Origin: Candidatus Martarchaeota archaeon
GTDB lineage: Archaea; Micrarchaeota; Micrarchaeia; Micrarchaeales; Micrarchaeaceae
Assembly (NCBI GenBank): GCA_023485505.1
Contig: JAMCZN010000033.1
Span: forward strand, 1 to 37,025
Length of the DNA stretch: 37,025 nt
Reading direction: 5' to 3'
In this document: positions 1 to 37,025 of the stretch, piece by piece
Layout of the letters: every line of letters starts with the position of its first letter
Numbering within the stretch: position 1 is the stretch's first letter
Translations under genes and position numbers: made by a program
Notes under the pieces: generated by a model
Databases searched by the model: none
What the model was told of the DNA's origin: nothing
The model's input: the letters and a program-made list of their open reading frames with translations, nothing else

Positions 1-130
1 TGAAGTCACCCGTGCTTATGAGGTTTATCCCTTTCTCCCTGGTGGTCGCATCTATAGCTGGCAGAGTTATGGCTTCGCTGCATGCCATCGCGAACCTTGA
101 ATGTATATGAAAATCGGCAATGACTCTCAT
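1..130 (-). CDS. EndoQ-like PHP-domain endonuclease, N-terminal fragment
   Basis: The reading frame starts at the ATG at 130 and runs off the left edge, so only 43 residues are visible. They begin MRVIADFHIHSRF and reach a GTGDF motif. A D-x-H-x-H metal-binding motif right at the N-terminus, followed by GTGDF near residue 40, is the pattern of the archaeal EndoQ/TIGR00375 family of PHP nucleases, which nick DNA 5' of deaminated bases such as uracil and hypoxanthine. The frame stays open upstream with GTG codons, so a slightly longer start is possible. It lies 87 bases after the end of an endonuclease III gene on the same strand, which fits a repair role. Another PHP phosphoesterase cannot be excluded from a fragment this short. 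Confidence 0.7.
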   Translation of the reverse strand, partial: MRVIADFHIHSRFAMACSEAITLPAIDATTREKGINLISTGDF

Positions 131-217
131 TTTGTCAACCACTAGGATACTTTGAGTCACTTTTATTATTTATTTTGAAATATTCTCGTATCGTTTCTTT
201 TGTTTTCATAGAATCAG

Positions 218-877
218 CTACGATTTGCTTGTCACTCCGTTCTTTGGGCATATCCCATCCAATAGGCATTTGCTGCACATTGGTATAGGGGCCTTGCATA
301 CTGCTCTTCCGTGGAACTTTATCACATACGCTATGTGACCCCAGTCTCTTTTCTCTACAAGTTCCATTAAATCCGTTTCTGCCTTTTCGGGATCTGTATT
401 CTCGGTAAGTCCGAGCCTGTACGAAACCCTGCCGACATGAGTATCTACTGGGATCCCTTCTGCCTTCCCAAACGCATTTATCAGAATGGTATTTGCGGAC
501 TTCCTTCCTATTCCAGGCAACTCGACGAGTTTCTCCATTTCGTCCGGAACCTTGCCTCCATAAGTGCGCTCAATTACCTGGCACGCAGATATTATGTTCT
601 TGACCTTGTTCTCCGCGAAAAGTACGCCATGGATGTGCTTTAGTATGTCATTTGGGTTTGCGTTTGCGTAATCCTTTGCAGTCTTGTAGCGCTTGAATAT
701 CTCGTATGTGCATGAGTTGACGACCTCATCTTTTGACCTTGCGGCAAGTATTATCGCTATTGTCATCTCCAAAGGATTCGAGAATTTCAGTATTTCCCTC
801 GCACTTGGATACTCCTTTTTCAATGCAGAAAGAGCACCCAGTGCCGTAGGCTTATCAAGCAGTTTTGCGTCAGCCAT
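218..877 (-). CDS. nth: Endonuclease III family DNA glycosylase (first paralogue)
   Basis: A 219-residue helix-hairpin-helix glycosylase/AP lyase acting on oxidised or mismatched bases in DNA. The hairpin LPGIGRKSAN is at 120-129 and contains the presumed catalytic lysine K126. The catalytic aspartate is D145 in VDTHVGR. The 4Fe-4S loop is complete (C194, C201, C204, C210, spacing 6-2-5). Length is normal for Nth. The usual LSAQxxD motif, whose glutamine intercalates into DNA in characterised Nth enzymes, is replaced by LAARSKD with arginine in place of glutamine, unlike the second paralogue at 2129-2773. A changed substrate or opposite-base preference is therefore possible (inference). It is divergent from the MBL gene, with only 48 bases between the two start codons. 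Confidence 0.9.
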   Translation of the reverse strand: MADAKLLDKPTALGALSALKKEYPSAREILKFSNPLEMTIAIILAARSKDEVVNSCTYEIFKRYKTAKDYANANPNDILKHIHGVLFAENKVKNIISACQVIERTYGGKVPDEMEKLVELPGIGRKSANTILINAFGKAEGIPVDTHVGRVSYRLGLTENTDPEKAETDLMELVEKRDWGHIAYVIKFHGRAVCKAPIPMCSKCLLDGICPKNGVTSKS

Positions 878-925
878 AAACTTTTATAGTTAGATAGCTA
901 TATATTATCTATCTTGGGTGAATCA

Positions 926-1561
926 ATGAAAATAACGAAATTTGCGCATTCCTGCCTTTTGATTGAGGATGGTTCCGTAAGGCTTCTTTTTGACCCTGGA
1001 AAATACTCCACAAAGCAGAATAGATTAAACAATATTGATGCCGTGTTCGTAACTCACGAGCACGTTGATCATTATGCCACCGAATCCATGAAAGCGATAG
1101 TTGCGAATAATCCCAACGTCAGGGTGTTCACAAACAGGGGAGTTGCGGCATTGCTTGATAAGGATGGAATAAAATATTCATTGCTTGAGCACGGACAATC
1201 AATAGATGTAAAGGGAGTAGAAGTAGAGGCGTTCGGGGAGAAACACGCAGTGGTCTATCCGACAATACCGCTAGTGGCAAATACCGGTTACCTGATTGCT
1301 GGGAGGCTTTTCCATCCGGGAGACCAATTGACCGTTCCCCCAAAGGGCATCGAACTGCTCGCGTTGCCAGTTGCCGGGCCATGGGTCAAGGTGTCTGAAT
1401 TCATAGATTATGCCAAGGCAGTCAAACCGAAAACGTGCTTCCCGATACACGATGCAAGTATCACTTCGGATGCATCCCAATATTCGCTTGCGCCGAAACT
1501 GCTTGAGCCTTCCGGAATAAAGTATATCCCATTGGCAACAGATGGCATTGCCGACTTTTGA
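926..1561 (+). CDS. MBL-fold metallo-hydrolase (UlaG-like)
   Basis: A 211-residue metallo-beta-lactamase-fold hydrolase. The metal-binding motif THEHVDH covers 43-49 (H44, H46, D48, H49), a further GEKHAVVYP histidine follows, and FPIHD occurs late in the chain. The short single-domain form resembles the UlaG/YtnP-like branch annotated as L-ascorbate-6-phosphate lactonase-like or generic Zn-dependent hydrolase; the substrate cannot be read from the sequence. The ATG at 926 is preferred over an in-frame TTG at 914 because GGGTGA at 916-921 is a good Shine-Dalgarno site for it. It opens a co-directional run of genes: the next frame overlaps its stop codon or begins 15 bases after it. Confidence 0.8.
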   Translation: MKITKFAHSCLLIEDGSVRLLFDPGKYSTKQNRLNNIDAVFVTHEHVDHYATESMKAIVANNPNVRVFTNRGVAALLDKDGIKYSLLEHGQSIDVKGVEVEAFGEKHAVVYPTIPLVANTGYLIAGRLFHPGDQLTVPPKGIELLALPVAGPWVKVSEFIDYAKAVKPKTCFPIHDASITSDASQYSLAPKLLEPSGIKYIPLATDGIADF

Positions 1562-1575
1562 ATTTGGCGACTTTC

Positions 1576-2142
1576 ATGGAAAAGATTACCTTGGTAACCC
1601 ATAACAAAGGGAAGATAGCCGAAGCAAACGAACTTGCAAAGCGTTTTGACATAGAATTCGTCATGTCGGAGACCAGCAAGAAGCTTGAAATACAGGCTGA
1701 AAACCTTTCAGACGTTTCTGAATTTGCGGCAAGGAACGCGTTCGTAGTGGAAAGAGGACCATTGCTCATAGAGGACTCCGGTCTTTTTGTAAAATCCTTA
1801 AATGGCTTCCCAGGGGTATATTCGGCGCAGGCTTTTGCCCAAATAGGCAATGCTGGAATCCTAAAGCTAATGGAGGAAACAAAAGACAGGGATGCTTACT
1901 TTGAATGCGCATTAAGTTTCTTTGACGGAAAGACCATGAAGACCTTTGTTGAAAGGGTCAGCGGAAGCATAATATTTGAAGAAAAAGGACGCTACGGTTT
2001 TGGTTATGACCCGATATTCTCACCAGAGGGATACAATGGAAAGAGCTTTGGCGAAGTCCAAATTGCGGGAAAGAATGGCATATCGCATAGAAGCAAGGCT
2101 TTCGAGGCGTTCTGCAAATGGTATTTGGATGAAAAGCGCTAA
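1576..2142 (+). CDS. XTP/dITP pyrophosphatase, HAM1/RdgB family
   Basis: A 188-residue nucleotide-pool sanitiser that hydrolyses ITP, dITP and XTP to monophosphates and so prevents deaminated purines entering DNA or RNA. The family signatures are present: the N-terminal THNKGK (8-13), EDSGL (66-70), LNGFPGVYSA (about 75-84), FGYDPIF and the terminal ISHRSKA. Length is normal. An in-frame TTG at 1558 overlaps the preceding stop codon and could be used, but the residues from the ATG at 1576 match the family start. It overlaps the downstream endonuclease III by 14 bases, which implies co-transcription. An enzyme that removes dITP beside a nuclease family that cuts at hypoxanthine makes functional sense. 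Confidence 0.93.
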   Translation: MEKITLVTHNKGKIAEANELAKRFDIEFVMSETSKKLEIQAENLSDVSEFAARNAFVVERGPLLIEDSGLFVKSLNGFPGVYSAQAFAQIGNAGILKLMEETKDRDAYFECALSFFDGKTMKTFVERVSGSIIFEEKGRYGFGYDPIFSPEGYNGKSFGEVQIAGKNGISHRSKAFEAFCKWYLDEKR

Positions 2143-2773
2143 GGACAAGACAACGGTAATACTTAGGAGGCTCAAGAAAAGGTATCCAGAGGAGCTAAGG
2201 ACAAGGCTCCATTACGGGAATCCATGGGAACTCCTTGTAGCCACTATGCTTTCCGCCCAGTCACAGGATGCGCAGGTCAACAAGGTGACCCCTGCCCTTT
2301 TCAGGAAATATCCCAATATCAATGATTATCTTGGCGAGAAACCTACGGACCTTTATCCTTACGTCAGGACACTCGGGCTTTATAGAAACAAGTCGAAGAA
2401 CATAATCAAAGCGGCGCGATACATCAATGATAATTTCAACAGCAAAGTTCCGAGGCATATGGAACAGCTAGTCCAGATACCTGGAGTGGGAAGGAAAACC
2501 GCAAATGTAGTACAGGGGAATGCCTTTGGGATCATGGAGGGAATAGCTATAGATACGCATTGCATAACAGTTGCAAACAGACTCTTCCTTTTCAACACCA
2601 ATAACGCGGAAAAGATCGAGAATAAGATGATGGAATTCGTCCCGAAGAGGGAGTGGATAAACGTGACGCATCTTCTGATTGCACTTGGAAGAGACGTATG
2701 CACTGCTAGACGGAAATACTGCAAGAACTGCGTGTTAAATGATATTTGCCCGTCAAGCACGGTGAATAAATGA
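2129..2773 (+). CDS. nth: Endonuclease III (second paralogue)
   Basis: A 214-residue bifunctional DNA glycosylase/AP lyase with canonical Nth features: LSAQSQD (41-47, with the intercalating glutamine Q44), GLYRNKSKN, the hairpin IPGVGRKTAN with catalytic K123, catalytic D142 in IDTHC, and the C-x6-C-x2-C-x5-C iron-sulfur loop (C191, C198, C201, C207). The frame is open much further upstream inside the HAM1 gene, but homology begins only at the ATG at 2129, which gives normal Nth length. It overlaps HAM1 by 14 bases, and its TGA stop overlaps the ATG of the Dph6 gene (ATGA), so it sits in a tight operon. This is the conventional Nth of the window; the copy at 218-877 is the divergent one. Confidence 0.93.
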   Translation: MKSAKDKTTVILRRLKKRYPEELRTRLHYGNPWELLVATMLSAQSQDAQVNKVTPALFRKYPNINDYLGEKPTDLYPYVRTLGLYRNKSKNIIKAARYINDNFNSKVPRHMEQLVQIPGVGRKTANVVQGNAFGIMEGIAIDTHCITVANRLFLFNTNNAEKIENKMMEFVPKREWINVTHLLIALGRDVCTARRKYCKNCVLNDICPSSTVNK

Positions 2774-3438
2774 TAGCCGCACTTTATTCCGGGGGAAAGG
2801 ATTCAACACTCGCGATACACAGGATGTGGGGGCAGAGCAAAAAGGCAGAACTGCTTATAACTATCGTATCCGAGAACGACTTCAGCTATATGCTCCAGAA
2901 GATAAACGTAAATTGGACGGAATTGCAGGCGCAAGCGATGGGAATAAGGCACGTATTTCATTACACAAAGGGAGAAAAGGAAAAGGAGCTCGTAGATATA
3001 GAAAGCGCGCTCAAACAGAACAATGTAACGGAGCTTATAACCGGAGCAGTTGCAAGCAGATACCAGGCAGACAGGATAAACAATATCTGCAGCAAACTTG
3101 GAATAAAGCATTACTCCCCATTATGGGGCATGGAGCCGATAGATGAACTAAGGGAGATATCCCAAAGTTTCAATGCGATAGTCACGCAGGTGGCAGCAGA
3201 GGGATTTGACGAAAGCATGCTAGGGGCGCGTATCGACGATAAGATGATAGAAAAGCTTCAAAACCTGTATCAGAGATACAGGATCAACATGTCTTTTGAA
3301 GGAGGAGAAGCCGAAAGTTTCGTTATTGACGCGCCGTTATTTAAGAAAACGATATCAATCAACAAAGCAAGGAAAGAATGGAATGGTTCTGTTGGCAGGT
3401 ACGTAATAGAAGAGGCACGGCTCGTTGACAAAGGGTGA
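2770..3438 (+). CDS. dph6: Diphthine-ammonia ligase family, PP-loop ATPase
   Basis: A 222-residue adenine-nucleotide alpha-hydrolase-type protein. The PP-loop SGGKDST starts at residue 7. The later motifs GMEPIDELREI, LGARIDDKMI and the signature SFEGGEAESFVIDAPLF match the archaeal Dph6 family, which amidates diphthine to diphthamide on elongation factor 2 using ATP and ammonia. The start ATG overlaps the stop codon of the preceding endonuclease III, and the stop overlaps the ribosome-binding site of the radical SAM gene. Its place in a repair-flavoured operon is probably economy of transcription rather than shared function (inference). The assignment rests on motif recognition; substrate specificity is not proven. 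Confidence 0.85.
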   Translation: MIAALYSGGKDSTLAIHRMWGQSKKAELLITIVSENDFSYMLQKINVNWTELQAQAMGIRHVFHYTKGEKEKELVDIESALKQNNVTELITGAVASRYQADRINNICSKLGIKHYSPLWGMEPIDELREISQSFNAIVTQVAAEGFDESMLGARIDDKMIEKLQNLYQRYRINMSFEGGEAESFVIDAPLFKKTISINKARKEWNGSVGRYVIEEARLVDKG

Positions 3439-3442
3439 TAAT

Positions 3443-4309
3443 ATGCCAATAAGGATAAAGGAGATAGAAGCAAAGCACGTCCTTTCAGAATCAAAACTGC
3501 CAGATGCCGATTATGTAGTTAACCCTTACACCGGATGTGAATTTGGATGCGCTTATTGCTACGCAAGCTTCATGGGAAGGTTTGTCAATGAAGCGATAGA
3601 CGACTGGGGCAATTACGTCTATGTGAAAAAGAATGCGGTTTCCGTTTTTGAGAAGGACCTGGCAAGGATGGGTCCGAGAGAGCGGACAAAATCGATATTC
3701 TTTAGTTCGGTCACAGACCCGTATCAGGGTGTAGAGGCAAAATACAAACTCACCAGAGGCATACTAGAGGTGCTTGCGAGGAACAACTATCCTGGAGAAG
3801 TGGGAATCCTCACAAAATCTTCTATGATAACCAGGGACATAGATGTGTTGCACAAGATCGCAAAACCAGATTTGGGCATGACCGTCACCACGACAGATGA
3901 CAATCTTAGCAGATTCCTTGAGGTAAGGGCGTCAGCAACAAGCGCGAGGTTACAGACACTGAAGAAGCTTACCGATGAAGGCTTCAGGACTTTTGCGTTT
4001 GTGGGTCCACTATTGCCTCACTTCAGATACGAACCCGAACTTCTTGATGGATTATTTGGAAGTATAGTCGGTTCAGGGGTAAAGGAAGTTTACGTTGAGC
4101 ATATGAACCTCAACAACTACATTAGGAAAAGGCTCCTTGACTACTTGAAGAGGACACGCCCGAAAGTCAGTGCCATCTACGAGGAGGCAGCAACAGACGA
4201 GCACAGAAAGGAACTGGATAAGATTGTTGGAGAGCTCTTAAAGAAACACGGGCTTAAGCTAAGGCTCATGGAAGTAATAAGGCATAATGAATGGATGAAG
4301 AAGGGCTAG
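3443..4309 (+). CDS. Radical SAM protein, SplB/COG1533 class
   Basis: A 288-residue radical SAM enzyme with the cluster motif C32-x3-C36-x2-C39 (GCEFGCAYCYA) near the N-terminus and a TIM-barrel length of chain. The VVNPYTGC context and the SVTDPYQGVE segment are typical of the COG1533 group that includes spore photoproduct lyase and the Rv2578c-like proteins. Whether it repairs DNA photoproducts is not established. Start choice: an in-frame TTG lies at 3425, but GGGTGAT at 3434-3440, overlapping the Dph6 stop, is a strong Shine-Dalgarno site for the ATG at 3443. It is the last gene of the operon before an independent TATA box at 4323. Confidence 0.85.
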   Translation: MPIRIKEIEAKHVLSESKLPDADYVVNPYTGCEFGCAYCYASFMGRFVNEAIDDWGNYVYVKKNAVSVFEKDLARMGPRERTKSIFFSSVTDPYQGVEAKYKLTRGILEVLARNNYPGEVGILTKSSMITRDIDVLHKIAKPDLGMTVTTTDDNLSRFLEVRASATSARLQTLKKLTDEGFRTFAFVGPLLPHFRYEPELLDGLFGSIVGSGVKEVYVEHMNLNNYIRKRLLDYLKRTRPKVSAIYEEAATDEHRKELDKIVGELLKKHGLKLRLMEVIRHNEWMKKG

Positions 4310-4322
4310 ATAGTAGCATGGC

Positions 4323-4330
4323 TTTTTAAG
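4323..4330 (+). promoter_or_regulatory. TATA box of the aminotransferase gene
   Basis: TTTTTAAG is centred about 25 bases before the ATG at 4352, in the 42-base gap after the radical SAM gene. At the usual archaeal spacing transcription would start at or next to the ATG, which predicts a leaderless mRNA and a separate transcription unit. Confidence 0.55.
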
Positions 4331-4351
4331 TTTTTCCGGCGTTCTAGATAT

Positions 4352-5581
4352 ATGGGATTTCTTTCTGAACGGAGCAGATTCACAAGAAATGATATTGAAG
4401 CCCTGGATATGGTTTCGGAGAAGCTCAGAAAGGCGGGAAAACGGATAACAAGCCTCAATAGGGGCGATCCTGCAAGGTATTTTCCCACTCCCAAATATGT
4501 CATAGATGCCTACATAAACGCATTAAGGGAGCATAAGACATTTTATTCTAGGGCGCAGGGAAGCATCGAACTGCAGGAGGCAATAGTTGGCAGATATGGG
4601 AGAATGCACAACTTAAAAATACGGCCAGAGGATGTAATAGCCACGGCGGGCATCACCGAGGGGCTTTCATTTATCAACAGCGCCATAGTCAATCCGGGAG
4701 ATAATGCAATAATCTTCAGGCCGTACTTCACTCTTTACACCACGTATCTGAGACGCAATCACGGCGTACCAATCCTTGAGAGATATGACGAGAACGACTC
4801 ATGGAACGTGCACGTTGGAAACCTTAGAAAGACATTGACCAAATTAAAGATATCGAACAAAATAAAGCACTTGAAATATATTCTGGTGACAAACCCGAAC
4901 AATCCAACAGGAACCGTCCTCAGGAGGGACATCCTTAAAGAGATAGTTGAACTGGCAAACGAGTATGGGGTGTTCCTGATTAGCGATGAGATATATGATG
5001 AAATTACATTCAATGGCGCAAAATTCACCAGCGTTTCAGAATTGGCAAAAGGAGTCCCGTATGCATTGCTCAACGGCATCTCAAAGAGCTATGATGCTAC
5101 TGGATTCAGAATTGGCTATATAGTATTGCCTGAAAATGACAAAAAATCAACAGCGCTAAGAGACAAGCTTGGGGATTATGCAAGGGCAAGGATTTCACTC
5201 AATACACCGGCGGAATATGCAGCATCGACCGCGATAAACGACACAAAGGAGCATAAGAAGATGGCAAAACATATGGTTAAAGAGATAGAAAATAGGGTCA
5301 ATTTCTCGACAAAGCTCTTAAGTGAAAACCCATACCTTTCCATAGTAAAGCCAAATGGCGCTTTCTATGTATTCCCAAAGATCGATCTTCCACAGCTCAA
5401 ATTCAAGGATGATGTACATTTCGTCACTTCGCTTCTGGAAAAAGAGGGAGTGCAGGTTGTCTGGGGTTCCGGCTTTGGGGAACCATCGCACTTCAGGATA
5501 GTTTCATTGGCGGAAAAGAGCGTCCTTGAGGATGCAATAAACAGGATAAACGATTTCTGTATAAGGAATGCGAAAAAGTAG
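4352..5581 (+). CDS. Class I/II pyridoxal-phosphate aminotransferase
   Basis: A 409-residue fold-type I aminotransferase of the AspC/alanine aminotransferase class, moving amino groups between amino acids and 2-oxo acids. Visible features: NPNNPTG (181-187), SDEIYDE with D212 and Y215 contacting the cofactor, the Schiff-base lysine K245 in NGISKSYDATGFRIGY, the phosphate-binding R253, and a C-terminal FRIVSLA segment with the arginine expected to bind the substrate carboxylate. Exact substrates cannot be assigned. The stop codon directly abuts the stop codon of the convergent PEP-domain gene (5582), leaving no intergenic terminator. Confidence 0.9.
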   Translation: MGFLSERSRFTRNDIEALDMVSEKLRKAGKRITSLNRGDPARYFPTPKYVIDAYINALREHKTFYSRAQGSIELQEAIVGRYGRMHNLKIRPEDVIATAGITEGLSFINSAIVNPGDNAIIFRPYFTLYTTYLRRNHGVPILERYDENDSWNVHVGNLRKTLTKLKISNKIKHLKYILVTNPNNPTGTVLRRDILKEIVELANEYGVFLISDEIYDEITFNGAKFTSVSELAKGVPYALLNGISKSYDATGFRIGYIVLPENDKKSTALRDKLGDYARARISLNTPAEYAASTAINDTKEHKKMAKHMVKEIENRVNFSTKLLSENPYLSIVKPNGAFYVFPKIDLPQLKFKDDVHFVTSLLEKEGVQVVWGSGFGEPSHFRIVSLAEKSVLEDAINRINDFCIRNAKK

Positions 5582-7141
5582 CTATTGTTTGCAGTTCCGT
5601 TTTAGTATTTTTATTGTCCCATTGGTGGCATCCAAATCAACCAGATCGCCGTTGTTCAGCATTCTTGTTGCATTTTCAACACCTATTATGCAGGGCACAC
5701 CAAGTTCTCTTGAGATTATTGCTGCATGTGAAGTTATCCCACCAGTTTCAGTAATGATAGCTGCTGACCTTCTCATCGCAGGGACGAAATCTACGCTAGT
5801 TGCCTTAGCCACAAGTATTTCACCCTTAATTATCTTGTTTGCCTGCGATGAGTTTAAGATTATCCTTACCTTTCCTCGCACAATGCCCAAGCTTGCAGGA
5901 GTGCCGTTGAGTATCTCGGTAATAGCTGCTTTCTTTTCCACCTTCTCAGTTATCTTACCCAGAATAACCTTAGCGTCTGCACCCGACAGTATGTACTCAG
6001 AAGCTATGTAAGCAGTTAACTGCCTGCGCTGCTTTACTAGCTCTTCTGCAGAACCTTCTCTTTCAAGCAAGCCAATTATTTCCTCAGGTAACAACAGCTT
6101 TAATTCAGAATAGGATACTCCCAAGCGCTGTGCAACAGCGGTATAAATAGGTACCAGAAATGATGTGGATTTGCTTGTCACAACTCCTGTTTGCGTCCTT
6201 GCATATGCCGCCGTTTGCAGACCCTGAATGAGCGCAAGCATCTGGTTATTTGGCTTCAGCTCTTTGATTGTCTCTTTCGCCTCAATGATTGCCTTTCCAT
6301 CAAGCAATCTTTTCAACGCGGTTACCTCTGCGTTGTATTTTTCCCTATCCTTGTACATATAATCAAATAGTTCGTTGTACAGCTCCTCTGGTGATTGCGG
6401 TTTGCCGTTTGCCAATATGTGCAACCAATTGAACTTCTCATGATGCGCAAGAACCAATTTTTTCAACTCTAAATCATCGAGTATAAACTGCTTGAATGCC
6501 TCCTTACTATTTACTTTTTTTATTTTCTTGCTTTTGATAGCACCCAATATCCTAAAGAACGATTCTCTTTCAAAAGAAAATTCAGTAGGTTTCAAAGGAG
6601 TAGTCAATCTCGTCAAGTACAAGGATACTTCTGATTTGTCTTTATTCAGCTGCGATAGGCGCCCAATAATATATTCTTTCAATATCGGAATGAGCGAGCT
6701 TTCAAGATAGCCGCAGTATTGATCTATTGCTATATTGTAGGGTAGACAGGCCCTTGCCTCCTTAAACAACTTTGTCAGTGATTTAGGATTGGGATTCTCA
6801 ACACTGCTGATTATATCTGATATTTCGTGCAGCTTCTTGATGTCTGCATCATATCTGCGGTCAAATTCGTCAAGAGGCTTGAATAGCGCCTTCGGATCCA
6901 ATTTATATTTTTCCTTGATGATGGCATTGGCCTCTTCCTCCTCATCCTTTGATGTATACACACTTAGAATCGGACCATTGAAGAAGTCTGCATAATATTT
7001 TATTGTGAATCCACTTATCTTGGCCATTTCTTTTTCATGGTTGACCAAGTCAAGCAGAGGCCAGTTTCCAGTCCAGCGCCATGCCCAAGTATGCTCATCA
7101 AGGAGCTTTAACACCTTAACTCTATCTGAACTACTTTCCAT
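5582..7141 (-). CDS. PEP-utilising swivel (phosphohistidine) domain protein without ATP-grasp domain
   Basis: A 519-residue protein whose last about 90 residues are the mobile phosphohistidine domain of PEP synthase/PPDK-type enzymes. The motif TETGGITSHAAIISRELG contains the presumed phospho-acceptor H472, followed by GVPCIIGV and a VDLDATNGTI ending. The first about 400 residues are mostly helical and charged (AWRWTGNWPLL near the start) and I recognise neither a PPDK_N ATP-binding domain nor a PEP-binding TIM barrel. The phosphate donor and acceptor must therefore come from elsewhere, or the helical part has a new activity (inference). It resembles the shortened PEP-mobile-domain proteins common in small-genome microbes. 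It is transcribed towards the aminotransferase and has its own upstream region containing TTATTATAAAA. Confidence 0.75.
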   Translation of the reverse strand: MESSSDRVKVLKLLDEHTWAWRWTGNWPLLDLVNHEKEMAKISGFTIKYYADFFNGPILSVYTSKDEEEEANAIIKEKYKLDPKALFKPLDEFDRRYDADIKKLHEISDIISSVENPNPKSLTKLFKEARACLPYNIAIDQYCGYLESSLIPILKEYIIGRLSQLNKDKSEVSLYLTRLTTPLKPTEFSFERESFFRILGAIKSKKIKKVNSKEAFKQFILDDLELKKLVLAHHEKFNWLHILANGKPQSPEELYNELFDYMYKDREKYNAEVTALKRLLDGKAIIEAKETIKELKPNNQMLALIQGLQTAAYARTQTGVVTSKSTSFLVPIYTAVAQRLGVSYSELKLLLPEEIIGLLEREGSAEELVKQRRQLTAYIASEYILSGADAKVILGKITEKVEKKAAITEILNGTPASLGIVRGKVRIILNSSQANKIIKGEILVAKATSVDFVPAMRRSAAIITETGGITSHAAIISRELGVPCIIGVENATRMLNNGDLVDLDATNGTIKILKRNCKQ

Positions 7142-7230
7142 CTAAAACCACATATGAAACGTATGAGAATCCATTTTTATAATAATTTACAAAATATAAA
7201 ATAGTATCTATATGGCTTTTTGGTTGGTAC

Positions 7231-7248
7231 CGAAAAGGATATTATATG
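7231..7248 (+). promoter_or_regulatory. BRE/TATA promoter of tRNA-Val
   Basis: CGAAAA (7231-7236) followed by TATTATATG (7240-7248) looks like a BRE plus TATA element. Normal spacing puts the start near 7270-7275, so the tRNA at 7298 would carry a leader of about 25 bases for RNase P. That leader contains CTTAC and GTAAG, which can form a small hairpin. Confidence 0.5.
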
Positions 7249-7297
7249 CACTGTTAATAAGATACTAGCCCTTACGGGTCAGTGTAAGCTTATTATC

Positions 7298-7369
7298 GGG
7301 CCTGTCGTCCAACGGCTAAGACGCTAGCCTTACACGCTTGAGACCGGAGTCCGACTCTCCGCAGGCCCA
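7298..7369 (+). tRNA. tRNA-Val (anticodon TAC)
   Basis: Acceptor GGGCCTG (7298-7304) pairs with CAGGCCC (7362-7368), discriminator A7369, no encoded CCA. The D stem is GTCC/AGAC with one C-A mismatch. The anticodon stem CTAGC/GCTTG has a T-T mismatch at 28-42, and the loop CTTACAC holds anticodon TAC at 7331-7333, reading GUA valine. The T stem is CGGAG/CTCCG with loop TCCGACT, so the almost invariant T at position 55 is C here. The overall fold is good. The two oddities (28-42 mismatch and C55) are directly visible. Confidence 0.92.
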
Positions 7370-7606
7370 TTTTGTTTCTTCAAACCGCTTATTTTTTTAG
7401 ATTCAGCCAAAATTAACCATTTTCATGCATATTTGGTTAAAAATGATTTTTAAGCATGAATTTAAAACATATCTGAGAATAACGTCGTAAGTTTTATGTA
7501 TAAAAATACATATTAATTTCGACTTGTATCAATACTTTTACTTTTATCTCTAAAACAAAAACACATTCTTAAATTAATGTTTTGCACTAGAAAATTAGTG
7601 AGTGAG
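7370..7606. other. AT-rich non-coding stretch with inverted repeats
   Basis: About 237 bases of strongly AT-rich DNA without a credible gene. It contains TTAACCA/TGGTTAA and TTCATGC/GCATGAA interleaved inverted repeats around 7420-7475, a perfect ATGTAT-AAAA-ATACAT palindrome near 7496-7511, and CACTA/TAGTG just before the micro-ORF at 7607. I see no Orc1/Cdc6 gene nearby, so origin function is not suggested; a regulatory or terminator role is as likely. Confidence 0.35.
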
Positions 7607-7669
7607 ATGAAAAAGAAGGCGAAAAAGGGCGGAAAACGCAGCAAGGCAAAGAAGCACAGTAAGCGCTGA
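7607..7669 (+). CDS. Putative 20-residue lysine-rich microprotein
   Basis: An ATG at 7607 opens a 20-codon frame encoding MKKKAKKGGKRSKAKKHSKR, with 13 Lys/Arg and one His out of 20 residues. GTGAGTGAG lies directly before it as a weak ribosome-binding site, and a perfect 8-bp hairpin with a T run follows 12 bases after the stop. That frame-plus-terminator arrangement in an otherwise empty AT-rich region suggests a real small gene, perhaps a nucleic-acid or ribosome-associated peptide comparable in character to L41e, although I do not recognise homology. It could also be a by-product of a small RNA gene ending at the hairpin. Confidence 0.4.
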   Translation: MKKKAKKGGKRSKAKKHSKR

Positions 7670-7681
7670 CTTGCTACGTAA

Positions 7682-7720
7682 GGCAGAGCTATTTGAAATC
7701 GGCTCTGCCGCCCCGTTTTT
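7682..7720 (+). terminator. Hairpin plus T-run terminator
   Basis: GGCAGAGC (7682-7689) and GCTCTGCC (7702-7709) form a perfect 8-bp stem with a 12-base loop, followed by a T run at 7716-7720. It would end the transcript of the micro-ORF. The T run overlaps the stop codon of the convergent gene at 7719. Confidence 0.6.
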
Positions 7721-8159
7721 AACGCCTAAGTAATTTCTTATGCTCCAATTCCAACAGCTGCTTTTTTATTATCCCAATTGGCTCAATGAATAAGTCTCTA
7801 TATGGATTATTTGATACATGACTGTTGCTTGTTATTAGTACGTTGCTGGTATAACTAGCCGACCCGCCCTCATGCACCAGGTATTCCAAATTCATTCTCT
7901 TCCCTGCAAATTCGGTTATGCTTACTACTTCTACCAGCGCAATCCACGTATCTGGAGGCCAACCGCATCGCAATGCAGCAAAATCACCCGGTTTGAATCT
8001 CCCTCTTTGAAGATCTTCGAGCGACCTTAAATGCTTGCCTTCGGACTCCCACTTTTCTCTCATCTCTATGCGATGCTGCAGAAACCGCACGTAGAGCCTA
8101 AGCTTACGATACGACCCAGTTTCCATTTCATAGTTTTTTGTTCTCTTTTGTATGTCCAT
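7719..8159 (-). CDS. Hypothetical basic protein, 146 residues
   Basis: I do not recognise this family. The N-terminal about 50 residues are charged and probably helical (RKLRLYVRFLQHRIEMREKW). A central segment FKPGDFAALRCGWPPDTWIALVEVVSI has the alternating hydrophobic pattern of a small beta barrel. The C-terminus is again helical and basic (KKQLLELEHKKLLRR). There is no signal peptide or membrane span. It starts 15 bases after the end of the HAD phosphatase gene on the same strand, so the two are very probably co-transcribed. Function unknown. Confidence 0.6.
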   Translation of the reverse strand: MDIQKRTKNYEMETGSYRKLRLYVRFLQHRIEMREKWESEGKHLRSLEDLQRGRFKPGDFAALRCGWPPDTWIALVEVVSITEFAGKRMNLEYLVHEGGSASYTSNVLITSNSHVSNNPYRDLFIEPIGIIKKQLLELEHKKLLRR

Positions 8160-8174
8160 TCCACCACCTATACG

Positions 8175-8810
8175 TCATTGCCCCACCCTCTTGGCTTCGT
8201 TATAACCAGCGCATATCCTGAGCATACCTTCCGGTCTCACTATAAAGAATTGGAATCTTTCATCTGTCCTTCTCTTGAAGTAATGTATATTGTCCTCTTT
8301 GTCTTCATATACCTCTATCGAGTCAAACAATTCGCCAAGCTCATCTAGCACTGCACCCTTGAAGATTTCATCATGGACTTCCTCCCCGTTTGGGTTAGTG
8401 AGCAATGCGTCATAGCGCAATCCGATCTCATCCAAAGTCCTCTTAGTATCCTCTTCTACGCGCTTCCACCTTCCAGTAAGGACAACAACCAGAGAATGCT
8501 CGTCATTCTGGTTCAGCTTACTCACAAGGTCAATGTTTGGTCTAATCAAATGCCTGTATTTTGTCGCAACCAGGTCGTGAGACTTTCCCCTTATCTCACG
8601 CGACTGCCTCTGAAATTCAGATTTTGAAAGCGGTCTTCCGAATACTTCTATGTCCGCACGTACCTGCGCATCATCTGTGAACACCAATGTACCGTCAATA
8701 TCCACAACCTTTATTGACGTTTTTCCAGCTTTGCGGCTTTCGCGCAGCATATTCGCAGTAGAGGGATCTATTGACTTGCTTATTGGTTTCGTAGTTTGTG
8801 TTTCGGTCAT
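8175..8810 (-). CDS. HAD-superfamily phosphatase-like protein
   Basis: A 211-residue haloacid-dehalogenase-fold protein. The four motifs are in order: VVDIDGT (nucleophile D37 and acid D39), VVLTGR (T112), the lysine in IFKGAVL (K151), and the acidic motif YEDKEDN (E169, D170, D173). It resembles polynucleotide-kinase-3'-phosphatase-like or LNS2-like HAD proteins with a short helical cap rather than sugar phosphatases, but no substrate can be named. The frame extends to an ATG at 8840. The ATG at 8810 is preferred because GTGAT sits just before it. It is divergent from the Lrp-like regulator, with an intervening AT-rich promoter region of about 126 bases, and upstream of the unknown 146-residue gene. 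Confidence 0.75.
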   Translation of the reverse strand: MTETQTTKPISKSIDPSTANMLRESRKAGKTSIKVVDIDGTLVFTDDAQVRADIEVFGRPLSKSEFQRQSREIRGKSHDLVATKYRHLIRPNIDLVSKLNQNDEHSLVVVLTGRWKRVEEDTKRTLDEIGLRYDALLTNPNGEEVHDEIFKGAVLDELGELFDSIEVYEDKEDNIHYFKRRTDERFQFFIVRPEGMLRICAGYNEAKRVGQ

Positions 8811-8936
8811 ATTTATCACAATACTACTAGGATTATGCAATTATTTCGTAATTCCTTTTTTGACAATTTTTCGATAAATTTTTAGACTTTTGAGAAACAC
8901 ATTTATTGCTTTCCTAACATAAATAATCGTATAAAT

Positions 8937-9986
8937 ATGATAAATTTTGATGTAGAATGCAACTTCAACAAAAAGTACAGCATAGTTACGCGAAAAATAC
9001 TCAGGATGTTGTCAGAGGACGCCAGAATCACAATCACTAGCATGGCAAAAGAGCTGAAGCTTTCTAGAAAGGAGGTAGCAAAACGTTTAGAGCATATAGA
9101 AAAGGAATTTGATATCAAATATACATTGGAACTAAGTAAAACGAGGATTGGTTTCAATAATCCACACCTTATCTTGGTAAAATTCAAGGACAAACCAGAC
9201 TATAAAAAGCTTGCAGCTTTATTTGAAAGATCATATATACCGCAACTTGTCGTTCCTGTGCGCAACGGCACATATGACCTGTTCGTTTATGCAAATTCTT
9301 CATCATTCAGGGATTATGTCCAGTGGGACAGGGATATGAGAAGGGAACTGATGTTGAAATATAATATGCAATGGGAACAATCGCAGATAGTACTCACAAG
9401 GCTCGGCCACATACCACTAAGGGACGTTATAATACAAAGAGCCAGAATTCCGGAAGATGAAAAAAAGATGTTAGTCGTTTTGAATGAGAATTCCCGTATC
9501 TCATTCAAGGAGCTGGCGTCAAAACTGGGCATTAACTACAAAACATGTATATATGACTTCAACATAGTAAAGAAGAAGTATATTAAGCGATTTACGCTAT
9601 CGATTACCAAACCGCCACACATATCCATAATGTCTTTATTCGCGAAATATGTGCCTACAGAAGCGCACGAACGCGCAAGCAGCTACTCCAGGCGCCTCTA
9701 CACTACAGACGAACAAAACTCGCTCATAAGCAGGTATATACTGAAGATGTCCTTAATAGGAAGCTATGATTCGTTTGCTATTGGCGTATTTGACTGTTTC
9801 GAAGACTCATATACGTATACAGTACAGAGTTATAGGCAGATATTCGACGATTTCTCACCAACCAGGATAGTTTATGGAGAGCTTGGAGAACCATTGCTAG
9901 GAACGCTGCCAATACGCAGCATGGACATAAAGAAGGAGTATCCGCCGAAAAGGAGACACGATACTTATCTTACGAATCAGCAATAA
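8937..9986 (+). CDS. Tandem winged-HTH regulator, Lrp/AsnC-like
   Basis: A 349-residue DNA-binding protein with two similar HTH units. The first, at about 17-58, contains SMAKELKLSRKEVAKRLEHI. The second, at about 174-216, contains ELASKLGINYKTCIYDFNIV. Each is followed by an alpha-beta segment, which suggests a fused duplication of an Lrp-type HTH plus sensor domain. The long form is about twice the usual Lrp length. It is divergently transcribed from the HAD gene and may control it (inference). A TATA-like ACATTTATTG lies about 30 bases before the ATG. Confidence 0.65.
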   Translation: MINFDVECNFNKKYSIVTRKILRMLSEDARITITSMAKELKLSRKEVAKRLEHIEKEFDIKYTLELSKTRIGFNNPHLILVKFKDKPDYKKLAALFERSYIPQLVVPVRNGTYDLFVYANSSSFRDYVQWDRDMRRELMLKYNMQWEQSQIVLTRLGHIPLRDVIIQRARIPEDEKKMLVVLNENSRISFKELASKLGINYKTCIYDFNIVKKKYIKRFTLSITKPPHISIMSLFAKYVPTEAHERASSYSRRLYTTDEQNSLISRYILKMSLIGSYDSFAIGVFDCFEDSYTYTVQSYRQIFDDFSPTRIVYGELGEPLLGTLPIRSMDIKKEYPPKRRHDTYLTNQQ

Positions 9987-10002
9987 TATTTTGCTTGTCC
10001 CT

Positions 10003-12801
10003 TTACCTCTGCCCAAATTTCTCCATGAAATCGCTGTATTGCGCAATCACGGAATCGGGAGATGACGGCTTGACGTTCTTTATTATTGCTTCAAGGTCGC
10101 CCGTGTCTATCTTGCCCTCCGAGCCGGTGCTGATTTCGACTTCCATTGCGGCAGTCCTTGCTTCCCTGCATACGTGAGATATGTCCGCTCCGGTAAAGCC
10201 CTTTGTCAACGTCCCAAGCGCATCGTAATCAACATCGCCAACAGGAGCATTTGAAAGATATGCCATGAATAGTTTTGCCCTGTCCGTGGAATTCGGTGGC
10301 TTGACGAATATGAGCTTGTCGAACCTTCCGGGCCTGAGCAGCGCCGCGTCAAGGGCGAATGGCCTGTTTGTCGAAGCGATTACCACCACGTCGGACAGCT
10401 GCTTCAGCCCGTCGATTTCCTTCAGGACTTCGCTTACCAACTGGGCGCCGAACTCACTCGCATTCTCCCTGTTGGGCACTATGCCATCTATCTCATCAAT
10501 GAACACTATTGAAGGGGCGTTTTCCTTTGCCCTGTTGAATACCTCTTTGATGGTAGCCGTAGAACGCTCCAATCCCTGCTCAGACAGGTCTGCACCGCTA
10601 AGCTCAAGCATTGTTACTCCCTTGATGCTCTTGCTTATTGCACGCATCATCATGGTTTTTCCGCACCCAGGAGGACCGAACATAAGTATGCCGTTAACGG
10701 TCTTTACGCCGTATTTCTTCATTATGTCTGGTCTTGTCAATGGTATCTCTACGTTCTCCCTAACTGCCTTTTTCACGGGAGCAAGCCCAATCACATCGTC
10801 TATTGCCACCTTATTGGTCTCCTCATCCTCTTCTGGCTGCTTGCCCTGGCTCCTTTCAAAATCCAGCTTGAATGTCTTGTATTCATCGATCTGCGAGAGG
10901 GATGTAGATGGTTTGGTGCTCTTTACCGCCCTCAACAGGTCATCGGTCGTTATTTCCAATATTGTTTGTGCGCTTACCGCTTCGCTTACCACCGTCTGGC
11001 CAACGATTTCGCATAACGACTTTATGTCTGCGCCGGAATACCTTTCGGTCACTGCCGCAAGCTTTCCATAATCGATATTCTCTTCAACCGGCAACTGTGA
11101 TAGGTACATTTTGAATATTATCTCCCTGCCCTCTTTGTCCGGAAGAGGCATGTATATTATCTTGTCGAACCTTCCGGGCCTGAGCATGGCTTTGTCCATT
11201 AAGTCTGGCCTGTTTGTGGCGCCGACGATTATGACTCCGCTGACCTTCTGGAATCCGTCCATTTCAACAAGAAGCTGCGATAATGAATGCCTTCTCGTGT
11301 CATCTGCGGTGGAGTTGTCCCTCGTCTCCGCTATTGCATCTATCTCATCTATGAACAATACGCAAGGTCTGTTCTTTTTTGCAGTGGCGAACATGTTGGA
11401 TATGGCCCTTTCGGTTTCACCGGGGAAAGCGGATATCACGCTTGATGCCTTTACTGAATAGAAACCGGCATGAATCTCATTGGATAAAGCCCTCATCAAC
11501 AGAGTCTTACCTGTTCCCGGAGGTCCGAACAGCAATATCCCCTTTACCGGCCTTATATTGTAGGCTCTTGCTATGCCAGGCTGTTCTATCGGGCCTATTA
11601 TTGCATCTTTTATCTCCTTTTTCGTCCTTTCATAGTTGCCTATGTCCCTAAACGACTCCGATGACGATCCTCCGGACAAATCCTCAAAGGCCTCTCCGAA
11701 TTTCATCCTTACGTCGCGCTTCCTTACATCAAGAGACCTTACTACGGTCAGCCCATAGTACTCCAGGAATGCGAGTGACAATGGAGCAATGGCAAAGCTT
11801 GCCAAGGCTATTATGAAAAACAACGGGCTTATGTTAGAATAGATAGATAATGCTATGAACGATATGGGGTATAGTATGCCGAAAGTACTGGATATTGCGC
11901 CCTTATACTTTGACCTGCTCTTGATCGCATACGAATCGATCAGTATTAACGACGCGAAAAGGACCGCCAACTGCGCTATATATGCAAGCGGATTAGACGC
12001 CAAAGCAACAGCTATCGCATTGAATGTCGGACCTATGTAAGGAATTGTCTGATGGCCAGTGAACAGCGACACCGCATAGGATGCGGTTGACGAGAAGTTC
12101 ATCAGGCTCGGCGCGGGCCTTGCGGCGGTATCAACTGCAAGTATTGGCCCAAAATACTGCTGCTCGGACGAGTAGCCTGCGGCCGAATTGTACACGATGA
12201 ACCCGGTATTCTGTATACCAGTTATTGCAGACGTGGCTATTATCATCAGCAACGCTATCAATATGGTCAAAACGGCGCGTTTGTTGCCTATGGTGATTAC
12301 CGCAAAGATGAATGCGGGTATCTCAAACATGTATCCTAGTGGCGAAAACGCCAAGGCGACCATCAGATAAATGAACGCGACGACCCTGTAGTGCATGTAT
12401 CCGAATATGAGTATTATCGTCGCACCGGCCAGGAATGCCCATGCCAAAGTCGGTATCTGGTACATGAATACTGGATACGCAACAAACGTGAATACCACCA
12501 GTCCAAGAAAGGGCTGGTATGCCGTGGCTATGAAGACGACCACGAACAGCGCGACAGCTATCGGCCATGGATAGAACCCTATTGATAAAGACAGGACAAG
12601 GAAAGCCAGGCTTATTATTATGGCATCTACGAAGCTTTCTGCCGTCGTAAGATTGAGCAACTTGTCCTTCACGTTGTAGAATCCTACGCCCTTGGCCTTC
12701 TTGTACTTCTTTCTTATGAGCTGCTGGGCTATTGTGCTTTCGCTCTCTTTTGGATTTTCTGTTTGAACTGCATCACTCTTAGCACTAGGCCTCCCTTCCA
12801 T
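10003..12801 (-). CDS. Membrane-anchored tandem AAA+ ATPase, Cdc48-like
   Basis: A 932-residue protein. A charged N-terminal tail (1-50) leads into a hydrophobic region at about 57-347 with roughly eight or nine likely membrane spans and a more polar loop at about 195-260. Two Cdc48/VCP-type AAA+ modules follow. D1 has Walker A GPPGTGKT (426-433), Walker B VLFIDEID (481-488) and arginine-finger motif RPGRFD (541-546). D2 has GPPGCGKT (709-716), IVFIDEID (765-772) and RPGRFD (823-828). Both modules look catalytically complete. The double-psi-barrel N domain of Cdc48 is absent, and no HExxH protease domain is present as in FtsH. It probably extracts or remodels membrane or membrane-associated proteins (inference). 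It is monocistronic, with a CTATATAG box about 32 bases upstream of the ATG. Confidence 0.88.
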   Translation of the reverse strand: MEGRPSAKSDAVQTENPKESESTIAQQLIRKKYKKAKGVGFYNVKDKLLNLTTAESFVDAIIISLAFLVLSLSIGFYPWPIAVALFVVVFIATAYQPFLGLVVFTFVAYPVFMYQIPTLAWAFLAGATIILIFGYMHYRVVAFIYLMVALAFSPLGYMFEIPAFIFAVITIGNKRAVLTILIALLMIIATSAITGIQNTGFIVYNSAAGYSSEQQYFGPILAVDTAARPAPSLMNFSSTASYAVSLFTGHQTIPYIGPTFNAIAVALASNPLAYIAQLAVLFASLILIDSYAIKSRSKYKGAISSTFGILYPISFIALSIYSNISPLFFIIALASFAIAPLSLAFLEYYGLTVVRSLDVRKRDVRMKFGEAFEDLSGGSSSESFRDIGNYERTKKEIKDAIIGPIEQPGIARAYNIRPVKGILLFGPPGTGKTLLMRALSNEIHAGFYSVKASSVISAFPGETERAISNMFATAKKNRPCVLFIDEIDAIAETRDNSTADDTRRHSLSQLLVEMDGFQKVSGVIIVGATNRPDLMDKAMLRPGRFDKIIYMPLPDKEGREIIFKMYLSQLPVEENIDYGKLAAVTERYSGADIKSLCEIVGQTVVSEAVSAQTILEITTDDLLRAVKSTKPSTSLSQIDEYKTFKLDFERSQGKQPEEDEETNKVAIDDVIGLAPVKKAVRENVEIPLTRPDIMKKYGVKTVNGILMFGPPGCGKTMMMRAISKSIKGVTMLELSGADLSEQGLERSTATIKEVFNRAKENAPSIVFIDEIDGIVPNRENASEFGAQLVSEVLKEIDGLKQLSDVVVIASTNRPFALDAALLRPGRFDKLIFVKPPNSTDRAKLFMAYLSNAPVGDVDYDALGTLTKGFTGADISHVCREARTAAMEVEISTGSEGKIDTGDLEAIIKNVKPSSPDSVIAQYSDFMEKFGQR

Positions 12802-12828
12802 TGAACCAATAATAATTCGGGGCTATTC

Positions 12829-12836
12829 CTATATAG
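12829..12836 (-). promoter_or_regulatory. TATA box of the membrane AAA+ gene
   Basis: On the minus strand CTATATAG lies centred about 32 bases before the ATG at 12801, which predicts a leader of only a few bases and no Shine-Dalgarno site. Confidence 0.5.
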
Positions 12837-12901
12837 AGGTTTTGATATGGCCACAGATAAAGTATAATAATTTTAAGCTTTATGTAACAACACTATAAGC
12901 A

Positions 12902-13010
12902 CCCGTCGTAGCTCAATGGCAGAGCGATCGGCTGTAGTTTGTTCCTAACATGATGCATGTTAAACATGTTAGATACCGATAGGCTGGGAGTTCAAATCTC
13001 CCCGACGGGA
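12902..13010 (+). tRNA. tRNA-Tyr (anticodon GTA) with intron
   Basis: Acceptor CCCGTCG (12902-12908) pairs with CGACGGG (13003-13009), discriminator A13010. The first pair is C1-G72, the archaeal tyrosine identity element. D arm GCTC/GAGC; anticodon stem ATCGG (12927-12931)/CCGAT (12976-12980); anticodon GTA at 12934-12936. T arm GGGAG/CTCCC with loop TTCAAAT. A 37-base intron interrupts the anticodon loop after position 37 (about 12938-12974). It carries the 8-bp stem CTAACATG/CATGTTAG expected to help form the splicing-endonuclease bulge-helix-bulge. CCA is not encoded. A TATA-like TTTTAAG lies about 26 bases upstream. Confidence 0.95.
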
Positions 13011-13036
13011 TTCTTTGTGTTATATGGAGGATAACG

Positions 13037-13495
13037 ATGGAAGAAAACTGCATTTTCTGCAAGATAGTAAAGGGGGAAATCCCCTCATATAAGATATGGG
13101 AAGATGACCGATATATCGCAGTGCTTGACGCATTCCCGAACATAAAGGGACAGACCCTTGTGATGCCAAAGGAGCATATTGACAGCTATGCATTTGGCCT
13201 GAAGATCCCAGAATATGTCACGTTCATGAAGGAGGTAAAAACAGTGTGCAAGCTCCTTCAGAAGAGGATGAAGGTCCCAAGAGTGCATATGGTCCTTGAG
13301 GGAGTGTTGGTAAGCCACCTACACGCAAAACTTTACCCGGCGGTGGGCTTCGAAAAGGGGCAATCTTTCCCAGAGCAGACACCAGTATTCTTCGATAAGT
13401 ACCCAGGATATGTAACCAGCGTAAGGGGTGATAAAGCCAGCAATGAGGAGTTGGAAGCGCTCAGAAAGCAGATTGCGGGGGACAGTGCTAATTGA
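13037..13495 (+). CDS. HIT-family nucleotide hydrolase/transferase
   Basis: A 152-residue histidine-triad protein of the HINT-like type. CIFCKIVKGEIPS near the start includes the zinc-type C5-x2-C8 pair, and the active-site segment is SHLHAKLYP. In the usual H-x-H-x-H signature the middle histidine (H96 here) is the nucleophile; it and H94 are present, while the third position is lysine (K98). Such proteins act on AMP-linked substrates or dinucleoside polyphosphates. Ribosome-binding site GGAGG lies 11 bases before the ATG. The gene follows tRNA-Tyr by 26 bases and overlaps the 3' end of the convergent Nudix gene by 8 bases. Confidence 0.85.
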   Translation: MEENCIFCKIVKGEIPSYKIWEDDRYIAVLDAFPNIKGQTLVMPKEHIDSYAFGLKIPEYVTFMKEVKTVCKLLQKRMKVPRVHMVLEGVLVSHLHAKLYPAVGFEKGQSFPEQTPVFFDKYPGYVTSVRGDKASNEELEALRKQIAGDSAN

Positions 13496-13892
13496 TCAGA
13501 CCATCCTTGAGCAACCTTTCCGTCAACCAGCCCTTCAGGCTGTCTATAAGTTCACCATCTTCTCCTTTGTATTTTGAGTCGACCCACATCAATTCCCCTA
13601 TTTCGGGATCGGTTATCTTGAATTCGCGGTTTGGATGGACAATAAAAAAGGAAAGCTTCATGACGACATCTTTTTCTATTGGTGATTTGGTTTCTATCTC
13701 GCCATATGGCTCTACTTTAGAGGGTATGAATCCCAATTCTTCACCAAGCTCACGTTTTACGCTCTGGTCCGCAGTTTCACCGTTTTCAACGTGACCGCCT
13801 GGCGAGGTCCATATGCTTCTTCCCACATTCCTGACAACAAGGAACTTTTTATCCTTGATTATTACCGCACAGGACTTGTGCTTTACCTTCAT
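13488..13892 (-). CDS. Nudix hydrolase
   Basis: A 134-residue single-domain Nudix protein. The Nudix box spans residues 33-55: GHVENGE, then RELGEELGF, with G33, E39, R47, E48, E51, E52 and G54 in place. It hydrolyses a nucleoside diphosphate linked to another moiety; an (d)NTP-cleaning or ADP-ribose role is possible but not determined. A TATA-like TTTATATAA on the minus strand at about 13923-13932 lies about 36 bases upstream, and GGTGT just before the ATG may act as the ribosome-binding site. It is convergent with and overlaps the HIT gene by 8 bases. Confidence 0.88.
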   Translation of the reverse strand: MKVKHKSCAVIIKDKKFLVVRNVGRSIWTSPGGHVENGETADQSVKRELGEELGFIPSKVEPYGEIETKSPIEKDVVMKLSFFIVHPNREFKITDPEIGELMWVDSKYKGEDGELIDSLKGWLTERLLKDGLIN

Positions 13893-13978
13893 CTGAACAC
13901 CCGATAGACATCGGAAGCATTAATTATATAAATCAGCAAGTTCAATACTTAATCGCGTGACACACATTTCTGGTATAT

Positions 13979-14051
13979 GCCTTGGTAGTCTAGTGGTCTA
14001 GGATGCGAGCCTGTCACGCTTGCGACCCGGGTTCGAATCCCGGCCAAGGCG
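13979..14051 (+). tRNA. tRNA-Asp (anticodon GTC)
   Basis: Acceptor GCCTTGG (13979-13985) pairs with CCAAGGC (14044-14050). Discriminator is G14051, as expected for tRNA-Asp. Anticodon GTC is at 14013-14015, and the T arm is CCGGG-TTCGAAT-CCCGG. The fold is fully canonical, 73 bases, no intron, and CCA not encoded. Confidence 0.97.
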
Positions 14052-14278
14052 TCTTCTGCTCACCCATGTCTTCTCTCATCCACCTTTACCTTTAGTCAGG
14101 TATAGATATTCGGATAAAGCAAGAAAGTTTGTGGTAATATGATGAAAGGTATGGCTTATGAATGTGGTAGAGGCGCGTATGTTACGCCAGAGTTTGGGGG
14201 CTGGATTCAAATGAGCTTGATAGTGACAAAATCAAAGTCCGATTGCCGTTTTCCCAACTATCCGGTCAAGACCCCAGG
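14052..14278. other. Intergenic region without a convincing gene
   Basis: 227 bases between tRNA-Asp and the convergent end of the GNAT gene. A 64-codon plus-strand frame (14139-14333) begins here but runs into the antisense of the GNAT gene and shows no recognisable motif. No duplicated tRNA-Asp 3' end indicating an integrated element was seen. Confidence 0.4.
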
Positions 14279-14773
14279 TCATACCCTCTTTACATATTCC
14301 ACATTGTACAGTTCATATCCCAGCTTCTTATAGAACTTTTGTGCTTTCGTGTTTGGGCCATACACGCTTATCCTTATGTGTGAACAGCCCACCTTTTTTA
14401 AATAAGACTCAGCAGCATGCAACAGCTTTTTTCCTACCTTCTGGCCCCTATAAGCGGAATCAACATACAAATCAAACACCTCGCCGTATCTTACCCAATC
14501 CTTTGTCCCCAATTTTACCATTTTGCTCATTGGCCTTATGAATGACGATGAATAGCCGATTATCTTCTTGTCCTTCGTCTCGGCCAAGTATATCACCCCC
14601 TTGTTCTTTGATAAGAGCTTGATTGTGGTCTGCATACCCGCGCGCCCATAGCCCTCTTTCATCACTTCGATGTCAAAGATATCGGTAGAATCCACAAATC
14701 CCTTCAAGCCTTCGATTAACCTTATAAGCTCCTGCTTATCGCTTTCCCTATATCTGCGAATCCTTACTTCCAT
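14279..14773 (-). CDS. GNAT-family N-acetyltransferase
   Basis: A 164-residue acetyltransferase-fold protein. The acetyl-CoA pyrophosphate loop is YRGQKVGKKLL (R109-G110-Q111-K112-V113-G114), preceded by the beta strand VFDLYVDSAY and followed by the NTKAQKFYKKLGY motif B region. Length is typical of a single GNAT domain. The acceptor substrate cannot be assigned. It is divergent from the DUF429 gene, with 53 bases between start codons. Confidence 0.85.
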   Translation of the reverse strand: MEVRIRRYRESDKQELIRLIEGLKGFVDSTDIFDIEVMKEGYGRAGMQTTIKLLSKNKGVIYLAETKDKKIIGYSSSFIRPMSKMVKLGTKDWVRYGEVFDLYVDSAYRGQKVGKKLLHAAESYLKKVGCSHIRISVYGPNTKAQKFYKKLGYELYNVEYVKRV

Positions 14774-14797
14774 AATGTCTCAAACATGGATGAGAGC

Positions 14798-14805
14798 TTT
14801 TATAA
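14798..14805 (+). promoter_or_regulatory. TATA box of the DUF429 gene
   Basis: TTTTATAA is centred about 25 bases before the ATG at 14827 and no Shine-Dalgarno site precedes that ATG, which predicts a leaderless transcript. Confidence 0.55.
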
Positions 14806-14826
14806 TCCCATTTACCATCAAATACT

Positions 14827-15630
14827 ATGCTGTTTATTGGCCTGGACCTCGCATGGTCCACTAAGAATGGAAGCGGGATCGCGATAATAGACGCGGACAA
14901 AAAATCTGGTTCTGTGGTAAAGTGCGGCATAGTTTATTCTGATCAGGAGATACTCGAGTACATCGAAAGTAATGTTGGTCAGAAAGATGCCTTTATAGCA
15001 ATAGATGCACCTCTAATAGTACCGAACATGACTGGTAGGAGGGTTGCTGAAGAGATAGTTGGTGGCCTTTTCAGGAGATATAATGCAGGAGCCCACCCCG
15101 CCAACAGGGAAAGGCTTGGTTCCTGGTCCAATGGAAAGATTAGGGGTGAAGATCTGTCTACACTTCTAAAAGGCAGGGGTTTTGCGCACAGTCCATACAT
15201 AGATAGGTATGAAACAACAAGAAAGTTCTTTGAGGTCTACCCGCATCCATCAATGGTTGTATTGTTTGGTCTAAATAAAATAATACAATACAAAGCAAAA
15301 CCAAACAGAGATTATAAATTCAGGTACAATGCCTTCAAGGAATATCAAAAACACCTTTCGGGCCTTTCAAAGGCGGTGCCAAAGCTCAAGATACCAAATG
15401 ACATTGTTGGAAAAAGCGTAACGGATTTAAAGGCACAGAAGCTCAAGGACTATGAGGACATGCTAGACAGCATATTCTGCGCCTATATAGCATATTACTG
15501 CTGGACATTCCCAAATAAATGTGCAGTTCTGGGCGATATGGAAAACGGCTATATCCTTACTCCGATAACGGACCAAATGAGAAGGCAACTAACGGTTTCT
15601 GAATCCCAGACTAAACTTAAAACTTTCTAA
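14827..15630 (+). CDS. DUF429 protein, predicted RNase H-fold nuclease
   Basis: A 267-residue protein starting IGLDLAWSTKNGSGIAII, the first strand and acidic residue of an RNase H-like fold as seen in DUF429/COG4923 proteins. FIAIDAPLIVPN supplies the second acidic residue, and FFEVYPHPS plus DYEDMLDSIFCAYIAY fit the later conserved blocks. The family is predicted, not shown, to be a nuclease. Length is normal. The start is supported by the TATA box at leaderless distance. It is followed after 59 bases by a methyltransferase gene. Confidence 0.7.
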   Translation: MLFIGLDLAWSTKNGSGIAIIDADKKSGSVVKCGIVYSDQEILEYIESNVGQKDAFIAIDAPLIVPNMTGRRVAEEIVGGLFRRYNAGAHPANRERLGSWSNGKIRGEDLSTLLKGRGFAHSPYIDRYETTRKFFEVYPHPSMVVLFGLNKIIQYKAKPNRDYKFRYNAFKEYQKHLSGLSKAVPKLKIPNDIVGKSVTDLKAQKLKDYEDMLDSIFCAYIAYYCWTFPNKCAVLGDMENGYILTPITDQMRRQLTVSESQTKLKTF

Positions 15631-15689
15631 AATCGCAAAGGGCAACCCATTACCAAAGCATTTTAGCTGCTCCTTCACATCTCTAGAGC

Positions 15690-16295
15690 ATGAAAGACCT
15701 TTATCTGCCAGGCGAGGAGAGGTTTGGGCCGGTTTCATCGGCACTCTATAGTTTTGGGGCAAAACTATGGCCCATAACAGGATTCTACAGGTTTGTCGTA
15801 CGCGACATGTCAAATGCGAATGGAAAGAGCATACTTGATGTCGGCACCGGAGCCGGAGACATACCGATTGCTTTGGCAAATCTCAACAAATTTGACATAT
15901 ATGCGATAGACCCATCGCCAAACATGATAGCCATAGCAAAGAGAAGGTCTGCAAATCTGAAAAACATCTCCTTTGCCATGGGGTCAAGCAGGCAGGTCAC
16001 TTTCAAAAGGAGATTTGACATAATAATCGCATGCCTTACGTTCCACCACTGGAAGGAAAAGGGATATTCGCTCGGGTACCTAAGCTCTTTCCTAAAGAAA
16101 AACGGAGAATTGCGCATTTATGAATACAGGAATGATGCCTTGAAGTATACGCCGATGCGCTCCCATACGCTAAACATGCATGAACTGGATAGCGTACTAA
16201 AAGGCACCGGCCTGGTAAAGGATGGCATTCTAGCGGAGGGGAGCCACATAAGAGTCACATTGAAGAGAAGAAAGAAAAATGGGAGGCATGCATAA
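15690..16295 (+). CDS. Class I SAM-dependent methyltransferase
   Basis: A 201-residue methyltransferase. Motif I SILDVGTGAGDIPI is at 47-60, the acidic residue after strand 2 is in IYAIDPSPNM, and FDIIIACLTFHHW forms the motif IV region with a UbiE-like FHHW. Residues LKKNGELRIYEY match the post-motif beta strand. The substrate, whether a small molecule, lipid or RNA, cannot be told. The C-terminus is strongly basic (LKRRKKNGRHA). It stands between the DUF429 and iron-transport genes on the same strand. Confidence 0.82.
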   Translation: MKDLYLPGEERFGPVSSALYSFGAKLWPITGFYRFVVRDMSNANGKSILDVGTGAGDIPIALANLNKFDIYAIDPSPNMIAIAKRRSANLKNISFAMGSSRQVTFKRRFDIIIACLTFHHWKEKGYSLGYLSSFLKKNGELRIYEYRNDALKYTPMRSHTLNMHELDSVLKGTGLVKDGILAEGSHIRVTLKRRKKNGRHA

Positions 16296-16340
16296 GGCTT
16301 AATTTATGTTGTTTTGTAGTAATCTATTGATGTTGATATA

Positions 16341-17270
16341 ATGGATAAGACAGATTACATATTGTTGTTGTACAAGATGGAGCTGCAGCACCAGCACTTA
16401 TACGAGGTGCTCGCCAAAAGGGAGAAAAACAGGAGCCTCAAGCCATTGCTCAAAAAGATTGCGGGAATGGAGAGGAGACACAGGTCCCTTTGGGCGGAAA
16501 TAATAAGGCTATGCAACGGCGAAGTTCCGGAATACAATGTAAACACATATGTTTCCTTTATTATGCTGTTTAGGCGCATTTTCGGCCTTGCCCTTACCAT
16601 AAACATGATAGAATACTTCGAAAACAGGCTTGAGGCGAAATTCGAAAGATTCGTAAAAACACATAAACTAAGCAAAAGGGAGACGACGATAGTAAACAGA
16701 ATCAGAAATGACGAAGAGGAACACGAAAGGGCGCTTGAAGACAAAATAATAGGTTATGGGAGGATAATCACCAACATACGCGATATAGCATTTGGAATGA
16801 ATGACGGGCTTGTGGAGCTTCTTGCAGTGATAGTCGGGCTTGCCGCAGCCGTGACAAACCCTTTGTTCGTGGTGTTGGGCGGCTTTATAGTGTCCATATC
16901 CGGGACACTGTCCATGGCGGGTGGCGCTTATCTATCTACAGAGTATGAGGAGAGCTTGAGGGCAGACCGCAAAGACAATGAAAAAAGCGCAGCCCTGCGT
17001 TCAGGCTTCTATGTTGGTGTGATGTATTTCATCGGCACATTGTTTCCATTATGGCCGTTCCTTGCGGGGTTTGCCGGAGTATCCGGAATCGCCATAGCGA
17101 TAATCTCCACCGCAATCATACTGACTGTCACGTCCACGCTTATTTCCATAGTTGGAAGGTCAAGCATATTGGGAAGGGTCTCAAAGACGCTTCTCATATC
17201 GCTGGGGATTGCGGCAATAACGATAGTTATAGGATACTATGCCAGATCCGTGCTCAACATACCAATATGA
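16341..17270 (+). CDS. Ferritin-like/VIT1 fusion iron transporter
   Basis: A 309-residue protein with an N-terminal rubrerythrin/ferritin-like four-helix region (about 1-140) bearing metal-ligand patterns KMELQHQH, MERRH, MIEYFENRLE and DEEEHE. A VIT1/CCC1-type membrane domain (about 145-309) follows, with the signature DIAFGMNDGLVELLAV, the helix GTLSMAGGAYLSTEYE and about five membrane spans. Erythrin-VIT1 proteins such as bacterial MbfA export or sequester ferrous iron, so a role in iron detoxification is likely. The ATG is preceded by TTGATATA, a weak ribosome-binding site. Confidence 0.87.
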   Translation: MDKTDYILLLYKMELQHQHLYEVLAKREKNRSLKPLLKKIAGMERRHRSLWAEIIRLCNGEVPEYNVNTYVSFIMLFRRIFGLALTINMIEYFENRLEAKFERFVKTHKLSKRETTIVNRIRNDEEEHERALEDKIIGYGRIITNIRDIAFGMNDGLVELLAVIVGLAAAVTNPLFVVLGGFIVSISGTLSMAGGAYLSTEYEESLRADRKDNEKSAALRSGFYVGVMYFIGTLFPLWPFLAGFAGVSGIAIAIISTAIILTVTSTLISIVGRSSILGRVSKTLLISLGIAAITIVIGYYARSVLNIPI

Positions 17271-17369
17271 GGCGGTGCACAAACTAATAAATACGTTTTC
17301 GGGCATTATCTACTGATTCTCCTGGCATATATCCAGGATTTTGAAATAACTTATTGTGAGGTGATATGG

Positions 17370-17636
17370 ATGAAAGACGAAAAGAGGGTAGTCGAACTCA
17401 TAACCCAGATAACAAAGCACATGGATGCGCTGATAAACGATACCAGCGTTCCAAAGAACGTGAGGAGTGCCGTCAGCGATGCGAAAAACCATCTTAACGG
17501 GGAGGGTGACTACGTGGTAAGGGTCTCTAGCGCGATTTATAGCATAGACGAGGTAAGCGGCGACATAAACCTGCCGCCACAGGCAAGAACAGTCATTTGG
17601 AACATCCTTAGCATGCTTGAATCTATAAAAGAGTAA
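17370..17636 (+). CDS. UPF0147 family protein
   Basis: An 88-residue, mostly helical archaeal protein of the UPF0147 family; the segments NDTSVPKNVRSAVSDAKN and LPPQARTVIWNILSMLE match that family's pattern. No function is established. A very good ribosome-binding site, GAGGTGAT (17358-17365), sets the ATG at 17370; an upstream in-frame GTG at 17361 falls inside that site and is unlikely. It is the first gene of the polymerase D operon, one base separating its stop from the DP1 start, so its protein is probably made in step with polymerase D. Confidence 0.85.
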   Translation: MKDEKRVVELITQITKHMDALINDTSVPKNVRSAVSDAKNHLNGEGDYVVRVSSAIYSIDEVSGDINLPPQARTVIWNILSMLESIKE

Positions 17637-17637
17637 T

Positions 17638-19161
17638 ATGACCGAGGAAAACAAGGTAAAGGAGCTTGTAACAATCCTATCACAATCGAGAATTGTGGTT
17701 TCTGGCGACGTTGAGGAGGGTCTGCTAAAGGGAATAGAGCTCGATATACTTGCATCAAGGATAATAGACAAATACAAGGAAAGCACGCAACTGAACGTGA
17801 TTTCCTCGGAAGAGATAAAGGGTATGATAAGCGGCTTGGCGGTGGAGAAGGCGCCGATGCCAATAGAGGTGATCAGGTCGGGAGACTTCAAGCCAGTCTC
17901 GGCAGAAATCGACGCTAATTACCAGACAAACATAATACCAAACGAGCACACGGAGGGCACTGCGCTCGGCTTTGTAGAGTATTTCAAAAGCAGGCTCAGG
18001 AAACTGCGCGCGTATCTTGAAAGCCATGGCGGTTCGGTAGACGGGCTCATCTCCAATCTCGGCTCACTCAAGAGCCTTGCTAGCGGAAGAGAGGTCACCG
18101 TAATAGGAATAGTGACCGCAAAGTCCATAACCAAAAACGGCCATACGATGGTCATCCTGGAGGACGAGGAGGGAAGCGCGAGGGTTCTCTTCATGAGCGG
18201 CACTTCTGACCTTGCAAAATCCCTGCTTTCAAAAGCAAGCACCATAGTAAACGACGAGGTATTGGCCATAAAGGGAAAGATTTCCGGGCCATTTGTAATA
18301 GCCAACGACGTGATATGGCCAGACGTGCCAATAAAGGACAGGAAAAAGATAGAGGACGACCTCGCCATAGCGTTTATGTCTGACGTGCACGTTGGCAGCA
18401 AGAGATTCATGGACAAAAACTTCTCGCACATGATACAGTGGCTCAACGGCAACATCCCGGACAACAAGGAGCTAGCCGGAAAAATAAAGTACATAGTCAT
18501 AGCTGGAGACGTGGTAGACGGAATAGGGATATATCCGGGCCACGAGACGGATCTTGCCATGTTTGACATATACACGCAGTACAAGGAGCTTTTCAGGTAC
18601 CTGTCCGCCATTCCTGATTATATCCACATATTCCTCATGCCTGGCAACCACGATGCCGTGCAAAGGGCAGAGCCGCAGCCCCCGCCAAGCGCCGAGATAC
18701 TCAGCGATTTCAGCAAATCAAACATACACGTACTCAGCAACCCTTCTTACCTGTCGGCGCACGGACTGGACATACTCGCTTACCATGGGACTTCGCTTGA
18801 CTCGATAATAAGCGCAATACCGGGGATGAGCTATGCGCATCCGGAAAAGGCGATGGTAGAGCTGCTCAAAAGAAGACATATATCCCCGATATACGGAGGC
18901 AATGTGGTGGTGCCGACCAAGGAGGACAATCTGGTCATAAGCAAGATACCCGACATACTGCACATGGGTCATATACACAAGAACGGACTTACAAATTACC
19001 ACGGCGTGGAGATAGTGAATTCAGGAACGTGGCAGGCAAGGACGGATTTCCAGATAAGGCAGGGACATATACCAACGCCATGCATACTGCCGGTTTATGA
19101 GATGAAGAGCAGGAATTTCACGACCGTGAACTTTGGAGGAGATGAGGGCAAATGGATATAG
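17638..19161 (+). CDS. polB: DNA polymerase D small subunit (DP1), 3'-5' exonuclease
   Basis: A 507-residue proofreading subunit of archaeal PolD. The N-terminal about 100 residues are helical, an OB-fold segment lies at about 150-230, and a calcineurin-like phosphoesterase domain follows with all motifs intact: SDVHVG (D249, H251), GDVVDG (D291), PGNHD (N337, H338), H383 in AYHGTS and MGHIH (H445, H447). The exonuclease should therefore be active. Length is normal for DP1. The start is one base after the UPF0147 stop, and the last 10 bases overlap the DP2 gene, an arrangement that favours balanced synthesis of the two subunits. Confidence 0.95.
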   Translation: MTEENKVKELVTILSQSRIVVSGDVEEGLLKGIELDILASRIIDKYKESTQLNVISSEEIKGMISGLAVEKAPMPIEVIRSGDFKPVSAEIDANYQTNIIPNEHTEGTALGFVEYFKSRLRKLRAYLESHGGSVDGLISNLGSLKSLASGREVTVIGIVTAKSITKNGHTMVILEDEEGSARVLFMSGTSDLAKSLLSKASTIVNDEVLAIKGKISGPFVIANDVIWPDVPIKDRKKIEDDLAIAFMSDVHVGSKRFMDKNFSHMIQWLNGNIPDNKELAGKIKYIVIAGDVVDGIGIYPGHETDLAMFDIYTQYKELFRYLSAIPDYIHIFLMPGNHDAVQRAEPQPPPSAEILSDFSKSNIHVLSNPSYLSAHGLDILAYHGTSLDSIISAIPGMSYAHPEKAMVELLKRRHISPIYGGNVVVPTKEDNLVISKIPDILHMGHIHKNGLTNYHGVEIVNSGTWQARTDFQIRQGHIPTPCILPVYEMKSRNFTTVNFGGDEGKWI

Positions 19162-22100
19162 AAACGTACTTTGGGGAGATGAGCAGGAAATTTGACGCCG
19201 CTTACAAAGTGGCAACCATGGCGAGGAGCAAGGGCTACGATCCGGAGACGTTCGTTGAGATAAAGGCGGCGCCCAACCTCGCTACAAGGGTAGAGGGAAT
19301 AATCGGGATAGACGGGCTTGCAAAAATAATAAACGATATAAGCGCAAGGGGAAAATTCGACAGCAGGCAGCTCCTGGCATTTGAGCTGGTGAAAGAGGTA
19401 TGCACGAACCCAATGTTCGAAAACAACACGCAGACAAGGCTTACGCTTGCGGTCAGGATAGGCCTTTCAATACTCACGGAGGGCATACTAGTGGCGCCTA
19501 CAGAAGGGCTGCAGAGCGTGGAGCTCCACAAAAACAACGACGGCACGACTTACGCAGCGGTTGTGTATGCGGGGCCGATAAGGGGAGCAGGGGGAACCAG
19601 CGCGGCGCTTTCGGTGGCGCTTGCATCCTATGGAAGGAAGATATTGGGAATAGGCGTCTACAAGCCAACGCAAAAGGAAGTAGACAGGTACTTGGAGGAG
19701 ATAATGATTTACCATGCAAGGATAGCAAGGCTGCAGTACCTGCCGAGCGAAGACGACATAAGGTTCATAATCACGAACTGCCCCATCTGCATAGACAGCC
19801 TTCCAACAGAGGAGCTGGAGGTCGGAATAAACAGGAACATGAAGAGGCTTGATGCTGCCGGAAAGGAGCAACCGCTCACAAACAAGATACGGGGAGGCAT
19901 AGGATTGGTGGTATGCGAGGGAATAGCGCAGAAGGCAAAGGGAGTGCTGAAATATGCCAAGGCGGCGGGGCTGGATTGGAGCTGGCTTAACAATGTCATA
20001 AAGGTGGACAAAGTCTCGACAACCACCCATGAAAGGGATGAAAAGAAGGACGCGGTATTCTTGCAGGAGCTCGTTGCCGGAAGACCGGTGCTCGCTTATC
20101 CGAACCACAAAGGCAGCTTCAGGCTCAGGTACGGAAGGTCCAGGCTTACGGGAATAGCGTCAAAGGGCTTCAGCCCAGCAACCATGTACATACTCGATGA
20201 ATTCATAGCGACAGGCACACAGCTCAAGGTCGAAAAGCCCGGAAAGGGATGTGTTGCGGTTGCGGTAGACACGATAGAAGGGCCGTTCGTAAAGCTCACT
20301 TCGGGGGAGGCATTGAGGATAAACACGATAGAAGAGGCAAAGGCAATGTATGACAAGGTAGCAAGGATAATATCAGTGGGAGACATACTTGTCAGCTATG
20401 GGGACTTCAAAAAATCCAACACACCTTTGCAGCAGACCAGTTACGTCGAGGAGTACTGGGCCAAACAGCTAAAGGCGAACGGATTTGGCGGAGACATCGA
20501 GCTTTCGCCATCATTTGAAATGGCATACACATTGTCAAAGAACTACAATGTACCGATGCATCCGAGATATATTTATGACTATTTCGAATTAAACGGCGAC
20601 GAGCTGTTCGGGCTTGCATCTGCAATGCTCAATTCGGAGATAAAGAAAACGGGAGACAGGATATTCGATGTCGCGGAAGTGGAGCTCAAGATTGACAGCA
20701 ACATGAGAAGCGCGATTGAGACGCTGTGCATCCCCCACTTTGACACGGGCAACACCATAATCATAAAAAACCACGACGCGCAGAGCCTTATCGCCACGCT
20801 CGGGTTTGAGAAGGACGGAAAGTTGAACATAAATGATTCAGTGCTGTCAAAATACGACCAACAGAAGAACGCCCTTGAAATAGTAAACATCACGGCACCG
20901 TTCAAGATAATGAGAAGGTCCATACCTATTGGAGCGAGGATAGGCAGGCCGGAAAAGGCCAAGGCAAGGCTTATGAAACCGGCGCCAAACGTGCTTTTCC
21001 CAATAGGTGAATACGGAAGTAAGGATAGGAATCTTTACAAGGCATATGTGAACGACAGAAGGACGTTCGGGACAAGATTGGTCGAAATAGAGATAGCAAA
21101 ATACCGGTGCCCAGAAGGAAAGGAGATAGTGACTTCTCCGTATTGCGCGACCCACGGCAAACGTGCGATTCTGGAAAGATCATGCAGGAGCTGCGGAAGG
21201 GTAACAACCGACGATGTGTGCAAGATATGCAACACCAAGACAACGGGCTACGACATTATCAGGGTGAATCTCACAGGCCAGATAGAGAGCGCCCTGAAAA
21301 GGCTCAACACCGCCAGCTTGCCAAAAGTGACAAAGGGAGTCAAGGGCCTTGTCAGCAAGGATAAGATATCGGAGCCATTGGAAAAGGGGATACTTAGAGG
21401 GACCCATGGGATAAGCATATTCAAGGACGGCACATCAAGGTTTGACGCAACAGATGTGCCGATGACACACTTCTACCCGAAAGAGATCGGAGCCAGCGTG
21501 GAGAAAATCGTGCAGCTTGGCTACGACAGGGATTATCTTGGAAAACCGCTGGTATCCGATGAACAATTGGTAGAGATGAGGCACCAGGATGTGGTGCTGA
21601 ACAAGAATGGAGCCATACATCTTCTCAAGGTAACGCAATTCATTGACGACCTTCTCGTGAAATTCTATAATCTTGAGCCGTTCTACAACCTAAAGGAAGT
21701 AAACGAGCTCATAGGCCACCAGGTCATAACGCTTTCACCGCACACCTCTTGCGGAGTGCTTGGAAGGATAATAGGCTTCACAAACGCAAACGTGGGCTTC
21801 GCCCATCCGTACACGATAACTGCAAGGAGGAGGAACTGCGACGGAGACGAAGATACGACCATGCTGCTCCTTGATGCGCTTATCAACTTTTCAAAGAGAT
21901 ACCTTCCGGTTACGATAGGAGGCACAATGGACGCGCCGCTGATTTTGACCCTGAACATCAAGCCGGAAGAGGTAGACGACGAGGTGCATGCCATGGAAAC
22001 CGTCATGGAATACCCGCTTGAATTCTACGAAAAAACCTTTTCAACTCCATCACCGGGAGAGGTCAAGCTTGAACTCGTAAACGACAGGCTCAACAAGCCA

Positions 22101-22604
22101 AGCGTCTATGACAATATAAACTTCACGCACCTTAGCGGACCCACCACGATAACGGACGCACCTGCGAAAAGCATGTACACAAAACTAAAGACGATGCAGG
22201 AAAAGATAGACGTGCAGTTCAAGCTTATGGACAAGCTGGCTTCCATAGACAAGTCGGACACGGCGAAAAGGCTGATACTGAGCCACTTCATACCGGACCT
22301 TATGGGCAACCTGCACTCTTTCTCAAAGCAGACCTTCAGGTGCGTGTCGTGCAATTCAAAGTACAGGAGGGTGCCGCTGGCGGGGAAGTGCACAAGATGC
22401 CAGGGCAAGCTAGTGCTCACCATATCCAAAGGGGGAATAGAAAAATACCTCAATGTTGCTACTTCGCTTGCAGATAGGTACAACCTTGATACATACATCA
22501 AACAGAGGATTATGCTTATAAAGGACGAGATTGAAACGGTATTCGGAGGAGTTGGCGGAGGCGAGAGGCCTGCCGGGCAGTTCAACCTCGTCAACTTCAT
22601 GTGA
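19152..22604 (+). CDS. polC: DNA polymerase D large subunit (DP2), catalytic
   Basis: The 1150-residue catalytic subunit of the archaeal replicative PolD, a two-barrel polymerase. The active-site motif NCDGDED carries D897 and D899, corresponding to the catalytic pair known from Pyrococcus DP2. The conserved IRGAGGTSAALSVAL region lies near 140-150. Cysteine-rich zinc modules are visible at about 650-700 (SCRSCG, CKICN) and near the C-terminus (CVSCNSKYRR, CTRCQGK). No intein interrupts the gene. The start overlaps DP1 by 10 bases. The C-terminal residues after the last zinc module should contain the DP1/PCNA contacts, but I do not see a textbook PIP box. Confidence 0.97.
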   Translation: MDIETYFGEMSRKFDAAYKVATMARSKGYDPETFVEIKAAPNLATRVEGIIGIDGLAKIINDISARGKFDSRQLLAFELVKEVCTNPMFENNTQTRLTLAVRIGLSILTEGILVAPTEGLQSVELHKNNDGTTYAAVVYAGPIRGAGGTSAALSVALASYGRKILGIGVYKPTQKEVDRYLEEIMIYHARIARLQYLPSEDDIRFIITNCPICIDSLPTEELEVGINRNMKRLDAAGKEQPLTNKIRGGIGLVVCEGIAQKAKGVLKYAKAAGLDWSWLNNVIKVDKVSTTTHERDEKKDAVFLQELVAGRPVLAYPNHKGSFRLRYGRSRLTGIASKGFSPATMYILDEFIATGTQLKVEKPGKGCVAVAVDTIEGPFVKLTSGEALRINTIEEAKAMYDKVARIISVGDILVSYGDFKKSNTPLQQTSYVEEYWAKQLKANGFGGDIELSPSFEMAYTLSKNYNVPMHPRYIYDYFELNGDELFGLASAMLNSEIKKTGDRIFDVAEVELKIDSNMRSAIETLCIPHFDTGNTIIIKNHDAQSLIATLGFEKDGKLNINDSVLSKYDQQKNALEIVNITAPFKIMRRSIPIGARIGRPEKAKARLMKPAPNVLFPIGEYGSKDRNLYKAYVNDRRTFGTRLVEIEIAKYRCPEGKEIVTSPYCATHGKRAILERSCRSCGRVTTDDVCKICNTKTTGYDIIRVNLTGQIESALKRLNTASLPKVTKGVKGLVSKDKISEPLEKGILRGTHGISIFKDGTSRFDATDVPMTHFYPKEIGASVEKIVQLGYDRDYLGKPLVSDEQLVEMRHQDVVLNKNGAIHLLKVTQFIDDLLVKFYNLEPFYNLKEVNELIGHQVITLSPHTSCGVLGRIIGFTNANVGFAHPYTITARRRNCDGDEDTTMLLLDALINFSKRYLPVTIGGTMDAPLILTLNIKPEEVDDEVHAMETVMEYPLEFYEKTFSTPSPGEVKLELVNDRLNKPSVYDNINFTHLSGPTTITDAPAKSMYTKLKTMQEKIDVQFKLMDKLASIDKSDTAKRLILSHFIPDLMGNLHSFSKQTFRCVSCNSKYRRVPLAGKCTRCQGKLVLTISKGGIEKYLNVATSLADRYNLDTYIKQRIMLIKDEIETVFGGVGGGERPAGQFNLVNFM

Positions 22605-22608
22605 CTGC

Positions 22609-22849
22609 ATGCAAAACTCTGATTTCAAGGATAAGGTAATCGTCGTTACAGGAGCTTGCCGGCAGGCAGATACAGGTGAATTGCGTATCCCCGTCCGACA
22701 CGCTGACTGAAAGCTACAAGAGATTCTTCCCGAAATACGCGACTCCGGAAAACTGCGTGATGCCAGAGGATGTCGCGCGACTTGTCATGAAATTCGCAAT
22801 GGAAGCGAATAAAGATACGGGAAAGATAGAGGTCATCAAGAAGCAGTGA
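22609..22849 (+). pseudogene. Remnant of a short-chain dehydrogenase/reductase
   Basis: Two pieces of one SDR gene are visible. From the ATG at 22609 the frame reads FKDKVIVVTGA, the start of the Rossmann NAD(P)-binding strand. The frame then shifts, and from about 22660 another frame gives LAGRQIQVNCVSPSDTLT followed by a PEDVARLVMKFAM-like C-terminus ending at TGA 22847-22849. The whole middle, including the YxxxK active site, is missing, so about 240 bases remain of a gene normally near 750. A deletion plus frameshift explains it. It lies between DP2 and PolX and its stop directly abuts the PolX stop. Confidence 0.75.
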
Positions 22850-24574
22850 CTATTTCTTCAGAACTTTCAACAATTTTTCAATTGGAAGAGTGTTCATTAC
22901 CCTGTCCTTCGTGAGCCAGCCCCTTCTTGCCGTGCCCACCCCATAGCGCATCAGCTGGAAATGCGTGGTGTTGTGCGCATCCGTGTCTATCGCAAACATC
23001 ACCTTGTACTTAGAGACCAGGAGTATATTGGTGTCGTTAAGGTCGAGCCTTCTTTGCGCGTTTACCTCCAATGCAACGCCGTTGCGCTCAGCGGCCTCGG
23101 CGACCTTTTCCAAATCAATCTCGTATGCCTCTCTTTCACCGACTATCCTCCCGGTAGGGTGCGCAAGTATGTGGACAAGCCCAGTATCGAGCGCCTTTAC
23201 CACCCTTTTCGTCATCTCCTCCTTCTTCATGCTTAATGACGAATGGACAGCGGCGACTACGCAGTCCATCTTCTTGAGCGTCGGAGCGCCAAGGTCCAGG
23301 CTGCCGTCCTTGAGTATGTCCAGTTCCACCCCTTTTAGTATCTTGAATTTGCCAAGCTTTTCGTTCAGCTTGTCTATCTTTGCCATGTGTACAGCAAACT
23401 GCTTGTCGTCCATGCCCTTTGCTATGTACAGGCTCTTCGTATGTTCCGTATTCGCCAGGTACTTGTAGCCAAGTTTTTGCGCGGCTGCGACCATCTCCTC
23501 GATTGAGTTCTGGCCGTCGGTAGCCTTCGTATGCGTGTGCAGATCGCCATTTATGTCGCCAATCTCGACGAGCCTTGGAATCTTCTTTGCGATTGCCAGG
23601 GCAACTTCGCCCCTCGCTTCCCTCATCTCGGGAGGTATGTACTGGAGCCCAAGCTTCGCATATATGCTCTCTTCATCTATGCCGCCTATGTTCCTGTCGT
23701 TCTTGTCAAACAATCCGTATTCGTTTAGCTTGTAGCCTTTCCTGACGGCTATTGTCCTTACCTGTATGTTGTGGTCCCTGCTTCCGGTGAAATACTGCAC
23801 TGCTGCGCCAAAGCTTTCGGGTTCCAGCACCCTTATGTCGCAGGTAAGCCCCGCCTTTAGCAAAACAGCAGATTTAGTTGGACCCTTCTGCACCACGCTT
23901 GAGACCATTTTCAAGCTGGTGAACAGGTCCATTACCTCTTTCCCTTTCTTGGATATTGCGAGTATGTCAAGGTCTCCCACCGTTTCCTTCATCCTCCTAG
24001 TTGAGCCGGCTATCACAAGTTTTTCAATTAGTCCGCTATCCATTAGCTGGGTTGCTATCTCCTCCGCTATCGGCAGCGCATCCGATATGAGCAGGCGTCC
24101 CTTGCTGCCCTCATAAATGGATATGCCCTTCTTTATCGACTCTTCGCTTCTCTCACCGAAGCCCTCGAGCTTGCTTATCCTGTGCTCCGCCAATGCCTTT
24201 TTCAGGTCATCGATATCCTTTATCCCCAGCTTCTTGTATAGCGTTATGGCGGTCTTTGCCCCCAGGCCGGTGATGGAAGTGAGCCCAGCCATGTCTATCG
24301 GGTACTTTTTCTTAAGCTCTTCGTATTTCCTTATTTTTCCCGTCTTTATGTATTCCTCGATATGGCCCGCTATGCTCTTGCCTATGCCTGGCAGTTCCAT
24401 CAGCGCATCCAGGCCGCCCTTGGCGTATATTCCCTCTATCGGCTCCTGTAGCCCGTCAATCACCTGCGCGGCCTTCCTGTAGGCCCTGACCTCAAACATG
24501 GAGGTTGGCCTTTCCTCTATGCTCAACATGGACGCAATCTCATCGAGTATCGCGGCGATCTCCTTGTTCTCCAT
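22850..24574 (-). CDS. polX: Family X DNA polymerase with PHP domain (PolX)
   Basis: A 574-residue bacterial/archaeal-type PolX. Domains in order: an 8-kDa-like N-terminal region with helix-hairpin-helix motifs (LPGIGKS at 61-67 and ITGLGAKTA at 101-109), a Pol beta palm with GS at 190-191, catalytic DLD (D201, D203) and D246, and a C-terminal PHP domain beginning GDLHTHTKATDG (D344, H346, H348), with DCVVAAVHSSL, HILAHPTG and IDTDAHN completing the metal site. It should combine gap-filling synthesis with 3'-5' exonuclease or AP-endonuclease activity. An in-frame TTG lies four codons upstream; the ATG at 24574 is preferred. It is convergent with the PolD operon and divergent from the transglutaminase-like gene. 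Confidence 0.93.
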   Translation of the reverse strand: MENKEIAAILDEIASMLSIEERPTSMFEVRAYRKAAQVIDGLQEPIEGIYAKGGLDALMELPGIGKSIAGHIEEYIKTGKIRKYEELKKKYPIDMAGLTSITGLGAKTAITLYKKLGIKDIDDLKKALAEHRISKLEGFGERSEESIKKGISIYEGSKGRLLISDALPIAEEIATQLMDSGLIEKLVIAGSTRRMKETVGDLDILAISKKGKEVMDLFTSLKMVSSVVQKGPTKSAVLLKAGLTCDIRVLEPESFGAAVQYFTGSRDHNIQVRTIAVRKGYKLNEYGLFDKNDRNIGGIDEESIYAKLGLQYIPPEMREARGEVALAIAKKIPRLVEIGDINGDLHTHTKATDGQNSIEEMVAAAQKLGYKYLANTEHTKSLYIAKGMDDKQFAVHMAKIDKLNEKLGKFKILKGVELDILKDGSLDLGAPTLKKMDCVVAAVHSSLSMKKEEMTKRVVKALDTGLVHILAHPTGRIVGEREAYEIDLEKVAEAAERNGVALEVNAQRRLDLNDTNILLVSKYKVMFAIDTDAHNTTHFQLMRYGVGTARRGWLTKDRVMNTLPIEKLLKVLKK

Positions 24575-24645
24575 TTTCCCTACCAAATACCTGCTCTACT
24601 AGAAGAAGAGAAGCTATTTTACTCTTTGCAGAGACAAATAATAGG

Positions 24646-25239
24646 TTGATACAATTGGTATTGGATGACAGGGCATTGGAAAGGGAAATGCGCCTGAACC
24701 AGCTTTACCTGGCGATAGTCTCCAGGTACAGGGACTATATAGAGGAGATGGAACACCTCTCAGTAGCAGAGCTGTCAACGCTGGTCATACCTAAAAACCC
24801 GGTAATAGCCAAGAAAGCGGATGAGATAAAGAGCAGCTTCGGCATGTACAACTATGTCAGCAACTTCTACGAAGCCAGCATAATCGCCTTCTATTTCGTC
24901 AAGAACGAGATAATGGATGCCGTGATGCCGCTCCAGTTCTGGCTCACCCCTGAGGAGACCATGACGTTCGGCATAGGGGATGTCATAGACAGGAACATAC
25001 TGCTATGCAGCCTGCTCATAGCCCTGGGCAATCCCTCCGCAAAGGTGCTTGTCTCCGTAAAGAACAGCAACAGGAGCATACTCGCCTATTACGAGTTTGA
25101 AGACAGGGCTTACATACTGGACTTTTCCGTTGGTTTCAAGAAATTTGAAAGCAGAAACGAGCTCATCAAGAGCCTAGGGCTCGACGATGATACGGTTGCC
25201 TATGAGTTCAATGACATCGCTTATATGGACATAGCCTGA
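24646..25239 (+). CDS. Transglutaminase-like fold protein, catalytically degenerate
   Basis: About 197 residues from the TTG at 24646, or 183 from the ATG at 24688; the TTG fits a TATA-like TATTTTA about 28 bases upstream. A helical N-terminal half precedes a segment resembling archaeal transglutaminase-like cysteine proteins: FYFVKNEI, WLTPEETMTFGIGDVIDRNILLCSLL, then ILAYYEFEDRAYILDFSVG. In active members this reads GDCxD ... H ... D. Here the cysteine is valine and the histidine position is non-polar, and only the aspartate before FSVG remains. I infer a non-enzymatic binding domain. It is divergent from PolX, sharing a promoter region of about 70 bases. The domain match is from memory of motifs and needs a profile search. 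Confidence 0.6.
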   Translation: MIQLVLDDRALEREMRLNQLYLAIVSRYRDYIEEMEHLSVAELSTLVIPKNPVIAKKADEIKSSFGMYNYVSNFYEASIIAFYFVKNEIMDAVMPLQFWLTPEETMTFGIGDVIDRNILLCSLLIALGNPSAKVLVSVKNSNRSILAYYEFEDRAYILDFSVGFKKFESRNELIKSLGLDDDTVAYEFNDIAYMDIA

Positions 25240-25243
25240 TTGC

Positions 25244-25363
25244 TCATCTCCTTCTGTTCGCCTTGAACCTTTTCCTGTGCTCCCTCTTGAGCCGCCTGAC
25301 CTTTACGCTTTTCCTGTAGCGCTTCCCTTCCTTCTTCCTTGAGTTTGAGACAGTCTTTTGCAT
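25244..25363 (-). CDS. Small basic protein, 39 residues
   Basis: A 39-codon frame starting MQKTVSNSRKKEGKRYRK and ending KRFKANRRR, with about 19 Lys/Arg. It starts 11 bases after the Hsp20 stop on the same strand, with GTTGAT before the ATG as a plausible ribosome-binding site, so it looks like the second gene of an Hsp20 operon. Its stop lies 4 bases from the convergent transglutaminase-like gene, so it exactly fills the gap. Composition suggests RNA or ribosome binding; I do not recognise a known ribosomal protein. Confidence 0.55.
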   Translation of the reverse strand: MQKTVSNSRKKEGKRYRKSVKVRRLKREHRKRFKANRRR

Positions 25364-25374
25364 AATATCAACTT

Positions 25375-25911
25375 TTAACTTACAATCTTAACTATGTATT
25401 CCTTATTAAATGCTTTTATTGGTTTCTCCTGCTTTACCTTCTGGCATGTCATTTCAAGCACGCCATTCCTGAACTTTGCGACTATGGAATCCGGATTTAC
25501 CTTGTTCGGCACCTTAAGCCTTCTGCTGTAACCGCGATCAGGATTGTTCGACCACACATGCACTTCCATTGGAGTAGCCGTTATGCTGATTTCGCCTTTG
25601 CTTATCCCAGGCATTTCCGCTATTATTATTATCTCTTTGTCTTTTTCTATTATATCGACAAGCGGCTCCCTTTTGTCGCTGATGAGCACCTGTTCCTCGT
25701 TAGAGGGTTTTACGTTTCCAAACTGCTCTACAATTGGATTCCCGTTCTTGTCCATCCTTACATTAAATCCGTATATTATTGTCCTGTTCGTAAAGCTCTC
25801 GTCGGATATGCTCTTGAAGTCCCTTGTCACATCTTCAAGGAACCTTGCTATAAGCCTGTTTATCTCTGAGAAGTTGCCTGTCTTACTTTTTTCAGACTTC
25901 TTTCTACCCAT
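25375..25911 (-). CDS. Small heat-shock protein, Hsp20/alpha-crystallin
   Basis: A 178-residue ATP-independent chaperone. The N-terminal about 75 residues are charged and include the archaeal FGNVKPSN segment. The alpha-crystallin domain runs from about EPLVDIIEKD to NGVLEMTCQK, with the hallmark AEMPGISK and FRNGVLEM strands. The C-terminal tail ends IVKIVS, a possible I-x-I-like anchor. A TATAAAAG sequence on the opposite strand about 42 bases upstream marks its promoter. The 39-residue basic gene follows directly and is likely co-transcribed. Confidence 0.9.
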   Translation of the reverse strand: MGRKKSEKSKTGNFSEINRLIARFLEDVTRDFKSISDESFTNRTIIYGFNVRMDKNGNPIVEQFGNVKPSNEEQVLISDKREPLVDIIEKDKEIIIIAEMPGISKGEISITATPMEVHVWSNNPDRGYSRRLKVPNKVNPDSIVAKFRNGVLEMTCQKVKQEKPIKAFNKEYIVKIVS

Positions 25912-26020
25912 ATCCCACGCACCACGCTGAAATCGTATGGCAGTTAAGCTATAAAAGGGCTGCGATTTATTTCGTTAGTAATGCTCTAAACTTTGAAAGA
26001 AAAAGCCGGCGGTGTGGCGC

Positions 26021-26902
26021 TTATGATGCGGGGCCATAACCGGATTCCCATTCCGCGGTAAACGTTATGTCATTTGCGACGCCGTTCTGCTGGAATCCGC
26101 TGTAATCCTGTTCATCGCCATCAAGAGGCCACCAGCCGACCAGATTTGTTATGTCTATTGGGGTCCCTCCTATGCCCTCGGTATAAAGCCCATCGATTTG
26201 CGATTGATCGAGCGAGATGTTGTATGCCTGGACATTTGTTATCTGGCCGGTAAACGAACCTAAACTAAATTCCGAACCGATGTAAGCAGAACCGCTTTTC
26301 GTGGTTAGCAATCCTATGGGACCGCCTGGCTGTGGGGTCTCGTTGTAATATACTGTGGTCCCAATTCCGTTATACGTAACAGCCACGAAGACCCATGAAT
26401 CCAATGGAACTGGAATAGTCGACTGGTAATTGAATCCGGAACCGCCGCCCCACTCGCTCACGAAATTGTTTTCGCTGCCGAGTCCAAAAGCATTTGCAGC
26501 TGCTGGAGTCCCATATGAGAATATGTTTCCATAATTATCGCTGCCGCCGTTATTACCCATCCTTTTTACCCATGCGGTTATAGACCTCTGGTTACTCCCG
26601 AGCGGAAGTTCTGACGGAAGCGGAATATCTACATAGCTTCCAGAGCCGGAAAACATTGCAACGTATTTCGGATACAGGTTGTTGCATTGACCCTGGAGAG
26701 ATATCTGCGTGATGCCGACGTTCGTAGATGTCCTGTAGACCTCGCAAGATCCGGTCTGCGCCTTGCCCTGGAACGTCTTTGAATTGAATACCCCGAGCTG
26801 ATACAGCACTCCAAGCACAACGGCAATGATAAGTATCGCCCATCCGTAAGTCATGAGATATTCCATGGCGCTTTGGGCTTTACTACGGGTTCTCCGCGTC
26901 AT
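26021..26902 (-). CDS. Surface protein: class III (pilin-like) signal plus LamG-like domain
   Basis: A 293-residue protein. The N-terminus RSKAQSAMEYL followed by a hydrophobic helix (to about residue 38) is an archaeal class III/pilin-type signal: predicted prepilin peptidase cleavage after A9 places E14 at +5. The rest forms a LamG/concanavalin-like beta sandwich: YVDIPLP, ITAWVKR, WVFVAVTYNG, YIGSEF, GQITNVQAYNISLDQSQI and WWPLDGDEQDYS. The likely role is a filament- or envelope-bound sugar-binding adhesin (inference). It is a single gene; TTTTTAAAG 26 bases upstream predicts a leaderless mRNA. Confidence 0.82.
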   Translation of the reverse strand: MTRRTRSKAQSAMEYLMTYGWAILIIAVVLGVLYQLGVFNSKTFQGKAQTGSCEVYRTSTNVGITQISLQGQCNNLYPKYVAMFSGSGSYVDIPLPSELPLGSNQRSITAWVKRMGNNGGSDNYGNIFSYGTPAAANAFGLGSENNFVSEWGGGSGFNYQSTIPVPLDSWVFVAVTYNGIGTTVYYNETPQPGGPIGLLTTKSGSAYIGSEFSLGSFTGQITNVQAYNISLDQSQIDGLYTEGIGGTPIDITNLVGWWPLDGDEQDYSGFQQNGVANDITFTAEWESGYGPAS

Positions 26903-26923
26903 GATTTACTATGAAAAGCCATT

Positions 26924-26932
26924 CTTTAAAAA
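26924..26932 (-). promoter_or_regulatory. TATA box of the pilin-LamG gene
   Basis: Minus-strand TTTTTAAAG is centred 26 bases before the ATG at 26902, the spacing expected for leaderless transcription. Confidence 0.5.
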
Positions 26933-26968
26933 CCTTATTGTTTGCGTATTATCAGAGGGAAGATCCGG

Positions 26969-28018
26969 TCAAACCCAGCTGCTTATCCCGCTCTGCCTTT
27001 TTGCGCTTGTCAACGATAACAGCCTTTCTGCCGCCCTCTCTACCCGCTCCCTTCCAAAATCGTGCTCATCGCACATGAAGGACACGAGTTTTTCCTTGTT
27101 GGGATAGCGTTTGAACATCAGGTCCGCGTCTCCGCTGTCCATTTCCTTAACTTCAGGGTTGAGGAACATCTCTTCTATGTCTTTTGGGGCTATCTCGAAT
27201 TCGAAATCGTATTTTTCCTTTAGATAAGAGACGACGTCTTCAAGGCTCTTTGACTGCTTCGCTATCTTCAGTGCGGTCTTTGGGCCCACTCCCTTGACGC
27301 CCTCGTTGTAATCGGTGCCCAGCATCATCCCTATCCAGATCAATTGCCTCTGGTTTACGCCAAGGGCGTTTACCGTCTCCTTAAAGTCCATTATCTCCGG
27401 CTCCACATTCACGTATATGTTCTTTCTTGGAAGCTTCCTTTTTCCGCTAATTGTCATGTTCCTTACAACGTGCGGAGCCCCAAATAGCATGGTGTCATAA
27501 TCCTGGCTCCCTACGGCGAACACGATGCCTTGCTTGCACATCGACGAAGCCTGGGCCTCGCCTTCGCTCGGAGCGTTTATGTGCGGTATGCCCATATAAT
27601 CAAGAAGCTGTTTTGCGCTTTCGACTATTTCCTTGGTCATGTGCACGGTACCCTGGGCGTACTGCTTCGCCTCCTCGATTGCGCCCCTTTCCAATGCCTT
27701 TTGCCAGGCCTCATAAGCCTCTTTTTTCCTTTGCATCCTCGCCTCTATCGTCTTCTGCTTCAGCATTGATGGAATCCCGTCAAAAACATAGACCAGTTTT
27801 GCGCCGTAGCTGATGAGCTCGGTGTTCCTGTAAAGCAGCCCGGATAGGTGGCTTGTCACTTTTCCATGCGAATCGGTAAGAGGCGAGCCGTCCTGCTGCC
27901 TTATTATCGAAAGAAATTGGTAAAGGATGTTGTATGCGTCTATGGCTATCGTCTTGTTGTTCAGTTCTTCGAACGACAGCTTCCTTTTCCATACTAGCTT
28001 GCTAAGGTCAACAGCCAT
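26969..28018 (-). CDS. fen: Flap endonuclease 1
   Basis: A 349-residue structure-specific nuclease removing 5' flaps in Okazaki-fragment maturation and long-patch repair. The N region has IAIDAYNILYQFLS and YVFDGIPS; the I region has EGEAQAS and GSQDYDTMLFG; GTDYNEGVKGVGPKTALKI is the C-terminal metal and helix-hairpin-helix site. All catalytic acids appear present. The C-terminus QSGISSWV is at the place of the PCNA-binding motif but lacks the usual final Phe and ends immediately. An in-frame GTG lies three codons upstream; the ATG at 28018 gives the family start MAVDLSKLV. It follows the MBF1 gene by 11 bases, so the two form an operon. Confidence 0.95.
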   Translation of the reverse strand: MAVDLSKLVWKRKLSFEELNNKTIAIDAYNILYQFLSIIRQQDGSPLTDSHGKVTSHLSGLLYRNTELISYGAKLVYVFDGIPSMLKQKTIEARMQRKKEAYEAWQKALERGAIEEAKQYAQGTVHMTKEIVESAKQLLDYMGIPHINAPSEGEAQASSMCKQGIVFAVGSQDYDTMLFGAPHVVRNMTISGKRKLPRKNIYVNVEPEIMDFKETVNALGVNQRQLIWIGMMLGTDYNEGVKGVGPKTALKIAKQSKSLEDVVSYLKEKYDFEFEIAPKDIEEMFLNPEVKEMDSGDADLMFKRYPNKEKLVSFMCDEHDFGRERVERAAERLLSLTSAKRQSGISSWV

Positions 28019-28029
28019 CAAACACACTG

Positions 28030-28497
28030 TTACTTCTGGAAGAAGTCTCCGACCGTAGCGCTCTCGGGTTTCTTTGTTGCCACTTTTACCGGCTCCTCTT
28101 CGGCTGCGGTGAGCTTTATCTTCAGGGCCTTTTCCAGTTTCTTTGTGAGGGTTATGCTTGGCAACGTGCGCCCCTCTTCAACTCTCAATATCAGATTTTC
28201 TTTCTCGTTTATCAGCTCCGCCAACACCTTTATCGGCAGCTTCATCTGCTCCCTCGCTTCCCTTATGACTTTAGCATAATCCTCTACGAGCTGCTCGTCT
28301 TCTGGTTTTGCGTTGGACCTTGTCGGCATTATTGCCTTCGCTTTCTGTTTCGCCTCTTTTTCGACTCTTATTACCTTTTTGCCCTTTGCGCATCTCGCGC
28401 ATGCATGCATCTCCACGTTCTCTATGTTAAGGATGTATACATCATTCGTTTTTCTGCCACACAATTCGCAATCTTCCACTTTAACCACCCCATACAT
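28030..28497 (-). CDS. MBF1-like zinc-ribbon/HTH protein
   Basis: About 155 residues. An N-terminal zinc ribbon (CELCGRK ... CARCAKG) is followed by a charged linker and a Cro/C1-type HTH (VIREAREQMKLPIKVLAELINEKENLILRVEEGRTLPS), the layout of archaeal multiprotein bridging factor 1, a ribosome-associated or transcriptional factor. The frame is open to 28581, but the family match begins near 28497. A GTG at 28479 preceded by GGGGTGG is an alternative start, and a TATA-like TTAATAAT at about 28511-28518 would fit it. It precedes FEN1 by 11 bases in an operon and is divergent from the site-2 protease. Confidence 0.8.
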   Translation of the reverse strand: MYGVVKVEDCELCGRKTNDVYILNIENVEMHACARCAKGKKVIRVEKEAKQKAKAIMPTRSNAKPEDEQLVEDYAKVIREAREQMKLPIKVLAELINEKENLILRVEEGRTLPSITLTKKLEKALKIKLTAAEEEPVKVATKKPESATVGDFFQK

Positions 28498-28580
28498 ACT
28501 AACAGGTGAAATTATTAACCCTTGCCATTTTGTTAGGGCAATGGAATTCACACAGCGACAACCCGAACAAAAATAACCCA

Positions 28581-28588
28581 TTTTTATA
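28581..28588 (+). promoter_or_regulatory. TATA box of the site-2 protease gene
   Basis: TTTTTATA is centred about 33 bases before the ATG at 28618, predicting a short leader. An out-of-frame ATG at 28608 leads to a stop after six codons and is not used. Confidence 0.45.
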
Positions 28589-28617
28589 GGTTGCTATTGC
28601 AAATACTATGAAATTTC

Positions 28618-30159
28618 ATGAAGGCTAGAAGGGGCAATCCGCCAAGAAGGAAAAAATCTGACAAGGGTTCGCAGGACCTTACTGGAAGGCCGCCCATTAT
28701 AAAAAACAATAGCGCAAGAGCTGTCGCCAACATGGCGCTCGTGATTGCCGGATTCCTTTCGATTTATTTGGCATATTCTTTAAGCGCCATAGGGGTGCTG
28801 AACCAATGGCTGCTTGCGCTTCTGTTCTTGTTGGTCGTGGGGTTTGTGATAAAGATAGTCAACTCATTCGTAGGATGGTATGGGTTTTATCTTGCCGCTA
28901 CAAAACACGGGCTCAACATAATAGACAGGATCTCAAGGAAAGCGAAGAGGTTCTGGCTCGCATTGCCCACATGGGGCATAATGCTTAGCTTTGGGCTGCT
29001 CGCATGGCCACTGCTCAAGGGAAAGATATCGAAAAAGGAGTATGTCTTTGGAATAATATCAATAATCCTCATGTACTTCCTTGTGCTTCCATTCTCGCAA
29101 GCGGGGCTTGCATTCATAACACTTCCAAACCTCCCGTCAAACGCAGGAGCGATCGGCGCACCGTCGCTTCCCACACAGGCGCTCGGATGGATAATAGCGG
29201 TAATCGCGGTAATCTCCGGATTCAGCGGATATATCGTAGTGCTGCTGGTTTACCTTACTGCGCTAAACCTTGAGAAGTTTGCGGCGTTCACATCAACAGT
29301 AATAGCAGGGCATACCCAAACGCAGATACTTAGCGGGATAATACCTGGAGTCGCCCCGTTGATTCCAGGGGTGGACATACCATTGTTTGCGGGGCTCGCC
29401 TCCATAATAATACTGCTAATGATACACGAGACGTCACACGGGATACTTTCCAGGCTTTACAAGGTCAAGCTGAAGTCCCTTGGCCTCCTGGTATTCGGGG
29501 TTCTTCCTGTCGGAGCATTTGTAGAGCCGGATGAAAAGGAGGTGGCAAAGCTAGACAGCATAAAACAGGGCAACATATTTGCCGCTGGCTCCGCGATAAA
29601 CTTCTTTGCCACGATAGTCTTCTTCCTTCTCATGCTTGCCATACTGTTCTTTGCAATGCCTGCGCTTTACGTAAACGGGGTTTTTGTAGAGGCCACCATA
29701 GCAAACTATCCAGCATACAACGTACTGCAGCCAGGCATGCAGATCCTGTCTTGGAACGGCCAGCAAATACACAACCTTACGCAATTCGAGTCTATTGGCG
29801 CACATGACACAGCGGGAAGCATAATAAACGTCACTACGAACACGGGCGCATACCACTTTAGGGCATTGGCAGTAGAGAATACGACCCATGGCATAATAGG
29901 GATTGAAGCTTATACGCCAATAAAGACGGGCATCATACCTGGGCTTATCGAATTCCTTTATTCGCTGTTTGTGCTGTCCTTTATCTTCAACTTCTCCCTT
30001 GCCGTGATAAACATGCTTCCAATACCTATGTTTGACGGCTGGAGGATATACAAGACAAACATAAAGAACAACAAGATAACGTGGGCGCTTGGTGTGTTTG
30101 TCGTCGCATTGCTGGTGATAAACTTCGCCTTGCTTGCCTTGATCTATGCTGTGCCTTGA
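28618..30159 (+). CDS. Site-2-protease family membrane metalloprotease (M50)
   Basis: A 513-residue polytopic membrane protease. A basic N-terminal tail (1-30) precedes several hydrophobic helices. The zinc motif HETSH (H270, E271, H274) lies in a membrane segment, and the third ligand region is NMLPIPMFDG with D473. A PDZ-like insert at about 350-435 (YNVLQPGMQILSWNGQQI) separates the two. It is expected to cut transmembrane segments of regulators or signal peptides. Its 3' end overlaps the convergent phosphoesterase gene by 16 bases. It is divergent from the MBF1-FEN1 operon. Confidence 0.9.
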   Translation: MKARRGNPPRRKKSDKGSQDLTGRPPIIKNNSARAVANMALVIAGFLSIYLAYSLSAIGVLNQWLLALLFLLVVGFVIKIVNSFVGWYGFYLAATKHGLNIIDRISRKAKRFWLALPTWGIMLSFGLLAWPLLKGKISKKEYVFGIISIILMYFLVLPFSQAGLAFITLPNLPSNAGAIGAPSLPTQALGWIIAVIAVISGFSGYIVVLLVYLTALNLEKFAAFTSTVIAGHTQTQILSGIIPGVAPLIPGVDIPLFAGLASIIILLMIHETSHGILSRLYKVKLKSLGLLVFGVLPVGAFVEPDEKEVAKLDSIKQGNIFAAGSAINFFATIVFFLLMLAILFFAMPALYVNGVFVEATIANYPAYNVLQPGMQILSWNGQQIHNLTQFESIGAHDTAGSIINVTTNTGAYHFRALAVENTTHGIIGIEAYTPIKTGIIPGLIEFLYSLFVLSFIFNFSLAVINMLPIPMFDGWRIYKTNIKNNKITWALGVFVVALLVINFALLALIYAVP

Positions 30160-30899
30160 GCCGCAAGTTTCCTTAACTGGGATATCTTCCCGAAGTCTAT
30201 TGTGGAACCGTAGCCGACAGCGATCGCGCGCATCCCATCAACGTCCACGTGCTTGAATACCGGAGAAAGAAGCTCTGATTCCGGCTGCAGGTTTATATCG
30301 GTTCCCGAAGCGAAGTAGTTCATGGCCGGAAGGACCAGAATCGGCACCCCGTCATACTTCCCATACAGGAAGCACTTGATCTTCTCCTTCGTGCCCACGG
30401 AATTGTATACCCCTATCGAGGGATGTTCATGGCCCATTATCAACATCTTTGCCTTGCTCGTCTCCTTTGGCTGCTCCTCTCCATGAAAGAACAGATATTT
30501 GCCGAGCTTTGCCTCCTGCTCGTATATGGTGAGATTGAAAGGCGCCTTGTACTTGTCGACAAAGTTGTCGTGGTTCCCTTTTATCAGAACGGTAGTTATG
30601 TGCTTCCCTTTCAGGAACTGTATGAAATCGTAGAGCTCGTTGAATTCATCCTGATCCACTTCCGAGAACTCGTTCTTTATATCGCCATCCACTATGATGG
30701 TAGTCGCCTTGGTCTTGTTTAGGGCTTCTTCCACCATTTTCATTATCCTCTTCAGGTTTGACTTCGGGAGGTACACTCCGCGTTTTGCCATGACCCCCTC
30801 ATAACCAAGATGGAGGTCGGAGCACACTATCGCCTTAAGGCTTTTGATATAGATTATAGGCAAACCCTCGAGGAGCTCTATGTCTTTGATAAGTTCCAT
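30144..30899 (-). CDS. Lhr-associated calcineurin-like phosphoesterase
   Basis: A 251-residue metallophosphoesterase with SDLHLGYE, VDGDIKNEF, KGNHDNF, FFHGEE and MGHEHPS motifs, giving a complete two-metal site. The ATG at 30899 is preferred over 30917 because GGGTGA, overlapping the Lhr stop, is positioned as its ribosome-binding site. Pairing with Lhr is a recurrent arrangement in archaea and some bacteria, so a nucleic-acid processing role with the helicase is likely; the substrate is unknown. Its 3' end overlaps the site-2 protease gene by 16 bases. Confidence 0.87.
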   Translation of the reverse strand: MELIKDIELLEGLPIIYIKSLKAIVCSDLHLGYEGVMAKRGVYLPKSNLKRIMKMVEEALNKTKATTIIVDGDIKNEFSEVDQDEFNELYDFIQFLKGKHITTVLIKGNHDNFVDKYKAPFNLTIYEQEAKLGKYLFFHGEEQPKETSKAKMLIMGHEHPSIGVYNSVGTKEKIKCFLYGKYDGVPILVLPAMNYFASGTDINLQPESELLSPVFKHVDVDGMRAIAVGYGSTIDFGKISQLRKLAAQGTA

Positions 30900-30903
30900 C
30901 GTT

Positions 30904-33570
30904 TCACCCGGATTCATCTATCCTCTTCATTACCATCTTATGCAACTGCTTAAGATACCTCCTGCGGTCCTTCATCATTATGACATCGGCGTGCCCAAAC
31001 GTCATCAGGTTGTGGGCAAACGGGCTCGGAAGCGGGGTATTTATCAGGTCCCACTTGAGGTCCTTTTTCTTTATCCTTTCAAGGACCTCTTTCGCGCGCG
31101 GCAGATCCATCACATCGTTCAGTATCTCCCTGTAAGTTTCCTTAAGTATCGGAAAATTAATGTCCATCTCTTCCACCGCCTTCAGTATGAGCTGTGAATT
31201 TATCTGCTGCCTGCTTACGCCTATCTTCCAACCCTTGTAGTTCCTGAGTATCATGAATCCCCTGGCCGCGGCGTGCCTGAATCTCCTCTTCATCAATTCA
31301 GTATTCCGAATGTTGCTTTTTAGCATGTCTTCCAAAGGTTCCGTGTAAAGATCCTTGATTATCTTTGATATCCTCTCGTAGCCTATCCTCGGCTTTTCGT
31401 CAAACACGAGCATGAACCCGTTGTCGCTCACCATCACCCCTATGTCTTCGCCTATGGCCTCTCCCATCTTTATCGCAAATGCCCTGGATAGCGTGTCGTT
31501 CACGCGTCTTCCAAAAAGGGAATGGAATATGAGATAATACTTGTCGCTTGAAATGTCGTTTGTTCCCTCTATAATTAGCATATCCCTGTTCGGTATGTAT
31601 TTAGTGAAAAGGATTTGTTCTACAAAGTAGTTGTATATGGCGGCCTTTGCGTTTTCGTCCATTGGGAACCCATCAAGGAACTTTTCTATGGCTTTTGGCA
31701 TCTTGCCCTTGAGCGCATTTCCTGCCTTCATCTCTTCCTCAAGCAAATTGAAAAGGCCCAACCTAAACTCGCCTATGTAATTCGCAAGCTCGTAACTCAA
31801 CGGCAACTGCTCCGAGAACCATGGCGGTATCGTAGGAGAAGCGGCATTCGCTTCGCTCACGTAGCATTTCATCGCCCTTGAATATTCGAACCGGTACAGA
31901 TGGCCGCCAAGGGCGAACACATCCCCGGGCTTTAGCTTCATTAGAAATTCCTCCTCAATATTCCCGACCCATTTTTTCTTGTTAGAGGCCATCATGACAT
32001 TTACCGCAACCTCGTCGGGTATGGTGCCGAGATTTAGCATGTAGATGACTTTTGTGTACTTGCCCCTCTTTCCGAAGACCTTCTCCTTTTCATCGTACCA
32101 TATTTTTCCATATACCCTTCTGCTTTCCAGGCCGACATAGTTTCCGGCAAGATAATTTATAAGAGACATGAAGTCCCCCCTTTCCAGGTCTTTGTATGCA
32201 TAAACCCTTTTTATCAATTCGTATGCCTCGTCCACGTCCCACTTCTTTACGAGCGCCATGCCCACTATGTGCTGGGCAAGAACATCAAGGGCATTTTGAG
32301 GAACTACAAATGAATCGAGCCTGTGCTCCAGAGCGGAATGGAGCATGACCGTGCACTCGACAAGGTCATCCCTATTCAGCGCTATTACCTCGCCTTTTGC
32401 CGTTTCGTTGTATGAGTGACCGGCTCTGCCGACCCTCTGGATTGCCCTTGTCACGCTTTTCGGGCTGCCAAGCTGCACGACATAGTCTACTGAGCCTATG
32501 TCGACGCCAAGCTCAAGACTGGTGGACGTAACGGCGCACTTGAGGGCCCCCTTTTTCAGCATTTCCTCCACCTCTAGCCTTGATTCCCTTGAAAGGGATC
32601 CATGGTGCGCTGCGATGTCCTCCCCATACTTAAAGCGGCGCTTTAGGTTGAATACTACCCTTTCGGTTCCGCTTCTTGTGTTTGTGAAAATAAGCGTGGT
32701 CTTGCTTTTCGTAATTATCCGGTTGAGTTCCTTGTACATTAGCTCTTCGATCCTGCGGTCGCTGGAATGTATTACATCTTTTACCGGGCTGAACGTCAAT
32801 ACGTCAAACTTCTTGCTCCAAGATGCATCGACAACAGTGCAGTCGTTTGGCTTTCCTTCATCGTATCCCACAAGGTACTTGGCCGCCTCTTCTATGGGAT
32901 AAAGCGTGGCGCCCAATCCTATCCTGGTGAACTTCTTCTCTGTTATGTCCGCAAGACGCTCTATGGAAAGGGATAAATGAACACCGCGCTTGTTGTTTGC
33001 AAGTTCATGAATCTCGTCTATTATCACATACTCTATTGACTTCATGTTCTCTACGAACTTGGATGAGTTCAACAAAATCGCAAGGCTTTCTGGGGTAGTC
33101 ACAAGTATGTTTGGCGGATGCTTCAGCATCGCTGCCCTTTCCTTCTGGGTCGTATCTCCGGTCCTTACTCCGATGGTGACCTGCTTGATGTTCTCTTTTA
33201 TCACATCAGTCCCTTTCTCCTTTTTTATCATCGCATAAATCTCCTCCAGTGGTCTGGTAAGGTTTCTTTGTATGTCGTTGTTCAGCGCCCTGAGTGGAGA
33301 TATGTAAAGGCAGTAGACCTTGCTCTCAAGTTTTCCCTCTATTGAGTAGTCGAAGAGCCTGCTGATTATTGAGAGGAATCCGGACATCGTTTTTCCGGAG
33401 CCGGTAGGCGCGGTCACCAAAAGGCTCTTTTTTTGGCCGATAAGCTTGAACGAGTACCTTTGCGGCGGAGTGAGTTCCTTGAAATTCTTTGTGAACCAGC
33501 TCCTGGCAAACTTGTTCAATACCGAAAGGCTCTCCTCCTCGCTGAAAGGAGTTTCTATGTATCTTATCAT
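30904..33570 (-). CDS. lhr: Lhr-type superfamily 2 helicase
   Basis: An 888-residue ATP-dependent helicase of the archaeal Lhr class. Walker A is APTGSGKT (T56-T61), motif Ib SPLRALNND, motif II DEIH (185-188), motif III GATLYP, and motif VI RVGRAGHS. A WHD/Lhr-core C-terminal region follows. Length fits archaeal Lhr rather than Hel308. It unwinds DNA or RNA-DNA hybrids, linked to repair. The TATA-like TTTTATAC on the minus strand (about 33617-33624) lies about 50 bases upstream, so a short leader with a CTGAT-like site precedes the ATG. Downstream the phosphoesterase is co-transcribed. Confidence 0.93.
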   Translation of the reverse strand: MIRYIETPFSEEESLSVLNKFARSWFTKNFKELTPPQRYSFKLIGQKKSLLVTAPTGSGKTMSGFLSIISRLFDYSIEGKLESKVYCLYISPLRALNNDIQRNLTRPLEEIYAMIKKEKGTDVIKENIKQVTIGVRTGDTTQKERAAMLKHPPNILVTTPESLAILLNSSKFVENMKSIEYVIIDEIHELANNKRGVHLSLSIERLADITEKKFTRIGLGATLYPIEEAAKYLVGYDEGKPNDCTVVDASWSKKFDVLTFSPVKDVIHSSDRRIEELMYKELNRIITKSKTTLIFTNTRSGTERVVFNLKRRFKYGEDIAAHHGSLSRESRLEVEEMLKKGALKCAVTSTSLELGVDIGSVDYVVQLGSPKSVTRAIQRVGRAGHSYNETAKGEVIALNRDDLVECTVMLHSALEHRLDSFVVPQNALDVLAQHIVGMALVKKWDVDEAYELIKRVYAYKDLERGDFMSLINYLAGNYVGLESRRVYGKIWYDEKEKVFGKRGKYTKVIYMLNLGTIPDEVAVNVMMASNKKKWVGNIEEEFLMKLKPGDVFALGGHLYRFEYSRAMKCYVSEANAASPTIPPWFSEQLPLSYELANYIGEFRLGLFNLLEEEMKAGNALKGKMPKAIEKFLDGFPMDENAKAAIYNYFVEQILFTKYIPNRDMLIIEGTNDISSDKYYLIFHSLFGRRVNDTLSRAFAIKMGEAIGEDIGVMVSDNGFMLVFDEKPRIGYERISKIIKDLYTEPLEDMLKSNIRNTELMKRRFRHAAARGFMILRNYKGWKIGVSRQQINSQLILKAVEEMDINFPILKETYREILNDVMDLPRAKEVLERIKKKDLKWDLINTPLPSPFAHNLMTFGHADVIMMKDRRRYLKQLHKMVMKRIDESG

Positions 33571-33642
33571 GATATCAGATGCAGAATACGTCGTAATTCA
33601 GTATTACGGTTGCATGTATAAAACCCTTTCCGAAATCGAAGG

Positions 33643-33660
33643 ATAGTTGTAGACAACTAT
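33643..33660. repeat. Perfect 8-bp inverted repeat after carbonic anhydrase
   Basis: ATAGTTGT and ACAACTAT flank a 2-base centre, starting two bases after the carbonic anhydrase stop codon. There is no T run on the minus strand after it, so either a hairpin terminator-like element or an operator near the Lhr promoter is possible. Confidence 0.5.
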
Positions 33661-33662
33661 GG

Positions 33663-34283
33663 CTACTTTACGAACCTCAACGCACCTGTGCTGGTTTCGT
33701 ATACGCCAAGCCGCACTACAAGAACGCCGTTCTTGACGGCGTCGCGCACAACCTTGCTCCTTGAAAGGAGCTTCCTTATCTCTGCATTTGCGTTGTCCAT
33801 GATCGCGCTATGAAGGTCATGAGCATTCCTCGGATTTGCTTTGATGTTCTCATATATGTCCTTGATCGTCTTGTCCAATGGGGTCTTGATGGGCACCTTT
33901 GCCCTTCTGTCTTTCGATTCCTTCTTCAGTACCTCTTGCGCAGCCGACACCGCCCCGCAGTTCGTATGTGCAATGAACAGGATTAATCCAACTCCAAGAT
34001 GTTCCACACCATATTCTATGCTTCCTATCTCCGGGATGTCCAAAACAGTGCCGGCAACCCTTATCGTAAATGATTCCCCAAGCTTGGCCCCAAAGATATC
34101 CTCTATTGGGACCCTTGAATCCGAACAGCCGACCGCAATATAGCGCGGGTGTTGGGCATTTGAGAGCTCATGTATCAGGCGGGTGTTTTTCCTTTCAAAA
34201 TGTGCGCTTTTCAGCAATATATGGTCTACGACCACCTCTGCGCTTCCCTCTATGGGCCCCTTGGCTTTGGCTTTTGCCGACAT
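33663..34283 (-). CDS. Beta-class carbonic anhydrase
   Basis: A 206-residue zinc enzyme interconverting CO2 and bicarbonate. Zinc ligands are C53, H106 and C109 (CSDSRVP and HTNCGAV), with the D55-R57 dyad in place. ESFTIRVAGTV and GSIEYGVEHLGVGLI are the conserved flanking strands. The N-terminus is short and basic (SAKAKAKG). A TATA box (TTTTATA on the minus strand at 34311-34317) about 31 bases upstream suggests a near-leaderless mRNA. It is divergent from the membrane protein at 34364 and may supply bicarbonate or buffer pH. Confidence 0.93.
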   Translation of the reverse strand: MSAKAKAKGPIEGSAEVVVDHILLKSAHFERKNTRLIHELSNAQHPRYIAVGCSDSRVPIEDIFGAKLGESFTIRVAGTVLDIPEIGSIEYGVEHLGVGLILFIAHTNCGAVSAAQEVLKKESKDRRAKVPIKTPLDKTIKDIYENIKANPRNAHDLHSAIMDNANAEIRKLLSRSKVVRDAVKNGVLVVRLGVYETSTGALRFVK

Positions 34284-34310
34284 GCTACGACTTGGTTCGT
34301 GTACCTTTGC

Positions 34311-34339
34311 TATAAAACCCCATCAGTAAGTTATAAATA
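34311..34339. promoter_or_regulatory. Divergent TATA boxes, carbonic anhydrase and membrane protein
   Basis: TATAAAA at 34311-34317 serves the minus strand (carbonic anhydrase ATG at 34283). TTATAAATA at 34331-34339 serves the plus strand and is centred about 29 bases before the GTG at 34364, which supports that GTG over the ATG at 34391. Confidence 0.5.
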
Positions 34340-34363
34340 TTACTAATAAGTGAGTATATTGCT

Positions 34364-35878
34364 GTGGACAGTATTAAAAAACCAGCAAAAATGTATACTT
34401 ACATCACAATCATAACCTTAATTTTCGTTCTGTCTCTTTCTATATTGACATATGCAGGCTCTGCGGTAAATACCCCTATAGGCATTGGCCCAAATCCAAA
34501 CCCATTGAACTGCAGCGGCGGACCGTGCATTAACAGAGGTCCAGAAATCAACAGCTCCAGCGGCGGAACGGGGGGAGGGGGCTCCGGAGGTGGAGGGTCA
34601 GGCGGCGGAGGGTCAGGTAGCGGCGGAAGCAGCAGCGGAGGCGCAGGAACAACAAGCGGAAGCATAAATGTCAATTATGGCGCAGCGCCAACAGCGTGTT
34701 CATATACGACGCTCACAACAGGAGATGAATATTTCGCACTAGTCAATGGAAAGCAGTTTTCCATACTGCTCAAATACTTAAATAACAATTATGCCGTTGT
34801 TTTGATAAACAACCAGCCGCTTAACATTTCAATAAACCAGTCATTTGAACAATGGGGCACTTCGACGCTGTATTTGCAGCTGGTTGGCATAAGCTACGCC
34901 TCAGTACCGGCTGCGACATTTGATGTTTGCACCTCAAGCTTCGCAGTATCTCAACCGGCATCCAAACTGTCGTTTGCAAATGCGACCCCAACACCTGCAC
35001 CACCACCAAACCACCCAGCATCGGCAAATACAAACGCCACGCTTACCAAATCGACCACATCCAGCAGCACTGCACTGCCATTTGGCCTCGACCAGACATG
35101 GCCGCCAATAGGCGGTGGGTTGCTTACGCTCGCGGCCGTAGGCAGACTAAGAAGGAGGATGGTGCGCGGAAGGAAGCAGCATAAAGCAGAAAATCCAGGA
35201 ATGATAAGGACGTTCGAGGAGCTTGGAGTGCTTGATACCCTCGCTTTCCTCGCCTTGGTAATCTTTTACTTCAGCAACTACACGATCCTGAGCGCTGCGG
35301 TGGCGTTTTCACTGGGAATAATGATCGCTTATACGCTAGACCACATAAGGAGCAGGAATGCATTCGAAGAATACCAGTATGTCAGGAAAGATGGAATGCG
35401 CAGGTACATGGAGGAACTTGGGCTCGGCGAAGCCATAATACTCATTGTGGCGGTGCTGTTCTTCGTCAGCAACATGCTTCTGCTTGGAATAATCACTATA
35501 TTCTTCTTCGGGATAGCCATCGCTTACTTTGTCGATAGGCTGAGGGACGTGAAGCTTCTGAATACGGTGCAGCAGGGGGTGAACGTAGTAGTGTCCGGAG
35601 GCGAGCCGATACTTAGCAAGTATTTTGCTCCAGCAACAACGCAGCAAACGCAGAAACAGCAGCCAAAAGCGCAACCGCAGGAATCGGACGAGCCAATTCC
35701 GGCATCGGCATCAAATAGCAATGTAACTGAACCGCAGGCAGGGATGGAAGATGCAAACATGGAACAGCAGGAACAGGATCAACAGAAAAAAGACATAAGT
35801 ATGGGTCCTGAAGATACAGCCAACGCCAAACAGAAGAAAAAGGCAAAAGGAAGAAAAGATAAAGAGAAAAAGAACTGA
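34364..35878 (+). CDS. Membrane protein with Gly4Ser-type linker and duplicated hairpin domain
   Basis: I do not recognise a family. In 504 residues: an N-terminal hydrophobic segment (about 11-31), then a Gly/Ser-rich stretch (about 65-97) with three consecutive GGGGS units, an outside domain (about 102-195) with several N-x-S/T sites, a Pro/Thr/Ser stalk (about 205-240), and a hydrophobic stretch near 249-260 before RLRRRMVRGRK. Two repeated units of about 46 residues, at 285-330 and 350-396, each EELG plus two hydrophobic helices ending in D-x-R/L-R-S/D, follow. A charged Gln/Lys-rich tail ends the chain. The GTG start is supported by the TATA position. A surface protein with cytoplasmic C-terminus is inferred. 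Confidence 0.75.
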   Translation: MDSIKKPAKMYTYITIITLIFVLSLSILTYAGSAVNTPIGIGPNPNPLNCSGGPCINRGPEINSSSGGTGGGGSGGGGSGGGGSGSGGSSSGGAGTTSGSINVNYGAAPTACSYTTLTTGDEYFALVNGKQFSILLKYLNNNYAVVLINNQPLNISINQSFEQWGTSTLYLQLVGISYASVPAATFDVCTSSFAVSQPASKLSFANATPTPAPPPNHPASANTNATLTKSTTSSSTALPFGLDQTWPPIGGGLLTLAAVGRLRRRMVRGRKQHKAENPGMIRTFEELGVLDTLAFLALVIFYFSNYTILSAAVAFSLGIMIAYTLDHIRSRNAFEEYQYVRKDGMRRYMEELGLGEAIILIVAVLFFVSNMLLLGIITIFFFGIAIAYFVDRLRDVKLLNTVQQGVNVVVSGGEPILSKYFAPATTQQTQKQQPKAQPQESDEPIPASASNSNVTEPQAGMEDANMEQQEQDQQKKDISMGPEDTANAKQKKKAKGRKDKEKKN

Positions 35879-35899
35879 ACCGCTTTTAATCAGCCACAA

Positions 35900-36247
35900 T
35901 CACTTGTAGATTGACTGATATACCTGGCCTTGGTCATCCGTTATAGTTATGCATTCTCCTTCGCACTCTATAAGGCATGCCTGACAAAGTATGCATGCCG
36001 AACCATTTATCGCTACTGACTTCTTTGTATAGTGTTCGTGGCAGGTCTGGTCGTGCCATTTATCATAATAGGTCTTGTCCTCTACCCCTTTCCACTTCTT
36101 GTCTTCCGGTGTGTTGTCAGCGTTAATATAACCCTTTGATCCATCGGGGTCCTTAGCTATCTCTCTCATTTCGAACACAGCAACCGGGCACACATCAAAG
36201 CAATGTGAGCATCCGGTACAATGTGGTTTGTTTACATTCACATCCAT
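35900..36247 (-). CDS. 2[4Fe-4S] ferredoxin with a central insertion
   Basis: A 115-residue electron carrier. The first cluster motif is C10-x2-C13-x2-C16-x3-C20-P, the second C85-x2-C88-x2-C91-x3-C95. Between them lies an insertion of about 60 residues containing the His/Cys-rich WHDQTCHEH (H65, C69, H70, H72), a possible extra metal site, and C99 lies just after the second motif. Archaeal ferredoxins with inserts or zinc sites exist, so this may be a variant of that type. A TATA-like region (TTTTATATAA, minus strand, about 36266-36276) lies about 25 bases upstream. Confidence 0.85.
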   Translation of the reverse strand: MDVNVNKPHCTGCSHCFDVCPVAVFEMREIAKDPDGSKGYINADNTPEDKKWKGVEDKTYYDKWHDQTCHEHYTKKSVAINGSACILCQACLIECEGECITITDDQGQVYQSIYK

Positions 36248-36289
36248 TTCAATCGCCTTCTATACTTATATAAAATTTATAAAGTCTTT

Positions 36290-36343
36290 GCTGAATCTGT
36301 TTACACAGCCTACAAAAAGAGGCTGCGCTAACAGAGATTCAGC
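36290..36343. ncRNA. Strong imperfect stem-loop between ferredoxin and L12
   Basis: GCTGAATC plus TGTT (36290-36301) pairs with AACAGA-GATTCAGC (36330-36343) with a two-base bulge. Inside, CAGCCT (36306-36311) pairs with AGGCTG (36320-36325) around an 8-base A-rich loop. About 18 base pairs in 54 bases is far above the surroundings. It lies 14 bases past the L12 stop, so it may end the ribosomal stalk operon, protect its 3' end, or be a small RNA. Confidence 0.5.
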
Positions 36344-36357
36344 ACTTGGAAATGCAA

Positions 36358-36663
36358 TCAACCAAATAGGCTTGCAAGTCCACCAGCCGCTTCCTCTTCA
36401 CTCTTCTTCTCAGTTTCGGTATCCTTCTTCTGAGCCTGTGCTTGAGCTGCAGGTGCTGCCGCAGCGGGTGCTGCTGCCACTGGTGCGCTTTGTGCGTTCT
36501 TGATTACATCCTTTATGTTCACTCCCTTCAACGAAGACACTATCGCTTTTGCGCGAGCTTCGTCTGGGTTGAACCCGGCCGCCTTCACTACTTCCATGAG
36601 GCTTTTTTCTGATATTTCTTTTCCGGCTGCATCAAGAAGCAATGCCGCATATATGTACTCCAT
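36358..36663 (-). CDS. rpl12: Archaeal ribosomal protein P1 (L12)
   Basis: A 101-residue acidic stalk protein. [19 protein letters not shown] is the dimerisation/L10-binding start, [21 protein letters not shown] follows, then an Ala/Gln-rich hinge, and the GTPase-binding tail ends [13 protein letters not shown]. It recruits elongation factors on the large ribosomal subunit. The ribosome-binding site AGGTGA lies six bases before the ATG. It follows L10 with a 52-base AT-rich gap, the usual L10-L12 order. Confidence 0.96.
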
Positions 36664-36715
36664 AATTTCACCTAATATAATATTTTTATTTTATTTTTTG
36701 TCTTTATTTTTATTT

Positions 36716-37025
36716 TCATTTCGCCTTTGCATCCAGCGCCTTCGCTTCTCCGACAGCGCTTGCGATAAGCCTGTCGACTATTCCAGGTTCGTATACCTTT
36801 GCGCTTGTCCCAAGAGCCATGGCTTCCCTGTATGCGACTCCGATGAAGTTAGATATTGTGTATGAATTCACTATCTTCCTTTCCATGCATACGGTAAGGG
36901 CGCTTGCGAATCCAAGGCCCAACTCATTGAGCACCTGCTCCTGCGTTATTGAAAGTATGTCTTTTGTGAATTGAAGGTTGCCCGCGACTATCACTGTGGG
37001 TTCTATAGAGGCGGTTGAAATGGAT
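36716..37025 (-). CDS. rplJ: Ribosomal protein L10 (P0), C-terminal part
   Basis: The frame runs off the right edge; about 102 C-terminal residues are visible, ending VGEAKALDAKAK. The run EPTVIVAGNLQFTKDILSI is the end of the rRNA-binding domain region. Three amphipathic helices follow (QVLNELGLGFASAL, YTISNFIGVAYREAMAL, GIVDRLIASAVGEAKAL), the spine that binds P1 dimers. The gene stops there: the acidic tail ending in GLGALFG that is usual in archaeal P0 is missing. Its identity is supported by its position directly upstream of L12. Confidence 0.85.
   Translation of the reverse strand, partial: SISTASIEPTVIVAGNLQFTKDILSITQEQVLNELGLGFASALTVCMERKIVNSYTISNFIGVAYREAMALGTSAKVYEPGIVDRLIASAVGEAKALDAKAK

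Follow-up and report, generated by a model that had tools for sequence, protein, structure and literature searches.

A membrane-integrated Cdc48-like tandem AAA+ ATPase in Micrarchaeota and its possible role as a membrane-protein dislocase

Introduction

What would a Cdc48-like double ATPase joined to a large membrane domain do in an archaeon whose own genome also encodes soluble Cdc48? Prokaryotes generally have only one Cdc48 type, according to a 2016 survey of the family (PMC5070193). The window analyzed here, a 37,025-nucleotide stretch of contig JAMCZN010000033.1, encodes a protein of this kind, and the literature searched, whose coverage of journals is partial, yielded no report of a membrane-bound Cdc48 from Micrarchaeota or DPANN. 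An earlier note, made from the letters of the DNA alone, read the gene product as a membrane-resident unfoldase or extractase that lacks a soluble adaptor domain; this is the reading that the evidence presented below best fits, with an activity that we infer from the anatomy of the protein.

Results

Gene and protein architecture

The gene lies on the minus strand at 10003..12801 (ATG at 12801, stop at 10003) and encodes a membrane-integrated Cdc48-like tandem AAA+ ATPase of 932 aa; all of its parts described below are on the same strand. The protein begins with a Lys/Arg-rich tail that is predicted to be cytosolic (residues 1–56; 12634..12801), of low confidence up to about residue 36 and followed by a helix at 39–53 in the AlphaFold model. 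The tail leads into a predicted ten-helix polytopic membrane domain (residues 57–348; 11758..12633), which corresponds to the roughly 290 hydrophobic residues of the earlier note. A linker delimited from family alignments and placed in the cytosol (residues 349–382; 11656..11757) carries the family motif K-x-D-x-R-M-K-F-G-E-A-F-E-D-L, and within it a modeled helix (356–368) joins the membrane domain to the ATPases. There follow the first AAA+ module with its lid (D1; residues 383–650; 10852..11655), which by its order in the sequence is the module nearest the membrane, and the second with its lid and a C-terminal tail helix (D2; residues 664–932; 10006..10812), which ends in FGQR. Pfam recognizes two AAA domains (best stretch 422–553, second from about residue 705, E 9.5e-80) and two AAA_lid_3 domains, and neither Pfam nor NCBIfam finds a protease domain, in keeping with the contrast to FtsH drawn earlier.

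The catalytic motifs of both modules are conserved. D1 has a Walker A motif (GPPGTGKT, 426–433; 11503..11526) at invariant positions of the alignment, a Walker B motif (VLFIDE, 481–486; 11344..11361) with invariant D485 and E486, and invariant arginine fingers R541 and R544 (RPGR; 11170..11181); D2 has the corresponding Walker A motif in the family alignment (GPPGCGKT, 709–716; 10654..10677), a Walker B motif with invariant E770 (IVFIDE, 765–770; 10492..10509), and invariant arginine fingers R823 and R826 (10324..10335). In both modules, Walker A, the sensor asparagine, the catalytic glutamate and the two arginine fingers are kept throughout or almost throughout the 82 homologues, so the intact Walker and arginine-finger motifs first noticed in this one protein (E486, E770, R541/R544, R823/R826) are invariant or nearly so across the family. 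To judge from these residues, both ATPase modules look catalytically intact.

The two pore loops have diverged. Pore loop 1 of D1 (SAFPGETE, 457–464; 11410..11433) has its aromatic position at 459, where 74 of the 82 homologues carry Y, F or W, and its counterpart in D2 (DLSEQGLERS, 738–747; 10561..10590) has lost the aromatic and shows a G-x-E motif instead. The D1 pore loop (WYGE^S) is interrupted by inteins in four class-level homologues (L156, L157, L158 and L159); L156 has a second intein ahead of Walker B (APC^ILFFDEID), and no LAGLIDADG domain was detected in the intein of L159. Inteins favor critical sites of their host proteins.

The membrane domain

AlphaFold, supplied with an 82-row alignment, models the whole protein with pLDDT 86.7, and residues 36–372 modeled alone reach pLDDT 94.9 and pTM 0.92. 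The predicted membrane helices span residues 57–74, 79–95, 97–115, 117–134, 138–151, 156–171, 173–194, 271–294, 300–322 and 327–348, one or two more than the eight or nine spans initially estimated. Between helices 7 and 8 lies a 76-residue segment (residues 195–270; 11992..12219), predicted to be extracytoplasmic, with the lowest conservation in the protein. Counted over 82 sequences, with each outside loop taken together with four residues on either side, the family mean of Lys+Arg is 0.07, 0.00, 0.02 and 0.27 in the four short outside loops and 0.59, 1.23, 2.09 and 3.30 in the inside loops, which fits a ten-span topology with both ends inside and the positive-inside rule obeyed. The exact count could be anywhere from eight to ten in the model, in which some helices are short or lie one residue apart, and the number has to be even for the Lys/Arg-rich N-terminus and the ATPases to share the cytosolic face, as they are expected to. 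It is from the distribution of charge, and from their dependence on ATP, that the ATPases are predicted to lie in the cytosol.

Similarity searches link this domain to no known family. Residues 36–382 of 30 homologues matched no relevant Pfam family, CDC48_N and CDC48_2 included; residues 1–381 matched no PDB chain by sequence; and Foldseek found no PDB or viral structure with this fold at E < 0.001. A known family for the domain was thus rejected, as was the possibility, raised at the outset, that it belongs to a membrane AAA+ family already described in Pfam, NCBIfam, the PDB or viral folds. Profile-profile comparison of its parts, which is blind to repeats that have diverged in sequence, found no internal repeat.

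Class-level homologues share only 15–24% identity with the window protein in their membrane sequence. The positions most conserved across the class are Y77, P78, G100, P110, Y114, Q115, P117, F152 and G172, among which Y77-P78, Y114-Q115-x-P117, F152 and G172 are nearly invariant. Of the fifteen most conserved positions in the domain, six are at outer helix ends and five at inner ends (permutation p 0.016 for the outer-end enrichment, uncorrected for the choice of region). With its ten helices, confident fold and near-invariant positions, the membrane domain is much more than an anchor.

Relationship to Cdc48 and other AAA+ machines

VAT and p97 are the closest solved relatives of D1 and D2 alike, and Foldseek matches of the whole model are p97/Cdc48. 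The protein scores 444.4 bits against the NCBIfam CDC48 model (TIGR01243; cut-off 802.65) and 403 bits against the FtsH model (TIGR01241; cut-off 600), and because both scores are far below the cut-offs it falls outside both curated families. A tree built from 57 AAA modules groups the D1 modules of the membrane protein in one clade (99/94) and its D2 modules in another (100/100), each separate from the clade of soluble Cdc48 D1 modules. The ATPase part may be either a duplicated Cdc48 or an independent tandem, since the tree does not settle the deeper branching order. By its two modules with catalytic motifs and lids, nearest to VAT and p97, the protein is classed from its sequence as a Cdc48-family tandem AAA+ ATPase.

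It shares with Cdc48, p97 and VAT the tandem modules with lids and the C-terminal tail helix, but other features set it apart from them. The CDC48_N/CDC48_2 adaptor is absent and the ten-helix membrane domain stands in its place, which bears out the earlier suggestion that the soluble N domain had been replaced; moreover, the D2 pore aromatic and the HbYX tail are missing, the latter from all of the membrane homologues (0/82). Canonical Cdc48 relies on the D2 pore loop as one of its main unfolding elements. The hallmarks of PAN and other proteasome ATPases, an OB domain (PF16450) and HbYX, are both absent.

Other membrane-bound AAA+ proteins offer partial parallels. FtsH, Yme1 and AFG3L2 likewise carry a membrane segment N-terminal to the AAA+ motor, and in FtsH and Yme1 the motor, here D1, lies on the membrane side; FtsH has one AAA+ module, an M41 protease and one or two spans per subunit, whereas the Micrarchaeota protein has two modules, ten predicted spans and no protease. 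Archaeal LonB is also a membrane-bound AAA+ machine, but it has a Lon_C protease, which the membrane ATPase lacks, and the ten-helix domain shows no relation to it. Bcs1 resembles the protein in being a membrane-integrated AAA ATPase that moves proteins; each of its subunits has just one span and one AAA module, and no similarity to the ten-helix domain was found. Bcs1 assembles as a heptamer (PMC10567702). Plant Spaf-like proteins, of the Cdc48 family, have a C-terminal transmembrane region that was gained in core eudicots (PMC5070193) and are similarly membrane-bound double AAA+ ATPases without an N domain; their span is C-terminal, in contrast to the large N-terminal polytopic domain of the archaeal protein.

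Distribution and genomic neighborhood

A profile of the N-terminal domain alone, the search proposed in the earlier note, finds the family in 232 of 295 Micrarchaeota genomes. Among 96 high-quality genomes it matches 85, and a class-level profile adds one (86/96). The class-level profile finds no gene in the remaining ten, namely G041 and G067, where a gap in the assembly is a possible cause, and eight genomes from five families (G075, G086, G089, G092, G093, G096, G100 and G165); because these eight lack it, the gene is not indispensable for the phylum. Nearly all carrier genomes have one copy, and almost every one of 60 relatives encodes a full-length homologue with 43–57% identity. The related contigs are from Micrarchaeota and include the complete genome of Ca. 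Micrarchaeum A_DKE (locus L080), which is in culture. Five records that carry the gene are titled 'Candidatus Marsarchaeota' (L076, L089, L091, L099 and L103), and these titles look wrong.

An artifact of assembly, or a domain encoded separately in relatives, had been considered a possible source of the fusion. Both were rejected, as the fusion recurs across Micrarchaeota in independent assemblies and in one complete genome; among the cases checked it is present wherever the contig is long enough, and the short N-domain frames that were checked stop at contig ends. A tblastn search found no match to the membrane domain on phages or plasmids, which argues against a mobile origin.

The most frequent neighbor, in 30 of 52 loci (L061–L112), is a gene of about 260 aa that lies immediately 3' of the ATPase gene and converges with it; its product (VKIEFC...LSRVL) perhaps has an OB-fold of the RPA-like kind, judged by eye. 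The window lacks this gene and has at 8937–9986 an unrelated AsnC-type HTH protein instead. A divergent HIT gene precedes the ATPase gene in about a dozen loci. None of these conserved neighbors runs in the same direction as the ATPase gene, each being convergent or divergent, and we therefore claim no functional link. Just upstream of the ATPase gene in the window, and divergent from it, is a tRNA-Tyr(GTA) gene (12902–13010, plus strand) with a 37-nt anticodon-loop intron, which the default tRNA scan missed. The window also encodes, on the plus strand, a 513-aa membrane peptidase of the M50 (site-2 protease) type (28618–30159), not adjacent to the ATPase gene, and a 504-aa ORF with a GTG start and no Pfam match (34364–35878).

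The proteostasis setting

Among 97 high-completeness Micrarchaeota genomes, none has a PAN OB domain (controls were positive) or an FtsH M41 protease, and all have 20S proteasome subunits and Lon_C proteins, the latter as genes separate from the membrane ATPase; a LonB-like membrane protease is probably already present. The soluble Cdc48 ends in HbYX in 22 of the 24 proteins checked, which is consistent with its serving as the unfoldase of the proteasome. Having no HbYX, the membrane protein does not use the known motif to deliver substrates to the 20S core. This pattern suggests a division of labor in which the membrane protein would extract and something else would degrade.

The eight genomes without the membrane ATPase have three or four Lon_C matches, compared with the usual two. 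Compensation by extra Lon copies was considered and dropped, since two of the extra matches examined look like pieces of LonB behind an intein, and at least two of the Lon frames (L143, L145) start with an intein remnant; the idea is further weakened in that the gene-less lineages may form one clade. The soluble Cdc48 of one of these genomes, G075, lacks HbYX (L160). A different AAA protein of about 550 aa, with TPR repeats at the N-terminus, a single AAA module and a hydrophobic C-terminus, is encoded at L154 (G060:C4) and L155 (G062:C2), and frames of such length occur in many class-level Micrarchaeota.

Discussion

A candidate membrane dislocase

The anatomy of the protein suggests a hexameric dislocase, a Cdc48-family unfoldase built into the membrane; to this reading we give an even chance. 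In an assembly of six copies, some 60 membrane helices would form a ring beneath which the double AAA+ ring hangs. Damaged, orphan or surplus membrane proteins would be recognized or admitted by the membrane domain and drawn into the cytosol by the D1 pore loops, passing first through D1 and then through D2. The unfolded product could pass to soluble HbYX-bearing Cdc48 and the 20S proteasome, to LonB, or to refolding. The hexamer, the substrate, the direction of pulling and the membrane clients are extrapolated from this architecture. The proposed principle, a membrane channel combined with a Cdc48-type motor, is that of ERAD (Hrd1 or Doa10 with soluble Cdc48/p97), and one polypeptide would unite ERAD's membrane channel (Hrd1, Doa10, derlin) with its soluble Cdc48; the eukaryotic parts are separate proteins and ubiquitin-dependent, so the analogy is functional and homology of the membrane parts is not claimed. 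In these archaea, which lack FtsH, such a machine would perform the extraction half of FtsH's job.

Several observations count for a dislocase. The aromatic retained in the D1 pore is what a peptide-threading motor would need, and the inteins of outgroup homologues interrupt precisely the D1 pore loop and the stretch ahead of Walker B, which would mark these as critical sites. The conserved catalytic residues, the kinship of both modules with VAT and p97, the place of D1 on the membrane side and a membrane domain that exceeds an anchor also speak for it, as does the HbYX tail of soluble Cdc48. The gene is nearly universal in most of a phylum in which FtsH and PAN are absent and 20S and Lon_C are present. 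Counting against it, neither an operon partner nor an adaptor ties the gene to proteostasis, the D2 pore aromatic and HbYX are lost, eight genomes dispense with the gene, and no fold match marks the membrane domain as a protein channel. Nor is extraction obviously an empty niche, because a LonB-like membrane protease is probably present.

Alternative functions

The best rival to a dislocase, though one that we consider rather unlikely, is a dedicated factor for the disassembly or assembly of one membrane complex, similar in role to NSF, Vps4 or Bcs1; its membrane domain would dock a specific partner, which the pull of D1 would dismantle or mature, with no part in general quality control. The pairing of a D1 that has the pore aromatic with a D2 that does not recalls NSF, in which D1 is the ring with catalytic activity (PMC5070193). 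The absence of an HbYX tail and of any link to degradation genes also fits such a factor, as does the putative specific binding site suggested by the conserved helix-end residues. However, no conserved partner gene lies alongside, the commonest neighbor being convergent, limited to 30 of 52 loci and absent from the window, and both modules keep all catalytic residues, unlike D2 of NSF, which hydrolyzes ATP weakly.

An ATP-driven transporter or translocase, in which the ten helices form a pore or carrier for protein, lipid or another compound and the double AAA+ ring powers export or import, is improbable. The domain is of transporter-like size, with conserved Pro, Gly and polar positions, and uptake from a host would be possible for a host-dependent archaeon, as Micrarchaeota are likely to be (PMC8975820). 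However, Pfam, PDB-sequence and Foldseek searches linked the domain to no transporter, and comparison of its parts revealed no internal repeat. In the known cases, AAA+ rings of this clade act as motors on polypeptides, which makes transport less likely.

Least probable of all is a Cdc48 that is merely tethered, with the hydrophobic domain as an anchor and substrates that arrive from the cytosol: its catalytic residues are ordinary and its membrane sequence drifts fast, but an anchor would need just one or two helices, whereas the class retains ten, in a confidently modeled fold that includes near-invariant positions, and soluble Cdc48 is already present in the same genomes.

Implications

If the protein is a dislocase, it may tentatively be placed in a class of its own, not described before: a channel of six subunits and about 60 helices, with a built-in Cdc48-type double-ring motor, which would be an autonomous, single-polypeptide archaeal counterpart of ERAD retrotranslocation that works with neither ubiquitin nor an attached protease. 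Most members of an archaeal phylum have, beside their ordinary soluble Cdc48, a second, membrane-integrated Cdc48 type, whose membrane domain matches no known fold and which is probably a motor that pulls proteins from the cell membrane. The extraction and removal of membrane proteins in archaea, which lack FtsH, are little understood, and the protein provides a concrete candidate for this process, with a cultured representative in Ca. Micrarchaeum A_DKE, as well as a natural comparison for the ways in which ERAD-like dislocation can be organized.
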